From positions 2,418,001 through 2,482,000 of the forward strand of contig AP017375.1 of the NCBI GenBank assembly GCA_002355455.1: 64,000 nucleotides of DNA, given 5' to 3'. Every line of letters begins with the position of its first letter. Position 1 is the stretch's first letter. The stretch comes from Stanieria sp. NIES-3757. Lineage in GTDB: Bacteria > Cyanobacteriota > Cyanobacteriia > Cyanobacteriales > Xenococcaceae. Made by a program: the position numbers and the translations under genes. The notes beneath the pieces are model-generated. The model saw only the letters and a program-made list of their open reading frames with translations, was not told the origin of the DNA and searched no databases. Shown in pieces: positions 1-64,000 of this stretch.

Positions 1-1
1 T

Positions 2-85
2 CTGACAATTCCCGAACTAGATATTCCTAGTCATTGGTATCATCTCAAGCTTCCTATCGAGTTAGCTATTGGCGAGTCAATCTAA
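2..85 (+). CDS. 3' end of an unidentified gene (cut by window edge)
   Basis: An open frame runs from the window edge to a TAA at 83-85, giving a 27-residue tail that ends in LAIGESI. The stop lies 29 bases before the start of the flavin oxidase, so it could be the last part of an upstream gene in the same operon. Too little remains to name a family, and the frame could be chance. Confidence 0.35.
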   Translation: MTIPELDIPSHWYHLKLPIELAIGESI

Positions 86-114
86 ATCTTAACTACATTA
101 TTCAGGAGAAAAAA

Positions 115-1764
115 ATGGAAAACTTAGTTGATGCCTTACAAGCATTTCGGGATGTTTTAGGTACACAAAACGTTCTTAGCGACGAAGCCACAGTATCTGC
201 TGCCGAAACAGGAACTTATTTTACCACTGAAAAAGTTTTAGCTGTAATTAAACCAGGCGATCGCAATGAAGTTCAAGCTTGTGTAAAAATTGCTAATCAA
301 TATCAAGTAGCTATCTATCCGATTAGCACTGGTAAGAATTGGGGTTATGGCTCACGAGTTCCTACTCAAGATAGCTCTGTAATTATGGATTTGGGTAGGC
401 TCAACCGTATTGTTGATTACAACGAAAAGCTAGCTTATGTAACCATAGAACCTGGAGTAACGCAGCGTCAATTATTTGACTTTTTGCAACAGCAAAACTC
501 CAATTTATATTTAAGCGTAACTGGCAGCACTCCTGATTCTAGTTTGATTGGCAATATCTTGGAAAGAGGTGTTGCCAAAGGTCCTTTGGGAGATAGATTT
601 AGCCATGTCTGCGCTCTAGAAGTAGTCTTGCCCACAGGAGAATGCATTCATACTGGATTGAGTCGTTTTGGTAATGCTAAGGCTGCAAAGGTTAACCGTT
701 GGGGAGTTGGTCCTTATTTTGATGGCATTTTTACCCAGTCTAACCTTGGTATAGTTACCGAATTAACTATGTGGCTAATTCCCTATCCCCGCTATTTTCA
801 GTCTTTTTTCTATGCAATTAATGATGATTCTCGTTTAGAAGCATTAGTCGATACTCTAAGAGAATTGAAGTTACAGGGACTACTCAAAAATAGTTTTGTG
901 ATCTTTAATGACCATCGAATGCTTTCTACTAGGCAACAGTATCCTTGGCAAGAAACTAACGGCAAGACACCCCTACCAACCGAGTTAATGGCAAAACTAA
1001 GACAGCAATGGGGTGGTGGTGCATGGGTTGGAGAAGGAGCTTTATATTCCGTTAGTAGGGAACAGGGACGGATAGAACGCAAGTTGATTCAAAAAGCATT
1101 AAAGAACAAAGTCGATAAACTGATCTTCTTTGACCATAGTAAAGCCAGAATCACTGAATTGATTCAGCCTTTGGCGAAAAAATTGCTCAAAATCGACTTA
1201 AATGAAACTCTTGACGTTCTTTTTCGCAAGAATCCTCAACGGGGTGTGCCTACAGAAAAAACCATGCCGATGGTTTACTGGCGTAAGCAATCTCCTGTGC
1301 CATCTCATGCTCAGATGAACCCAGATCTAGATGGCTGTGGAGTTATCTGGTTAGCACCAAGTCTACCCTTTGATGGACAGCATACTAGAAAAGCCTTAAA
1401 CATTATCAAACAAATAGCCAAACAGTATCAGTTTGAACCTAATGTTGGGCTGCAATGCGTCACAGAAAGAAGCATCGATCTAACTGTAACTATTATGTAT
1501 GACAGAGAACTACCAGGGGAAGATCAACGCGCCCTTGGCTGCCACGACGAAATGTTCCAGAAATTGGCACTAGAAGGTTATATTCCCTATCGCTTAAGTA
1601 CTAGGGGGATGAAATTGCTTCCCTCGGCGCAAGATGATTACAGTCAATTACTACAACAAATTAAGGAAGCATTAGACCCTAACAATATACTTGCTCCTGG
1701 CAGGTATGATTTTCGCCAAGATTGGTCTGTTAACGAAGTCAGAAGTATGTGTTATGAAAAGTAA
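115..1764 (+). CDS. FAD-dependent oxidase of the vanillyl-alcohol oxidase / 4-cresol dehydrogenase family
   Basis: The 549-residue product has a PCMH-type FAD-binding domain at about residues 35-225, with the pyrophosphate-loop motif YPISTGKNWGYGSRVP. It also has the family segments GNILERGVAKGPLGDRFSH and WGVGPYFDGIFTQSNLGIVT, which closely match vanillyl-alcohol oxidase and p-cresol methylhydroxylase. A C-terminal cap and substrate domain follows. The family oxidises para-substituted phenols at the benzylic carbon; the substrate here is unknown. I chose the ATG at 115, not the in-frame ATG at 34, because AGGAG lies at 104-108 and the family's N-terminus fits. The 3' end overlaps the MATE gene by 11 bases (ATG inside the last codons), so translation is probably coupled. 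With the chorismate mutase and TyrA downstream, a phenol derived from the tyrosine branch is a plausible substrate (inference). Confidence 0.85.
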   Translation: MENLVDALQAFRDVLGTQNVLSDEATVSAAETGTYFTTEKVLAVIKPGDRNEVQACVKIANQYQVAIYPISTGKNWGYGSRVPTQDSSVIMDLGRLNRIVDYNEKLAYVTIEPGVTQRQLFDFLQQQNSNLYLSVTGSTPDSSLIGNILERGVAKGPLGDRFSHVCALEVVLPTGECIHTGLSRFGNAKAAKVNRWGVGPYFDGIFTQSNLGIVTELTMWLIPYPRYFQSFFYAINDDSRLEALVDTLRELKLQGLLKNSFVIFNDHRMLSTRQQYPWQETNGKTPLPTELMAKLRQQWGGGAWVGEGALYSVSREQGRIERKLIQKALKNKVDKLIFFDHSKARITELIQPLAKKLLKIDLNETLDVLFRKNPQRGVPTEKTMPMVYWRKQSPVPSHAQMNPDLDGCGVIWLAPSLPFDGQHTRKALNIIKQIAKQYQFEPNVGLQCVTERSIDLTVTIMYDRELPGEDQRALGCHDEMFQKLALEGYIPYRLSTRGMKLLPSAQDDYSQLLQQIKEALDPNNILAPGRYDFRQDWSVNEVRSMCYEK

Positions 1765-3583
1765 CCCATCCCAAGCAATTGAACAAACTTTAACTACAGG
1801 TAGCGTTCGCTCTCATTTAATTCAATTGAGCGTACCCATGTTTTGGGGATTGTTAACTGTTGTAGCTTTAAGCCTGACTGATACTTATTTTGTTGCCCAA
1901 CTGGGAACTAAAGAGTTAGCAGCCATGAGTTTTATCTTTCCTATCTTTTCTACTTTTGCTTGTTTAGCAATGGGTTTGGGCAATGGGGCAGGTGCAGTTA
2001 TCGCCCGTGCGATTGGAGAAGGCGATCGCGATAAAATGAAGAGATTAATTACGGATACTTTAGCTTTATCGGTCTTAATCTCTGTCTGCTTCACTCTGGC
2101 TGGGCTAATCACCATTAAACCTTTATTTACAGCTTTGGGTGCTGAAGCAGAAATTCTTCCTGCGATCGCAGATTATATGGAGATTTGGTATTTAGGTACG
2201 ATTTCTCTAGTTGTACCAATTATCGCCAATAGTATTATTCGTGCTGCTGGTAATTCTCAATTTCCTGCTTTGGTGATGACGGTAGCGACAGTAGTTAATA
2301 TTGTTCTTGATCCATTATTAATTTTTGGCTGGGCTGGTTTCCCACGCCTAGAAGTTCAAGGTGCAGCTTTAGCTACAGTTATCTCCCAAATAATCGGTTT
2401 AATAGCAGTTTTCTGGTTTCTCTATTATCGAGAAAAAGTAATTATTTTTAATCCACCGAAAATTCAAGAGGTGGCAGAATCCTGGCAAGAAGTTCTGCAT
2501 ATTGGAATTCCTGCTGCTGTAACTAATGCTATTTCCCCAATTGCGATCGCAATTATTACTAGTATGATTGCTGCCTATGGGGCGGAAGCTGTAGCTGGTT
2601 TTGGTATTGCCTCCAGGATTGAATCCTTAGTCTTTATCGCTTTTATTGCTTTATCCGCTAGTGTTACGCCTTTAGTTGGGCAAAATTGGGGTGCAGGAAA
2701 ATTAAAGCGGGTTAATCAGTCTTTTTATTGGAGTGCTATATTTTGTCTAATTTGGGGAGGTTTAGCTGCTTTAATCCTTGGTTTAAGTTCTAGTCACTTA
2801 GCCTCAGTTTTTAACCAAAATCCTGAAGTAATTTCCATCGCAACTACTTATTTAATTATTGTTCCTGTGAGTTACGCAGCAGCAGGAGTAGTGCAAATGT
2901 CTGGTTCTACTTTTAACGCTCTCGGTAAACCACTGCCTTCTGTAGTGATGAATTTAGTACAGATGTTTGTTTTATATCTACCTCTAGCTTATGCAGGCAG
3001 TCGGCTATTGGGTGTAAACGAAATTTTTATTGGCATTTCTCTTTCTAATCTAGCTATTGGTTTAGGGGCTTATTGTTGGAACCAAAAAGCTTTAAAAAAT
3101 CTAGCCCATCAATTTGTTCAATCAACTAATCAATTATTTAACTATTACATCGACATGAATCAACTAACCTTTTTACAACATCGCCCCGCCTATCGACCTC
3201 AAACCGTTTCCTGGCGAGTTCGCGGACTGAGAGGGGCAACTACCGTAACCGAAAATTCTTCGAGAGCGATCGCAGAAGCAGTGAGAGAGTTATTCGATGT
3301 CCTCGAACGCAAAAATCAACTAGATCCCGAGCTAATTGTTAGTGTAGTTTTTTCTGTCACTAAAGATTTAAATGCCATCTTCCCTGCTTCGGTAGTTCGT
3401 CATCGTCCAGGTTGGGATTTAGTTCCCCTCTTAGATGTCCAGCAGATGGATGTTCCTGATAGTTTGCCTAGATGTATTCGGGTGTTAATTCAGTTTAATA
3501 CACCCCTGCCTCAAACTGCTTTGCAACCCGTTTATTTACGAGATGCTGCCTTATTGCGTCCCGATCTAGCGATCGCGCATTAA
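1754..3583 (+). CDS. MATE-family exporter fused to an AroH-type chorismate mutase
   Basis: This is a single open frame of 609 residues. Residues about 1-445 form a MATE multidrug/metabolite antiporter of about 12 membrane segments, with the usual N-terminal start (VPMFWGLLTVVALSLTDTYF). After a short linker, residues about 480-605 are a complete AroH-fold chorismate mutase: VRGLRGATTV, FPASVVR, PRCIRVLI and VYLRDAALLRPDL. The Arg7, Arg90 and Tyr108 positions of the Bacillus enzyme are kept; its Glu78 position is Gln. No stop or frameshift separates the parts, but an internal ATG at 3155 could start a free mutase. AroH enzymes are normally small separate trimeric proteins, so the fusion is odd. 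The start at 1754 overlaps the oxidase gene. The mutase would turn chorismate into prephenate, the substrate of the next gene's product. Confidence 0.85.
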   Translation: MKSNPSQAIEQTLTTGSVRSHLIQLSVPMFWGLLTVVALSLTDTYFVAQLGTKELAAMSFIFPIFSTFACLAMGLGNGAGAVIARAIGEGDRDKMKRLITDTLALSVLISVCFTLAGLITIKPLFTALGAEAEILPAIADYMEIWYLGTISLVVPIIANSIIRAAGNSQFPALVMTVATVVNIVLDPLLIFGWAGFPRLEVQGAALATVISQIIGLIAVFWFLYYREKVIIFNPPKIQEVAESWQEVLHIGIPAAVTNAISPIAIAIITSMIAAYGAEAVAGFGIASRIESLVFIAFIALSASVTPLVGQNWGAGKLKRVNQSFYWSAIFCLIWGGLAALILGLSSSHLASVFNQNPEVISIATTYLIIVPVSYAAAGVVQMSGSTFNALGKPLPSVVMNLVQMFVLYLPLAYAGSRLLGVNEIFIGISLSNLAIGLGAYCWNQKALKNLAHQFVQSTNQLFNYYIDMNQLTFLQHRPAYRPQTVSWRVRGLRGATTVTENSSRAIAEAVRELFDVLERKNQLDPELIVSVVFSVTKDLNAIFPASVVRHRPGWDLVPLLDVQQMDVPDSLPRCIRVLIQFNTPLPQTALQPVYLRDAALLRPDLAIAH

Positions 3584-3589
3584 TCGTAG

Positions 3590-3609
3590 GGGCTATTCGC
3601 GAATAGCCC
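3590..3609. repeat. Perfect 20-bp palindrome after the MATE-AroH gene
   Basis: GGGCTATTCG is followed directly by its reverse complement, seven bases after the aroH stop. It resembles the dispersed GGGCGAA/TTCGCCC palindromes elsewhere in the window and could fold at the RNA level. No T-tract follows, so it is not a classical terminator. Confidence 0.6.
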
Positions 3610-3649
3610 TTGCCCAAATTATTAATTCACAGCAATTAGATAATCAATT

Positions 3650-4849
3650 ATGATCGAACAACATATCAAAGAAATCGATACAGAATTAATTCGATTACTG
3701 GGAAAAAAGATCGAGCTTTTACAAGAAACAAAAAACAATGATGTAATTGAATCAAATCTTATCCCCATTTTGGATCGAGTTGGTGTTCCTGAATTTATTT
3801 GGAAAAATTTAGTCATTAATTGTCAGGCAGCAGCTAAAAATAGATTGCCAACTAATCTTCAACCAATAACTAAACCGCGAAAAGTTACTATAATCGGTGG
3901 CAGTGGCATGATGGGTAGTTTCTTTGCTCAAAAACTATCCGCAGCAGGACATCAAGTAACCATTCTCGAACATAATGATTGGGATAAGGCAGAAGAATTA
4001 TTAACTAACAAAGATTTAGTTTTAATCTGCGTACCCATCAAATACACCACTGAAGTAATCACAAAAACTGTTAAATATCTCTCTCCTAATACAGCTTTAG
4101 CCGATCTTACCAGTATTAAAACTCCTGCCTTGAAAACCATGTTGGAATACCATCCAGGTGCAGTAATGGGTTTGCATCCCATGTTTGGTAAGGTGCAATC
4201 TTTCCTATCCCAAAAAGTTGTAGTTTGTTCGGGACGTAGAGATGAGGAATTTCAATGGTTACTTGAACTAATCAAAGCCGATGGAGGCGAATTAATCTAT
4301 TCTACTGCGGAAGAACACGATCTCATGATGGTTGCAGTTCAAGCTGTGCGTCAGTTTACTACCTTTAGTCTGGGGGGATTTTTAGCAGAACAAGAATTAG
4401 ATACCTGTCGCAGTCTCGATTTTGCCAGTCCTCCCTATCGTTTGCAATTGGGAATGATTAGTCGTTTGTTAACTCAGTCTGCACCAATGGTAATCGATAT
4501 TATGCTTGCTACGACCGAATCCCGTCAGGCAATCGCTCAATTAGCCAATACTTATCATCGTCTCGCGCAATGGATAGATGAAGGCAGAAGAGAAGAATTA
4601 ATCGCAGAATTTGGCGCAATTCAAGCTTATTTAGCTCCTCAATTGGATTGTTGTTTAGCAGAAAGCAATCATGTTATTGAAGCGTTGAGTGATTTTTTAA
4701 AGGAAAAAAGGCAGTCCGCAGAATTCAAAGGGCGTAGGGGCGAACCGCCGTTCGCCCTTACAGGAAGCAGGAGACAAAAGTTAAAAGCTAGTAGGTTAGG
4801 GAGTCACCGTGTTGCGGAGGTGTCCTCCGTTGTAGCAAGTGACGTTTGA
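3650..4849 (+). CDS. tyrA: T-protein-like TyrA: prephenate dehydrogenase with a degenerate chorismate mutase domain
   Basis: The product has the layout of enterobacterial TyrA (T-protein). Residues about 1-65 are an AroQ-like helical domain. The dehydrogenase has a Rossmann motif (IIGGSGMMGSFFAQ), LGLHPMFG-type GLHPMFGK with the catalytic His, and PPYRLQLGMISRL with the substrate-binding Arg. It oxidises prephenate to 4-hydroxyphenylpyruvate with NAD(P). By hand alignment to E. coli mutase, the catalytic Arg11, Arg28 and Lys39 become Glu, Lys and Asp, so the mutase part is probably inactive; the AroH domain just upstream could replace it. From about residue 348 the frame runs through a palindromic intergenic repeat, giving an unrelated tail of about 45 residues. 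Cyanobacteria usually carry a shorter arogenate dehydrogenase, so this copy may be specialised or acquired. Confidence 0.85.
   Translation: MIEQHIKEIDTELIRLLGKKIELLQETKNNDVIESNLIPILDRVGVPEFIWKNLVINCQAAAKNRLPTNLQPITKPRKVTIIGGSGMMGSFFAQKLSAAGHQVTILEHNDWDKAEELLTNKDLVLICVPIKYTTEVITKTVKYLSPNTALADLTSIKTPALKTMLEYHPGAVMGLHPMFGKVQSFLSQKVVVCSGRRDEEFQWLLELIKADGGELIYSTAEEHDLMMVAVQAVRQFTTFSLGGFLAEQELDTCRSLDFASPPYRLQLGMISRLLTQSAPMVIDIMLATTESRQAIAQLANTYHRLAQWIDEGRREELIAEFGAIQAYLAPQLDCCLAESNHVIEALSDFLKEKRQSAEFKGRRGEPPFALTGSRRQKLKASRLGSHRVAEVSSVVASDV
4738..4757. repeat. Dispersed GGGCGAA...TTCGCCC palindrome inside the tyrA 3' end
   Basis: GGGCGAA at 4738-4744 pairs with TTCGCCC at 4751-4757 and is followed by TTACAGG. 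Relatives lie at 37057-37076, 41661-41678 and 62336-62353. Here the repeat is read as protein. Confidence 0.7.
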
Positions 4850-4920
4850 AGGATGAAATCCAACAATAGCAATTAATGCTACATGAAGAAAATAAATATA
4901 TTCATTTTTAGCTTGGTAGG

Positions 4921-4943
4921 TTGGGTTGAAGAATGAAACCCAA
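4921..4943. repeat. Small inverted repeat, TTGGGTT...AACCCAA
   Basis: Seven-base arms enclose a 9-base spacer in the gap between tyrA and the adaptor pseudogene. A second related stretch ending in AACCCATCC lies just downstream (4964-4990). This is intergenic repeat debris of a type common in cyanobacteria; I see no gene here. Confidence 0.4.
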
Positions 4944-5057
4944 TGCCAGTAATCAATTGATGGGTAGAGCGATAGCGAAACCCATCCTACTTATCTTATC
5001 TGTGAATAATTCCTTAACACCAATCATTTTTATTTTTAATCAATAATCGTAAATACC

Positions 5058-6460
5058 ATGAACAAGCAACTTATAGATATAGAAGCTACACAGCTTAAGA
5101 ATGAAGCTTTTAATCCTTTTGCAGAAGAAACTATTCCCACTCAACAGATAACTCAATTAAGAGCATCTTCAGAAAAATCGCCATCGGAACAATTAATTGA
5201 AGCTTTATTAACCTATCCAGATCAGGCTATTAAAATCTTAGAAGCTAACGAAGAATTAATTAATTCCGATTTAGTAGAACAAATGGAATCAGTAGCTACT
5301 CAGATGAAAGCTAAGGGTTCAACTGATGCAGCTAATTTCCTTAAAAATATAGCTTCTCAAATCAAAAAGGCTCTAGCTGTATGTGAATTTCGGGAAGCTA
5401 ATGAAGAATCGCTGGAAGCTTATCATCATTTAATTGAAGTTTTACTTACTTATCCCAACCAAACTAGCAAGATTTTAGCTACTAATAAAAAGCTGCTTGA
5501 CGCTGGACTATTCCAAGTTATGGAACAAATGGCTATGCAGATGTCAACCAATGGTTCTGACAAAGCAGCAGTTTTTTTACAAGATTTGGCAAATCAATTA
5601 CAGGAAGCAGGTTATCATCAGTTACTGCCAGCACAACCCAAACGTAACTGGAAACTATGGCTTGGCGGTGCAGTTGTTTTACTATCGGGGTTGTCAATCT
5701 TATTAATTAATCCTTTTGCTGCTAAAACTCCGCCTCCTCAAGAAAGCTCTCTAAATTCGTTAGCTTTAGCTTCAGATAATGCTTTACCCGTCAAAACTAT
5801 TGCTTGAGAAGTTGTAGATTCTTATCAAGTATCTCGTAACTATACGGGGACAATTTCAGCTAATCGGAGTAGTGAATTGGGTTTTGAACGCAATGGTAAA
5901 TTACTCTCGATTAATGTTGATGAAGGACAAAAAGTTACTACTGGTACTATTTTAGCTAGTCTTGATCGCAGTTCCTTAGAAGTACAAAAACAACAATTAT
6001 TAGCATAGCGATCGCAAGCTCAATTGGCTCAAATGAAAGCAGGTTCTCGTTCGCAAACAATCGCTGCCTCTCGTGCCTCCGTAACGGAATTAGAAAAACA
6101 ATTAGAACTAGCCCGTACTAAACACGATCGCAGAAAAGGATTGTATGAACAGGGTGCAATTTCTCGCGAACAGTATGAAGAAGTAGACACCGAAATCAAT
6201 GCCCAACAAGCACGCCTCGATCAAGCCCAAAGTCAGTTAGATGAATTACTCGCTGGCACTCGCTCGGAAGAAATTGATACTCAACAGGCAAGAGTTGCTG
6301 AAGCCCAAAGTCAATTAGATGAATTGCTTGCTGGTACTCGTCCCGAACAGAAGGAGAAAGAGTTTTAGTTCGAGGAACTCTTCAGAAAAGCGATCGCGTT
6401 ATTGTTAGTGGTACTAATCGTCTTGCACTCGGTCAATTAGTTAGTGTCAATAGTCATTAG
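5058..6460 (+). pseudogene. Broken RND/HlyD-type periplasmic adaptor gene with an N-terminal repeat domain
   Basis: The first open part (5058-5807, 249 residues) has two copies of a roughly 60-residue helical repeat (LIEALLTYPDQAIKILEANE and LIEVLLTYPNQTSKILATNK), then a membrane segment at about 199-218. Reading on in the same frame past the TGA at 5805 gives a membrane-fusion-protein start: DSYQVSRNYTG and the lipoyl motif VDEGQKVTTG. A TAG at 6006 interrupts it, and the coiled coil continues to about 6350 with a duplicated AQSQLDELLAGTR. The family's usual C-terminal strand (VLVRGTLQKSDRVIVSGTNRL) then appears in another frame and stops at 6460. This means two nonsense codons, an internal deletion and a frameshift. 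No RND pump gene follows. The 249-residue front part might still be made as a membrane protein. Confidence 0.8.
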
Positions 6461-6478
6461 TCATTTGTAACCAGCTTA

Positions 6479-6548
6479 AAGCTATCCATTTGCGGTAATC
6501 GCTCAACACTTTTACCTTATCTGATGGATGGCTTTTTTTTTCTTTTTT
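6479..6548 (+). terminator. Rho-independent-type terminator after the adaptor pseudogene
   Basis: AAGCTATCCAT (6479-6489) pairs with ATGGATGGCTT (6524-6534) with one G-U pair and a 34-base loop. A long T-tract follows (6533-6548). The loop is longer than usual. Confidence 0.5.
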
Positions 6549-6636
6549 CCTAAAAATTGTCCGAACCATTGTTTACCATATTCATAATTAATTCTACAAT
6601 TTTTCTAAAGATTCAGAATTAAAAGCAAGCCAGAAT

Positions 6637-7383
6637 CTACACAGCCAAAAATCTTTGAATTACTTCTTGACTTAATTGATCGGTACTTCCAGAAGCGACA
6701 ATTCCGCCTTTTTGCATGGCATAATATCTATCTGCTTGACGGACAAAATGTAAATGCTGTTCGACTAATAAAACTGAAATACCTGTAGCTTCAATAATTC
6801 GTTTAACCGCTGCTTCGATTTCCAGAATAATTGAAGGTTGAATTCCCTCGGTAGGTTCGTCTAAAACCAATAAACGGGGTTTACCCATTAAAGCGCGAGC
6901 GATCGCAAGTTGTTGTTGTTGTCCGCCACTCAAATCGCCTCCCATCCGAGATAACATTGTTTTGAGGACAGGAAAAAGGTCAAAAATCTCTTCAGGAATT
7001 TCTTCATTACCTTTTCTTCCCTCAGGACGAGCTTCTATTCCTAAAAGTAAGTTTTCTTTGACTGTGACACGAGGGATAACCTCTCTTCCTTGGGGAACAT
7101 AACCTATTCCCATTCTCGCACGGCGATCGGTTGGCAATTTAGTAATAGGTAAATCGTTAAAAATAATTTCTCCAGTACGAGGTTTTAATAAACCCATAAT
7201 GGTTTTCAATAAGGTAGTTTTACCTACACCGTTACGTCCAATTAGACATACCATTTGTCCTGAAGGAATGCTTAAATCTACATCGCGGAGGATATGGCTT
7301 TCTCCGTAATAAACATTGAGGTTTTTAACCTGCAACATTAAATCTGTTTTTGGTAGTTGAGAATCGACACTTAGTACTTGCAT
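6637..7383 (-). CDS. urtE: Urea ABC transporter ATP-binding protein UrtE
   Basis: This is an ABC ATPase of the branched-chain amino acid/urea (LivF) type with Walker A GRNGVGKTT, signature LSGGQQQQ and Walker B LLVLDEP. The family start LNVYYGESHILR is present. It is the last gene of urtABCDE, 24 bases after urtD, and pairs with UrtD to drive urea import through UrtB/UrtC. Two starts are possible: the ATG at 7383 (248 residues) or an internal ATG at 7338 (about 233 residues), which agrees better with usual UrtE N-termini. Neither has a strong ribosome-binding site. Confidence 0.93.
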   Translation of the reverse strand: MQVLSVDSQLPKTDLMLQVKNLNVYYGESHILRDVDLSIPSGQMVCLIGRNGVGKTTLLKTIMGLLKPRTGEIIFNDLPITKLPTDRRARMGIGYVPQGREVIPRVTVKENLLLGIEARPEGRKGNEEIPEEIFDLFPVLKTMLSRMGGDLSGGQQQQLAIARALMGKPRLLVLDEPTEGIQPSIILEIEAAVKRIIEATGISVLLVEQHLHFVRQADRYYAMQKGGIVASGSTDQLSQEVIQRFLAV

Positions 7384-7407
7384 TTTTGATTTAACGAACT
7401 TTTTACT

Positions 7408-8160
7408 TTATTCGATTGGTTGTCCTAAATAAACTTCAATCACACGAGGGTCATTTTGAACTTGATCCATTGTGCCTTCACAAAGTACTGAACCTTGATG
7501 TAAAACTGTTACTTTGTTATTAGCAATTTGACGAACAAATTCCATATCATGTTCGATCGCAATAATTGAATGACTTTCCGCTAAAGAAAGTAGTAAAGCA
7601 CCTACATTTTCTGTCTCTTCATCGGTTAAGCCTGCTGCTGGTTCATCTACTAACAATAAATCAGGAGATTGAGCCACTAACATACCGATTTCTAAACGTT
7701 GTTTTTCCCCATGAGAAAGCAAAGCTGCTGCTAAGTCTGCTTTAGCTTCTAAACCAATTGTTTCTAATAATCCTGCTACGGTTCTCATTTCTGTGACAGC
7801 AGGACGATTAAATAAGGTAGAAAAAACGCTTTTATTGTGATTACAAACTAAATCCAAATTTTCTCTAACAGTTAAATTTAAATAAACTCTAGGTGTTTGG
7901 AATTTTCGACCAATTCCTAAACAAGCGATTTGATATTCTGGGGTTTTTTTGAGATTTCTACCTTTAAATAAAACCCTTCCTTCTGTTGGCTGAACTTTGC
8001 CAGTAATTACATCTAAAAAAGTTGTTTTTCCTGCTCCGTTAGGGCCAATAATAACTCTTAACTCTCCAGTATCCATACTAAAATTGAGATTATTAAGAGC
8101 TTTAAAACCGTCAAAATTTATAGTTAAATTTTCAATTTCTAAGATTTTGCTAGTAGTCAT
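7408..8160 (-). CDS. urtD: Urea ABC transporter ATP-binding protein UrtD
   Basis: This 250-residue LivG-type ABC ATPase has Walker A GPNGAGKTT, signature LSHGEKQRLEIGM and Walker B LLLVDEPAAGLTDEET, with the His-loop AIEHDMEFV. It is the fourth gene of the urea operon, 149 bases after urtC and 24 before urtE. It energises the UrtB/UrtC channel on the cytoplasmic face. The LSHGEKQ variant of the signature is normal for this subfamily. Confidence 0.93.
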   Translation of the reverse strand: MTTSKILEIENLTINFDGFKALNNLNFSMDTGELRVIIGPNGAGKTTFLDVITGKVQPTEGRVLFKGRNLKKTPEYQIACLGIGRKFQTPRVYLNLTVRENLDLVCNHNKSVFSTLFNRPAVTEMRTVAGLLETIGLEAKADLAAALLSHGEKQRLEIGMLVAQSPDLLLVDEPAAGLTDEETENVGALLLSLAESHSIIAIEHDMEFVRQIANNKVTVLHQGSVLCEGTMDQVQNDPRVIEVYLGQPIE

Positions 8161-8286
8161 TAGATTGATAGATAGTTAATTGTTTGTCCACAAATAAACA
8201 ATTCACAAATAGAGTTATCGGTTGGTAGTGTTTTTTTGTTGATAGTTGATGTTTAATTGCTACTTTTTACTTAATCTTTGCTAACG

Positions 8287-8307
8287 GATAACTGATAACT
8301 GATAACT
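8287..8307. repeat. Three tandem GATAACT heptamers between urtC and urtD
   Basis: The heptamer GATAACT is repeated three times without a gap. The same heptamer occurs three times in inverse orientation (AGTTATC) at 48422-48442, so it is a short tandemly repeated sequence of the kind common in cyanobacterial spacers. Confidence 0.75.
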
Positions 8308-8309
8308 GG

Positions 8310-9479
8310 TCACTGTTTACGGGTTAATTCTTCTCTTTCTCTTTGAATTTCTGGGTCTTCTTCTAAAGCAGGATAAGTAACTACAGGACGACGATAACCA
8401 AAGAAGTTGCGTAATTTTTCCCAACCATCTTCACGCCACCAACCGATAATTCCAGTAGGCAGAACAGTCACTACAATTAAAAATAATGCACCTTGGAAAA
8501 ATAACCAGACTTCTGGAAAACGTTCGCTTAAAAAAGTTTGTGCCAATCTAACTAATAAAACTCCAAAAATAGCACCGATTAATGTTCCTCTACCACCTAC
8601 AGCTACCCAAATTACCATCTCAATTGAGAAAGCAACATCCATCGCATTAGGTGTAATAATTCCTGTTTGAACTGTATATAATGCACCAGCAATTCCTGCG
8701 ATCGCACCTGAAATTGCAAAGACTAAAACTTTATATCCTGTGGGATTATAACCAGAAAAACGAACCCTAGTTTCATCATCTCTAATTGCTACTAATAATC
8801 TGCCAAATCTGCCACTAGTTAACCAGCGACATAATAAATAAACTAAAATTAAACAGATAATTGATATTTCATAAAAAGCTAATTGAGCCTGTCGAGAACT
8901 TGCTAAAACACCAAAAATAGCTTGAGTATCTGTTTTAAGTCCGTTCGTACCATTAATTAATTTTTGTTGTCCATTAAAAAAGTTAAAGAAAACAATTAAA
9001 GCTGCTTGAGTCAGAATTGAAAAGTAAACTCCTTTGATGCGGTTACGAAATACTAAATAACCTAATAAACCTGCCACAATTCCAGGAATTACAATTAAAG
9101 CAATAATTGTGAGCAGAAAAGAATTAAAAGGTTGCCAAAACCAAGGTAACTCACTTACTCCATAAAGAGTAAAAAATTCTGGTAATTGTCCTTGCGGTTG
9201 TAAATTTAGGTGCATAGCTAAGGCATAACCACCTAAAGCAAAAAAGATACCATGACCTAAACTTAATAAACCTGTATAACCCCAAATTAAATCGATACCA
9301 AGAGCGACTATTGCTAACGAAATAAATCTTCCTAATAATCGCAAACGAAACGCAGGGATGAAGAGAGGAAGAATGATGCCAAAAACAATTGTTAGTACAG
9401 CAATAGTAACTATTTCAATTATTTTTTTTTGTCGCTGTTCTCTTCTTTTTTCAAAACCGGTTTTTACTTCTACATCCAT
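8310..9479 (-). CDS. urtC: Urea ABC transporter permease UrtC
   Basis: This 389-residue LivM-type permease has a basic cytoplasmic N-terminus (EKRREQRQKK) and about ten hydrophobic segments. Family stretches include IDLIWGYTGLLSLGHGIFFALGGYA, and VAVGGRGTLIGAIFG near the C-terminus. It forms the inner-membrane channel with UrtB. It is the third gene of the operon, with 75 bases between it and urtB. Its cytoplasmic C-terminal tail is rich in charged residues. Confidence 0.93.
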   Translation of the reverse strand: MDVEVKTGFEKRREQRQKKIIEIVTIAVLTIVFGIILPLFIPAFRLRLLGRFISLAIVALGIDLIWGYTGLLSLGHGIFFALGGYALAMHLNLQPQGQLPEFFTLYGVSELPWFWQPFNSFLLTIIALIVIPGIVAGLLGYLVFRNRIKGVYFSILTQAALIVFFNFFNGQQKLINGTNGLKTDTQAIFGVLASSRQAQLAFYEISIICLILVYLLCRWLTSGRFGRLLVAIRDDETRVRFSGYNPTGYKVLVFAISGAIAGIAGALYTVQTGIITPNAMDVAFSIEMVIWVAVGGRGTLIGAIFGVLLVRLAQTFLSERFPEVWLFFQGALFLIVVTVLPTGIIGWWREDGWEKLRNFFGYRRPVVTYPALEEDPEIQREREELTRKQ

Positions 9480-9554
9480 GATTAGTTTCTATCATGTAAT
9501 AAATTTCAAATTGATAGCTGATAACTGTACGGGCAATTGACCAATTGTCCCTAC

Positions 9555-10721
9555 TTACAATTCGGCAGTTCTTCCTTTCTGAGGGAATAATCCGGCAGGT
9601 TTTAATTGTAAAAAGGCAATAATTAAAGCAAAAACCATCACTTTTGCCATGCTAATTGTGGCAAAGAAGAGGAAAAAGTCTACCAATGGTTTCAAACTTT
9701 CTGTGGAGGTAAATATTAATGCTAAAGTGCCTGAACCAATTAAATAATTCAGAATCCCAATTCCTAAAGCAGCGACAATCGTACCTAAAAGATTACCAAC
9801 ACCACCGACAACTACCACCATAAAGGTGTCAACAATATAATTTTGTCCTGTATTCGGCCCCACTGAACCAAGTAAACTTACTGCCACTCCAGCAATTCCA
9901 GCTAAACCCGAACCAAGGGCAAATGTTAAAGCATCTACTTTCGCTGTAGGAATACCCAAACAAGAACTCATGCTGCGATTTTGAGTTACGGAACGAATTC
10001 TTAAACCCCAAGCAGAACGGTTTAAAAACCAATACACTCCCAGTAAACAAAGAATTGTTAAGCCAATAATAAATAAACGGGCATAGGGCATTTGAAAACC
10101 AAGGATTTTTAATCCCCCTCGTAACCAACTAGGGGCTGTAACATCGACGTTTCTAGCACTAAACCACGCCCTAGTTAAAGCAATTTGACCAGTTTTATTA
10201 ATCAAGAATCCTGTGAGGGTAGCAATTGCTGCGGATAAAGGAATTAAAATAGCGATCGCCCAATTTCTAATTCTTTCCCAATTGGAACGACGACTTAAAA
10301 CGGTCATCCCTCCAAAAAACAACAGACAAAAGACGATTAAACTAATAATCAACATCCAACTGACACTGCGGACAAACTGACGCAAAATTAAACTGACACC
10401 CCAGGTTGCCAAAAGAGTTTCTAGCGGTCGTCCATAAAGAAAGCGAATTACTCCCTTTTCCAAAACTAAACCTGCCAAAGCAGCAACCAAAAATGCCACT
10501 GGAATAGCAAAAATAATGTAAAAATCAAACCAAGGCGAACCTAAAGGTTTAAAAACGTTTTGAACTACAAAAGTAGTATATGCACCAAGCATCATTAATT
10601 CGCCGTGGGCAAGATTAATTACTCCCATGAGTCCAAAGACAATTGCTAACCCCAAAGCAGCAATTAACAAAACCGAACCAATACTGATTCCATTGAATAA
10701 ACCTTCTATTAATGCTGTCAC
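9555..10721 (-). CDS. urtB: Urea ABC transporter permease UrtB
   Basis: This 388-residue LivH-type permease has the family start LFNGISIGSVLLIAALGLAIVFG and then GVINLAHGELMMLGAY. The conserved VTQNRSMSSCLGI loop and the FALGSGLAGIAGV segment identify it as UrtB and not an amino-acid permease. A hydrophobic insertion at about residues 120-170 is usual in UrtB. It is separated from urtA by 176 bases containing an inverted repeat. Confidence 0.93.
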   Translation of the reverse strand: MTALIEGLFNGISIGSVLLIAALGLAIVFGLMGVINLAHGELMMLGAYTTFVVQNVFKPLGSPWFDFYIIFAIPVAFLVAALAGLVLEKGVIRFLYGRPLETLLATWGVSLILRQFVRSVSWMLIISLIVFCLLFFGGMTVLSRRSNWERIRNWAIAILIPLSAAIATLTGFLINKTGQIALTRAWFSARNVDVTAPSWLRGGLKILGFQMPYARLFIIGLTILCLLGVYWFLNRSAWGLRIRSVTQNRSMSSCLGIPTAKVDALTFALGSGLAGIAGVAVSLLGSVGPNTGQNYIVDTFMVVVVGGVGNLLGTIVAALGIGILNYLIGSGTLALIFTSTESLKPLVDFFLFFATISMAKVMVFALIIAFLQLKPAGLFPQKGRTAEL

Positions 10722-10839
10722 TTATCTTATCTATGTGTTAAACTACTAAACTTTAAATAATCAAAAGGGCAAAAAAAGTATTGTTCTTTACTTTTTCTAC
10801 CCTCTTCAACTAAAAATTAAATTAATTAAGTTGTTGTTT

Positions 10840-10879
10840 GTCATTGGTTAGTCTAGAAGTCGTGCTAACAACCAATGAC
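10840..10879 (-). promoter_or_regulatory. Inverted repeat between urtA and urtB
   Basis: GTCATTGGTT (10840-10849) pairs with AACCAATGAC (10870-10879) around a 20-base loop, 18 bases after the urtA stop. Without a T-tract it is not a full terminator. It could protect the urtA mRNA end or lower read-through, so that the binding protein exceeds the permease (inference). Confidence 0.45.
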
Positions 10880-10897
10880 TAATCACTAATGACTTAT

Positions 10898-12226
10898 TTA
10901 AGTTTTCTCTACTTTGTATTTACCGCCTTTGTTAGGATCAGTCCAATCACAGGCGAAACCTTTAGTCTCTGGAACATACTGATTCCAAGGTACAGGATCG
11001 ACAGGACCTTCAGTTGACCAAACAATATCAAATAAACCATCATCTCTGACTTGACCGATTCTGACAGTTTTAGAGATGTGGTGATTGGGGAACATTTTCA
11101 CTTTGCCTTCAGGGGCATCAAATTCTTGACCCACAGCAGCTTTACGTACTGCTTCTAAATCAGTCGTTCCCGCTTGTTCTACTGCCTGTTTCCACAAATA
11201 AACCATGATATAGGCAGCTTCCATTGGGTCATTGGTTACTCTGTCTTCACCATATTCTGCTTTGAAAGCTTCAACAAATTTGTTGTTAGTAGGGCTATCT
11301 ACAGTTTGGAAATAATTCCAAGCTGCGTAGTGACCCAGTAAATATTCTTTACCAATTTGCCGTACTTCTTCTTCAGCGATACTAACAGACATGGTGGGAT
11401 ACTTATCTGCGGTTAATCCTGCACCCTGCATTTGTTTAAACAAAGCAACATTACTGTCGCCATTTAAACTATTGAAAATTACACCACCGTTAGGCAAAGC
11501 TGCTTTGATTTTCGTAATAATAGAAGTGACTTCTGTATCGCCCAAGGGTAAATAATCTTCACCAACTACTGTTCCACCTTTGGCTTTTAACTGTTCTTTG
11601 ATAATGGTATTAGCAGTACGGGGAAAAACATAGTCAGAACCAACTAAGAAGAACTCTTTACCCTTGTTTTCTAACAACCAATCTACCGCAGGTTCAATTT
11701 GTTGGTTGGGTGCAGCACCAGTATAGAAGATGTTTTGTGAACATTCTTGCCCTTCGTATTGAACAGGATACCACAGCATGTGTTTTTTCGATTCAAACAC
11801 AGGCAATACCGCTTTACGACTGGCAGAAGTCCAGCAACCAAATACAGTTACAACCTGATCATTATCGATTAATTTAGCTGCTTTTTCCGCAAAGGTAGGC
11901 CAATCAGAAGCACCATCTTCAGTAACTGCTTCAATTTGTTTACCCAATAAACCACCAGCAGCATTGATTTCTTTAATCGCTAGCTTCTCTGCTTCAACGA
12001 CAGTGGTTTCACTAATTGCCATCGTACCACTGAGAGAATGAAGTATTCCTACTTTAATCGTATCACCACCACTACTAGCAGGAGTAGCAGCATTGGTGGG
12101 AGTATTACTAGGTGTCTCAGTGGTATTAGTATCCCCTCCGCCACTAGCACAGGCTTTTAATAAGATGCTAGTGCCAATCCCTGCCGAACCGTAGATAAGA
12201 AATTTACGTCGTCCTAATCTTGACAT
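10898..12226 (-). CDS. urtA: Urea ABC transporter substrate-binding lipoprotein UrtA
   Basis: This 442-residue periplasmic binding protein begins with a twin-arginine-like signal ([14 protein letters not shown]) ending in a lipobox (LLKAC). It should therefore be exported, lipidated on Cys and tethered at the membrane. A Ser/Thr/Pro-rich linker follows, then the type-I binding fold starting [18 protein letters not shown] and containing [17 protein letters not shown], which is typical of UrtA/FmdD. It is the first gene of urtABCDE. The upstream spacer carries a perfect NtcA box at the expected distance from a -10 box, so expression should rise on nitrogen limitation. Confidence 0.95.
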
Positions 12227-12301
12227 AATTTTTAGATCTGCTTATGTTTTTTTGCTAACTAGAAACAATCCAAAAGAAAAAAATTGTCCAAACGCTGTTG
12301 T

Positions 12302-12343
12302 ATCTTAATTAGACTGTTGGGCTGTAATTGTACTGTAAGTTAC
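12302..12343 (-). promoter_or_regulatory. NtcA-activated promoter of the urt operon
   Basis: On the minus strand GTA-N8-TAC (12343-12330) is a perfect match to the NtcA consensus. A -10 box TAAGAT (12307-12302, fitting TAN3T) begins 22 bases after it, the classical spacing for class II NtcA-activated promoters. Transcription would start near 12295, leaving a 5' leader of about 70 bases before urtA. Confidence 0.85.
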
Positions 12344-12434
12344 AAAAAAAACAAGATCGTTATGAACAAAAAAAATTGAGTTTTTTCCCTCTTTGCTTGA
12401 TTTTGTAGTGCTTGAGGCGATAGTTAAGTTACTG

Positions 12435-13031
12435 TTAAACTTTTTGATTAGTTATAAAATTAATTACATTTTCTAGCCCTTGTTTTGTTTTCAAATTTGT
12501 AAAGACAAAGGGTTTGTCTCCACGCATTTTTTTGGTATCTTGTTCCATAACATCTAAACTAGCACCCACCATAGGAGCAAGATCGATTTTATTTATTACT
12601 AATAAATCTGATTTAGTAATTCCTGGTCCTCCTTTGCGAGGAATTTTATCGCCAGCAGCTACATCAATTACATAAATAGTTAAATCGACTAGTTCGGGAC
12701 TAAAGGTAGCAGCTAAATTGTCGCCACCACTTTCTAAAAAAACTAAGTCCAAATGAGTAAAACGATGTTCTAATTCTTCGATCGCAATTAAATTAATTGA
12801 AGCATCTTCCCGAATGGCAGTATGAGGACAACCACCCGTTTCTACACCAATAATGCGATCGCTGCTTAAGGCTTGAGAACGAACTAAAAACTGTGCGTCT
12901 TCTTGGGTATAAATATCATTAGTAACTACGGCAATATGGTATTTTTCTCTTAAAGACTTACACAAAGCATCTAATAAAGCGGTTTTGCCAGAACCAACAG
13001 GTCCAGCAATGCCAATGCGAAAAGTGTTCAT
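12435..13031 (-). CDS. ureG: Urease accessory GTPase UreG
   Basis: This 198-residue SIMIBI GTPase has P-loop GPVGSGKT, the Ni-binding [11 protein letters not shown] motif, [17 protein letters not shown] and the base-recognition motif NKID. It delivers nickel to urease with UreD/UreF/UreE. It lies directly upstream of the urt operon on the same strand, but the NtcA promoter sits between them, so urtA does not depend on ureG read-through. No other urease gene is in the window; scattered ure genes are normal in cyanobacteria. Confidence 0.95.
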
Positions 13032-13092
13032 AACAAGTTAAATTAAGAAAACATGAATTACCAATATTAAACCTGGAAAATAGGGCAAAATA

Positions 13093-13665
13093 GTGGAATT
13101 TGAGGAAGTTTTAAATTTTTGGTTTGGTAAACCTGAGACTGAAGGTTATGGTCAACCCCGTCAGTTTTGGTTTGTCAAACAAAATGATGTCGATCAAGAA
13201 ATTAAATCTCGTTTTTACTCTATTTATCAACTAGCTGCAAAGGGTAAATTAGACTTTTGGCAGGAAACACCCCTAAGCTGTCTGGCATTGATCGTTGTTT
13301 TAGATCAGTTTCCTCGCAATATGTTTCGTGGAAAACCTCAAGCTTTTGCCACAGACACCCTGGCTTTGAAATTTGCTCAATATGCTCTATCTCAAAATTA
13401 CGACCAACAATTATTACCAGTCCAACGTTGGTTTATTTATCTTCCATTTGAACATAGCGAAAATTTTGAACATCAACAAACAGCCGTAAATTTATTTTCG
13501 ACTCTCAAAGATGACCCTAATAGTGCTAGAACAATTGAATATGCTATTCGCCATTTAGAAATTATTGAGCGTTTTGGAAGATTTCCTCATCGCAATCAAA
13601 TTCTTGGTCGAGAAAGTACTCCTGAAGAATTAGAATTCCTTAGTCAACCTGGTTCAAAATTTTAA
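13093..13665 (+). CDS. DUF924 family protein
   Basis: This 190-residue product starts with a GTG and has the family pattern: VLNFWFGKPE at the start, IVVLDQFPRNMFRG in the middle, then FIYLPFEHSE and a C-terminal RFGRFPHRNQILGR. The family is all-helical and tetratricopeptide-like; its function is unknown. It diverges from ureG across 61 bases and is followed 5 bases later by glucokinase, so the two may be cotranscribed. Confidence 0.85.
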   Translation: MEFEEVLNFWFGKPETEGYGQPRQFWFVKQNDVDQEIKSRFYSIYQLAAKGKLDFWQETPLSCLALIVVLDQFPRNMFRGKPQAFATDTLALKFAQYALSQNYDQQLLPVQRWFIYLPFEHSENFEHQQTAVNLFSTLKDDPNSARTIEYAIRHLEIIERFGRFPHRNQILGRESTPEELEFLSQPGSKF

Positions 13666-13670
13666 TTATT

Positions 13671-14771
13671 ATGTTATTGCTGATTGGAGATATTGGTGGC
13701 ACTAAAACTATCTTGCGTCTGATCGAAGTAGCAGAGCAAGTTCAATCTGTTGAAACCATTCAACAAACTAAGTATCGTGGCACCAAAACTATCTTGCGTC
13801 TAATCGAAGTAGCAGAGCAAGTTCAATCCTTTGAAACCATTCAACAAGCTAATTATCCTAGTAGTTCCTTTTCCGATCTGGTTCCGATGGTAAAACAGTT
13901 TTTAGCTACTGTAGAATCAAAAGTACCAAAAAGAGCTTGTTTTGCGATCGCAGGACCAGTGGTTAATAATATCTCTACTTTAACTAATCTTAATTGGCAT
14001 TTGGATAGTCAGCGATTAGAACAAGAATTAAATCTAGAAAAAGTCGATCTAATTAATGATTTTGCTGCTAATAGTTATGGGGTTTTAGCTTTAAAAGACT
14101 CTGATTTATATCCTTTACAAGTAGGTCAAGCACGAGAATTTAGCCCAATCGCTGTACTTGGGGCAGGTACGGGTTTAGGAGAAGGATTTTTAATACCTCA
14201 AGGTAAATTTTATCAAGTTTTTGCTACCGAAGGAGGACATACAGATTTTGCTCCTCGTAACGATTTGGAAATGCAACTTTTACAATATCTTCAACATAAA
14301 TTAAATATAGAACACATTTCTGTTGAACGAGTCGTATCTGGCCAGGGAATTGTCTCAATTTATCAATTTTTACGAGATTCTAATTATGCTGCTGAATCTC
14401 CAGAAATCAGCGCAAAAATTTTCAATTGGGAACAGCAAAAGAGTCCGAAAATCGATCCTGCTGCAATTATTTCTCAGGGCGCAAGAGTTTCAGGCGATCG
14501 CCTTTGCCAAAAAACAATGGCAATGTTTGTTGAAGCTTATGGAGCCGAAACTGGTAATTTAGCTCTAAAATTATTACCTTATGGTGGTATTTATTTAGCT
14601 GGCGGTATTGCAGCTAAAAACATAGATCTGATGTCAGACGGTCGTTTTTTAGCTAGCTTTAAACAAAAAGGTCGACTAAGTTTTTTACTAGAGAATATTC
14701 CAATTAATCTAGTTACTAATGTCCAGGTAGGACTATTAGGCTCAATTTTATATGCTTTACAATTTGTTTAA
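13671..14771 (+). CDS. glk: Glucokinase with an in-frame N-terminal duplication
   Basis: This is a Glk-family (ROK-like fold) glucokinase phosphorylating glucose with ATP. It has the phosphate loop LIGDIGGTKT, the sugar-binding region FAIAGPV / LINDFAA, VLGAGTGLGEGF, and the glucose-contacting TEGGHTDFAPR. At 366 residues it is longer than the usual 335-345. The excess is a 27-residue tandem duplication (residues about 10-63) that repeats GTKTILRLIEVAEQVQS, so the first strand and loop occur twice; only the first copy keeps the DIGG context. It is downstream of the DUF924 gene with a 5-base gap. Whether the duplicated loop disturbs catalysis is unknown. Confidence 0.93.
   Translation: MLLLIGDIGGTKTILRLIEVAEQVQSVETIQQTKYRGTKTILRLIEVAEQVQSFETIQQANYPSSSFSDLVPMVKQFLATVESKVPKRACFAIAGPVVNNISTLTNLNWHLDSQRLEQELNLEKVDLINDFAANSYGVLALKDSDLYPLQVGQAREFSPIAVLGAGTGLGEGFLIPQGKFYQVFATEGGHTDFAPRNDLEMQLLQYLQHKLNIEHISVERVVSGQGIVSIYQFLRDSNYAAESPEISAKIFNWEQQKSPKIDPAAIISQGARVSGDRLCQKTMAMFVEAYGAETGNLALKLLPYGGIYLAGGIAAKNIDLMSDGRFLASFKQKGRLSFLLENIPINLVTNVQVGLLGSILYALQFV
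13698..13859 (+). repeat. 81-bp tandem duplication within glk
   Basis: Copy 1 (13698-13778) and copy 2 (13779-13859) have the same length and differ at only about nine positions. The exact 81-base period keeps the reading frame. Several silent and missense differences show that it is not a sequencing artefact of today's copy. Confidence 0.9.
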
Positions 14772-15029
14772 TTGTTCATCATTAACTGCTATTGTTTTCT
14801 TAACTGAGATTTAAATATTATTTCCAGTTAAACAATTAGCAGATTTACTCAAAAATAATTAGTTTTTATGTTGATTTTAATATCCATAATATAATAACTG
14901 GTTAATTTAATTGCAATAAAGATATTAGTTACGAAGTTAATATTTATAACTTGACATTTATGTTTATAAATGTTAAATTTTATAGTTAATTTCAGCATAT
15001 TTAGCCTAATTCTAATTGTTTAATTAAGC

Positions 15030-15140
15030 AAATAGAAGCGGGGGAACCAAATTGGGGGCTTATCTTTATAGTTAACATAAAGAAGGACATCTCTCAGTCC
15101 TAGCCCGTCAGCTAACCTCGTCGGCATTGAGAGGAAACTG
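15030..15140 (+). ncRNA. Cyclic-di-AMP riboswitch (ydaO-yuaA leader)
   Basis: The conserved blocks of this riboswitch class occur in order: GCGGGGGAACCAA (15038-15050), TTGGGGGCTTATC, then AGCCCGTCAGCTAACCTCG (15102-15120). A closing helix is made by CTCTCA (15091-15096) and TGAGAG (15128-15133). The class binds c-di-AMP and usually turns off genes for cell-wall remodelling or osmolyte and K+ uptake. Here no gene follows closely: the next plus-strand gene starts about 660 bases on. Confidence 0.88.
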
Positions 15141-15221
15141 AAGAGGCAAAGACTTAAACAACTAAACCTCATCAGTATTCCTAACAGTTATTGTTCAGTT
15201 TTTGCTGTCAATTATTTCTGT

Positions 15222-15246
15222 AAGGGGAGTTGAAATGAACTTATAA
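15222..15246 (+). other. Ribosome-binding site and aborted start downstream of the riboswitch
   Basis: AAGGGGAG (15222-15229) precedes an ATG at 15235 by five bases, but the frame reads Met-Asn-Leu-stop (15235-15246). This is the position expected for the riboswitch-controlled gene. Either the gene has decayed or this is a leader mini-ORF. Confidence 0.5.
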
Positions 15247-15803
15247 ATTTTTATTAGTTAATAACTTTTAGATTAATCTAATTCCTAATAATTAAAAAAT
15301 TTTTTTGCCGAGTTATTAAAACTTTTTTGACTAAAAAACAAAATCGAATAGTCTTTTTATAATACTACTCAAAATTTTCAATATTTTTGGGTTCTAATTC
15401 TGTTGTACACAAAAACAATAAAACTTTGGTGTGGTTGATTTGTCAATCTCTTTAGGATATTAAAGGGATTTACTAGTTTTCGACACTGTTAAATTCTGTG
15501 TAGATAGGAAGCAGAAATGTTTTTAAATTTGAGTATAGTGAAATAAAAGACGAATGAATCAGGAAGTATTTCCAAGGATTTAGAGTAGCACAGGTCTTAC
15601 GATGTAGGCGAATTAATATAGTATCCAAGTCTGGTGTTTTTTCCTTTCAGTCTTGTTAAATAAGTTTTACAGACAAGATGATCTTTTGGTTTAATAACAC
15701 AAGAATAATTAGGATAATCATCACGCTCCATATTATAAGCTGTGCCAGCATCTAAAATTTGTAATTAATTGATCTATTTCACAAGACCTTTTTTACTCTT
15801 CTT

Positions 15804-17318
15804 ATGCAGATGATCGATCAAATCCAAAAATCAGAAGCGATTAGATTAGTTGAAACCGCTTCTCAAAATACGCCAATAATTATAGATTTTGATGAAACTT
15901 TATTTTTACGTAATTCTACGGCTGAATATCTCGATAGTCTTAGACCTAGAACATTAGGATTATTATTATTAAAATTTTTATATTTGATCGAACCTTGGAA
16001 TTGGTTGCCTGGAAGATTTAAAAATTCAAAAGTACAAGATTGGTTTTTAGTTATAGCCTCTACAATCTTTTTACCCTGGACGTGGTTTTTGTGGCAAAAG
16101 AAAGCTCGGCTATTAGCCAAACGACATCAAAATCTAGAATTGCTGGCTACTGTTAGTAATATTAATTCTCCGATTATAATTGCAACTATAGGATTTAATT
16201 TTATTATTAATCCGATTCTGAATCATATGCCAATTAAATATGATCGCGTAGTTGGTTGTAGATTTTGGCAAGGATTTAAAGATAGAACAGAAGGCAAATT
16301 GCTGATGCTCAAAAAAGTTTTATCTTCAGAACAACTTAAATCTGCAATGGTAATTACTGACTCTGAAGATGATTTGCCTCTGTTGCAAGAAGTAGCACAA
16401 CCTTGTTTAGTAATTTGGCCATCAGCGGAATATATTGCACCACTACAAAATGTTTATCTACCATTTTTATACCTAGAAAAAGTCAAACGGTTTGGGCAAA
16501 ATTACCTTGCTAAAGTAATTATTTGGGAAGACTTGCCGTTATTATTGTTAGCTTTTTCTTGGCAAGCTAATAATACAATCTGGCATGGTTTTAGTATTGT
16601 CTTATTTTTAATTTCTTTTTGGTGCATTTATGAAATAGGCTACTATGAAAACGATCTTGTTGCCGAAAAATACGAAGAAAAACCCAATTTATCGAGTAGA
16701 TATTATCAATACAAAGAAATAATGAAGACATGGAACCCGTGGGTTTGGTCTTTGATATTTGCAGTTTTAGGCGATATTTGTTTAAGCAAAGCTGAAGGGG
16801 TAACGATACCATTTAATTATGAATTAATATCTGCTCAATTAGAGTCATTCAATCCCCTGCTGTTACATTTAATATGTTGGATTGTTTTTTTATTAGCAAC
16901 CAGATTTTGTTTTTGGAGTTTCAACTACCTCAATAAACAGACAAGGACTTGGTTGTATTTATTACTTCAGTCTTTAAGGTATTACGGTTTTATAGCTGTA
17001 ACCCCAACTAATCTGATTGGTACTAGCTTATTGTCTAGCCATATACTCTGTCACTCAATGCTTTATTTGGTTTATCGCTATGGAGGCGGTAATGCAGAAA
17101 ATTGGCCCAAACAAGTACCAAGAGCAATGTTGCGTTGGTTTGTATTTATGTTTATTTTATCAGCGATCGCGATTGGGGCAAGAGATTTATCATTATGGTT
17201 AAATTTGCAAACTTGGGCAATTATGGTTTGGTGCGTGCTTCAAGACCGCAGACAAATTTTAAAATTTATCAGTCAAATCAAATCCGTTGTCAAAGATGGT
17301 TCAAATCAAGTAACTTAA
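15804..17318 (+). CDS. Membrane protein with N-terminal HAD-like phosphatase domain
   Basis: The 504-residue product starts with a haloacid-dehalogenase-type domain. Motif I is IIIDFDETLF (about residues 25-35), a Lys sits in the EGKLLMLKK stretch, and motif IV is ITDSEDDLPLL (about 190-200). A membrane hairpin lies between them. Residues about 235-500 hold eight or so hydrophobic segments and an ENDLVAEK stretch. This resembles HAD domains joined to UbiA-type prenyltransferases, but the Asp-rich UbiA motifs are not clear, so the second half is left unnamed. The start could be the ATG at 15804 or at 15810. It is the first gene after the riboswitch, though 660 bases away, and is followed by a 2OG oxygenase gene 57 bases on. 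Confidence 0.6.
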   Translation: MQMIDQIQKSEAIRLVETASQNTPIIIDFDETLFLRNSTAEYLDSLRPRTLGLLLLKFLYLIEPWNWLPGRFKNSKVQDWFLVIASTIFLPWTWFLWQKKARLLAKRHQNLELLATVSNINSPIIIATIGFNFIINPILNHMPIKYDRVVGCRFWQGFKDRTEGKLLMLKKVLSSEQLKSAMVITDSEDDLPLLQEVAQPCLVIWPSAEYIAPLQNVYLPFLYLEKVKRFGQNYLAKVIIWEDLPLLLLAFSWQANNTIWHGFSIVLFLISFWCIYEIGYYENDLVAEKYEEKPNLSSRYYQYKEIMKTWNPWVWSLIFAVLGDICLSKAEGVTIPFNYELISAQLESFNPLLLHLICWIVFLLATRFCFWSFNYLNKQTRTWLYLLLQSLRYYGFIAVTPTNLIGTSLLSSHILCHSMLYLVYRYGGGNAENWPKQVPRAMLRWFVFMFILSAIAIGARDLSLWLNLQTWAIMVWCVLQDRRQILKFISQIKSVVKDGSNQVT

Positions 17319-17375
17319 TTAGTTATAGATAGTAAGCTCAAAATTGTTTTATCTTAGTAATAATTTAAATTTTAA

Positions 17376-18209
17376 ATGAATACTAATCACAATAAAGTCA
17401 ATAGTAATGAAAATCTAATCGATTTAGACTCATTTACCAGAGCAATTGCCACACTTCGCCAAGATTCTGAATCTTTGCAACAAACTTATAATTCTGGTCA
17501 GCCTTATCCTCATTTAGCGATTGATGACCTTTTTGAACCTGCTATATTAGACCGCATTGTTGCAGAATTTCCTCGCAATCAAGATAGAGATTGGATTGTT
17601 TGGGATAGTAATTATGAATTAAAAACAACTTCCCGTGGAATTGCTGGTCTATCACCATTTACCCAATTCTTTTGTCTCTGGCTCAATTCATCTGAATTTA
17701 TTGATGAACTCAAAAAAATTACAGGAATTCAAGATTTAATCCCCGACCCTTTATTTTTCGGTGCTGGTTTGCATGAAATGTATCGCGATGGCTGGTTAGA
17801 TATACACGCAGACTATACCAAACACCCCACTTTACCTTTAATCCGTCGGATTAACCTTTTAATCTATTTAAATCGTGACTGGGATCCTTCCTGGGGAGGC
17901 GAGATCGAACTTTGGTCTGAGACAGATACAGAAAAGCGAGTTGGTTATACTCCTCATTTCAATCGAACCGTAATTTTTCCAACCACTTCAGAAACCCTCC
18001 ACGGTGTACCAAAACGATTGTCCTGTCCTCCAGAACAAAGTCGTAAACTGATTTCGATTTACTATTGGAGTCCTGCGCCTTCTTTAATTAAAGCTGGTAC
18101 TCCTATTATTTGGAGTTCTGAACAAAGTTGGCAGAAGAAGTTAAGAAAAGTTTTGAGAAATATAGCTACGAATATAAGTGGAGATAAAGGCAACGGTTTT
18201 GGTTTATAA
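17376..18209 (+). CDS. 2-oxoglutarate/Fe(II)-dependent oxygenase (prolyl 4-hydroxylase type)
   Basis: This 277-residue protein has a double-stranded beta-helix oxygenase core. The iron-binding HxD is in DIHADYTKHP, the distal His in ETLHGVPKRL, and the 2-oxoglutarate-binding Arg in QSRKLISIYYW. The segment LLIYLNRDWDPSWGGEIELW is typical of the 2OG-FeII_Oxy_3 group. An N-terminal DDLFEPAILDRIVAEFP stretch is also shared by this group in cyanobacterial sugar and peptide modification loci. The substrate cannot be told. It follows the HAD-membrane gene by 57 bases on the same strand, so the two may form an operon. Confidence 0.8.
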   Translation: MNTNHNKVNSNENLIDLDSFTRAIATLRQDSESLQQTYNSGQPYPHLAIDDLFEPAILDRIVAEFPRNQDRDWIVWDSNYELKTTSRGIAGLSPFTQFFCLWLNSSEFIDELKKITGIQDLIPDPLFFGAGLHEMYRDGWLDIHADYTKHPTLPLIRRINLLIYLNRDWDPSWGGEIELWSETDTEKRVGYTPHFNRTVIFPTTSETLHGVPKRLSCPPEQSRKLISIYYWSPAPSLIKAGTPIIWSSEQSWQKKLRKVLRNIATNISGDKGNGFGL

Positions 18210-18649
18210 AAAGTTTTTTCTTTAATCGAGTAGTTTGTACCTATTTGCTAGTAGAGTTCGATTGCTTTTCCAATTTTAGCGATCGCTCTCTAGACATTTT
18301 CAAATAATATCAATTGGATTTAATTGTTCAGATAGATTGAATGCAAAAATTAATAGTAAAAAATTTAATTTAAGTCATCTGGTAAAGGTAAGCCATACAG
18401 TTTAGGCAAAGCAAATTTATCTTAAGCTCTTCTTGGCAAGATTATTTGTTCTTTAATAGGGATTTATATACTTGTATTTAAAATCATGCGATCGCTTCGG
18501 TATAAACTAATCTCTATCTAATACACCTCAATTACATTAAGATGGTACTTTTAATAAATATTAAAACAATAAATTATTAGAAATGATTGCAGTGACAGAT
18601 TTGAAAGACAATCTAACACTTGAATCAAAGAGAGCAGTATTTTTATTTT
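18210..18649. other. Intergenic gap between convergent genes
   Basis: The 440 AT-rich bases between the oxygenase and cpeR hold two HIP1-type sites (18279-18285 and near 18488) but no convincing gene, RNA or terminator. Confidence 0.4.
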
Positions 18650-18985
18650 CTAACAAGGACGTTCATCAAATCTAGTATAAAAACCACCATATTTAATCCA
18701 ATATTGTTTAAGAGCATGATGGGGTGTATGCAGACTTGCCTTCGCTTGATAGAGAATTACTTGTCGATGATTACCAATCCAAACTTTTTTAGTTGGTTCA
18801 ACAGAAATTAAGGTTCCACCCAAACTTTTAACACATTCTTCAAATCGTTCTACAGTGGAATATTCTAAAGTTTCAAAAATAAAAAAGTGACCGGAACAAA
18901 TCAGATGTCTACTTCTAATCCAGGCTTGCATTTTCTTTTGAGCTACAGGTGGCAGCATGCTCTCTTTTAGCTCCGATATAATCAT
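18650..18985 (-). CDS. cpeR: CpeR-type phycoerythrin operon regulator
   Basis: The product has about 111 residues. The stretches AQKKMQAWIRSRHLICSG, ETLEYSTVERFEECVKSLGG and WIGNHRQVILYQAKASLHTPHH match my memory of CpeR, a small activator needed for cpeBA expression in chromatically acclimating cyanobacteria. Its place last in a linker-linker-linker-S-T-R order matches the cpeCDESTR operon of Fremyella diplosiphon. I start it at the ATG at 18985, which has GGAG six bases upstream; a TTG at 19006 and an ATG at 18958 (Met-Leu-Pro-Pro) are alternatives. It lies 27 bases after cpeT. The cpeBA genes it would control are not in this window. Confidence 0.82.
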   Translation of the reverse strand: MIISELKESMLPPVAQKKMQAWIRSRHLICSGHFFIFETLEYSTVERFEECVKSLGGTLISVEPTKKVWIGNHRQVILYQAKASLHTPHHALKQYWIKYGGFYTRFDERPC

Positions 18986-19012
18986 CGATTTCTCCGTTTT
19001 GAACAACTATAT

Positions 19013-19639
19013 TTATCTTGTTAATAGAGGTAATTCATGAGCAAAACTTGCTCGTTTTTCAAATTTTAGAGGTCCTGCTGCTGACCCCCAAATTTGTTGA
19101 TGAGTAACCAAATCCATACCTCGATCCCAACTGATCCAAGTAGTTTCAGTTAGTTCAACTTCACTGACTAAATAAGTCTCAATTCCATTACGATTAATTA
19201 AACATTTATTCCCAGGCTCGACACTACCCCGAAATAAATCACCATCTTTTTTAAAAACCATTGAACAGTGATAACGTCTTTCCAAAGAGTCAGGCTTAAT
19301 GGTTAATAAAATATCGCGATTATGTCCAGCACCTGCATATAAATAAGCATCTTGCAAACTATAATTTTCGATATAAATCTCATTCCCACGAGCTATTAAG
19401 CGGTGTACTCCTTGACGATAAGGACTCCAGAGATCGTAATCATAAGTTTGTTCAGAATAAAAACCAATCCCAGAGAAAAATTGGTAAGGTAAAGGGCGGA
19501 AAAAAATCCGAATATGAGCATAGGTTTTAGAATCCGCAAAAGCTTGTTGATGATTACTAAAATCACCAGCCATTAATTTTGCTAAATCTATTAATAAATT
19601 GGTTTCTTTGCTTTGGGAGTTATCAATTATAGGTAACAT
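19013..19639 (-). CDS. cpeT: CpeT/CpcT-family phycobiliprotein lyase
   Basis: This 208-residue member of the CpcT/CpeT chromophore lyase family has LAKLMAGDFSNHQQAFAD at the N-terminus, then RIFFRPLP, QTYDYDLWSPYRQGVHRL and RGSVEPGNKC. These are the usual stations of the family. CpcT attaches phycocyanobilin to the Cys153-type site of beta-phycocyanin; CpeT is the phycoerythrin-operon paralogue, thought to help attach or chaperone phycoerythrobilin. It lies between cpeS and cpeR as in the cpeCDESTR operon. Confidence 0.85.
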   Translation of the reverse strand: MLPIIDNSQSKETNLLIDLAKLMAGDFSNHQQAFADSKTYAHIRIFFRPLPYQFFSGIGFYSEQTYDYDLWSPYRQGVHRLIARGNEIYIENYSLQDAYLYAGAGHNRDILLTIKPDSLERRYHCSMVFKKDGDLFRGSVEPGNKCLINRNGIETYLVSEVELTETTWISWDRGMDLVTHQQIWGSAAGPLKFEKRASFAHELPLLTR

Positions 19640-19726
19640 TTTTTTAGTAAATAGTTAGAATTTATGGAAAAAATTTAAAGGTAATTTTTATAAGAAAAGT
19701 TTATAAAAAAAAAGAAGCATCAATTT

Positions 19727-20263
19727 TTAAGAATTTGTGCTTAAAGACCTAATTTCTGAAGAAAAAGAAGCTGTAGTTGCTCCATTTCCATCACTAGTTT
19801 TAATTAAAGAAACGCGACAACGTAAATTTGGCGTGACAAACCAAATTTTTTCTTCCGCTGTTGCTCGTTCATAGTCAGTTAGTAACACAAAAGTTCCGTC
19901 GTTACTAAAGTGATAATTACCTACAGCAGGAATAGTTTCGGCATATCCTTGTTCTCTTAGTAATTTACCTTTGTTTCGTTCTTGAGGATCGGGTATTGGT
20001 ACTAAAATTGTTGAACCTTTAACTACTTCATTTTCATCCCAATCTGATTCTCCTTCCCAACTCATTTTAAAAGGAACACTAGCTAATTGAGGAGCAATTT
20101 TGTATGATTCACAAAGACTAATTACTTGAGGATCGTCTATTTCCAAAGGTTCGATATCAATAGTAGAGATAACCTGTTCAAAGTAACTAAAAGCGAGATG
20201 GTGTGCGCTTCGTTGCGATCGCCATCTGCCGAAAGAAAGCTCAACAAATTTAGTAATATTCAT
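19727..20263 (-). CDS. cpeS: CpcS/CpeS-family phycobiliprotein lyase
   Basis: This 178-residue lipocalin-fold lyase has the family opening FVELSFGRWRSQRSAHHLAFSYFE. It also has VPFKMSWEGESDWDE, GKLLREQGYAETIPAVGNYHFSNDGTFVLLTDYE and ERIWF-type EEKIWFVTPNLRCRVS. CpeS attaches phycoerythrobilin to the Cys82-type site of phycobiliproteins. The operon position fits cpeS, though the sequence style is also near the CpcS/CpeU group. A second, more divergent relative lies at 23434-23988. Confidence 0.85.
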   Translation of the reverse strand: MNITKFVELSFGRWRSQRSAHHLAFSYFEQVISTIDIEPLEIDDPQVISLCESYKIAPQLASVPFKMSWEGESDWDENEVVKGSTILVPIPDPQERNKGKLLREQGYAETIPAVGNYHFSNDGTFVLLTDYERATAEEKIWFVTPNLRCRVSLIKTSDGNGATTASFSSEIRSLSTNS

Positions 20264-20526
20264 TACAAAATATTAGGTTTAAATTTAGTAGTTTATACGT
20301 AAATGATAAAGTTAGTTTTTCTTTTCCAATCTGTAAAAAAAAGCTACAGCAACTTTCAAATGAAGTAATGTTTTATACAAGTAAAGTTACCAGTAGACCT
20401 TTAGCATCATAACCAGCAAATTTTAAAATGACAAGTTACTGAAAACGTTTAAAACATTGATAATTCTCCTCAAATTAACTGTTAAGATGGGCGAAAAAAA
20501 CTACTTTTTAAATTAATTTCGATTAA

Positions 20527-20718
20527 TTACATTTCAAGAGCCATTTCAGTAATACTGACTATTTTTCCTCCCAAACGATGAATGTTTTGGATGGTTTGAC
20601 TCAAATTAGCGAAACTAACTTCATAAGTAAGGCTACTTTGACGTAAATTCCCACTCATGCCTGGAGTAGCCACAGTAATACGAAAACGTCTATCTGTATT
20701 ACTAAAATTATTCATCAT
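20527..20718 (-). CDS. Small CpcD-domain rod-capping linker
   Basis: This 63-residue product is essentially one CpcD-type linker domain: FRITVATPGMSG at the start, then SLTYEVSFANLSQTIQNIHR and LGGKIVSITEM. Such domains cap the distal end of phycobilisome rods. It sits 81 bases after the second rod linker, where the third large linker (CpeE) lies in the cpeCDESTR operon. It is therefore either a dedicated cap or a CpeE that lost its PBS-linker domain. No remains of a lost domain are seen in the short spacers. Confidence 0.85.
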   Translation of the reverse strand: MMNNFSNTDRRFRITVATPGMSGNLRQSSLTYEVSFANLSQTIQNIHRLGGKIVSITEMALEM

Positions 20719-20799
20719 AATTGGGAGTGAGTAAGTTACATCTAAACTAGGATTAGTACGGACATAATCTAATTACATCCGTACCAAAAATCATAGAAA

Positions 20800-21567
20800 T
20801 TAACCTATTTCTGTAATGCTGACAATTTTGCCACCAGCACGATGAATGCGTTGAATCTGAGGACTCATGCGATCGCCTGGTACTAGATATTCTGTAGTAC
20901 TAATCCGACGAGGACTATCAAATTTAGAACCTTTAACTACAATCTTAAAAGTTTTTTCGGTAGCGTCTTTGTAACCAGCAAGCCGTTTACCAGAAGAAGG
21001 TAAATTAATCTTGGTAGTACTGTTGGTAGCTACGCTATCAACTAAACGAGAAGCTTTAGTTGCGCTATCGACTGAAGCAAAACCACGCAGTAAAGATAAA
21101 GTACGATTATAATTGATCTGTTTTTTACCAGTTTCAGTTTTTGCTCCTGTAGGATAAGGAACTATATTTTCACCAAATTTAGCTAAATACTCGTCACTAT
21201 CAATATAAGAATCGATTTCCGCATCGTAACCTTGTTCAATACAAGTACGAATATGCTCAGAAAGTTCTGCTTGATCGACTGGTGCGCGTCCTAATAAATG
21301 TTTAAAATTTAATTCTACAAAACGATAAGGAGCGCAAGATTCAAAATAGCGAGTCCGATAAAAATTAGATTTGGCTACTGCACGAACAAAATCTCGCACA
21401 GTAATACTACCATTACATAATTGAGATTCAGCACTAGTTAAACGCTCACTTTCCATAATATGAGGATTACCAAGTACTTGTTTGTAAACTGCACGAATTA
21501 CAGCTTGTTTATCCTCTCTACTAGTTGTAGCCCAAAGTTCTACAGGTGCGTCTAAAACTGTAGCCAT
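20800..21567 (-). CDS. Phycobilisome rod linker (probably phycoerythrin-associated)
   Basis: The product has 255 residues. A PBS-linker domain spans about 15-150: VIRAVYKQVLGNPHIMESERLTSAES, SITVRDFVRAVAKSNFYR, VELNFKHLLGRAP and DAEIDSYIDSDEYLAKFGENIVPY. A C-terminal CpcD domain spans about 200-255 (FKIVVKGSKFDSP ... IQRIHRAGGKIVSITEIG). It joins phycobiliprotein discs within a rod. AGGAGA lies eight bases upstream of the ATG. It is the second gene of the cpe-type operon; by position it corresponds to cpeD, but sequence alone does not separate CpeC, CpeD and CpcC. Confidence 0.88.
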   Translation of the reverse strand: MATVLDAPVELWATTSREDKQAVIRAVYKQVLGNPHIMESERLTSAESQLCNGSITVRDFVRAVAKSNFYRTRYFESCAPYRFVELNFKHLLGRAPVDQAELSEHIRTCIEQGYDAEIDSYIDSDEYLAKFGENIVPYPTGAKTETGKKQINYNRTLSLLRGFASVDSATKASRLVDSVATNSTTKINLPSSGKRLAGYKDATEKTFKIVVKGSKFDSPRRISTTEYLVPGDRMSPQIQRIHRAGGKIVSITEIG

Positions 21568-22004
21568 AATGATTTCTCCTGAATTAAAACTAATTGGTGA
21601 GGGGCTGTTCCTGGCGTTTAATGCTAGGGTGGGGTTGATCGATATTGGGGGGAAACCCCAGGCAATGACCCCTTACTGATACGCCCCATCAAAAATTCGC
21701 GTTATTGAATTGAGATAGAAGAGGGAAAAAAATTTCCCTACTTCTAATAAAAAATTGGCTATTAGTAAGCTAAATTAACTTTTGTCAGCCTAGAAAAAAC
21801 TTGATTGTTCGTGGGTTTAAATGACTCGCTCTTGATGGACTTTGCCCACACCGAAAAGAAATTGCGGTGATTTGTCCTTATTTGCTTCAAATTTTGTCAA
21901 ATAACTAACCAAGCTAATTATGCGTCTAATATTTACCAATGTTTAATTAGCAAGATGTTCAAAACTAATCAGCTTTATTCAAAAGCTCTTAGTTTTTTAT
22001 CTTA
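21568..22004. other. Spacer between the two large linker genes
   Basis: These 437 bases, unusually long for a gap inside an operon, hold no gene. They contain a G/C-rich block at 21600-21690 with GGGGGGAAACCCC (a possible hairpin) and other G- and C-runs. On the minus strand this could act as an attenuator or processing site between the first and later linker genes. Confidence 0.4.
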
Positions 22005-22880
22005 CTAAATAGGAGTGATGCTGGCAATTTTGCCACCAGTACGATGAATACGCTGATATTCTTCAGAGAGTTGCTCGTAAGGAACAAAATAAACTTTGTT
22101 ACTACGGCGGAATTTAGAAACCCGATTAACTGCTCCAGGCGAGCTATATCCAGTTACTTCGATGCGATAAACTTTACCATTTGCACCAGCACCAACTCCC
22201 TGACGAGTACGCGCACCAAGACCGGTATCTTGGAAAGACCAACCATCGCCAGCAGCACCACCAGAAGGTGGAATTATTGGCAAAGGTATGTTCTGAATTG
22301 CGTACTTGTTGAGAACTGGTTTTTTACCAGATAAGCTACCTTTAAAGTCACTCGAAGAAGCACCCCTTAACAGCGCAAACATATGAGTAAACTCAACCAT
22401 GGATTGACCAGGTTGAGTTTTATAGCCTCGATAATAAGGAACAAGGTTTTCCCCGTAGGCATTTTGATATTCATCACTATCGAGATAAGAATCAATCTCT
22501 GCGTCGAAACCTTGAGTGTCTAAAATTTCACTGTGCTTTCTCATTTCCTCTAAGCCTTCGGGACTACGACCAAGGAAATGCTTAAAATTAAGCTCAATAA
22601 AACGATAACGAGGACAGGTTTCAAAGAAGCGAGAGCGATAGAGGTCAGATTTAGCTACTGCGCGAACGAATTCTCTGACACTGAATTGACCGAGTTTGAA
22701 TTGTGATTCTGGAACAGTAGCTCTTTCACTTTCCATCACATAAGCATTACCTAAAATTTGCCGATAAACAGCTTTGATAATACTTTCTCGTTCTTCTTCT
22801 GAAAGACCTGGCACATATTCAAAAGGAGATGTGTCCTCAAATAAGGCTACACCTAGTTCCGATGCTGGTCCAAAAGCCAT
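22005..22880 (-). CDS. cpeC: Phycoerythrin-associated rod linker, CpeC/CpeE type
   Basis: This 291-residue linker opens FGPASELGVALFEDTSP, as in phycoerythrin-associated linkers of other cyanobacteria. A PBS-linker domain spans about 25-165 (IIKAVYRQILGNAYVMESERATVPES, FIELNFKHFLGRSPE, DAEIDSYLDSDEYQNAYGENLVPYYRG). A Gly/Pro-rich hinge follows, then a CpcD domain (about 235-291: YRIEVTGYSSPG ... YQRIHRTGGKIASITPI). It has a good ribosome-binding site (AAGGAGA). It is first in the linker-linker-cap-S-T-R operon, and a long inverted repeat lies in its leader. The exact symbol is inferred from position. Confidence 0.85.
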   Translation of the reverse strand: MAFGPASELGVALFEDTSPFEYVPGLSEEERESIIKAVYRQILGNAYVMESERATVPESQFKLGQFSVREFVRAVAKSDLYRSRFFETCPRYRFIELNFKHFLGRSPEGLEEMRKHSEILDTQGFDAEIDSYLDSDEYQNAYGENLVPYYRGYKTQPGQSMVEFTHMFALLRGASSSDFKGSLSGKKPVLNKYAIQNIPLPIIPPSGGAAGDGWSFQDTGLGARTRQGVGAGANGKVYRIEVTGYSSPGAVNRVSKFRRSNKVYFVPYEQLSEEYQRIHRTGGKIASITPI

Positions 22881-22929
22881 TAAAAAAGTCTCCTTTCAGG
22901 ACTAAAATTTTTCTGAATAGGTTTTGAGT

Positions 22930-22993
22930 AAAATTAAGCAAGCATTGGAAGAGAGATAACTATCTAAAGATGCTCGCTCTTCTGCTTAATTTT
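22930..22993 (-). promoter_or_regulatory. Stem-loop in the leader of the cpe linker operon
   Basis: AAAATTAAGCA (22930-22940) and TGCTTAATTTT (22983-22993) form a perfect 11-bp stem. Inside it GAAGAG (22948-22953) and CTCTTC (22977-22982) extend the helix beyond a 7-base bulge. It ends about 50 bases before the start codon of the first linker. In Fremyella the cpeC leader holds an inverted repeat through which the Cgi system lowers expression in red light (from memory); this could be the counterpart. Confidence 0.6.
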
Positions 22994-23433
22994 GTTACGT
23001 TGATTTTTATTTTCTAGCAAGGTAGATTGCTTTGTTTTTGATTGAAGCGAAACGCAATGATGTCAAAAACCTCGAAGATATTCCACTTCACTACGCTTAC
23101 TTGTAATCTCAACTGCAAAATCTGTTTGCTAGCGAGTATCTAGAGTTAAGGATTCCTAAATACTAAGAATTAAACCCTATTTTAATAGTTGCACTAAATA
23201 ATTGAGTGCGGTTTGTGATGAAGGATGTTTGTCAAAGAGATCGGGTCAAGCTAAATTTAGTTGACTTTTTGTAACACCTTGACAAGTTTATTTATACAAT
23301 GATGTCGCAACCCATATCATCAAGTTTTGTAAAACTTAACGAGAAAGAGATTACGTTTTGTTGAGACAAACGCCTAACAATTGATTGACCTGCTTAAAAA
23401 CTTAACATTTTTTCAAAAAAATCAGCCTAAAAT
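22994..23433. other. Rest of the promoter region of the cpe operon
   Basis: No gene is visible. The stretch should contain the promoter for the linker operon, but I could not place a clear -10/-35 pair or the RcaC-type TTGTCA direct repeat. Confidence 0.3.
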
Positions 23434-23988
23434 TCAGATAACTTTCTGTTCGACTCCAAATCCAACTAATAAAACTTTTTCTAACGGTTGTCCTTCTGAA
23501 GGACGTAGATAGTTGAGAATTTTCCGAATTCTTAAATCAGGATTGGTGAGAGTAATCGAATCAACTGAAACTACCCTGGTGTAATTGGTTGTCATTAATA
23601 ATTCTTTGGTTTGGCTATTAAACTGAAAATAAGAAATAATTGGTCTAGCTTCTTCATAAGCGCGATCGCGTAAATAATCTCCTTCTAGCCACGAACCATT
23701 TTCAGCTTTGGGGACAAACATCAAGTTGAGGTTTTGACTAACTTCTTCCCCTTTATCAGAAATCGTATAAAAACCTAAATTAAATCCAGGTAAACTATCT
23801 AAATCATTAATTTTTTGATATTCATTATCGGCTAAGACTTTTTCTTTTTGAACAGTTGTCAGAGGTTTGATTTCAAACTCCGTACGCGATCGCTCTATTT
23901 CTTGATGAGTGAGATAATGATAAGTCCGTTCTGATTGCCAGTTGCCTACACAATGAGCGAAAAATTGTTCAAAAACAGATGTATTCAT
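23434..23988 (-). CDS. CpcS/CpeS-like phycobiliprotein lyase (second copy)
   Basis: This 184-residue product begins FEQFFAHCVGNWQSERTYHYL, the CpeS-family opening. It continues with FNLGFYTISDKGE, WLEGDYLRDRAYEEARPIISYFQF and LRIRKILNY. CpeS proteins attach phycoerythrobilin to Cys82-type sites. It is upstream of, and on the same strand as, the linker operon, with a 553-base gap, so it probably has its own transcript. Two CpeS-type lyases in one locus fit separate alpha- and beta-subunit or PE/PC targets (inference). Confidence 0.78.
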   Translation of the reverse strand: MNTSVFEQFFAHCVGNWQSERTYHYLTHQEIERSRTEFEIKPLTTVQKEKVLADNEYQKINDLDSLPGFNLGFYTISDKGEEVSQNLNLMFVPKAENGSWLEGDYLRDRAYEEARPIISYFQFNSQTKELLMTTNYTRVVSVDSITLTNPDLRIRKILNYLRPSEGQPLEKVLLVGFGVEQKVI

Positions 23989-24050
23989 AATTGATTGAGG
24001 ATTGACTGTTTAACTTACTTTTATTTTTGTATGTTAGTTAAGCTTGTTTG

Positions 24051-25334
24051 CTAGTTAGTTAACAATCTTCGCGTCTCCTTAGCTGCTGCCTGCATAGCTT
24101 CAGTAGGATTCATTTTATTGGTTAAAGCTGCACTGAGATAGCGTTGTAAAATATCAGAAGCTTGGGCATATTGAGCAATAGGAGGACGAAGGCCAGAACT
24201 TTCTACTACTGTTAATAATTCAGGGTAATGGGGATATTTGGCTACAATTTCAGGATCATTAAATAAAGCTTTACGACTAGGAACATAACCAGTAGCTAAA
24301 ACAAATTTGCGTTGAGACTCTTCACTACTGAAAAACTTGATTACTTCCCAAGCTGCTTCTGGATGTTGGGTATTGGCAGCGATTCCTAATCCCCATCCTC
24401 CTTGACAAGCACCACTAGGATAACCTGGTGCATGAACCATTGGTTTAATAGCAAATTTACCTTGAATTGGAGAATCTTCTGCTGAAGCTAAACCAACCAC
24501 ATAAGGCCAATTGCGTAAAAAAACAGCTTTTCCTTCTTGGAATAAACGACGACTTTCTTCTTCAGCGTAGGTTGTTACCCCCGCAGGAGAAATTTTCTTA
24601 GCTACAGTACTACGTAAAAATTCTACTCCTCGAATTGCTTCTGGTCGGTCTAATCCTACTTCAAGAGTATCAGGTTTAATCCAAAAACCGCCAAAACCCT
24701 GTAGAATTTCAACAAACATTGCCGATAAACCCTCGTATTGCTTGCCTTGCCACAAATATCCCCATTGACTAACCCCTTTTTCTTGCAAATCTTGGGAAAT
24801 TGCCATTAATTCTTCAAAGGTTCTCGGTGGTTGATAGTTATTGGCAGTTAATAAATCTTGCCGATAATAAAGCATTCCTGCATCGGAACGGAAAGGCATT
24901 CGATATAATTGCCCTTGAAATGTACCACCATTGACATCGCCTGATAAAAATTCTTTTAATTCTGTAGCATCAAGTCGGTCTGATAGAGGAAATAACCAAC
25001 CAGCAGCAGCAAACTTCGGTACCCAGACAATATCCATATAAACTAAATCATAAGGAGATTGTCCTAATAAAAACGAAGAGGTATATAAATCTTCTACCTG
25101 ATTAGTTGCATTTGGTCCTTCAATAATTTGTAGTCTAATTCGAGGATGAGTTTGATTAAATTCTGTAACTAAAGTTTGCCATTGTGCTGCTTCTAAAGCC
25201 TGAATTAAAACTGTAACTGTGGTCGGCTGTTGTGTTAAAGCTGGTAAAATAATCAGACTCAAAACAATAACTGAGCAACACAGAATCAAGAAGTAATTAA
25301 AAAATTTTAGTTGTTTTTTTACTTTTAAAATCAC
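24051..25334 (-). CDS. ABC transporter substrate-binding protein, family 1 (sugar/osmolyte type)
   Basis: This 427-residue product has a hydrophobic export signal at about residues 10-33, then TVTVLIQALEAAQWQTLVTEFNQTHPRIRLQIIEG, DLVYMDIVWVPKFAAAGWLFPL, PYVVGLASAEDSPIQGKF and CQGGWGLGIAANTQHPEAAWEVIKFFSS. These are typical of the maltose/trehalose-type binding proteins. The start codon is GTG. No permease or ATPase gene is adjacent, so the rest of its transporter lies elsewhere. The ligand is unknown; trehalose, maltose or a glucosylglycerol-like solute would be reasonable. Confidence 0.82.
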   Translation of the reverse strand: MILKVKKQLKFFNYFLILCCSVIVLSLIILPALTQQPTTVTVLIQALEAAQWQTLVTEFNQTHPRIRLQIIEGPNATNQVEDLYTSSFLLGQSPYDLVYMDIVWVPKFAAAGWLFPLSDRLDATELKEFLSGDVNGGTFQGQLYRMPFRSDAGMLYYRQDLLTANNYQPPRTFEELMAISQDLQEKGVSQWGYLWQGKQYEGLSAMFVEILQGFGGFWIKPDTLEVGLDRPEAIRGVEFLRSTVAKKISPAGVTTYAEEESRRLFQEGKAVFLRNWPYVVGLASAEDSPIQGKFAIKPMVHAPGYPSGACQGGWGLGIAANTQHPEAAWEVIKFFSSEESQRKFVLATGYVPSRKALFNDPEIVAKYPHYPELLTVVESSGLRPPIAQYAQASDILQRYLSAALTNKMNPTEAMQAAAKETRRLLTN

Positions 25335-25469
25335 TATTTTAACCAGATAAATTTTAAACTTAATCTGCTGTTTTAAGGTTATTTCCTAGTGAGTTTACTT
25401 TATCAAATTTTAGATTTTTCTCAATCTAGTTAATTTAGTTATCTCATGCTATTTTAATACTTCGTAAAT

Positions 25470-28400
25470 TTAGCCGATTCCTTCAATTATTCCTTCAGCA
25501 TGATTCACAATATTTCTCAACTCTTCTAACATTTCTTCCTGAACTTCTCGCCACATTCCTCTTTGATTAGCTTCTAATAATCTTTCTGCCAGATCTCTTA
25601 ATGCCCAAGGATTTTTATCCTGAATAAACTGCTGTACTTGTTCATTTAAAATATAAGCTTGGGCTATCCCTTCATACATATAATCTGGAACGCATTTAGT
25701 TGTGGCATCATAAGCAAATAAATAATCTACTGTGGCAGCCATTTCAAATGCACCTTTATAACCATGACGCATTACTCCTGCAATCCATTTAGGATTAATA
25801 ACACGGGAACGATAGACTTTAGCAATTTCTTCTGATAATTTTTTGACTCTGGGATGATTGGGCAGAGAATTATCACCAAAATAAACAATAGGATTTTTTC
25901 CTGTAACAGAACGAACTGCTGCGGTTAAACCTCCTTGAAATTGATAATAATCATCAGAATCTAATAAATCGTGTTCTCTGTTGTCTTGATTTTGTAGCAC
26001 TATCTGGAGTTGTTTTAATCTGTTACCAAAAGCTTCTGGTGCAGAATGTCCGTTTCCTTTAGCATCGTATGCGTAACTACTCCAATTAAGATAAGCACGA
26101 GCTAAATCTTCATCCGTTTGCCAATTCTGCGATTCGATTAAGCCTTGTAAACCTGCACCGTAAGCACCTGGTTTAGAACCAAAAACTCTGTAACTAGCTC
26201 TGGTGAAAGCTAATTGTTCATCTAGTCCTTGTTGCTGCCAAAACTCTGTTTCTGTATTGACTTGGGCAGATAAAGGATTAATTTCTGGAGATTCTTCTAG
26301 AGATGCGATCGCTTTTGTGATATTATTAAATAAGTTGAGTATATTGGGAAAAGAGTCGCGAAAAAAGCCTGATACTCTCACCGTCACATCAACCCTCGGT
26401 CTTCCCAACACCGCAGGAGAAAGTATTTCAAAATCTACTACCCGACGGGAAAAGTTATCCCAAATCGGACGTACTCCCATTAGAGCCATTACTTGGGCAA
26501 TATCATCTCCACCAGTTCGCATGGTAGAAGTTCCCCAAATAGAAATTGCTAAAGATTGGGGATATTCGCCGTTTTCTTGGGTGTAGCGTTCAATTACAGC
26601 TTCTGCTGCCTTACTTCCTACTGCCCAGGCGGTTTCGGTGGGAATAGCACGGATATCTACTGAATAAAAGTTTCTTCCTGTAGGTAGTACTTCTGGTCTA
26701 CCTCTAGTAGGTGCGCCAGATGCGCCACTGGGAACGTATTTGCCATCTAAGGCGTTAAGCAGATTAGTTATTTCCTGGTTAGTTTGCTGGAGGGAAGGGA
26801 GGAGTTGAGTTTCGATCCATTGCAATTGTCGATGAGTATGGGTAAAAGATCCACTGATGAACGTAGATAAACGCTGATAATTAATCTGTGTTAATCCGTG
26901 TGTATCTGTGGACATTGATTGTGATGCACTGATCAAAGCCGATGAACATTTATTATCAATTTGTGCATCTATGCATCTATCTCTAGATAGATTTTTTTCA
27001 ATTAACTCTTCTACTAATTCCGCAGCAATTAATTCTAAAATTTCGACAACGTCTGGAAGATTCTGTGGTGATTTGAAATTAAGACGGGTAAATATTTTCT
27101 TAACAACACCAAGCTTATCTGTAATATCTATCCATCTTCTTTTCTCCTCGTCTCCTCTTCTCCCCTTCTCCTCTGCCTCTTCCTCTCTCCAATTAAGAGG
27201 ATCGAAATCCAAACCTAGATCGAGAGCGATCGCGCTAGTTAAACCAAGGCGATTGAGGTTAGGAAAACGAGCAATCGCTAGAATTAAATCTTTTAATTGT
27301 CTTCCTTGAGGACATTGCCCAAAAATGTGCAAACCATCCCGAATTTGAGCTTCTTTGAGTTCGCAAAGATACCCATCAGCGACAGTGAGGAATTGAGAAA
27401 TGCTTTGAGTATCTAAATCTTTAATTCCCAAATCTCGATCCAGGTTTTCCTGTTGAATTAATTGGGTAATGCGATCGCTAATGGTTGGTAATCTGGAAGG
27501 ATCTAAAGTTTGTGCTTCGTAATATTCATCAATTAGGGTTTCTAGTTTAGCAAGTCCATCATACAATTCGGCACGGGTTAGAGGCGGTGTCAGATGATCG
27601 ATAATTACTGCTTGGGAACGTCTTTTTGCTTGAGAACCTTCCCCTGGATCGTTAACAATGAAAGGATAGATATTGGGAATAGCTTGTAAGGCGACTTCAG
27701 GATAACAACTCGAAGACAATGCCAAACTTTTGCCTGGTAACCATTCCAAATTACCGTGTTTCCCTACATGAACGATCGCTTGTACTTGAAACTTCTCTCT
27801 CAACCAATAATAATAAGCCAGATATTCGTGAGTCGGTTCTAAATCGGGGGCATGATAATTTAAACTCGGATCGCGATCGTATCCTCTTGATGGTTGTATG
27901 CCTACAAAAATATTACCTAATTGAATCCCAGAAATTGATAACTGATCATTTTGTAAGGGTGATTCGCGAATTCTCCCTACATTATCCCATCGGGCAACAA
28001 TTTCCTGTTGAACTTTTTCTGGTAAGGTTTGGAAATACTGTTGATATTCTCCGACTGATAAAGACTGATAAACAGGGCGAATGTGTCGACTTTCTAAATC
28101 GTTAGTAATACCTGTAGTTAAAAGTCTGATTAATTCATCACCAGAAGCAGGTAAATCTTCAACCAAATAACCAGCTTTAGCACAAGCTGTTAAAATTTCA
28201 ATACAACTAGCAGGAGTATCTAAACCAACTCCGTTAGCAATTCTACCGTCTTTGTTAGGATAGTTAGCAAGGATTAAAGCTACTTTTCTTTGATGAAGTG
28301 GAGTTTGTTTTAACTTTACCCAATTAGCAGCTAAATCTGCCACAAAATTAATGCGATCGCAGTCTGGTTGATAGATAACTACATCTGTTTCCAATTTTTC

Positions 28401-29396
28401 TTGCCAATTCTTAATCGATTTAAAAGAAATAGCTGTAGTAATAATCCTTCCGTCTACTTCTGGTAAAGCGACATTCATAGCAACATCTCTAGGAGTCAAA
28501 CCTTGCCAACTAGTTTCCCATTGTGCTTTAGTACTTCCGCTTAAAATTACTTGTAAAACTGGAATATTTAATTGCTGCCAAAATTGAATTTGAGATTCAT
28601 CATTAATTTTTGCTAAAGCAAAACTAGTAGTATTCAGCAAAATTTGTATTGGTTGACTTTGAAAAATATTTAATAATTCTGCTTGAACTTCCTTTTCTCT
28701 CAAAGAAGAAATAAAAATCGGAAGCGGTTCTAAATTTCTGGCGACTAAAGCTTCACAAAGAGCATCAATTACTAAAGTATTGCCTGCCAAATAATGAGAA
28801 CGATAAAACAATATTCCTACTCGATCTCTGGGCTTTGATTTAGTTAAATAAGAATACAAACCAAGCCTAGGAATTATTCGAGGTTGGGGAGGTTGATAGT
28901 TAGTTTTTAAACAAATATCGCTAACAAAACAAAAAGCATTAATGTAATTTTTAATGCCACCTTCGGTGAAATAACGCCATAATTGATTAACCGCAGCTAA
29001 AGCAACTGTCGAATGACTGATTAAATCGGGATCAGGGCGATCATCACCAGGAAGTACCCATAAAGCAGCACCCGTAGCTTCTGTGATTTCTTTTACCGAT
29101 TCTAAACCATAAGACCAATAAGTACGTCCACCTAATAAACGTAGAATAATAACTCTAGCTTCAGATAAGCTCTTTTCTACGTAAGTGTCTATACTTAATT
29201 GTTGCTGTAAATTTAAAAGATTATTTACTCTTATTTCAGGGAAATTACTAGGAAAATAAGTTAAAGATTGAGCTAAAGTCTGAATATCTGTATCAGCAGA
29301 GGTAAGAAAAACAATTGGTGCAGGAGTTTGGTCAACAATAATTACTCCTTCTGTATTAGGATTCCAACCTCCAGGAGTTGCGGTTAATCTGTGCAT
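25470..29396 (-). CDS. cobN: Cobaltochelatase large subunit CobN
   Basis: This 1308-residue member of the CobN/BchH magnesium- and cobalt-chelatase family has HVGKHGNLEWLPGKSLALS, YPFIVNDPGEGSQAKRRSQAVIIDHLTPPLTRAELYD, and GAPTRGRPEVLPTGRNFYSVD, with MRTGGDDIAQVMALMGVRP near the C-terminal third. The LTRAELYDGL context and length point to CobN and not ChlH. It inserts cobalt into hydrogenobyrinic acid diamide (cobalamin pathway). Two stretches look foreign: an Arg/Glu-rich patch at about 735-753, and residues about 827-849 encoded by a CACAGAT/ACGGATTAACACAGAT-like repeat. Both keep the frame. No riboswitch is visible in the 100-base gap to the divergent kinase gene. Confidence 0.9.
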   Translation of the reverse strand: MHRLTATPGGWNPNTEGVIIVDQTPAPIVFLTSADTDIQTLAQSLTYFPSNFPEIRVNNLLNLQQQLSIDTYVEKSLSEARVIILRLLGGRTYWSYGLESVKEITEATGAALWVLPGDDRPDPDLISHSTVALAAVNQLWRYFTEGGIKNYINAFCFVSDICLKTNYQPPQPRIIPRLGLYSYLTKSKPRDRVGILFYRSHYLAGNTLVIDALCEALVARNLEPLPIFISSLREKEVQAELLNIFQSQPIQILLNTTSFALAKINDESQIQFWQQLNIPVLQVILSGSTKAQWETSWQGLTPRDVAMNVALPEVDGRIITTAISFKSIKNWQEKLETDVVIYQPDCDRINFVADLAANWVKLKQTPLHQRKVALILANYPNKDGRIANGVGLDTPASCIEILTACAKAGYLVEDLPASGDELIRLLTTGITNDLESRHIRPVYQSLSVGEYQQYFQTLPEKVQQEIVARWDNVGRIRESPLQNDQLSISGIQLGNIFVGIQPSRGYDRDPSLNYHAPDLEPTHEYLAYYYWLREKFQVQAIVHVGKHGNLEWLPGKSLALSSSCYPEVALQAIPNIYPFIVNDPGEGSQAKRRSQAVIIDHLTPPLTRAELYDGLAKLETLIDEYYEAQTLDPSRLPTISDRITQLIQQENLDRDLGIKDLDTQSISQFLTVADGYLCELKEAQIRDGLHIFGQCPQGRQLKDLILAIARFPNLNRLGLTSAIALDLGLDFDPLNWREEEAEEKGRRGDEEKRRWIDITDKLGVVKKIFTRLNFKSPQNLPDVVEILELIAAELVEELIEKNLSRDRCIDAQIDNKCSSALISASQSMSTDTHGLTQINYQRLSTFISGSFTHTHRQLQWIETQLLPSLQQTNQEITNLLNALDGKYVPSGASGAPTRGRPEVLPTGRNFYSVDIRAIPTETAWAVGSKAAEAVIERYTQENGEYPQSLAISIWGTSTMRTGGDDIAQVMALMGVRPIWDNFSRRVVDFEILSPAVLGRPRVDVTVRVSGFFRDSFPNILNLFNNITKAIASLEESPEINPLSAQVNTETEFWQQQGLDEQLAFTRASYRVFGSKPGAYGAGLQGLIESQNWQTDEDLARAYLNWSSYAYDAKGNGHSAPEAFGNRLKQLQIVLQNQDNREHDLLDSDDYYQFQGGLTAAVRSVTGKNPIVYFGDNSLPNHPRVKKLSEEIAKVYRSRVINPKWIAGVMRHGYKGAFEMAATVDYLFAYDATTKCVPDYMYEGIAQAYILNEQVQQFIQDKNPWALRDLAERLLEANQRGMWREVQEEMLEELRNIVNHAEGIIEGIG

Positions 29397-29503
29397 AATT
29401 GATCGGCTAATCTTGAGAAATAATTACAGTTTAGATTAAGAGCTACAAAATAAGAGATGCTTAGAATAGACAGCGTAGTGTTGTTTGCTGCCTAACTGTG
29501 AGA

Positions 29504-31813
29504 ATGTCTATTTTTCACCCTTTTATCATTAAGAGAAAGATATCCAGTGCAAGTTTTGAACAACTTTATTCTCTCTGGAAGAAAACAGCTAAACAAACAG
29601 GTGAAGAAACAATATTCTTTACCGAAGAGATGTTTTTATCTTTAATAACTCCTGAAAAAACTAATCTGGAAATAGATGGCAAACTCGAAAAATTTTGTTT
29701 ATTAATAACGCCACAATTAAACGCATTACTATTAGGAAGATTCGACAGAATAAGTGAATCTTACCAGATAAGTATTACTTTCGATCACAATGCGATCGCA
29801 GATTATTTTAATCGATTGACTGAACAATATCAAGTTAATCTCAATTCTTTTAAAACTTTACAAGAGCGCGTAATCTTAAGATTAAATAATTTTTGGAACC
29901 CTATGAATGAATTTACTTGTCAAGTCATCAATATTTTAACTTCCAATCCCAATTATGAAAATTATCCAACCTTTTTTAATAATCTTCCAGTTGAAGAAAT
30001 TATTCATTATCAAGTAGAACAAGAACGAATTCTCAATCAAGTCAAAATTCAAATCAGTCAACATACAGATTTGCCAGAAATTATTCAAACCGCAATCGAG
30101 CAAGTTTGTGATTTATTATCGTTAGATCGATTAGTTGTTTATCAATTAGATATGTCAATTGATTCAATTGAATTTAGTCACCACAATACTAAATTAATTG
30201 ATACTGTTACTTATGAAGCTAAGTCTTCTGATGATATTAGTTCAATTTTGTATTTTCAAGACGAAGTTTGTTTTCAAGACGTTACAGAATCTAAACACAA
30301 ATATCGTAATGGATTTAGTTTAGTTGTTAATGATACGAAAACAGGTATAACAATTAATCCTTGTCTTCAAGAATTGATGAAAAAATTAAATATTAGAGCC
30401 AAGTTAGTCACACCGATTAATGTTCACGATAAACTTTGGGGATTTTTAATTGCCCATCAATGTTTGACCCCAAGACAATGGCAAAGTAGAGAGATCAGAT
30501 TTCTGAAGCAAATTGCTGAATATCTTGCTATTGCCATTTATCAAAATCAATCTTATCAACAATTACAAGCACAAAAACAATTATTAGAAGAACAAGTTAA
30601 TACCAAAGCTAAACAATTACAAGATGCTTTACTTGCTGCACAAGTCGCTAGTCAATCTAAACATGAATTTATTGGTAGTATTAGCCATGAATTACGAACA
30701 CCGCTGACCTGTATTATTGGCTTATCTGGTACTTTATTGCATTGGTCATTAGCTAATGGAAAAATTCCTCTTCCTGTAGAAAAACAACAACAATATCTCA
30801 AAACTATTCAAGATAGTGGTAAGCAACTTTTATCCTTAATCAATAATATTTTAGAAGTTTCAGAACTAGAAGCTGGCAAATATTTGTTAAATATTAGTCG
30901 TTTTTCCTTACAAGAATTAGCTCAAAATGCTTTACAATTTGTTCAAGAAGATGCTCAAAATAAACAAATTAGTTTGAATTTAGAATTTCAAGTAAAGCCA
31001 GAAGAAAATCTATTTGATGCAGATCGAGATAGATTGAACGAAATCTTACTTAATTTATTGAGTAATGGAATTAAATTTACCCCTGCGGGAGGAAAAGTTA
31101 CGCTCAGAATTTGGAAAGAAAAACAACAGGCTATTTTTGAAGTTGAAGATAATGGAATTGGTATTTCTCAACAACAACTACCTTTACTCTTTGAAAAGTT
31201 TAAGCAATTAGAAAGTTTTCTGCAACGTACTCATGGAGGAGTGGGGCTAGGTTTAGCTTTGACTAAGCAATTAGTGGAATTACATGGTGGTAATATTTCG
31301 GTAGAATCTGTTTTAGGAGAAGGTTCTGTTTTTACTGTTTATCTACCTAATCAAACTTTGGAAAAATCACCAGTAGATGAAGATTTAGTGTACAGCGATC
31401 AGTCTGAAGGGCTAGCACTAAGAAATCGCGAAATTATTCAGACAAAAACTATTATTTTAATTGCTCAATACGAAGAAAATGCTAATTTACTTTGTCAATT
31501 AATTCCGTCTGCTGGTTACCAAATTGTTTGGTTAATTAATATTGAAACAGTTATTGAACAAATTCCTGTTTTAAATCCCAGTTTGCTAATTATCGATCAA
31601 AGTTTTTCTACTGACGAAATTAAGCAATTAAAAGATAATTTACCAGAAATTAATCGAGATAATTCTTTAAAATTAATTCTGTTACATTCTCAGTTAAATG
31701 AACAAGAACAAGAAGATTTTTCAGCACAAGGTATAGATGATTACTTGTCCTTATCAATGACTCCAAATGAGTTACTCGAAAAAATTGATGCTTTCATGCT
31801 TAACGCCAATTGA
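29504..31813 (+). CDS. DICT-GAF hybrid sensor histidine kinase
   Basis: The product has about 769 residues. The N-terminal 150 residues resemble the DICT sensor domain found in cyanobacterial kinases and cyclases. A GAF domain spans about 180-350, and a coiled coil follows. HisKA carries the phospho-acceptor His in [10 protein letters not shown] (about 395). HATPase_c has DADRDRLNEILLNLLSNGIKFT, VEDNGIGIS and GGVGLGLALTKQLVELHGG. A C-terminal receiver-like domain (about 645-765) keeps only LLIIDQS of the usual motifs and looks degenerate. The in-frame GTG at 29498 is an alternative start two codons upstream. It diverges from cobN. The signal is unknown; DICT and GAF with no PAS suggest light or redox sensing. 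Confidence 0.8.
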   Translation: MSIFHPFIIKRKISSASFEQLYSLWKKTAKQTGEETIFFTEEMFLSLITPEKTNLEIDGKLEKFCLLITPQLNALLLGRFDRISESYQISITFDHNAIADYFNRLTEQYQVNLNSFKTLQERVILRLNNFWNPMNEFTCQVINILTSNPNYENYPTFFNNLPVEEIIHYQVEQERILNQVKIQISQHTDLPEIIQTAIEQVCDLLSLDRLVVYQLDMSIDSIEFSHHNTKLIDTVTYEAKSSDDISSILYFQDEVCFQDVTESKHKYRNGFSLVVNDTKTGITINPCLQELMKKLNIRAKLVTPINVHDKLWGFLIAHQCLTPRQWQSREIRFLKQIAEYLAIAIYQNQSYQQLQAQKQLLEEQVNTKAKQLQDALLAAQVASQSKHEFIGSISHELRTPLTCIIGLSGTLLHWSLANGKIPLPVEKQQQYLKTIQDSGKQLLSLINNILEVSELEAGKYLLNISRFSLQELAQNALQFVQEDAQNKQISLNLEFQVKPEENLFDADRDRLNEILLNLLSNGIKFTPAGGKVTLRIWKEKQQAIFEVEDNGIGISQQQLPLLFEKFKQLESFLQRTHGGVGLGLALTKQLVELHGGNISVESVLGEGSVFTVYLPNQTLEKSPVDEDLVYSDQSEGLALRNREIIQTKTIILIAQYEENANLLCQLIPSAGYQIVWLINIETVIEQIPVLNPSLLIIDQSFSTDEIKQLKDNLPEINRDNSLKLILLHSQLNEQEQEDFSAQGIDDYLSLSMTPNELLEKIDAFMLNAN

Positions 31814-31981
31814 GAAGACGGAGCGTATAAAGTGCGGAGATAACCTTTGCAAACAGCTCTACATTTCGCTCCGCAAATTCATTAAATTTTTACACAAAAT
31901 TATAGCTCATCTAAGTTATTCAGAAGAACAAAACTAATTAATTGTGTTTGATTAAACTGAAAATAGTTGTAAATTAAATGA

Positions 31982-32935
31982 TCAAGCGACATATTTGGAA
32001 AACTGAAAATAATTTAATAACTCTGTTAAAGTGACGTTATCTGCTGTAGGAGTTTGTTTTTCTAGGGCTTGAATAGTTTTGAGATTGAGATATTGAAAGA
32101 CTTGTTCTTGTAAAATTAGCTGAGAAGCTGCGGTAAAATCCTGAATTTCTTGATGCAATCTAGCTTCTCTTCCTTTGGCAAAATTAACTAGCAAACGAGC
32201 AGATTTAAGTAATCTTCTTCTAATTTCTTCTCTTTTTTGTTGAGCTATCAATTGAGTTGATGGCTCTAAACAATTTGATAATAAGAATGGTGTCAGATCG
32301 GGATTTTCTTCTAGAAAAATTAGGACACTTTCTCGACGATATGCTTCTATACCTTCCATTCCTAAAGTTCCTAAATCGGCTAAACCAATAATTCTTGCCA
32401 CTACTGAGATTTTTGGTCGAGATTGATAGAGTAAAGGTTGATAAATTGAATCTTGTTTTGAATCATAATTACAAATTGTAGCTCTGATAGCTTGAGAAAT
32501 AATTTTCAGGTCTTGTTTGGTAAAACAAACTGAGCTATTAAGCTTCTGGTTCATTAGCTTTTGATTGAGATTATTAATATAGGCAAATAATTTATTAATA
32601 GTAGTTTTTTCGCTTAAGCCCAAAGGTCTTCTTCGAGGCGTGTATAATTCATCAGACGGAACATATTCTTGTACGAGATCGTGAGTAATAGCACTAAGTT
32701 GAATTAAGCTTTTAATGCGCTCAATATTTTTTAATTCTTGAAAGTTTTCTGGATCTAACTCAAGAGCTTGAAAAATTATTAAAGCTCTACGCTCAACAGC
32801 ATAAGCATGATTGATCGTATGATAATAAAGTTTTTTTTGTTTCGTTTCTTTAATAATTTCTTCTATCGCAAACTGCTCTACTAATTGAACTATTTCTGCA
32901 AAGGATTGAGGAATTTCTTTTTTGTCATCATTCAT
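31982..32935 (-). CDS. HD-domain protein (putative phosphohydrolase)
   Basis: The product has about 317 residues. The metal-binding pattern of the HD superfamily is visible: YYHTINHAYAVERRA (about 40-54) and SAITHDLVQEY (about 82-92), then a mostly helical C-terminal half. Substrates of such proteins range from nucleotides to cyclic dinucleotides; the family here is not clear. I start at the ATG at 32935; a TTG two codons upstream is possible. No clear operon partner. Confidence 0.6.
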   Translation of the reverse strand: MNDDKKEIPQSFAEIVQLVEQFAIEEIIKETKQKKLYYHTINHAYAVERRALIIFQALELDPENFQELKNIERIKSLIQLSAITHDLVQEYVPSDELYTPRRRPLGLSEKTTINKLFAYINNLNQKLMNQKLNSSVCFTKQDLKIISQAIRATICNYDSKQDSIYQPLLYQSRPKISVVARIIGLADLGTLGMEGIEAYRRESVLIFLEENPDLTPFLLSNCLEPSTQLIAQQKREEIRRRLLKSARLLVNFAKGREARLHQEIQDFTAASQLILQEQVFQYLNLKTIQALEKQTPTADNVTLTELLNYFQFSKYVA

Positions 32936-33249
32936 TGACAAGTTAAATTACATACTTTCATCAAAATTAAGCAAATATTTAGTAAGTATTGAAATATCCG
33001 GTTGGTACTTTGTTAATCAGAAAACAATTAATTAAATTTAATATAATTTTGAAAGACAATTTGAGCAAACCCTTGGACTAACAGCTAAAAATTACTCAAA
33101 TCTAAGCAGATGAGACGATTCAAGAATATCAATAGCTACTATAGTCGTCAAGCAATTTAAAGATTTTACTTACAATTAATGGGACTTTCAATCTGATAAT
33201 TGTAGAAAGAAAGCCCCACCAAATAAATAATTGTTGAATCCCAAATAAT

Positions 33250-34182
33250 TTAGCTGCGCCAAACTTGTTCGAGAACTCGATCTGGTTTAAGATCAGCCAA
33301 TTTCCCAGTCGATGATTGAAGACTGAGATAATTGTCGCTCTTTGGAGGAAGTATTTTTTTCTCCTCAATTGAACTAGACAAAGCGATCGTATAAGTACTA
33401 GTAGCTATAGCTAGATACATAGGAACACTAACCGTACAAAGTAACAAGTTAGCTCCTGCTACTGTGGCAGCTAATTTACCTAAATCAGTAGGTGTAATTG
33501 TTTTGAGAGACGGAACAGCTTGTTGAATATCACTAATCCATTTTCCATTATTGGCATCTTGTAGTAAGACAATGGGTAGCTCGGGTTGTTTCAAGCGAAT
33601 ATCTGTTACTATTTTTTGCCAACTAGCCAGAGGATAAAGGTCTGAACTGCTATAAAGCAGAATATAACCACTATCTTTGATATCTAGGCGATTGGTTTCA
33701 TTTTCTGTCCAATTAATGTCATTTTTAGGTACGTTGATTTTAATTGACGGACAAGGAACATCGATTCCTAATCCTGTTAATAAATCATGGTAGGTATGAG
33801 CTTTAAACTGTTCTGATTTGAAAGGAACTGAACTAGAAAGTAACCAAACATTGTTGTTTTGATACCCAACTCGAACAGGAATCCCATTCAGCCAAAGTAA
33901 TAGTTCAACAAACCAAGGAGTTCCAGTAGTCAAAGCAACATCATATTCACGATCACGGATAATGCCTAGAAGATTCAGATAATCAGCTAGACTACTGCGA
34001 TCGCGATAGTCAAAGAGCAAAACATCATCGACATTTTTACAGATTCGATAGGCAGCTTTAGCACGGGGTTCTACTAAAACATCAATAACGGCGTTAGGAT
34101 GTTTACTCTTGAGTGTTTCAAGGGTAGGGAAAAAGAGAATTTGATCGCCGATTCCACCAGGAACGAGGGCTAGTATTCGCAT
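33250..34182 (-). CDS. Glycosyltransferase family 9-like protein (ADP-heptose transferase type)
   Basis: This 310-residue GT-B protein begins MRILALVPGGIGDQILFFPTLETLK, the GT9 donor/acceptor loop. It has DVALTTGTPWFVELLLWLNGIPVRVGY in the N-lobe and GYILLYSSSDLYPLASWQKIV in the C-lobe, where the heptosyltransferase HxGxS motif is replaced. The family builds lipopolysaccharide or glycan chains. The C-lobe is short and some catalytic positions are unclear, so donor and activity are uncertain. It diverges from ispD with 92 bases between them. Confidence 0.75.
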   Translation of the reverse strand: MRILALVPGGIGDQILFFPTLETLKSKHPNAVIDVLVEPRAKAAYRICKNVDDVLLFDYRDRSSLADYLNLLGIIRDREYDVALTTGTPWFVELLLWLNGIPVRVGYQNNNVWLLSSSVPFKSEQFKAHTYHDLLTGLGIDVPCPSIKINVPKNDINWTENETNRLDIKDSGYILLYSSSDLYPLASWQKIVTDIRLKQPELPIVLLQDANNGKWISDIQQAVPSLKTITPTDLGKLAATVAGANLLLCTVSVPMYLAIATSTYTIALSSSIEEKKILPPKSDNYLSLQSSTGKLADLKPDRVLEQVWRS

Positions 34183-34274
34183 CTTTTAGGAATAATGATA
34201 TAGACCTTACATCTGTTGCTCAATTTTAATGGAAGATATACCTAAACCGTTTATTTTTTAGGGAAAAATCGCAA

Positions 34275-34955
34275 ATGTATTTATTAATTCCTGCTGCGGG
34301 AATGGGTCGTCGGATGGGTAGCGATCGCAATAAACTCTTATTACAATTGCAGGGAAAGCCTTTACTCGCCTGGACTTTACTGGCAGCAGAGGCTGCTCAA
34401 ACAATCGAATGGATTGGGATTATGGGACAATCTCTGGATTTCCCAGATTTTCAGACGATGATTGCTGAACTTCCCTTGACTAAGCCGATTGAACTGATCC
34501 AAGGCGGAGAAACCCGTCAAGAGTCGGTTTATAATGGCTTACAAGCTCTCCCAGATCAAGCCAAGCAAGTTTTGATCCATGATGGAGCTAGATGTTTAGC
34601 TACACCAGATTTATTTGACCGTTGTGCGGATGCTTTGGCAGATTGTCAAGGGTTAATTGCAGCTATTCCTGTCAAAGACACGATCAAAATTGTTGATAGT
34701 TCGGGATATATTGAGGATACCCCAGACCGAAGCAACCTCTGGGCTGCCCAAACTCCCCAAGGATTTGATGTTCAATTATTAAAACAAGCTCACCAAAAAG
34801 GGCTTCAGTTGGGTTGGCAGGTAACTGATGACGCTGCTTTATTTGAAAGATGTCAACTACCCGTCAAAATCGTGATGGGGGAAGAAACCAACCTCAAAAT
34901 TACGACTCCCGTCGATCTAGCGATCGCTGAATTTATCCTTCAGCAAAGAGGTTAA
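34275..34955 (+). CDS. ispD: 2-C-methyl-D-erythritol 4-phosphate cytidylyltransferase IspD
   Basis: This 226-residue MEP-pathway enzyme makes CDP-methylerythritol for isoprenoids. Motifs: [27 protein letters not shown] (CTP loop with Arg and Lys), [36 protein letters not shown] and TDDAALFE. The length is normal. Its stop codon overlaps that of the convergent trpA: the four bases TTAA at 34952-34955 supply both stops. Confidence 0.95.
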
Positions 34956-35752
34956 GAGATCGCCTGTTTTAAACTCCGACAAAAATCTCCAATTTCTTTT
35001 AACCCTTCCTCTGGGTTTTCTGTGGCTAACCGTTTGACAAAAGCACTACCAACAATGGCAGCATCAGCCCCCCAATCTTTGACTTGTTGGGCTTGTTCGG
35101 GGGAGGAAATGCCAAATCCTACGCCAATCGGTTTATCCGTCACCGAGCGTAAATCAACCAGTAAATCGCCCACGCGAGTAGCAACTTGAGTCCGCATCCC
35201 AGTCACACCAGTTACAGAAACTAGATAAATAAAACCTTGAGATTTTGCTGCGATCGCTTTAATTCTCTCAATCGGGCTAGTAGGAGCAACTAATAATGTA
35301 ACTTCAATCCCCAATTCTGTAGCTGGTGTCAGCAGTATTTCTGCTTCTTCTAAGGGAAGATCGGGAATAACTAAACCTTGTACTCCTGCTGCTTTAATTT
35401 TCTCCAAAAAAGTTTTTATTCCCAAATAATATATGGGATTGTAGTAATTAAAAAGAATAATCGGAGTATTAATTTCTGTTCTTACTTCTTGAACTACAGC
35501 TAAAACATCGTCTAAAGTTACTCCTCGTTGTAACGCCCTGGTAGCAGCAGCTTGAATTGTCGGACCATCTGCTAAAGGATCGGAATAAGGTACACCTAAT
35601 TCAATTAGATCGGCTCCATTATTTGCCAGCATTTTTAAAGCTTTAACTGTTGTTTCTAAATTAGGATCGCCAGCAGTAATAAAAGGAATCAAAGCACATT
35701 CAGAACGTTGCTTAAGAGATTGAAAGCAGTCAGAAACAGAAATCATAGCCAT
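34952..35752 (-). CDS. trpA: Tryptophan synthase alpha subunit TrpA
   Basis: The product has 266 residues. The alpha-subunit barrel has [13 protein letters not shown], the catalytic Glu in [34 protein letters not shown], the catalytic Asp in [23 protein letters not shown] and [12 protein letters not shown]. It cleaves indole-3-glycerol phosphate and channels indole to TrpB (not in the window). It follows the DUF3007 gene and ndhL on the same strand, an order found in many cyanobacteria. Confidence 0.96.
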
Positions 35753-35897
35753 TTAAAAAAAGTTAAAAATTAAAAGTTAAAAGCTTGCACGCTCGCAAAG
35801 CGAATGTGTCAAAAATTACAAGCTATAAGTTTCGATTTTGGTTGGAAATATTTTCAAACCAAGCAAAATTTTTTCAACTAGACAAAAATAAACAGCC

Positions 35898-35923
35898 GTT
35901 TTGAAAAGAGATAATTTCAAAAC
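35898..35923 (-). terminator. Probable terminator after the DUF3007 gene
   Basis: GTTTTGAAA and TTTCAAAAC form a 9-bp stem with an 8-base loop. On the minus strand it is followed by GGCTGTTTATTTTTG, a T-rich tail. It would separate trpA from ndhL/DUF3007 transcripts. Confidence 0.45.
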
Positions 35924-35962
35924 AGCCAGGTTAATATTTTCTCACTAATTAGCTCATCGGTA

Positions 35963-35983
35963 CACCGCGATTAAATCGCGGTG
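35963..35983. repeat. G/C-rich palindrome CACCGCGATT/AATCGCGGTG
   Basis: Ten-base arms are separated by one base, in the 3' flank of the DUF3007 gene. It would fold as an 8-bp hairpin with a five-base loop and may form part of a double terminator or be a mobile palindrome. Confidence 0.5.
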
Positions 35984-36005
35984 CCTGCATCTGGGCAGTC
36001 AAACT

Positions 36006-36329
36006 TTAGGAACGATCCTTAGCTTGAGCTTTTTTTTCCGCTTCTACTTCAGCTTGCAATTTGGCTAGTTCTTCTGGGGACATTTCTGATAGACGCTTTG
36101 CTAATACTGCATCCTCATATTCTTGAAGCTGTCGATTATAGGTCATATTTTTAGTAAAAACCCGAAATAAATAGGTTACTAACCAACCGAATAACCCAGC
36201 TACTAAAATAGTTTGTGTCCAGATACCAGCGGAAAGATCATTTACTCCCACAAATTGCAGGATTAGATAAATAATTCCGCCAGCGATGAAAACCCCCAAA
36301 GCGATCGCAATTACATCAATTCTACGCAT
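36006..36329 (-). CDS. DUF3007 family membrane protein
   Basis: This 107-residue product has two hydrophobic segments (about 8-28 and 38-56) and a charged C-terminal helix rich in Glu, Lys and Ala (MSPEELAKLQAEVEAEKKA). This fits the cyanobacterial DUF3007 family found next to ndhL. Function is unknown; the conserved neighbourhood hints at a thylakoid role. It lies 130 bases after ndhL. Confidence 0.8.
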   Translation of the reverse strand: MRRIDVIAIALGVFIAGGIIYLILQFVGVNDLSAGIWTQTILVAGLFGWLVTYLFRVFTKNMTYNRQLQEYEDAVLAKRLSEMSPEELAKLQAEVEAEKKAQAKDRS

Positions 36330-36459
36330 TCTCTAATAGTTCCACAACTCAGTTCTGTTTGCCATCTTCAAAGTAATCAACTGCCAAGCAAAACTTAATA
36401 GTTAATTTTATCTCCTTGAATAATGACTTCAAATACCAAGCCTGACAAAAATATTGTAT

Positions 36460-36687
36460 TTAAACAGCGCGACGCTTGGGACGAAAATTGAGAAAGGGAC
36501 TTAATAGCAACATTCCAGGAAAACACAAGAAAACTAAAAAGTACATAAATACTCTCTCAATCGAACTAGCCACATACCAGCGACTTTTGAGATAAAAATA
36601 AATCATTGCGGGTAGAACTAATAAATAAACACCGCTCAAAACTAAATATATTAAAGCGACTAGAGTAGTAGTTTCTATTGCTAGCAT
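36460..36687 (-). CDS. ndhL: NAD(P)H-quinone oxidoreductase subunit L
   Basis: This 75-residue product has two membrane helices (about 9-33 and 44-66) and a basic tail (RPKRRAV). It contains [25 protein letters not shown] and [27 protein letters not shown], typical of NdhL, a small subunit specific to the cyanobacterial and plastid NDH-1 complex. It works in cyclic electron flow and respiration, and its loss impairs CO2 uptake. Order ndhL-DUF3007-trpA is common in cyanobacteria. Confidence 0.92.
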
Positions 36688-36862
36688 AACCAGTCTGTTG
36701 ATTGAATCTCAATTATTGTAACCTGTGGAGTAGAACGAGGTTCTTCTCAAAGCTCAATCAAGCCAAAAAAATTTTTTCTAAAAATCAGTGTTGCAATCTA
36801 CTCAATTTACTGTATTATAGATAAGGCTTAAATAAATAACTCGCTTAACTAAGCAAAGGTTA

Positions 36863-36949
36863 GGGGGTGTGGCGGAATCGGTAGACGCTGCGGACTTAAA
36901 ATCCGTTGACCTTCAACAAGTCGTGAGAGTTCAAGTCTCTCCACCCCCA
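36863..36949 (+). tRNA. tRNA-Leu(UAA), without intron
   Basis: A complete class II cloverleaf: acceptor GGGGGTG (36863-36869) pairs with CACCCCC (36942-36948), with discriminator A at 36949. The D-arm contains GGCGGAATCGGTAGACGC, the anticodon loop CTTAAAA gives UAA, a long variable arm follows, and the T-arm is GAGAGTTCAAGTCTCTC. The CCA end is not encoded. The group I intron often found in this gene in cyanobacteria is absent. Confidence 0.97.
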
Positions 36950-37056
36950 TTTCGAGCATATTCTAGAGGTGTCTAGCTGTTGTGACTTTACCCATAACTT
37001 TGCCGTATTTTGTCCGAATCATTGGGTAAAGAAATCGTCAAAAAATATCATAAAAA

Positions 37057-37076
37057 GGGCGAACCGTAATTCGCCC
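37057..37076. repeat. Dispersed GGGCGAA...TTCGCCC palindrome
   Basis: GGGCGAA (37057-37063) and TTCGCCC (37070-37076), just beyond the glgB stop. It belongs to the family seen at 4738, 41661 and 62336, and may help end glgB transcription. Confidence 0.65.
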
Positions 37077-37105
37077 CTCTAATCAGCTTAATTTAATACT
37101 GTTAC

Positions 37106-39400
37106 TTAAGATTTTTTCATAGCAGCATTTGTTTTGACGCGATCAATTTTGAAAATCAATACGCCTAGAGGTGGTAAACATAAATCGAGAGAATAAGGCA
37201 AATTGTGCAATGACCATTCTTCAGTCCACTTACCGCCTAAATTTCCCATATTGCTACCGCCGTATTTCTTGGCATCGCTGTTAAAGACTTCTGTATAAAA
37301 ACCAGCCTCTGGTACACCAATACGATAGTGACTGTGAGGTTGAGGAGTAAAATTACAAACGACTACTAAAAAGTCATTGGGGTCTTTACTACGACGAATA
37401 AAAGAAACCACACTGTGACGATTATCGCTACAGTCAATCCATTCAAAACCAGGTTCTTCAAAATCTCTGGTATAAAGGGCTGGTTGTTCTTGATAAACTT
37501 GGTTTAGTTCACTGAAAAATTGTTTGAGTTGAATATGAGGTTGATATTGCAACAAATGCCATTCCAAATCTCCCCAGACATTCCACTCACTCCACTGGGC
37601 AAATTCCATACTCATAAACATGGTCTTTTTGCCTGGATGGGTAAACATAAAAGAAAATAAACAGCGAACGTTGGCGAATTTCTGCCATTCATCTCCTGGC
37701 ATTTTGCCAATTATGTTACTTTTACCGTGGACAACTTCATCGTGGGAGAGTGCCAACATATAGTTTTCGCTGTGGTGATACCACATACTAAAGGTAATGT
37801 TGTTTTGGTGGAATTGACGGAACCAAGGATCCATGGCGAAGTAGTCCAACATATCGTGCATCCAACCCATATTCCACTTGAGGTTGAAGCCTAAACCACC
37901 TGTATAGGTAGGCCAAGATACCATTGGCCACGCAGTAGATTCTTCAGCAATGGAGAGAATGCCGGGGAAATAGCTAAAGAGTAAACTATTAACCTGACGT
38001 AGGAAGTCTGCTGCTTCAATATTTTCTCTACCACCGTATTGATTGGTTACCCATTCTCCTTGTTTACGGCAGTAATCGAGATATAACATAGATGCTACAG
38101 CATCAACCCTGATGCCATCAATGTGATATTTATCGAACCAGAAAAGGGCATTGGCAACCAGGAAGTTTCTGACTTCGTTACGGCTGTAGTTGAAAACTAA
38201 GGTTCCCCATTCTTTGTGTTCGCCTTTACGAGGATCCGCGTGTTCGTAGAGATGAGTACCATCAAAGAAAGCTAACCCATGTCCGTCTTTGGGGAAGTGT
38301 CCAGGTACCCAATCGACAATTACCCCAATTCCGTTTTGGTGACATTGGTCGATCAAGTACATTAAATCTTCTGGATTGCCATAACGAGAAGTGGGTGCGT
38401 AATAACCCGTTACTTGATAACCCCAAGAACCATCAAAAGGATGTTCCGCGATCGGTAACAATTCGATGTGAGTATAACCTAGTTCTTTAACATAGGGAAT
38501 GAGTTTTTCTGCTAACTCGTAATAACTGAGAAACCTTGCCTCTGGTTTCCAGTCAGAAACTTGAACTGGTTCAGCTTCTCCTGAAAGTAATTTAGTTTTT
38601 TCTGCGGAAGAAGCGTGTAACCAAGAACCGATATGGAGTTCATAGACAGAAATAGGTTGAGTAAGAGGATCGCTATGACGGCGTTGATCCATCCACTCTT
38701 CATCATTCCATTGATAATTATTTAAATCGGCAACCACCGAAGCTGTTTTCGGTCTAACTTCTTGTTGGAAACCGTAAGGGTCGGATTTTTCATAAATATG
38801 TCCTTCCCAGTTTTTAATTTCGTATTTATATGTAGTTCCTATTCCTAATTCGGGGATAAATAATTCCCAAATTCCATTACCCCGTTTACGCATTTGGTGT
38901 TCTCTGCCGTCCCATTTGTTAAAATCGCCAAGAACAGAGACGTTACGGGCATTAGGTGCCCATACGACAAAGGAAACTCCCTTGATTCCATCAATGACGG
39001 CAGGATGCGCGCCCATTTTTTCGTAGATACGATGATGATTGCCTTCAGCAAACAAATGGATATCAAAATCCGTTACTTGGGGTGAACGAAAAGCATAAGG
39101 ATCGTAAATTACTCTTTCGCGATCGCCTTCTTTGATTTTTAATTGATAGTTACTTAATTGAGCATTTTCAATCGTACAAATAAAGAAGTTGGGATGATGC
39201 AAACTTTGCATTGGATATTGTGTTCTCTCTTCTGGAACAATAACCCAGGCTGCACTAGCTTTGGGAAGATAGGCGCGGATCACCCAACTGTTGACTTTGC
39301 CGTTTTGATCTAAAGGATGACAACCTAAAATTTCAAAAGGGTTGTGATGGAGATTATGGACGATTTGATTAACTTGTTCGGGAGCAATAGTTGATGACAT
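37106..39400 (-). CDS. glgB: 1,4-alpha-glucan branching enzyme GlgB
   Basis: The product has 764 residues. An N-terminal CBM48 module ([35 protein letters not shown]) precedes a GH13 barrel with [30 protein letters not shown] (nucleophile Asp), SIAEEST (acid Glu) and [11 protein letters not shown]; a beta C-domain follows. It makes the alpha-1,6 branches of glycogen. I start at the ATG at 39400 (Met-Ser-Ser-Thr-Ile), because the 22 residues of the longer frame to 39466 are encoded by an intergenic G/C-rich repeat and are unlike any GlgB start. Confidence 0.96.
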
Positions 39401-39442
39401 TAAAATACCAATGAGCGAGCGATGTAAAATAGAGAACTTTGT

Positions 39443-39488
39443 AAGGGGCTGACCCCGTCCCTGCAAGGCGGGGCTTGTATGCCCCGTA
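39443..39488. repeat. G/C-rich repeat upstream of glgB
   Basis: GGGGCTGACCCC is followed by GGCGGGGCTTGTATGCCCCG. The 14-mer CTTGTATGCCCCGT (39474-39487) recurs inverted at 49745-49758. This is a dispersed spacer repeat placed in the glgB leader. Confidence 0.55.
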
Positions 39489-39625
39489 AGTTTTTTATTT
39501 TTGTTAAATATTTTTATATAACTTTAACTATTTTTTACACCTTAAATTCAATTAATCTTGATTTTTTGGCTAGAATTTTGCTTTTGCAAGATAGTTAATC
39601 TAGTTTGCAGCATCAATTTAATTAT

Positions 39626-39916
39626 TTAGAAGGGGAAAAAAGTTTTAAACAATTTGCGGATTTGAAGTAAAAAAATTAATTGGCGAAGTTCTGGGTTTAA
39701 TTCTTGAGGAAAAGGAGTTTGGGCTATTTTTTTTTGAAGTTGAGCATATTCAGCAGCAGTTAATGGCTTCCCTGTAATTGGCGAGCGCGCTTCGAGAATT
39801 ATTTCGGTTCGCAAAATTTCTTCGGGCAGATCTTCTGGTGGTGGTAAGGCAATACTAGTTGGTGAGGTAAGGGTGATTAAGGCAGTTAAGCCGACATACC
39901 AAATTCGATTTTTCAT
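39626..39916 (-). CDS. Small exported protein of unknown function
   Basis: The product has about 96 residues with a hydrophobic N-terminal signal (WYVGLTALITLTSPTSIA, possible cleavage after ALP). A mature part follows with PITGKPLTAAEYAQLQ and a hydrophobic basic C-terminus (LIFLLQIRKLFKTFFPF). The ITGKPLTAAEYAQLQ type of stretch recurs in small cyanobacterial exported proteins, but I cannot give a function. I start at the ATG at 39916; a TTG one codon earlier is unlikely. Confidence 0.6.
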   Translation of the reverse strand: MKNRIWYVGLTALITLTSPTSIALPPPEDLPEEILRTEIILEARSPITGKPLTAAEYAQLQKKIAQTPFPQELNPELRQLIFLLQIRKLFKTFFPF

Positions 39917-40028
39917 CAAAGCTTGTTAGTTTTTAAATTTGAAATATTAAACTTATTGTTCCAAATCTTTTTCCACAACCGCATTTTGAGATACTTCAAG
40001 TAGCAATTGTCTTACAGAGGACAACAAC

Positions 40029-41114
40029 TTGACTAGACCAATTAATTTATTTGAGTATGAAGCAGTTGCCAAACAGCATTTAGAGCCAATGGTACTCGAT
40101 TATTATGATAGCGGTGCTTTGGATGAAATTACCCTCAGAGAAAATCGCAAAGCGATCGCTCGTTATCAACTTCGTCCGCGGATGTTAGTTGATGTCAGTC
40201 AAAGAGATTTAACAACTACGATTTTGGGACAAACTTTATCAACCCCAATTCTGATTGCACCGATGGCTTTTCAATGTTTGGCAGATCCAGCAGGAGAATT
40301 AGCCACTGCCCAAGCAGCAGCAGTCAATCAAGTGGTGATGGTGTTGAGTACTTTATCTACTCAAAGTTTAGAAGCTGTTGCTTCCCAAAGACAGAATACA
40401 CCTCAATGGTTTCAACTTTATATTCATCGAGATAGAAATTTGACTCAAGCTTTAGTGCAACGGGCGGAAACAGCAGGCTATAGTGCTTTGTGTCTAACAG
40501 TAGATGCACCAGTTTTAGGTAGGAGAGAATGCGATCGCCGTAATCAATTTACTTTACCTCCAGGAATGGAACTCGCTAACCTTGTTTCGATGGCAGATTT
40601 GGCAATTCCTCATTCCGAAGGCGAATCTGGTTTGTTTGCCTATTTTGCTCAACAAATCGATCCAAGCGTCACCTGGAAAGATTTGGAATGGTTGCAATCT
40701 TTAACAAGTTTACCCATACTAGTTAAAGGAATTTTGCGCGGAGATGATGCACAGAAAGCCTACGAACACGGGGCAAAAGGAATAATTGTTTCCAATCATG
40801 GTGGTAGACAATTAGATTGCGCGATCGCTTCTTTTGATGCTCTTCCTGAAATTGTTGAGGCAGTAGGAGACAAAATAGATGTTTTGGTTGATGGAGGAAT
40901 TCGTCGTGGTACAGATATTCTCAAAGCCCTAGCACTAGGAGCAAAAGCTGTTTTAGTCGGTCGTCCTATCTTGTGGGGTTTAGCAACTGAAGGTGAGCAA
41001 GGAGTAAGTCATGTCTTGGAATTGTTAATCGATGAATTAGATTTAGCAATGGCTTTAAGTGGCTGTGCTTCTATTCACGCGATCGATTCTAGTTTGGTAA
41101 TTAAAGGTTGTTGA
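40029..41114 (+). CDS. FMN-dependent 2-hydroxy-acid oxidase (glycolate/lactate oxidase family)
   Basis: This 361-residue barrel has the family start INLFEYEAVAKQHLEPMVLDYYDSGA, then LIAPMAFQCLADPAGELATA, the catalytic Lys in LVKGIL, and the catalytic His and Arg in IVSNHGGRQLD. The FMN-phosphate region is LVDGGIRRGTDILKALALGA. It oxidises an L-2-hydroxy acid to the keto acid with O2, giving H2O2. In cyanobacteria such enzymes act on L-lactate or glycolate; the motifs here do not decide. No in-frame ATG lies near the expected start, so the TTG at 40029, with GAGG about ten bases upstream, is the best start. Confidence 0.88.
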   Translation: MTRPINLFEYEAVAKQHLEPMVLDYYDSGALDEITLRENRKAIARYQLRPRMLVDVSQRDLTTTILGQTLSTPILIAPMAFQCLADPAGELATAQAAAVNQVVMVLSTLSTQSLEAVASQRQNTPQWFQLYIHRDRNLTQALVQRAETAGYSALCLTVDAPVLGRRECDRRNQFTLPPGMELANLVSMADLAIPHSEGESGLFAYFAQQIDPSVTWKDLEWLQSLTSLPILVKGILRGDDAQKAYEHGAKGIIVSNHGGRQLDCAIASFDALPEIVEAVGDKIDVLVDGGIRRGTDILKALALGAKAVLVGRPILWGLATEGEQGVSHVLELLIDELDLAMALSGCASIHAIDSSLVIKGC

Positions 41115-41736
41115 TGAGCAAGTTATGAAACCTAAAGTGATAAGGTGTATAGCTTTTAAGAATTAAAAAAAAAGACTGATACGGTAATACTGTATTGTTA
41201 ATATCCTAATTGCTCGACATCGCTCATGAACGGTTGTCGTTTAATCTAACCCTTGGCTTTCTATAATTTTCCGATATTTACTAATATTAAAAATAAATAC
41301 TAATTACTTGCAAATGCAACATTTCAAAATCGTGAAAATTTCATTCATTTTTTGTGCTGCTTGATTTTAGTAAATAACTTGCCAATCGCTTTTGATGTAA
41401 GAGTTAAAGGTTTGACAACTTGTCAAACTTTGTGGAGTTTAATAGAAGAGAGTAAAAAATTGATAATTACTGCTTTTTCAATTAGTAAGAACATGAATTT
41501 TAAAGCTATTAGCTGTTAATTGTTAGCTTTTAGGCATTAGTCCAGAGTCAAGAGTTTATTGGTGATCCACCAATATAAAAACTGCTGTAAAGGTTGTTGT
41601 TCAGTCTAAATTAGCGATATTAATTTGAAACAAAAAAAGAAAAAATAATTTTTCTATGGAGGCGAATGGCAGTTCGCCCTTATGATATGTATTGCCTACC
41701 TTTTTAGTAGGGGCAAATTGCTCCTACTTTTCCTTT
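41115..41736. other. Intergenic gap with a dispersed palindrome
   Basis: Most of these 622 AT-rich bases hold nothing I can recognise. A small imperfect inverted repeat (ATACGGT/ACTGTAT) lies at 41178-41194. A copy of the GGCGAA...TTCGCC palindrome lies at 41661-41678 near the end of chrA. Confidence 0.4.
41661..41678. repeat. Dispersed GGCGAA...TTCGCC palindrome
   Basis: GGCGAA (41661-41666) and TTCGCC (41673-41678), followed by CTTATG. This copy of the spacer palindrome family lies downstream of the chromate transporter stop. Confidence 0.6.
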
Positions 41737-42966
41737 TTAATAAAAAATTAAACCCAAAATTCCTGCAATTGGAATAATGAAAACTACATCTACACGTAAT
41801 TTTAAAATTGCCACAATCGCACCAATAAAGATTGCTAAACTAAGCCAGTGAATTTGTGCGGTTTGTCCGACAACAAAAGCAGCAATAAAAATCATGCCAA
41901 TTACAGCAGGACGAATTCCTCTGAGGGCAGCTTGAACAACGACGGAATTTTTGATTGTTTCTAGTACATCAGAAAGAGTAACCATCAATAAAGCTGGTGG
42001 AAAAAAGATGCCTACTGTAGCAACAGTAGCTCCTAAAAATCCCTTAACTACATAACCAATAAAAGCTGCACTAATTAAAATCGGGCCGGGAGTAATTTGT
42101 CCCATGGCGATCGCATTACTAAATTCTGTTTGAGTTACCCATTGATAATTATTAACAACTATTTCTTGAATCATCGGAATAAAAACATAACCACCTCCAA
42201 AAAGCATTAAACTCATTCCAGAAAAAGTAATAAATAACTTGGCTAAACTGGTTTCTCCTAAGGGCAAAGGTACTAGTGATAAAGTTAGAAGTCCTACTAA
42301 AATAATTAAAGGAATTGCTATTTTTTCTAGAGATAGTTTTTGGTTAGGCAAAATAACTGATTCTTGTTGTAATTTTTTCGCGACTTGACGACGAAAACAA
42401 TACCAACCAATCAACCCTGAAGTTAAAACAACAATTAAAGTTATATAAAATCCGCCAATTAATTGTAATAATAAAGCTGCCACAGTCGCGATCGCAATTT
42501 CTCGCCAACCTTTAATGGCTTTTTTGCTCATATTAATCGCAGCACACAAAATAATCGCTGTTACTGCGGGAATAAAACCAGCAAAAGCTTTATTAACTGC
42601 GGGAATTTCTCCTGCCTGGAGATAAAAAATAGTTAAACCGACAATTAAAATAAAGGAAGGTAATAAAACTGCGGTAGAAGCAATTAATGCACCTATACCA
42701 CCTTTAATCCGATACCCAACATAAGCGATTACATTAGCAGCAACAGGCCCAGGAAGACAACTGGCTAAAGAAATTCCATCTAACATATCTTCATGGGTAA
42801 GCAGTTTGTGTTTTCCCACAATAATGTTTTCAACGACGGAAATTAAAGCCATCAAACCACCAAAGGCGGTACTACCAATTTTTAAAAATGTCCAAAATAA
42901 AGAAGAAGAAGATATAGATTCAGGCTGCCTCGATTCGTAATAGGTTAGATTTACTTTATCAATCAT
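41737..42966 (-). CDS. chrA: Chromate transporter ChrA-type, two-domain
   Basis: The product has 409 residues. Two homologous CHR domains of about six membrane segments each are visible. The first has FLKIGSTAFGGLMALIS, SLASCLPGPVAANVIAYVGYRIKG and ILLPSF-type VLLPSFILIVG. The second has FITFSGMSLMLFGGGYVFIPMIQE, NAIAMGQITPGPILISAAFIGY and IFFPPALLM. The family exports chromate, probably by exchange with sulfate-like ions. It stands alone, with no chrB-type regulator next to it; a sulfotransferase gene lies upstream on the same strand, 199 bases away. Confidence 0.9.
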   Translation of the reverse strand: MIDKVNLTYYESRQPESISSSSLFWTFLKIGSTAFGGLMALISVVENIIVGKHKLLTHEDMLDGISLASCLPGPVAANVIAYVGYRIKGGIGALIASTAVLLPSFILIVGLTIFYLQAGEIPAVNKAFAGFIPAVTAIILCAAINMSKKAIKGWREIAIATVAALLLQLIGGFYITLIVVLTSGLIGWYCFRRQVAKKLQQESVILPNQKLSLEKIAIPLIILVGLLTLSLVPLPLGETSLAKLFITFSGMSLMLFGGGYVFIPMIQEIVVNNYQWVTQTEFSNAIAMGQITPGPILISAAFIGYVVKGFLGATVATVGIFFPPALLMVTLSDVLETIKNSVVVQAALRGIRPAVIGMIFIAAFVVGQTAQIHWLSLAIFIGAIVAILKLRVDVVFIIPIAGILGLIFY

Positions 42967-43165
42967 TTTATTGAGGGTTATTTTTTAAGAGTAGATACTT
43001 CTCGTTCAATTTGCCCTGGTAAATCTTAGTTTTAAATCTCGATGTTCTTAATTTTTACTAATAGAAACCAGGCTGGCAATTTTATTGTTAGGTGAAGAGA
43101 ATTAGGTGATTGATTAATTCAAATTTTCCCTAATTCTCAATTATTAATGATTAAATAGCGACTAA

Positions 43166-44176
43166 CTAAGCTGCTACTACATTACGAATCTGAATTTCTT
43201 GTAACAAATTAGCTTGTAAATCTCTTCTTTTAAGATCTTCAGGGTCTATTTGTTGAAGAATTTCTTCTTTTAAATTTTGGTTAATTTGATTGAAGTTTTT
43301 AATTGCTTGTTTCGTAAATTCAATTGATTCTCCTCTAGCAATTTTGACTCGTTCATAACCTAAAGCATCAAGCACATCTCCTGCTACTAATTCAAAAATC
43401 ATTATTTCTTCGTCAGTGGCGTGTTTGAGAAACTTTTTGGTGTTATCTTTAATGACAGGTTTAGTAACATTACCCCACAAAGCACTAGAAGCAGCAGCAT
43501 TGGAAGCTTCACTCGATTCGTGGAAATCAAGCATTGCGGGAGTATATTCTACTTGCAAAAAGTTACACAAACCTTGGAGAGTAGTTTCAGGATCGCTAGT
43601 AAGATTTTCATAGCTAACACTATAAAACTGATCTGCACCCAAGCGATCGCGCATTTGTAGAGCTAAACGTTGTGCTTTTGCCCAATTTTGAGCAATATTA
43701 AAGATATGTTTTTCTCCGACTACTGCTTTTTGAAAAGATAAAGCGACATCTCTTCCATCTCGATGCAAATATATATATTTAGCATCAGGAAGATAAGCAT
43801 TAATTTCTGGTAAGTAAAAGACGTTAGCTAAACTTTTACAACACCATTGGTTGGCACCCCAAGTTTCAGCTAGGATATCGTATACAGCACAAAAAACAGC
43901 TACTAAAGAACGCTCCCTACAGCGACGAGCAACATCTGCTCTATCTAAATTTACACCGTCCCAAGGTACGGGGTTTAACTCTACCAAACGACAAACATCA
44001 TCCACCAACGATTTAAATGATGCGGTTTGTTCTAAGTTTCCATACATAGAAAGCAAAGGCATCAGACGTTGCAAAATATGTGGAGGATGAGGGGCTGCTA
44101 TTTCAGAAACTTGATTTAGCATTAAGCGTAGTAAGTTAGAACCAGATCTTTGAGTGCCAATCATTAAAAATCCCAT
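43166..44176 (-). CDS. PAPS-dependent sulfotransferase family protein
   Basis: This 336-residue protein has the 5'-phosphosulfate loop MIGTQRSGSNLLRLMLNQ at the N-terminus and the 3'-phosphate motif KYIYLHRDGRDVALSFQKA, with the YENLTSDPETTLQGLCNFL region typical of Sulfotransfer_1/3 families. It would move sulfate from PAPS to a carbohydrate, lipid or protein; the acceptor is unknown. GGAG lies about ten bases before the ATG. It stands alone. Confidence 0.85.
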   Translation of the reverse strand: MGFLMIGTQRSGSNLLRLMLNQVSEIAAPHPPHILQRLMPLLSMYGNLEQTASFKSLVDDVCRLVELNPVPWDGVNLDRADVARRCRERSLVAVFCAVYDILAETWGANQWCCKSLANVFYLPEINAYLPDAKYIYLHRDGRDVALSFQKAVVGEKHIFNIAQNWAKAQRLALQMRDRLGADQFYSVSYENLTSDPETTLQGLCNFLQVEYTPAMLDFHESSEASNAAASSALWGNVTKPVIKDNTKKFLKHATDEEIMIFELVAGDVLDALGYERVKIARGESIEFTKQAIKNFNQINQNLKEEILQQIDPEDLKRRDLQANLLQEIQIRNVVAA

Positions 44177-44818
44177 AGTCTTTAGATACTCCTTGACAAA
44201 AATTTAGTTGCAGAAAATGAGGTGCAACATGGTTGGTGTTGCCCGTAACATAGATAAAATAATCTTTTCTAAAACAATGAAACTTTTTTGGGTTCTTGTT
44301 TTAATGGTTTTAGAGAAAGATATTGATTTAAATGAATATTTTTCTTTGCAATGAATTCAACTAATATAGTTGTTTTATTGGCTGATATTCTTTTGAATAA
44401 GGCAAGACTTTTCACGAGTCCTGTTATGGTTTGCTGTCGGCATTTGCATCATCATACTGTAAGTGATAGATCGTACGAAGCCAAACTTATAAGGGAGTCA
44501 GTGAAATTACTTGTTAAGGGTTGAATGCTTAATTGCTTTCTGATATATAGCTTGCTATGTTATGGCAATTTTTAACAGTGAATTTAAGGAAGTTAAGCAA
44601 AAAGATATGCAAAAATAGAGAATAAATACTTATTTTTTTTGATGAGTTATAAAATTTACACCATTAATACTTAAGTAAGACTCTTATTATAAAAATTTTT
44701 ATCGCTCTGGATAAATCTTTTTTTAAAGATTTTAAATTAATAAATTAGTCAAAAAATTGTTAAGTAATAATTACGCAATATTTACCAAAATCCCTGAGTA
44801 AACTACGTAAAATTACTG
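44177..44818. other. Intergenic gap between divergent genes
   Basis: These 642 AT-rich bases should contain the promoters for the sulfotransferase and the STAND protein. I see no gene, RNA or clear operator. Confidence 0.35.
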
Positions 44819-47800
44819 ATGACCAAGCAAAAACAGAAACGGAATCGCGGTATTATTCTCACACCTGAAGGGTTAGAAAAACTTGAAACAGCAAGAGCCG
44901 AGTTGGAATATATGGTGAATTTTGGGGAAAGGTTTACCTATGAAAAAATCAGCGAACTGACTAATTTAGACCTCAATACGATCAAAAAAATATTAGCTGG
45001 GAAAGAGGGAGTTGATAAGCGATCGCTCGAAAAATATTTTTTGGCTTTTAAGTTAAACCTAACGGAAGCATATTATACCAAACCTAATCCTCATCAACGT
45101 CAAGATTTGAATGAGGCAGTTTCCGTCGATCATTTTTTTGGACGTATCTCTCAACTCAATATTTTAAAAGATTGGCTACTTAAAGACCGCTGCCGATTAG
45201 TCACAATTGTGGGAATGGGCGGAATGGGCAAAACAACTTTATCAATTAAATGCGCTGAGCAAATTGGGGAAAAATTTGATTGCGTGGTCTGGAAATCTCT
45301 TCGCGATGCTCCACCAGTTGAAGAAATCTTAGCAAACCTAATCGAATTTGTCTCAGAAGGCAGGGAAACAAAAGCTAATTTACCTGAAAGAGTAGGGGAG
45401 AGAATTACAAGGTTAATCGATTATTTTCGTTCTCTACGCTGTCTCGTCTTACTAGACAATGCGGAATCACTAATGGATAGCGGTAGCCGAGTCGGAAAAT
45501 ATCGCCACGGATCCGAAGGCTATGGAGAACTTTTTAGAAGAGTAGGAGAAACAAATCATCTTAGCTGCTTAATGCTGACAACGCGAGAAAAGCCCAAAGA
45601 AGTAGCTATTTTGGAAGGAGAAAAACTTACAGTTCGTTCCTTGCAATTAGAAGGATTAAGCCAAGAAGAAGGACAAGAAATATTTAAAATCAGAGGACTT
45701 GCTGGTTCAGAATTAGAATTAAAAGCTTTAAGCGATCGCTATACAGGTAATCCTTTAGCCTTAAAAGTAGTAGCAACAACTATTCAAGATTTATTCGATG
45801 GCAATATTACTCAATTTTTAGACCAAGAAAATGCAGTTTTTGGCGATATTCGCGACATCTTAGACCAACAGTTTGAAAGATTATCAGATCTAGAAAAAGA
45901 GATTATGTATTGGCTAGCGATCGCTCGTGAGCCAATTTCGATTGCCCAATTACAAGAAGACTTGGTTTTGCAAGTATCGCCAATCAAATTACTAGAAGCA
46001 CTTGAATCTTTATCAAGACGTTCTTTAATTGAAAAAAATGCTTCTCGCTTTACTCAGCAACCTGTAGTGATGGAGTATTTAATTAGTCGATTAATTGAGG
46101 AAGTTTGTGAAGAGATTGTCCGTCAGAAGCTTAGACTAATTCGAGATCATGCCCTCATTAAAGCCACGGCAAAAGACTATCTCAGAGAAAACCAAATTCG
46201 CTTCATTCTTCAGCCCATTATCAAAGGGCTTTTGGCTGTTTTAAGAAATAAAAAAGCTCTTGAAGAGCGATTAACTACAATTCTGGCAATGCTACGGGGA
46301 ACATCTCCCCTAGAACAAGGCTATACAGCAGGAAATATTATTAATCTACTTTGTCAGTTAAAAACTGACTTAACTGATTATGATTTTTCTTCTTTGTGTG
46401 TTTGGCAAGCAGATTTACGTCAAGCACGCTTACATCAGGTTAATTTTCAAAATGCGGATTTAGCCAAATCAGTTTTTGCCGAAAATTTTGGAGGAATTTG
46501 GTCGGTAGCTTTTAGTCCTGATGGACAGTATTTAGCAGCAGGGGATACAAAAGGAGATATCCTTTTACGAAGAGTAGAAGATGGTCAACCAATTCGTAGT
46601 TTTAAAGGTCATCATGGTTGGATAGTTTCCCTTGCTTTTAGTCCTGATGGTAATCTCTTAGCTAGCGGAAGTTGTGACTGTACAGCCAAGCTATGGGAAG
46701 TAAGCACTGGTGAATGCCTTCATAGTTTAGAAGAACACGAACAAGAAGTATGGTCAGTTGCCTTTAGCCCCGATGGCAAAACCTTAGCTAGTGGTTGTGA
46801 CGATCGTAAAGCAAGATTATGGAGTGTCAGTACGGGTAAATGTCTCAAAGTTTTCCAGGGTCATCTAAGTGAAGTACTCTCAGTCGTTTTTAGCCTAGAT
46901 GGGCAGAAGCTGATCAGCGGTAGCCAAGATAATACAATCAGGTTCTGGGATATTGAGACTGAAAAGTGCAAAAAGATTTTACAGGCGCATGACGATGGAG
47001 TACGCTCGATTAGCATCAGTCCCGACGGTCAAATGCTTGCCAGTAGCAGTAATGATCGAACAGTAAAGTTATGGAATCTTAAAACAGACGAATGTCTCAA
47101 TGTCTTTCAAGGTCATTCTAATGTTGTGTTGTCCGTCACTTTTTGTCCGCAGGGTAATCTTTTAGCGAGTACTGGTATTGATCAAACAGTAAGGTTATGG
47201 AGTGTAGAGACGGCAGAATGTCTTAAAGTATTCCCAGGTCATTCTAATATGATAAATTCCGTTGCTTTTAGTCCGCAGGGTAATATCTTAGCTAGTGGCA
47301 GTTACGACCAGACAGTAAAGTTATGGGATATTAATACCTATCAATGCTTCAAAACGCTTCAAGGATATAGCAACCAAGCACTTTCAGTTACTTTTAGTCC
47401 AAATGGTCAAATTTTAGTTAGTGGTGGTCACGACCAAAGGATAAGATTATGGAATCTCAATACTGGAAAAGTTGTAAAAACTTTGCACGATCATACTAAT
47501 TGGATTTTTTCTGTAGCCTTTAATCCAAACAATAATCTCTTGGCAAGTGGTAGTGCAGACAAAACTGTAAAACTTTGGGATGTTAACACGGGAAAAGCAA
47601 TCAAAACCTTTTGGGGACACCAAGCTGTAGTTCGTTCGATTATCTTTAGTTCTGATGGTCAAATCTTGGCAAGTGGTAGTGAAGATGGAACAATTAGGCT
47701 GTGGGATATTAATACTGGTAAAACGTTAAAAACTTTACGAGGACATCAAGCTGAAATCTGGTCAATTGCCCTCAGTTTTAATGGTCAAACCTTAGCTAGT

Positions 47801-48352
47801 GCTTCTTTTGATAAAACGGTTAAGTTATGGGATGTGTATACTGGTGAGTGTCTCCAGACCTTACATGGACATGATAGTTGGGTTTGGTCAATTGCCTTTA
47901 GTCCAGATAACCAAACTTTAGTCAGCACGAGTATCGATCAAACTATAAGATTTTGGCAGGTTAACAGTGGTGAATGTAAAAGAATTTGGAAAGACGATAT
48001 AGGCAATTCTCAATTAGTTGCTTTTAGCAATGATGGTCAAATCTTGGCTAGTTGTAATCAAGACCACAATATTAGATTGTGGCAGCTTAGTACTGAAAAA
48101 TGTTTTAAGGCTTTACATGGGCATACCGCTTTGGTTAATTCAATTAGTTTTAGTCCCGATGGTTACACCTTAGTCAGTGGTAGCGAAGATGAAACTATTA
48201 AACTTTGGGATTTAAAAAGTGGTAAGTGTGTCAAAACTCTAATAGTCGAGAAACCTTATGAGTCTATGAACATTACGGGAGTAAAGGGTTTGACTCAAGC
48301 GAAAATCAATAACCTCAAAGCATTAGGGGCGATTAACAGCTACTTTCAGTAG
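44819..48352 (+). CDS. STAND NTPase with NB-ARC, pentapeptide and 14 WD40 repeats
   Basis: The product has 1177 residues. An N-terminal helical, HTH-like domain (about 1-95; YEKISELTNLDLNTIKKILAG) precedes an NB-ARC-type NTPase. P-loop GMGGMGKTT is at about 131-139, Walker B CLVLLDNAES near 209, TTREKPKEVA and the GNPLALKVV motif follow. A short pentapeptide-like stretch (about 520-557) leads into 14 WD40 repeats of 42 residues (about 559-1140), enough for two seven-bladed propellers. The tail NITGVKGLTQAKINNLKALGA is common to this cyanobacterial group. Such proteins are switches: the propeller senses a ligand and the NTPase oligomerises. The role here is unknown; signalling or anti-phage defence are both possible. 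Confidence 0.9.
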   Translation: MTKQKQKRNRGIILTPEGLEKLETARAELEYMVNFGERFTYEKISELTNLDLNTIKKILAGKEGVDKRSLEKYFLAFKLNLTEAYYTKPNPHQRQDLNEAVSVDHFFGRISQLNILKDWLLKDRCRLVTIVGMGGMGKTTLSIKCAEQIGEKFDCVVWKSLRDAPPVEEILANLIEFVSEGRETKANLPERVGERITRLIDYFRSLRCLVLLDNAESLMDSGSRVGKYRHGSEGYGELFRRVGETNHLSCLMLTTREKPKEVAILEGEKLTVRSLQLEGLSQEEGQEIFKIRGLAGSELELKALSDRYTGNPLALKVVATTIQDLFDGNITQFLDQENAVFGDIRDILDQQFERLSDLEKEIMYWLAIAREPISIAQLQEDLVLQVSPIKLLEALESLSRRSLIEKNASRFTQQPVVMEYLISRLIEEVCEEIVRQKLRLIRDHALIKATAKDYLRENQIRFILQPIIKGLLAVLRNKKALEERLTTILAMLRGTSPLEQGYTAGNIINLLCQLKTDLTDYDFSSLCVWQADLRQARLHQVNFQNADLAKSVFAENFGGIWSVAFSPDGQYLAAGDTKGDILLRRVEDGQPIRSFKGHHGWIVSLAFSPDGNLLASGSCDCTAKLWEVSTGECLHSLEEHEQEVWSVAFSPDGKTLASGCDDRKARLWSVSTGKCLKVFQGHLSEVLSVVFSLDGQKLISGSQDNTIRFWDIETEKCKKILQAHDDGVRSISISPDGQMLASSSNDRTVKLWNLKTDECLNVFQGHSNVVLSVTFCPQGNLLASTGIDQTVRLWSVETAECLKVFPGHSNMINSVAFSPQGNILASGSYDQTVKLWDINTYQCFKTLQGYSNQALSVTFSPNGQILVSGGHDQRIRLWNLNTGKVVKTLHDHTNWIFSVAFNPNNNLLASGSADKTVKLWDVNTGKAIKTFWGHQAVVRSIIFSSDGQILASGSEDGTIRLWDINTGKTLKTLRGHQAEIWSIALSFNGQTLASASFDKTVKLWDVYTGECLQTLHGHDSWVWSIAFSPDNQTLVSTSIDQTIRFWQVNSGECKRIWKDDIGNSQLVAFSNDGQILASCNQDHNIRLWQLSTEKCFKALHGHTALVNSISFSPDGYTLVSGSEDETIKLWDLKSGKCVKTLIVEKPYESMNITGVKGLTQAKINNLKALGAINSYFQ

Positions 48353-48421
48353 GAACAATTCATGATCTAAAGTTCGTTTGAATATTTATACTTTTGGTGA
48401 TGATAAGGCAGGAAATATTTC

Positions 48422-48442
48422 AGTTATCAGTTATCAGTTATC
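48422..48442. repeat. Three tandem AGTTATC heptamers
   Basis: This is the inverse of the GATAACT triplet between urtC and urtD (8287-8307): same unit and same copy number. Confidence 0.75.
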
Positions 48443-48469
48443 AATAGGATAACCCCAATTAGGTCTTGA

Positions 48470-48616
48470 GAAGAGTCTAATCCGCTGCTGCTAAGTGATT
48501 CTCTTCACTTACCTCTATGTGTTGAAACTATTGATGAGATTGAAGAAATTATGGTAGAGCGTTGTAATACGCTTAATAATATGAAAAAAGAAATTAAAAT
48601 AACGAAGGGGTATTGA
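48470..48616 (+). pseudogene. Possible 3' remnant of an IS630-type transposase
   Basis: An open stretch of 48 codons ends at TGA 48614-48616 and encodes LPLCVETIDEIEEIMVERCN followed by a Lys-rich end. The pattern (hydrophobic-x-ETIDEIEEI then ERC) resembles the C-terminus of IS630-family transposases as I remember them. It has no start, no upstream part and no catalytic DDE residues. It precedes the inverted-repeat element. Confidence 0.35.
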
Positions 48617-48635
48617 TTACCCCTCTATCAAATTA

Positions 48636-48955
48636 CTGCGGGGGCGACAACTAATTCATAAAGCAGACTGTATAGAACCCATTTGAGATCTCTGACTGTA
48701 ACCACAAGCTTTAATCTTTCTCGGTATAGCCATTATGTCAATCAATATTTCTGAAACACCTATTTTGAAGTTAAGTTGCTTAATATTGACGCTTTCTGAA
48801 TAGTCTATTTTCAATACAAAAGATACCAAATGGGTTCTATAAGGAAAACAGCCCTCATACCTTTTCGATAATAGGACAGTCTCTCATGTTTTGGGAGATT
48901 GCCTTTCTCAATTTCACTCTACGCTTATCTTTCAAACCCGTTGTCGCCCCCGCAG
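48636..48955. mobile_element. 320-bp non-autonomous element with nested inverted repeats
   Basis: Perfect 16-bp terminal inverted repeats (CTGCGGGGGCGACAAC at 48636-48651, reverse complement at 48940-48955) enclose the element. Inside it a second pair of perfect 15-bp arms (TATAGAACCCATTTG at 48671-48685 and CAAATGGGTTCTATA at 48827-48841) bounds 171 bases; similarity of these arms extends to about 23 bp. No open frame is visible. It could be a MITE inserted in another MITE or IS remnant. No target duplication is obvious for the outer ends; TA could be one for the inner ends. Confidence 0.6.
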
Positions 48956-48990
48956 GTGATGTTCTAATCTTTACTTGTACCGCTATAAAA

Positions 48991-49026
48991 TAAAAAAAAC
49001 AGCTTCTCAAAAGATGAGAAACTGTT
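48991..49026 (-). terminator. Rho-independent terminator for the 119-residue protein gene
   Basis: AACAGCTTCTCA (48998-49009) pairs with TGAGAAACTGTT (49015-49026) with one mismatch. On the minus strand it is followed by a run of eight T (48999-48992). It would end transcription about 150 bases after the stop of the gene at 49179. Confidence 0.7.
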
Positions 49027-49178
49027 AACCATCAGTTTAATTGTTAAAAACGCAAGGTTCGACTTTCCTGAAGTAGATAGCAAACACTTTGGTTTTAGTA
49101 GACTTGATTTTTAGAGATTAAAGAGTGATAATTAGACGCGATCGCATCGCGTTAAAATAAATTATTCCTTTCTTGTTA

Positions 49179-49538
49179 CTAAATTAGTCCAGGGCCTTTG
49201 TGTCGCCAGTCGTGTTCGAGAGTTAATTTACCTTCTTCATCTTCAGACAACTCTTCAAGTAGATGACGACGTTCGGCTTTTATTTCTAACTCTTCTTCTC
49301 TCAAATCTCCAGGTTGAGAAACGTAAATTTCGGGTTCAACTGCGTAGTTATTAACAAGTCCTTCTTGGTCGATAGTATAGCCATCTCTGGTGTGAATATG
49401 TTCTTTATCGGCAGGGTTATCATGCTCGACATGACCAAAATGCTCACCTTCTCTGGCTTCTCGCGCTCCAGTTTCGGCTGGAATAATATGTGGATCGTAG
49501 TGAGGAATATTTGAATGAGAATCACTTTGAGCTTTCAT
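49179..49538 (-). CDS. Conserved hypothetical cyanobacterial protein, acidic and His-rich
   Basis: This soluble 119-residue product is rich in Glu, Asp and His, with no membrane segment. Its pattern, YDPHIIPAETGAREAREGEHFGHVEHDNPADKEHIHT then GLVNNYAVEPEIYV, seems to be shared by small cyanobacterial proteins of unknown role; several His could bind a metal. An ideal AGGAGG site lies just upstream of the ATG, suggesting high translation, and a good terminator lies downstream, so it is a single-gene unit. Confidence 0.7.
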   Translation of the reverse strand: MKAQSDSHSNIPHYDPHIIPAETGAREAREGEHFGHVEHDNPADKEHIHTRDGYTIDQEGLVNNYAVEPEIYVSQPGDLREEELEIKAERRHLLEELSEDEEGKLTLEHDWRHKGPGLI

Positions 49539-49872
49539 TAGTTCCTCCTTGCTGGTTGAAGCAATGATATGAAACTGCTCAATGATTTTATTTTACAGCA
49601 GTTTTTAGATTAGTAGACCACATTAAAAACAAATAAACTGTTAGCTTTTAGTTATTAGCTATCTGACATATTTACTTCTCGTCATGCCGAGGTAACGAGG
49701 CATCTCAATAGGTATAGATTCATAACACAAAAATCCTGTAAGGGACGGGGCATACAAGGTCAGGGGGCGGTTGGCGAGGTTGCCTCGCCAACTTCAGACC
49801 CCCGTGCAGAATTGATTCCGCACACAACCCCTCCGAATCGCCATTCGCCCCTACTATAATGTCCTAATTTTA
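49539..49872. other. Spacer with repeat debris
   Basis: These 334 bases contain a stretch with GTCATGCCGAGGTAACGAGG (49681-49700) of a type common in bacterial spacers, and a G/C-rich hairpin at 49738-49806. There is no gene. Confidence 0.45.
49738..49806. repeat. G/C-rich hairpin repeat related to the glgB-leader repeat
   Basis: TTGGCGAGG (49771-49779) and CCTCGCCAA (49783-49791) form a 9-bp stem, flanked by GGGGG (49763-49767) and CCCCC (49799-49803). The 14-mer at 49745-49758 recurs inverted at 39474-39487. Confidence 0.6.
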
Positions 49873-52230
49873 TTAAATTAATTTTTCCAGACTGTCTAAT
49901 AAATCTTTGGCAGTGTAGGGCTTAGGCAAAAAGCTAGTAATTCCAGCGTCTGCATCTTCACCTAACTTCTCATTTGAGGCTAATCCACTGGTAACAATAA
50001 TTTTAAGTCCAGGGTTAATTTTGCGTAAAGCATGGATAGTAGTAGAGCCATCCATAGATGGCATCATCATATCCATCAATACCACAGCGATTTGATCTTG
50101 ATGTTGAGCATAAAGAGCGATCGCTTCAATGCCATCCTTAGCAGTGAGAACATTGTAGTTATATTTTTTGAGCAAGGTTTTAGTAATTTCCCGAATTGCA
50201 AGTTCGTCATCTACAACGAGAATTAATTCTCCATGCCCTTTTGCTAAGTTAAGGTTTTCTGTTTGTTGCGGTTGAGGTTCTTCGGTTGCTGGCAAATACA
50301 CTTTAAATTGAGTACCTTTGCCAAGTTCGCTGTACACTTTGAGAAAACCACCATGACTTTTGATAATACCCAATACCGTTGATAAACCAAGTCCTGTTCC
50401 TTGTCCCAACTCTTTGGTAGTAAAAAAAGGCTCAAATATTCTTTCTAATATTTCTGGTCGAATACCTGTTCCTGTATCGACAATACTAATGACAATATAT
50501 GATCCAACTTGAGCATCAAGATCGATTTTGGCATAGTGTTCGTCAAGGAAAAGATTTTCAGCAGCAATAGTTAAAGTACCGCCATTAGGCATAGCATCAC
50601 GAGCATTAATACACAGATTCATCAAGACTTGATGCAGTTGAGTTGCATCTGCCCAAACTGTCCAAAGGTTTTGGCTGGGAACATCTTTGATCACTTCGAT
50701 AGATTTGGGAAATGTCTGTTGAGCGATTTGTCCCACTTCTGATAACAGATGTCTGACTTGGACTCGATGTTTCCTACCTTCTTCTTCGCGGGCAAAGGAG
50801 AGAATCTGCTTAACCAAAGCAGCCCCACGTCTAGCACTAGTTTCTAGTATTTTCAGTAAATTCTTACTCTGTTCGTCCAGATCTGGAATTTTTAACGGTA
50901 GCAGTTGAGATACTGCCAGCATTGGGGTGAGAATATTGTTGAAATCGTGGGCAATACCACTAGCAAGAGTGCCAAGACTTTCCAACCGTTGAGCGCGGAA
51001 AAACTGCATTTCGAGTTGTTTTTTTTCCGTAATGTCAGTATTGACGACGAGGAGTGCGGTTGGTTGTCCTTCATCGTCGCGTACCAGCGTCCAGCGACTA
51101 GAAACGATGATTTCTTGACCAGATTTAGTCACTTGGTGCAGTTCATTCTGCCAAGAGCCAGTTTCAGTCAAACTTGCATAAATTTCTGGAATTTGCTTGA
51201 TAATTGCTTGATTTCGATACAAAAGATCGTTAGCATTCTTACCGATCGCTTCGGAGGCTTTCCATCCATATAAACGTTCCGCTCCTTTGTTCCAAAATCG
51301 GATTTTATTATTCAAATCACGCACGAGTATGGCATCAGTTGTAATATCGAGTAGTGCAGCTTGTTGAAAAATTTTCTGTTGTGCCTGTTTATGTTCGCTC
51401 AGATCGAGGACAAAACTGACCGCATTTTGAGAGCCTTCCAAAAGGGCACTCCCAATCATTACGGGTATACGACTACCATCTTGGCAAATAAATTCTTTCT
51501 CAAAAGGATTACAAATGCCTGAGTTGAGCAATTGATTGATCGCAGCTCGATCTAAATGTTTGTATTCTGAGGGAGTCATTTCATCCCAACGTAAAGAACC
51601 CACTTGTAGCGCAGTGCGATCGTAGCCCACCATCTTGAGAAAGGCATCATTGGCTTCGGTAATCTTGCCTTTGAGATTTGAACAAATAATACCAATAATA
51701 TTAGATTCGACTAATCTTCTGAACCGAGCTTCGCTCTGTTGTAGTGCCTTAAAAGCTTGCTCTCTTTCTTCTTGTGCTTGTTTGCGTTTTTCAATTTCTT
51801 GTTGCAGGTGGGTATTTTGTTCTGTTAATCGTTTGGTTAGGTTTTGGAGACGGAGATGGATGTTAACACGGGCTAATACTTCTTCATGCTCTAAAGGCTT
51901 AGTTATATAATCCACTGCGCCGAGATTCAACCCTTTAACCCTGTCCATGCGATCGCTGAGGGCAGTCATAAAAATGATGGGAATATCTTGAGTAGCTTGC
52001 TTCATTTTCAAGCGACGGCAAGTTTCAAAACCGTCCATTTCAGGCATGAGTATATCTAGTAAAATCAAGTCTGGTGGAGCATACTCCGCCATCTCAATGG
52101 CACTTTCTCCTTCCTCTGAAACCACAACTTTGAAGCCAGAATTTTCTAATAAATCAAGCAGTATTTCTAAATTAGTGGGAGTATCATCAACGATTAAAAT
52201 GACACTCTGGTCAGAAGTAGTATTACTCAT
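49873..52230 (-). CDS. Hybrid histidine kinase: REC-PAS-PAS-HisKA-HATPase-REC
   Basis: The product has 785 residues. The N-terminal receiver (about 8-125) has phospho-Asp in LILLDILMPEMDG and Lys in YITKPLEHEEVLA. Two PAS domains span about 165-410, and the second is followed by a TALLVVNTDITEKKQ linker. HisKA carries His in LASGIAHDFNNILTPM (about 427). HATPase_c (about 527-647) has LMNLCINARDAMPNGG and GTGLGLSTVLGIIKSHGG. The C-terminal receiver (about 667-783) has VLMDMMMPSMDG. It is the last gene of a three-kinase operon, 8 bases after the 2005-residue kinase. Its two receivers could take phosphate from the upstream kinases. Confidence 0.92.
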   Translation of the reverse strand: MSNTTSDQSVILIVDDTPTNLEILLDLLENSGFKVVVSEEGESAIEMAEYAPPDLILLDILMPEMDGFETCRRLKMKQATQDIPIIFMTALSDRMDRVKGLNLGAVDYITKPLEHEEVLARVNIHLRLQNLTKRLTEQNTHLQQEIEKRKQAQEEREQAFKALQQSEARFRRLVESNIIGIICSNLKGKITEANDAFLKMVGYDRTALQVGSLRWDEMTPSEYKHLDRAAINQLLNSGICNPFEKEFICQDGSRIPVMIGSALLEGSQNAVSFVLDLSEHKQAQQKIFQQAALLDITTDAILVRDLNNKIRFWNKGAERLYGWKASEAIGKNANDLLYRNQAIIKQIPEIYASLTETGSWQNELHQVTKSGQEIIVSSRWTLVRDDEGQPTALLVVNTDITEKKQLEMQFFRAQRLESLGTLASGIAHDFNNILTPMLAVSQLLPLKIPDLDEQSKNLLKILETSARRGAALVKQILSFAREEEGRKHRVQVRHLLSEVGQIAQQTFPKSIEVIKDVPSQNLWTVWADATQLHQVLMNLCINARDAMPNGGTLTIAAENLFLDEHYAKIDLDAQVGSYIVISIVDTGTGIRPEILERIFEPFFTTKELGQGTGLGLSTVLGIIKSHGGFLKVYSELGKGTQFKVYLPATEEPQPQQTENLNLAKGHGELILVVDDELAIREITKTLLKKYNYNVLTAKDGIEAIALYAQHQDQIAVVLMDMMMPSMDGSTTIHALRKINPGLKIIVTSGLASNEKLGEDADAGITSFLPKPYTAKDLLDSLEKLI

Positions 52231-52238
52231 TCCTGTCT

Positions 52239-55200
52239 CTATAATTGTTTTAAAAATTCCCGAATTTGTTTTCCTTTAAAATCTTTGGCAAGTTTACGAA
52301 TATGAGTAGCAAACGGCATCCATTGCCGGTCTAATTCTTCAAGTTGATTGACTCGTGTAATGATGCCTCTAAGATCGCCTCTCATCGCCAAATCTAGTAA
52401 AACAGCTATCTCCTCAGTTGAGGGAATCGGGAAAGTAGTGACATCAGAGGCAAGAATTTCTTTTTCTTTATGCTTATTTTCTCGGTCTTGTTCCTCATCT
52501 TCATAAATCCATTCTAATCCCAAATAAATTTGTAGTTTTTCTAAAAGCTCTTCTTCCCAGAATGGTTTTGGTAGAAAATCATTACAGCCAACCGCCAAAC
52601 TTTGTTTGCGATCAAAATTTAAGACACTAGCCGAAATAGCTACGATCGCCAGATCAGCAAGTTCTGGTAACATTCTTAACTGTCGGGTAGTTTCAAAACC
52701 ATCCATCTTCGGCATGATTAAATCCATAAAAATGAGATCGGGTTGAAATTCCCGTGCTTTGGCAAAACCTTCTATGCCGTCGCTTGCTTCCATTACTTCA
52801 AACCCTAAAGGCTGCAACAGATTAACCAAAACAGAACAATTTTCCCATTGATCATCTATAACCAACACTTTTCGTTTTGAGCCTCGAAACCCAATAATAT
52901 TGCGTTTTCCCTGTTTGAACTGCTTATTTTTGTGATTTACTTCAGGCAAATCTAGCTCAAACCAAAAAACACTACCTTGACCAAGAGTGCTTTTTACCTG
53001 TAGTTTACCGCCCATCATTTGGATTAATTGACGACTAATTGCTAATCCCAATCCTGTACCTTCTGTGGTGCGACTTTGTTCGCCTACCTGTTGGAAGGGC
53101 AAAAAGATTGCTTCTAATTGGTCTGCTGCTATACCTATGCCTGTATCTTTGACCTCAAACCTAAGTTTTCCGTCATGATTGCCTACTTTAAAAGTGACAC
53201 TACCCCGGTCGGTAAATTTCACTGCATTAGCTAGTAAATTCAGCAAAACTTGTCGTAATCTTTTTTCATCAGCATGAATAAAAGTAGGCAATGTTGAAAG
53301 CGGTTCGTAGCTCAAAATAATCCCTTTTTGTTCGGCACGAAGACGACAAATTTCAATCAGACCTGCCAAAAATGGGGGAAAATAAAAATCACTGGGATGA
53401 AGTTCCATCTTCTGGGCTTCGATTTTGGAGAGGTCTAAAATATCGTTAATCAGGGTGAGCAAGTGTTCGCCACAACGATGAATGATAGCCAAACCATTCT
53501 GTTGTTGCTCGGTCAAAGTTTTTTCTTTTTTGAGTATTTGAGTATAACCCAAAACCCCGTTGAGAGGAGTTCGGAGTTCATGACTCATGTTTGCCAGAAA
53601 TTGGCTTTTCGCTCGGTTAGCTGCTTCGGCTGCTTCTTCTGCTCTTTGCCTTTCCCGTATTTCCTGTTGCAGATGCTGATTGTTTTCCTGCAATTGAAGT
53701 GTCCGTTCTTCTACTTTCGCTTCCAAAGTAAGATTAACCTCTTCTAAAGAAGCATAAAGACGTGCATTCTCAATTGCGATCGCTGCCTGAGAAGAGAGTA
53801 ATTGAAGAACCTCTAACCGTTCTTGGGTAAAAGCTCGCTCCGTCAAATTATTTTCTAGATAAAGTATCCCAGTGAGTTTACCTTGATGCAAAATTGGCAG
53901 ACAGAGGATCGACTTGGGTTGATGGCGAATGATGTACTGATCAAAATTGAAAGTTTCTTCATTAAAGGCATGATTGAGAACAATCACCTGATGGGTTCTG
54001 GCAACATAATTAACTATCGAGGTGGGATAAGTGCAAGCTAATTTCTGTTCTTGCCTGGTTGCCGTAATTTTAGGCTGGTGGATCTGGACACTATCACTCT
54101 TAAAAGCTCCAAAGGCTTCAATTTGTAACTCTCCTGCCTTTTCTAGTAACAAGATTCCTGTTTCGGCACCTGCATTTTCAAGTACGATCTGGATTAACTT
54201 CGTCAGCAGTTTATCCAAAACAATTTCGCTCGAAAGCACAGCAGACGCTTTCATAATAGTTGTAAAATCTAGAGTTTCAGAGTGATTGCCACTGCTAGAA
54301 CTCGAAGTTGTTGTTTTTGGAGAGCTTAAATTTTCTGGCTGCTGTACCCAAGCAAAAATATCGGGATAGCGTGTTTCAATACTTCTGACTTTGGCAGTTG
54401 CACCCCAACGTACATAAGCATAGTAAGCCTCTCTTAAATACTCCTTAGCAAATCTATCCTTGCCGAAGAAAAAATAAAATTCTGCTGCGAGTTCTGCTGC
54501 TAAAGCCTCTTCTTGGAGATAGCCTTGCTCTCTAGCGATCGCGATCGCATTGTCATAATACTCCATTGCCTGCCAATATTGTCCTAATACTCGCGCTTTC
54601 TCTGCTTCTACCAGTTCATACTTATGCTGAAAATTCATTGGGGCATTGTCTGCCCATTTTCGCATTTTTTCCTGATTATTCGTTACTCTCTTTAAAAAAT
54701 ATTCTTGTTGTGAGTTTGGTATAGATGGATATATAGCTAGGTGTGCTAAAGAATCGTAGAAATGGAACAATGGCACAGCTAGCCACCCTCTTACTCCATC
54801 TAAGTACTGTTCGGCTTTGATTGAATTTTCAACAGCTTGAGCAAATTCACCAAATAGGTAGCATAAAATTAATTTGTTGAGAAATACATAGTGAACTAGC
54901 GTTCGCTCATTTGCTTGGATATGCAGTGGCAATAATTGCTCTTCATTATAAGCTTCACCAATTAAAAGGTAATTACTTTCACTATTTCCTATTAAATTTA
55001 AAACTACTTGATGAAATATTTGATTCCACTTTAAAGCAGTTTCTTGATTAATTTGAGCGATTACCTTACTAAATCTAGCCATTTCCTGTTCCAGGCTTTT
55101 TAACTCCGAACCGCTCCAATATAGATATTGACATTTATGACTTGCTGAATAGCCAGTATGGGCTAAATCTCCATTTTCTAGTCCACTAAAGTAAGCATCT

Positions 55201-58200
55201 TCCAAAAGTGGTAATGTTTCTCTAACATGATGTTTCCAATGTATGATAAATGTTGCAACTTTAAATAGTGTCTGGCATTTAGCCTCACGGGCATCTAACC
55301 GGTCTAATAGTTTTAAAGCCAATTGTCCGAATTTATAAGCAGCTTCAAAATCTTGTAACAACCCACTGAAAACTATTCCATAATCAGCAAAGCCACTAGC
55401 TGATAAAGAAGTATTGCCATATTTAATAAATAAATTTACTTCCTGGCAAGCCATGAGAATAAATAATCCAGGTGCAGATTGATAGGCAGCAGGAATTAAA
55501 CTTGTTATGAGCCGAAGAGCTGCTAGCTTGTTGACATTTTCCATTGAAGGAAGATTAATTAAATTTTCTATTCCTTTGTTTGCCAAATTTGCTGTTGTTT
55601 CCTCAATAGCTTGCTCAATATCTAACGGAGTAGGTGATTCAATTAGTTTTACTCCCAGAATTTTTAGGACTTGCAATCCCAGCCTTACCGCTTCAAGTAA
55701 TTTTCTTTGAACTTCACGAGCTTTGATTTGTATTTCATAAACTTTCACTTTGTCTAGCATTGTTTTGGCTTGTTGCAACACTACCTCAGCTAACTGCTCC
55801 ATTTGCTCAAAATCACCGCTAAGAAATCCCACTTCCACTGATTCCTGATGTAGAGCTAATGCCAATTCATATTGTTGATGCCAACTAGAAGTAACCAACA
55901 AACTCAAACCTATCTTAAGAAAATGAATCGCAGATTCATACGCCGTCGCTGCTTTTGCTTTCCGACCTGCTATAAGATTGAGTTCAGCTAGCTCATCTTT
56001 TTCCGACTCCAAAGTAAGGATGCTAATTCCGTAATTCAGTTGGTTAACTAAAGCAAAAATATTTTCTTCTCTTTCTTCAAGAGAAGTGTTTTTTAATAGT
56101 AATTGACCGATTTTGAGATGAGTTGTTTTTTTCTGTGAATCTGGAATGAGAGAATAAGCTGCTTGCTGAACTCGGTCATGTAAAAATTTATAAGTAATAG
56201 TCAGTTGTTCTTGATTATTTGTTATTAATTTATGGTGCTGATTATTAATAACTAAAGGAATTTTGTAAAATTCGTCTAAAGGTAAAACTAAACCAGACAG
56301 TAAAGATTCCCACAACTCATCTGCTGTTTCTGATAAAGATTTTTGATTGACAATACTTAAAACATCTAAAGTAAATTTATTGCCAATACAAGCTGCTAAC
56401 TTTAAAATATTTTGCGTTTTTGAGGACAGCTTCTGAATTTGATTGACCATTAAATCAACGACGTTATCAGTGATTTGAATGTCTTTAAGTTGTTCGATCT
56501 GCCACTGCCAACAGCCTGCTTGAAAATTAAATTTTAAAAAGTTTTCTTGATAGAGAGATTTAAGTAACTGAGTTAAGAAGAAGGGATTGCCCCGAGTTTT
56601 ATTTAATACTAATTCGGCTAAAGAACGTGACTTTTTTGGAGTAGTATGGAGAGTATCACTTACTAATTGATTGATCTGCTCGATTTGCAAAGGCTGAAGA
56701 ATAATATTGTTGACAACAACACCAGCTTTTTGAATTTTTGCTAAACTTGACCTCAAAGGATGAGTTGCATTCACTTCGTTATCTCTATACGCACCAATTA
56801 TTAATAAATATTGGCTTTTTAAATTACTAAGTAGTAATTGAATTAGGGTGAGAGATGCAGAATCTGACCATTGCAAGTCATCTAGAAAAATTACTAAGGG
56901 ATGCTCTGGTTGACAAAATACTTGAATAAATTGTTGAAATACTCGATTAAATCTATTTCGAGTTTCAGTTGCTCCTAAAAGCGGTAGGGGGGGTTGAGAA
57001 CCAATAATCAGTTCAATTTCGGGAATAACATCAATAACAATCTGACCGTTAGTGCCAAGAGCTTCTAAAATTTTTGCTTGCCAAATTACTATTTTTTCCT
57101 GACTTTCTGTTAATAATTGCCTGATTAATTCTTGAAAAGCTTGAATAAAAGGCGCATAAGGAATATTTCGTTTAAATTGGTCAAACTTCCCAGTAATAAA
57201 ATATCCTCGCTGGCGTACAATCGGTTTATGAACTTCATTGACTAAAGAAGATTTACCAATTCCTGAATAACCACTCACTAAGATCATTTCAGTCGCACCA
57301 AGCGTCACACGCTCAAAAGTATTGATTAAGCTAGCAACTTCTTTTTCGCGACCATAAAGTTTTTGGCTAATGATAAATTGACTATATTGATCGAGTTTTC
57401 CCACCACAAAATTGTCAATTTTTCCAGTCGTTTGTAACTTGTTTAAACACGTTTCCAAATCAGCTTTTAATCCCAAAGCATTTTGATATCTTTCTTCAGA
57501 CGTTTTGCTGAATAATTTCATCACAATATTTGAAACTACTTGGGGAATTTGCTGATTAATTTCTTTTGGCGATCGAGGAGTTTGAGCAATATGACAATGA
57601 ATTAATTCCAAAGCATCTGTAGCGGTAAAAGGTAAATGACCAGTCAGCATTTCATAAAAAGTAATACCTAAAGAGTAAAAATCAGTTCGATAATCAATTG
57701 AACGATTCATTCTCCCAGTTTGTTCTGGAGACATATAAGCAAGAGAACCTTCAAATAAATCAGGATTACTAATAGTTTGCTCTTCTTTAGATAAACGTGA
57801 TGAAATACTAAAATCTATAATTTCAATTCGATCTTTTTGAAGATTAATCAGAATATTTTGGGGTTTAATATCTTTATGAATAATATTGTTTTGATGTAAC
57901 TGAGCCAGAATCGACGCAAGTTGAATTGCAATTTGTAAAAAATTTTCTAATTTAAAACTTGCTGAAGCGAGTGCTTTTTTGAGAGTTTCTCCCCCAAAAT
58001 CTGATAAAATCAATGCCAAACCATTTTGATAATTTTCTAAAGCTAGAGGTTTAACAACCCCTTCTATAGTCAAAGATTGAAGTATTTGATATTCGTGTCT
58101 CAAGCGAGCGAGTTCTTCTATGGGAGGATACTCAGTTTTGAGAGTTTTGATAATGACCGACGTTGAATCCGACTCTTTCAAAGCACGGTAGACAAGGGTT

Positions 58201-58256
58201 TTATTATTCTCGTAAAGAACTTCAATGAGATTGTATCCAGTAACGATTGTATTCAT
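52239..58256 (-). CDS. Giant Ser/Thr kinase - AAA ATPase - GAF - histidine kinase - receiver protein
   Basis: The product has 2005 residues. An N-terminal protein kinase domain (about 1-270) has [13 protein letters not shown] in place of DFG, and [33 protein letters not shown] predictor-like AAA/STAND module follows (P-loop [12 protein letters not shown] near 329; [11 protein letters not shown]), then a long TPR-like helical region to about 1330 and GAF (about 1342-1499). A coiled coil leads to HisKA ([12 protein letters not shown], about 1555), HATPase_c (about 1675-1769), a receiver ([13 protein letters not shown], about 1795-1912) and a helical tail. This is a known cyanobacterial architecture of AAA-type multi-sensor kinases. 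It is the middle gene of the operon. The front kinase lacks a canonical Gly-rich loop ([12 protein letters not shown]) but keeps the HKD and PEQTGRM motifs. Confidence 0.92.
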
Positions 58257-58331
58257 GTTGGTTGTCTTGCGCTCTTGTTCAATCTTATCGAGGCTGCAAT
58301 CAGAGTCAAAATCGGTGACGAATACAAATCT

Positions 58332-61300
58332 CTATTGATGAGGTTGAGCCAACAACTCTGCAATAGCTTGTAATAATTGGTTCGACACAACCGGTTTAGC
58401 AAGATGCTTCTGATACCCAGCAGCTAATGCTTGTTGTTGATCTATTTCCCCAGCATAAGCAGTTAAAGCGATCGCAGGAAGGTTTCCTCCTAACTCTGGT
58501 GGCAGGGAACGAATTTGACTGAGCAACATATAACCATCTATTTCTGGCATTCCGATATCACTGATTAGCAAATCTGGTTTGGTTTGGCTGATAAATTGTA
58601 GAGCTTCTTTTGCCGAAGCTACTGCGATCGCTTGCGCGCCAAGTTCTTGAAGCATTACACAGAGCAATTCTCGGCTATCAAGTTCATCATCGACAATTAA
58701 TATTTTAAATCCATTCAGACGAAGCAAAACTTCTGATTCTAGAGCCTTGGCTTTCTGAGGGCTTGCCGATCCCATTAACGGTAATTGCACTGTAAAAGTT
58801 GTTCCTTGTTCCTCACCTGGACTATCTACTTTAATTAAACCTCCATGAGCCTCAACTAAATAGCGACAAATAGCTAGTCCCAACCCCAACCCACCAAACT
58901 TTCTTGTTGTCGCGCTATCCGCTTGGCGAAAGTAATCAAAGACATAAGGCAAAAAGTCGGGAGAAATGCCTTTACCTGTGTCGGTAACAGTAATTTGAGC
59001 GTAATTTGTTCTTGTTTGGTTCTCTCCTGGTAATGACACGCGATCGCTGAATAAGCCCAGCTTAACTTCAACTCGTCCACCTACGGGAGTAAATTTAATT
59101 GCATTGGTAAGCAAATTCCAAAGGACTTGCTGTAAACGAGTCGCATCTCCCAAAATCTCTCCTACCGAAGCATCCAGTTTGGTTTGAAATTCAATTGATT
59201 TAGCTTGTGCTGCCAAACGTACCGTTTCGATAGCTCCTTCAATCGTCGAGACTAAGTTAACTGGTGTTTGATTGAGACTTAGTTTCCCTGTCAAAATGCG
59301 TGAAACGTCGAGTAAGTCTTCAATGAGTTGGGTTTGTAACTTAGCATTACGCTCAATGATTTCGAGTCCACGGGTGAAGGTTTGTTCGTCCCATTGACGA
59401 GTGCGGAGTAGGTTAGACCAGCCCACGATAGGATTGAGGGGGGTACGCAGTTCGTGAGACAAGACAGCTAAAAATTCATCTTTGATCCGATTTGCCTTTT
59501 CTGCTTCTGCACGGGCAGCTTGCTCTTGCTGGAGTAAATGTAGTCGTTGTTTTTCTAACTCCTTCTGCTCGTGAATATCTGTAGAAACCCCAAACCATTT
59601 GACCACGAGATTGTGTTCATCCTTTAACGGAATTGCTCGCACTAAATGCCAGCGATACATTCCATCTACCCGCCTGAGCCGATATTCATGTTCATAGGGA
59701 ATACCAGTTTGCACCGATTCCATCCAACGGTGATCGGTTGGTTCGATATCATCGGGATGTAAAGCTATGCGCCAATCAAAATCAAGTAACTGCTCACACT
59801 CCAAACCAATATAGTTACATAATTGCTGATTAACGTAGTTGTTTCGTCCTTCGCGATCGGCAGTCCAAACCAGTTGGGGAATGGCTTCAGCCAAATAACG
59901 GTAACGTTCTTCACTTCGGCGTAGTTCTTCTTCTGCCCGTTTGCGATCGCTAATATCGCTGACTAAGGCTACAAATCCTTCAACCTTTCCCCGCTCGTCC
60001 AATTGAGGAATGTAAGTAGCTTCAATATAACGAGTTCCCGCGTCTTGATAAGTAATTTGACTTTCAAAAGTAACTTGCTGCCCTGCCAATACTTGCTCGA
60101 CGTAGGGAAGGATTTTTTCATAAGCCGATTCCCCCAAAACCTCTCGCAAGTGCTTACCGTAGACTTCTGCTGAAGAACGACCAAACCACTTTTGATAAGT
60201 CAGATTATTAAAAAGATAACGCTGTTGTGAATTGACAAAGGAAATCAAAACTGGCACTTGATTAGTAACCAAGCTTAATTCTTGCTCTCTTCTGCGTAGT
60301 GCTTCCTGCATCTGCTTACGCTCAGTCAAATCAAGAAAAGCACCGACCGCTCCTCGTACTTCACCAGACTCATCTAAAAGTGGTACAGCCTTACCATAGA
60401 GGTAGCTTATGTCAGTCTCACTAAAAACAAACTCTATCTCTTCCTCAACCTCTTGCTTGGTGCGAGCAGCAAGCTGCATTGGTAAATCTTCAGGTGGAAT
60501 TTCGTGACCATTTTTGCAAACTTTGAAGGCAAAGGGATACTCGCCACTGGCAGGGGTAGAAGTAGCAATTGAGCCGATGGGAACTCGCAGCAATTCATAG
60601 GCAGCTCGATTGGCATTCATATAATGACATTCTGGATCGCGGGCAATCCAAATCGCAGCAGGAACAGTTTCCATAAAAGCTTCTAGTTCCTTTGCCCAGG
60701 CAAGAGCGATCGCTTCACTCTTGTGTAAAGCTTCTTCAGAACGTTTGCGATCGGTTATATCCAAGGCAATGCCAGTCATGCGTGCTGGTTGCCCTTCGGC
60801 ATCCAAAAAAGTACGACCAATCGCCATTAACCAGCGCATCCCTTTACTTGGATGTAATACGCGAAATTCAAGATTCAGTTCGGTTCCGTCTTCTAAAGCT
60901 TGACGTGTTTCGTAATCAATTCGCATTTGGTCTTCTTCAAAGATAGAAGCAATCCAATTTTTATAGGATGGTACTACAGCATCATCTAATCCATAAAGCT
61001 CGCGGTATTCTTCTGACCATGTGACATAACTATTAAGAATATTCCAGTCCCACCATCCAGCATCGGCAGCGCGTTGAGCCAGATTGAGACGCTCCAGTGT
61101 TTCTTGAAGAGCGATTTCTGTTTGTTGGCGTTCCGCTTCGTACTGCTTGGCATCGCTGATGTCTTCTGCCAATCCAACCACTCGATAAGGTTCGCCAGAC
61201 TCGTCTTTAATGGGAAACCCCCTATCTCGGATCCATCGGATCGAACCATCTGGACGAACAATCCGATACTCTTGGTCATAACCACCCGATAGTGCTTGCT

Positions 61301-61898
61301 CAAAGAAAACCTTTTGTACTCGCTCTCGATCATCGATATGAATTGCCTCAATCCATGCCATGAAATTGGCATATAAGCTTGTGCAGGAACGTCCCCAAAT
61401 TCTTTCATAGGAAGGGCTGACGTAAATAAGCCGAGTTTCTTTAGGTTCTGAGATCCAAAAGCAGATGTCAACTAAATTGTCTGCTAATTGACGATATTGC
61501 TCTTCGCTTTCCCTCAGAGCTTTTTGACTTGTTTGCAACTGTTGCAGACTGACTTGGGTTTTTTTTTGGGCTGTACGCAATACTCCACACAAATAACTGA
61601 TGACACATCCCTGTATAATAAACAACAACATCCGCACATTGTTAGCTAGCTCGAAGCTAAGTCCTTGCCTGAATTCCAAGAAAAAGTAATTAATCAACAA
61701 AGACGATAACAAAGTGGCTACCACTCCCGGTTTTGTCCCTCCATACAAGGCACTAATAGTAACTGTGCCAAAAAAAAGCAGAAAAGGAGTCTGAGAAGTT
61801 TGGAACCAAGGATCGAGTCCTAGCATCAAAAGAAGGGCGAGGAAAGTTACTGTAATCGCCAATCCATAGCTTTGCACTTGACTCCGAGATTTGAACAT
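58332..61898 (-). CDS. Membrane hybrid histidine kinase: DUF4118, five PAS domains, HisKA-HATPase, REC
   Basis: The product has 1188 residues. The N-terminus (about 10-110) has four membrane helices of the KdpD-like DUF4118 type (LLFFGTVTISALYGGTKPGVVATLLSSLLINYFF). Five PAS domains with PAC tails follow, at about 130-250, 270-390, 400-525, 535-655 and 660-785 (repeated DISDRKRAEEEL-type linkers). HisKA carries His in [15 protein letters not shown] (about 814), HATPase_c (about 929-1033) has GGLGLGLAICRYLVEAHGG, and a receiver (about 1063-1183) has LLISDIGMPEIDG. It is the first gene of the three-kinase operon, 75 bases before the next. Confidence 0.92.
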   Translation of the reverse strand: MFKSRSQVQSYGLAITVTFLALLLMLGLDPWFQTSQTPFLLFFGTVTISALYGGTKPGVVATLLSSLLINYFFLEFRQGLSFELANNVRMLLFIIQGCVISYLCGVLRTAQKKTQVSLQQLQTSQKALRESEEQYRQLADNLVDICFWISEPKETRLIYVSPSYERIWGRSCTSLYANFMAWIEAIHIDDRERVQKVFFEQALSGGYDQEYRIVRPDGSIRWIRDRGFPIKDESGEPYRVVGLAEDISDAKQYEAERQQTEIALQETLERLNLAQRAADAGWWDWNILNSYVTWSEEYRELYGLDDAVVPSYKNWIASIFEEDQMRIDYETRQALEDGTELNLEFRVLHPSKGMRWLMAIGRTFLDAEGQPARMTGIALDITDRKRSEEALHKSEAIALAWAKELEAFMETVPAAIWIARDPECHYMNANRAAYELLRVPIGSIATSTPASGEYPFAFKVCKNGHEIPPEDLPMQLAARTKQEVEEEIEFVFSETDISYLYGKAVPLLDESGEVRGAVGAFLDLTERKQMQEALRRREQELSLVTNQVPVLISFVNSQQRYLFNNLTYQKWFGRSSAEVYGKHLREVLGESAYEKILPYVEQVLAGQQVTFESQITYQDAGTRYIEATYIPQLDERGKVEGFVALVSDISDRKRAEEELRRSEERYRYLAEAIPQLVWTADREGRNNYVNQQLCNYIGLECEQLLDFDWRIALHPDDIEPTDHRWMESVQTGIPYEHEYRLRRVDGMYRWHLVRAIPLKDEHNLVVKWFGVSTDIHEQKELEKQRLHLLQQEQAARAEAEKANRIKDEFLAVLSHELRTPLNPIVGWSNLLRTRQWDEQTFTRGLEIIERNAKLQTQLIEDLLDVSRILTGKLSLNQTPVNLVSTIEGAIETVRLAAQAKSIEFQTKLDASVGEILGDATRLQQVLWNLLTNAIKFTPVGGRVEVKLGLFSDRVSLPGENQTRTNYAQITVTDTGKGISPDFLPYVFDYFRQADSATTRKFGGLGLGLAICRYLVEAHGGLIKVDSPGEEQGTTFTVQLPLMGSASPQKAKALESEVLLRLNGFKILIVDDELDSRELLCVMLQELGAQAIAVASAKEALQFISQTKPDLLISDIGMPEIDGYMLLSQIRSLPPELGGNLPAIALTAYAGEIDQQQALAAGYQKHLAKPVVSNQLLQAIAELLAQPHQ

Positions 61899-62410
61899 GA
61901 GACTTGTTGTTTAATAAAAAGGTAGAAAATTAAGGAAACTCTGATTCTGAAATCGCTTGAATATTTTATACAGCCATTAAATCAAAATTCCAAATTCTAG
62001 CAGCAGTCAGTCTGAAACAATTATCTAAATTATCAATAAATTTTAGCTAGTGTTGTCGTGAGATTAAATATCTTGATACCTAATCTCATGTTTTCGCATT
62101 CGAGCAGAATGCTACTTATGTTTAGATAAGATTGTGTTTGTTCTGAGTGCAGTTTTTTTCCTGTAGGTTTGGTTCAGAAAATTTAAGTTTAAGAAAATTA
62201 TTTTGTCAATTCCAAAAATCTAACTTTATTGTAATTGAAACTCATTTGCCACAAAAACGACTTATTTTTCTTTTATGTAATTGTCATTGCCAATATTAAA
62301 CTCTCGAGCCTTAAAAGAATAAACTAGTAAAATCAGGCGAACATCGGTTCGCCCTTACAAATTGGTAAATTATTAATTAAAAGCGATCGCTTTAAGTTTA
62401 ACTCAAACAG
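61899..62410. other. Intergenic gap upstream of the kinase operon
   Basis: The 512 bases should hold the operon promoter. I see no gene. A copy of the dispersed palindrome lies at 62336-62353 and a HIP1-type site at 62383-62390. Confidence 0.4.
62336..62353. repeat. Dispersed GGCGAA...TTCGCC palindrome
   Basis: GGCGAA (62336-62341) and TTCGCC (62348-62353) are followed by CTTACAA, as in the tyrA copy. It lies about 60 bases beyond the stop of the oxidoreductase gene. Confidence 0.6.
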
Positions 62411-63412
62411 TTATTTAACAAACTGAGGCATGATTTCCGCTGCGGTAAATAAACCAAACAAACCACGACGATGCAATGCCATTCCAGCTTTGAGATAGCC
62501 GAAAGCAGGACCACAAACATTGGCAGCCATACTGGTTTCATCGCCTAAAGTAAAAGTATGAGTAGAAATTTTGCCTTCAAAAGTACGTCCAGTAATTTGG
62601 ACATTGGTACTTAAAGGTTTTTTAGGATTACGAGTATCAACTAAACCACCAACAGTAACGCGATCGCGACTACAAATTCCTGCCAATTCCAGCATAATAT
62701 CATCCGCGTGTTCCATGTTTTCTAGAGCCAGAATGCCGTTAGTTTGAGCTAATAAAGCTTCTACTTCAGCTTCGCTCATCGCTCTGGCAGTTTCGACATT
62801 GTATCCTGGTAAATGAGCAATATCTTCTCTAATCGTGGCACGATAAGCTTCCCAATTAGCAATACCTACTCCAAAGGTAATTTTTACGCTATGAATTTCA
62901 GCATAACTTTGGGCAGCGACAGCAGCAGCAGCAGTCAATAAACCTGGAGTTGCACCACAACCAGTTAGATAAGTAATGCCTGCTTGTTGTAATTCAGTTT
63001 GTAATTCTAATAATTGTTCGACTGCACTAGTTCTTTTTACCGCATCTACCAACACACCTTGCCAACCAGATTGAATAAATTGTTTGGCTACATCTGCCAT
63101 AAAAGTATTAGGAAGATTGGGTAAAGCGAGAAAATATCCATCGATCGCGGTATGGTTCAATAAATCAAAGATGCTAGTTTGACTGAGAGTTCCATCTTCG
63201 GGCAAATAACCCAATGAACCATGGGTAGCATAAGTCGCGATCGCAGCTTGAACATCTAACCCAGACGCATTATAAGCATAACCTTGCTGGTCTGCTGCCC
63301 CTACCCAAATCATTTCTCCTTTGAGGGACAAAACTTTTGCTGCTGCTTGTCCTAAACCACCAAAACCTAAAACACCTACTCTAAGAGGATTTGTAATCTT
63401 ATCTACGATCAT
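62411..63412 (-). CDS. Saccharopine-dehydrogenase-like oxidoreductase
   Basis: This 333-residue protein has an N-terminal Rossmann fold ([19 protein letters not shown]). Further on are [36 protein letters not shown] and [23 protein letters not shown]. This conserved cyanobacterial family is usually annotated saccharopine-dehydrogenase-like; cyanobacteria make lysine by another route, so its true substrate is unknown. It stands alone between the kinase operon and the DUF2997 gene. Confidence 0.75.
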
Positions 63413-63767
63413 TTTTTATTTTTTATCGAAGAGAACAGATTTTTATTATCTGGTTTGATGGCATCAAATAAGACTAAGAGTTCAAAAATTATTTGTCTAG
63501 TTTTATCGTTCGATTTATCTTTTTGTATACATTTGTTAAGTAATTAGGTTTTTTTATCCCTTTATGTCTTGACTGAAACGACAAGCTAAGGAAAACTTAG
63601 AAAATAATAAAGTAATAACCATATCTATTATTAATTTTTGATAAAATTCGATTCATATTACTGCGATTGCTAAAGATAGCTATATTAAAAAGAGTTATAG
63701 CTCAATCGATGCCATAACTCCCATAGCTCCAAACCCCAGGACAACTCTAACTACCTAGGGATCGACC
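63413..63767. other. Intergenic region between divergent genes
   Basis: These 355 bases hold the promoters for both neighbours. GTTATAGC (63694-63701) with GCCATAAC (63711-63718) makes a small imperfect inverted repeat just upstream of the DUF2997 gene. Nothing else is evident. Confidence 0.35.
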
Positions 63768-63983
63768 ATGAACATGGAAACACTAGAATTTATCATTTAT
63801 CCCGATGGTCGGGTTAAAGAGACAGTAACAGGTATTGTTGGGTCATCTTGTCAAGAGGTGACCGCAGCAATTGAAGAACAACTTGGGGTAGTTATTTCGA
63901 CTGCCAAAACCTCTGAATATTATGTTCAAGAGGTTAATCAATCAACCAAAGTTACCAATCAAAACAGCTTTAGCGATTGGTAA
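63768..63983 (+). CDS. DUF2997 family protein
   Basis: This 71-residue product has METLEFIIYPDGRVKETVTGIVGSSC and EVTAAIEEQLGVVISTAKTSEYY, the pattern of DUF2997 proteins of cyanobacteria. These often precede a ycf35 (DUF1257) gene, which may lie just beyond the window. Function is unknown; the family is linked by gene order to photosynthetic or iron-sulfur functions. The start may be the ATG at 63768 or that at 63774. Confidence 0.8.
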   Translation: MNMETLEFIIYPDGRVKETVTGIVGSSCQEVTAAIEEQLGVVISTAKTSEYYVQEVNQSTKVTNQNSFSDW

Positions 63984-64000
63984 ATGATTTGTTTACATTT

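Follow-up and report, generated by a model that had tools for sequence, protein, structure and literature searches.

Features of the locus

The window, by which we mean the whole 64,000-nucleotide stretch of Stanieria sp. NIES-3757 DNA analysed here, carries a c-di-AMP (ydaO-yuaA) riboswitch aptamer on the plus strand at positions 14993-15141, between the glucokinase gene (glk) and a HAD-domain gene. In the Rfam search this aptamer matched RF00379 at 76.6 bits (E 5.1e-16), above the curated cut-off of 38 bits and over the full model (1-134) without truncation, and it is one of two Rfam matches over cut-off across the whole window. The original prediction, made from the letters alone, had named this covariance search as a test, and the class assignment was borne out by it; the start of the aptamer had been placed at 15030, however, 37 bases too far downstream, so that the 5′ strand of P1 (AGCC at 15003) is missed. 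The conserved core was defined as the 46 positions at which at least 90% of the 87 other matches scoring at least 60 bits agree, a definition that omits the weaker 14 of the 102 matches. The window aptamer departs at none of these 46 positions (at none of 42 when the level is set at 95%), in agreement with the earlier statement that all core blocks of the class are present. Judged by its sequence, the aptamer is structurally intact, and it would be expected to bind c-di-AMP.

Upstream of the aptamer, a promoter-like sequence, TTGACA-17-TAAATT with TG before the second hexamer, lies at 14951-14979 (plus strand) and agrees with the consensus at 10 of 12 positions; promoter-like matches in the scanned region were not above chance (11 found against 16.6 expected). 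A transcript starting about 7 bases past this site would begin just before the aptamer, near 14986. Downstream of the aptamer comes CTGTAAGGGGAG and then an ATG at 15235, the frame of which, ATG AAC TTA TAA, stops after three codons (MNL) and ends at 15246. The ribosome-binding site AAGGGGAG and this stub, recognised from sequence and alignments, together occupy 15222-15246 (plus strand), and AAGGGGAG begins about 80 bases beyond the end of the aptamer, just as originally described.

The next gene begins at 15804, 557 bases after the stub and 663 bases after the aptamer, in line with the gene-free stretch of about 550 bases noted before. The list of open reading frames holds no forward ORF of at least 50 aa beginning between 15247 and 15803, and none of at least 35 aa begins in the 662 bases that follow the aptamer. 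The first part of this stretch (15247-15464, plus strand) is AT-rich and common to the genome of another member of the genus, hereafter the sister genome (G001), with 152 of 210 aligned bases identical, which is no more conserved than the surroundings; no forward ORF of at least 35 aa begins within it. The remaining part, about 340 bases (approximately 15465-15803), has been added in the window relative to the sister genome, and holds on the minus strand, at 15615-15764, a probable remnant of an IS1-family transposase. On its own, the window fragment matches IS1 at E 0.16, which does not pass the cut-off, but an ORF of a relative (L121), which matches the window at 61% over 36 aa, reaches IS1 at E 3.2e-10.

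The gene that follows (15804-17318, plus strand) was assigned to the HAD domain PF12710 at E 1.3e-5 and 26.1 bits, just under the cut-off of 27. A search with an alignment of four proteins detected relatives at seven loci in named genomes, the nearest being that of Waterburya agarophytonicola KI4 at 60%, with others in Pleurocapsales cyanobacterium LEGE 06147, an uncultured Xenococcaceae and a Leptolyngbya; the contig search with the single HAD protein confirmed no relatives. On the other side of the riboswitch, the glucokinase frame carries near its start an in-frame near-repeat of about 25-30 residues (GTKTILRLIEVAEQVQS... twice, 13671-13860), which may be a recent tandem duplication.

The genome (5.46 Mb, two contigs) contains five RF00379 matches over the cut-off. 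The other four precede an NrtB-type permease gene, a gene of 78 aa, ExoD and ATPase genes, and a CitM/ArsB-type transporter gene, respectively, and the window aptamer is the only one of the five without a gene close behind. Among the 100 genomes searched, this one included, 54 carry a match at E of 0.001 or below and 53 carry one over the cut-off, and the survey described below covers all 102 listed matches, 98 of which are over the cut-off. Within these 98 the window has the longest gap to the first forward ORF of at least 35 aa (663 bases; median 94), but when ORFs of at least 100 aa are considered it is not extreme, since at least eight other matches lie farther away, including those in G072 and at G089:C1:1228123. 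None of 16 test proteins was recognised downstream of four other over-cut-off matches (L085, G089:C1:1228123-1228244; L025, G089:C1:796493-796622; L108, G094:C254:2711-2932; L026, G002:C186:46731-46883), which may have other genes behind them or may be orphans too.

Kinship with leaders of NrtB-type permease genes

BLAST comparison with the collected loci showed that the similarity of the intergenic DNA covers the whole span from aptamer to start codon, the codon included, in the NrtB-type leaders found in this genome, the sister genome and G070, while the match to G043, where an NrtB-like stub stands, ends one base before the start codon. When the sequence beyond the aptamer was compared, the best six of the 101 other matches were NrtB-type, and in the comparison of the tails the best five of 101 were all NrtB-type (G000, which is this genome, G068, G001, G091 and G048), these five scoring z 12 to 19 against simple shuffles. 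For the aptamer alone, the top score, 97.5, belongs to the sister-genome leader that precedes the small 78-aa gene, and the best NrtB-type leaders follow at 96.5 and 96.0. The spacing also agrees, as the stub ATG is base 94 after the aptamer and the base matching NrtB residue 1 falls at 81 to 161 in 28 NrtB-type leaders, a set chosen for an NrtB start within about 160 bases, so that leaders in which NrtB is farther away or truncated, such as those of G054, G062 and G084, are excluded.

At the start codon itself, the stub ATGAACTTATAA stands against ATGAATTTATCA at the NrtB-type leader of this genome and ATGAACTTATCA in G068. The typical NrtB-type start is ATG AAT TTA TCA (MNLS), and the MNL of the stub equals the first residues of the MNLS permease start in this genome, G001, G004, G019 and G068. 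The homology to NrtB is confined to these three codons; nothing beyond resembles nrtB, and no NrtB match was found within 3000 bases downstream of the window aptamer. Taken together, these alignments establish the window leader as a homologue of NrtB-type permease leaders past the aptamer, up to the start codon, and the MNL stub is probably the remnant of the start of an NrtB-type ABC permease gene. The idea that a regulated gene was lost here and a putatively working sensor left behind is supported as far as the sequence goes, and the leader homology and the stub point to an NrtB-type ABC permease gene as the one lost.

An intact nrtB-type gene is present elsewhere in this genome (G000:C1:3002072-3002902), and its three other relatives in the genome are at most 46% identical to it. 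The leader in the window could be a partial duplication of the leader of this intact gene, or what is left of a complete second gene. The BLAST extents made it look possible that the window leader was a chimera of two tandem leaders upstream of nrtB, with one contributing the promoter side and the other the start-codon side, but this idea was dropped because the 100 bases 5′ of the aptamer show no clear likeness to another leader (the best, in G082, has z 3.6). Tandem arrangements do occur: at G000:C1:3002992-3003676 (L037, 6993-7677) two RF00379 matches stand about 400 bases apart ahead of nrtB, with the 78-aa gene between them, and two such matches likewise lie close together in G001 and G019.

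Remains of a comparable kind were found in three other genomes. In G072 (L102, G072:C6:4027250-4027417) the last third of nrtD begins no more than 10 bases after a 64.2-bit aptamer, and in G080 (L117, G080:C7:1961235-1961414) pieces of nrtA follow an aptamer of 29.9 bits, which is under the cut-off; in both, the permease gene appears to be missing. In G043, between the aptamer and a CitM gene, lies a segment resembling residues 1-44 of NrtB (36%). These remains suggest that loss or exchange of the gene has happened repeatedly in such leaders.

Between the aptamer and the ribosome-binding site, a hairpin is predicted at 15131-15182 (plus strand), in which GGAAACUGAAGAGG pairs with CCUCAUCAGUAUUCC. 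RNAalifold gave almost no consensus on 29 tails (the 28 NrtB-type ones plus the window), perhaps because the loop lengths differ, and the hairpin was judged instead by the duplex of its arms in each sequence. The predicted arm-to-arm duplex of the window is -23.0 kcal/mol (z -2.8 against simple shuffles), as compared with -11.6 (z -0.2) in the sister genome; the whole tail of the sister, at -32.6, is predicted to fold more stably than that of the window, at -26.7, and into a different shape. Since the arms pair at z below -2 in just 11 of the 29 leaders, the window included, the hairpin is supported for the window and is not proved as a feature of the class. Pairing of a hairpin arm with the ribosome-binding site, which would make a translational switch, was suggested for many NrtB-type leaders in calculations without shuffle control, but is weak here, the window pairing (-9.3 kcal/mol, likewise without shuffles) being weaker than in 24 of the 27 other leaders computed.

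The same locus in the sister genome

The original prediction had proposed comparing the locus with relatives, and the sister genome proved informative. There too, glk and the HAD gene (78% identity) flank the locus, with a homologous stretch between them (L041), in which the stub reads ATG AAT TGA TAA and the alignment with the window continues past the stub. Since the stub and the sequence after it are common to both genomes, the coding body was missing by the time the two diverged, and the loss of the gene, for which a recent date had been offered as one option, is older than that.

The aptamer of the sister is ruined at this locus, departing at 15 of the 46 conserved positions (15 of 42 at the 95% level), and it was not reported by Rfam at E up to 1. 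The match at G001:C1:3174403 (29.8 bits), considered as the syntenic copy, is not one, as it precedes stress-protein and antiporter-like genes. The ruined leader also carries, at about 3285-3320 of L041, 27 bases absent from the window, which fold into a hairpin; a short way past it stands a T-rich run. Identity between the two genomes is 31/46 in the core and 74/107 in the other columns of the aptamer, and the background identity at 4-fold sites of three neighbouring genes is 83/133, 47/58 (part of glk) and 75/100; by this comparison of sequences the sister aptamer decayed at about the background rate.

The difference between 0 and 15 core changes has a two-sided p of 6e-5, on the assumption of equal drift and independent positions. 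With G004 as outgroup, the two lineages were found to have changed at similar rates in their genes: the HAD gene has 91 nucleotide changes in the window and 102 in the sister (residues, 31 and 39), and NrtA has 42 and 48 (residues, 8 and 9). With these rates balanced, the asymmetry in the core is best read as selection on the aptamer in the present species after the gene was lost; as the searched genomes include one other of the genus, this reading relies on a single species pair. In addition, the promoter stretch (14951-14990) is identical to the sister at 35 of 40 bases, more than in any of the other seven intergenic stretches compared (74% in the preceding part, and 70 to 78% in those that follow), and this hints weakly at a role of the transcript in both species. 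The two claims taken together, that the leader is of NrtB-type origin and that its aptamer was kept after the gene was lost, appear probable.

Possible present roles and comparison with known systems

In the explanation that we prefer, the locus would be the remaining 5′ leader of an NrtB-type permease gene, consisting of the promoter-like site, the aptamer, the hairpin, the ribosome-binding site, the ATG and three codons. Its coding body would have been lost before the split of the two species, or never copied if the leader is a partial duplication, and the sensor would then have been kept by selection in this species. The transcript would start near 14986, c-di-AMP would bind the aptamer, and binding would alter the fold of the region of the hairpin and the ribosome-binding site, in one direction or the other. 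That a sensor RNA outlived its gene and was kept by selection in one species, either through takeover by the HAD gene or as a ligand-responsive RNA without a gene, would be the most far-reaching interpretation, one that we put at just under even odds.

With the NrtB gene gone, the output may be the amount of RNA reaching the HAD gene at 15804. Control of this gene through a long leader, already suggested as one option, is a possible present function and the one we prefer, with a small RNA as the alternative; the preference is based on the identity of the promoter stretch, on a distance in the sister genome like that of CitM-type leaders, and on the lack of a terminator-like site. In the sister, the HAD gene starts about 380 bases after the ruined aptamer, and in CitM-type leaders the distances are mostly 300-580 (full range about 90-1060). 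No terminator-like site was detected by a simple scan of the plus strand from 15141 to 15804, and no relative of the HAD gene was found within 0.9-3 kb downstream of any of the 101 other RF00379 matches. We name the HAD gene as the target tentatively, the long leader being now interrupted by the probable IS1 remnant.

The locus might instead be a relic without present function, its core unbroken by chance or its use ended only recently, so that decay as in the sister is still to come. The absent coding body, the 557 gene-free bases, the entry of the probable IS1 remnant into the spacer and the ruin of the sister copy all fit this explanation, as do the relic-like leaders of G072, with its aptamer fused to the end of nrtD, and of G080, with a weak aptamer and pieces of nrtA. 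Against these stands the count of 0 versus 15 changes at the 46 core positions in lineages with about equal HAD and NrtA rates, and we regard a functionless relic as somewhat doubtful. A small RNA that responds to c-di-AMP and has no coding target in cis would agree with the promoter-like site, the intact aptamer and the long gene-free stretch, but for such an RNA one would look for a terminator-like site before 15804 and for conservation after the stub above that of the surroundings, and with neither of these seen we consider it unlikely. That the core was refreshed by gene conversion and not by selection is very improbable: four similar donor riboswitches do exist in the genome (78-83% identical over 108-153 bases), but the window aptamer has states in common with the ruined copy of the sister (CTTATC, AAGAA after A, and GGCATT) that are missing from the NrtB-type, small-gene and ExoD leaders of this genome (the CitM leader has GGCATT), so that conversion would require several short tracts placed on the core.

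Returning to a sensor kept after its gene was lost, the two species form a matched pair in which one leader is without its gene and the sensor has since been kept (here) or lost (in the sister). Such a pair makes the fate of a riboswitch after gene loss, and the takeover of leaders by unrelated genes, open to test. In the literature searched we found no report on riboswitches in Stanieria, and in the same literature, which left most subscription papers outside its scope, no description of a c-di-AMP riboswitch before an nrtB-type gene or of an orphan leader like this one in cyanobacteria, so that novelty is unproven. According to a review (PMC10117731), verified c-di-AMP riboswitches exist in cyanobacteria, the one in Synechocystis regulating slr0753, the gene for a putative chloride efflux transporter; earlier work linking cyanobacterial c-di-AMP riboswitches to osmoprotectants is cited in PMC5986932.

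The locus belongs to a known riboswitch class and has an unusual history. With RF00379 it shares the full match to the covariance model and all conserved core positions, but its first forward ORF of at least 35 aa lies 663 bases past the aptamer. With the NrtB-type leader of the same genome (G000:C1:3002992-3003127) it shares the aptamer, the hairpin arms, the spacing to the ATG and the ATG-AAY-TTA start; that leader is followed by full permease and NrtA-type genes, whereas the window keeps three codons. The Mn riboswitch before BP3410 of Bordetella pertussis (PMC8546581) is likewise retained ahead of a non-working gene, but there the exporter gene is present and inactivated by a small duplication, whereas in the window the coding body is absent.
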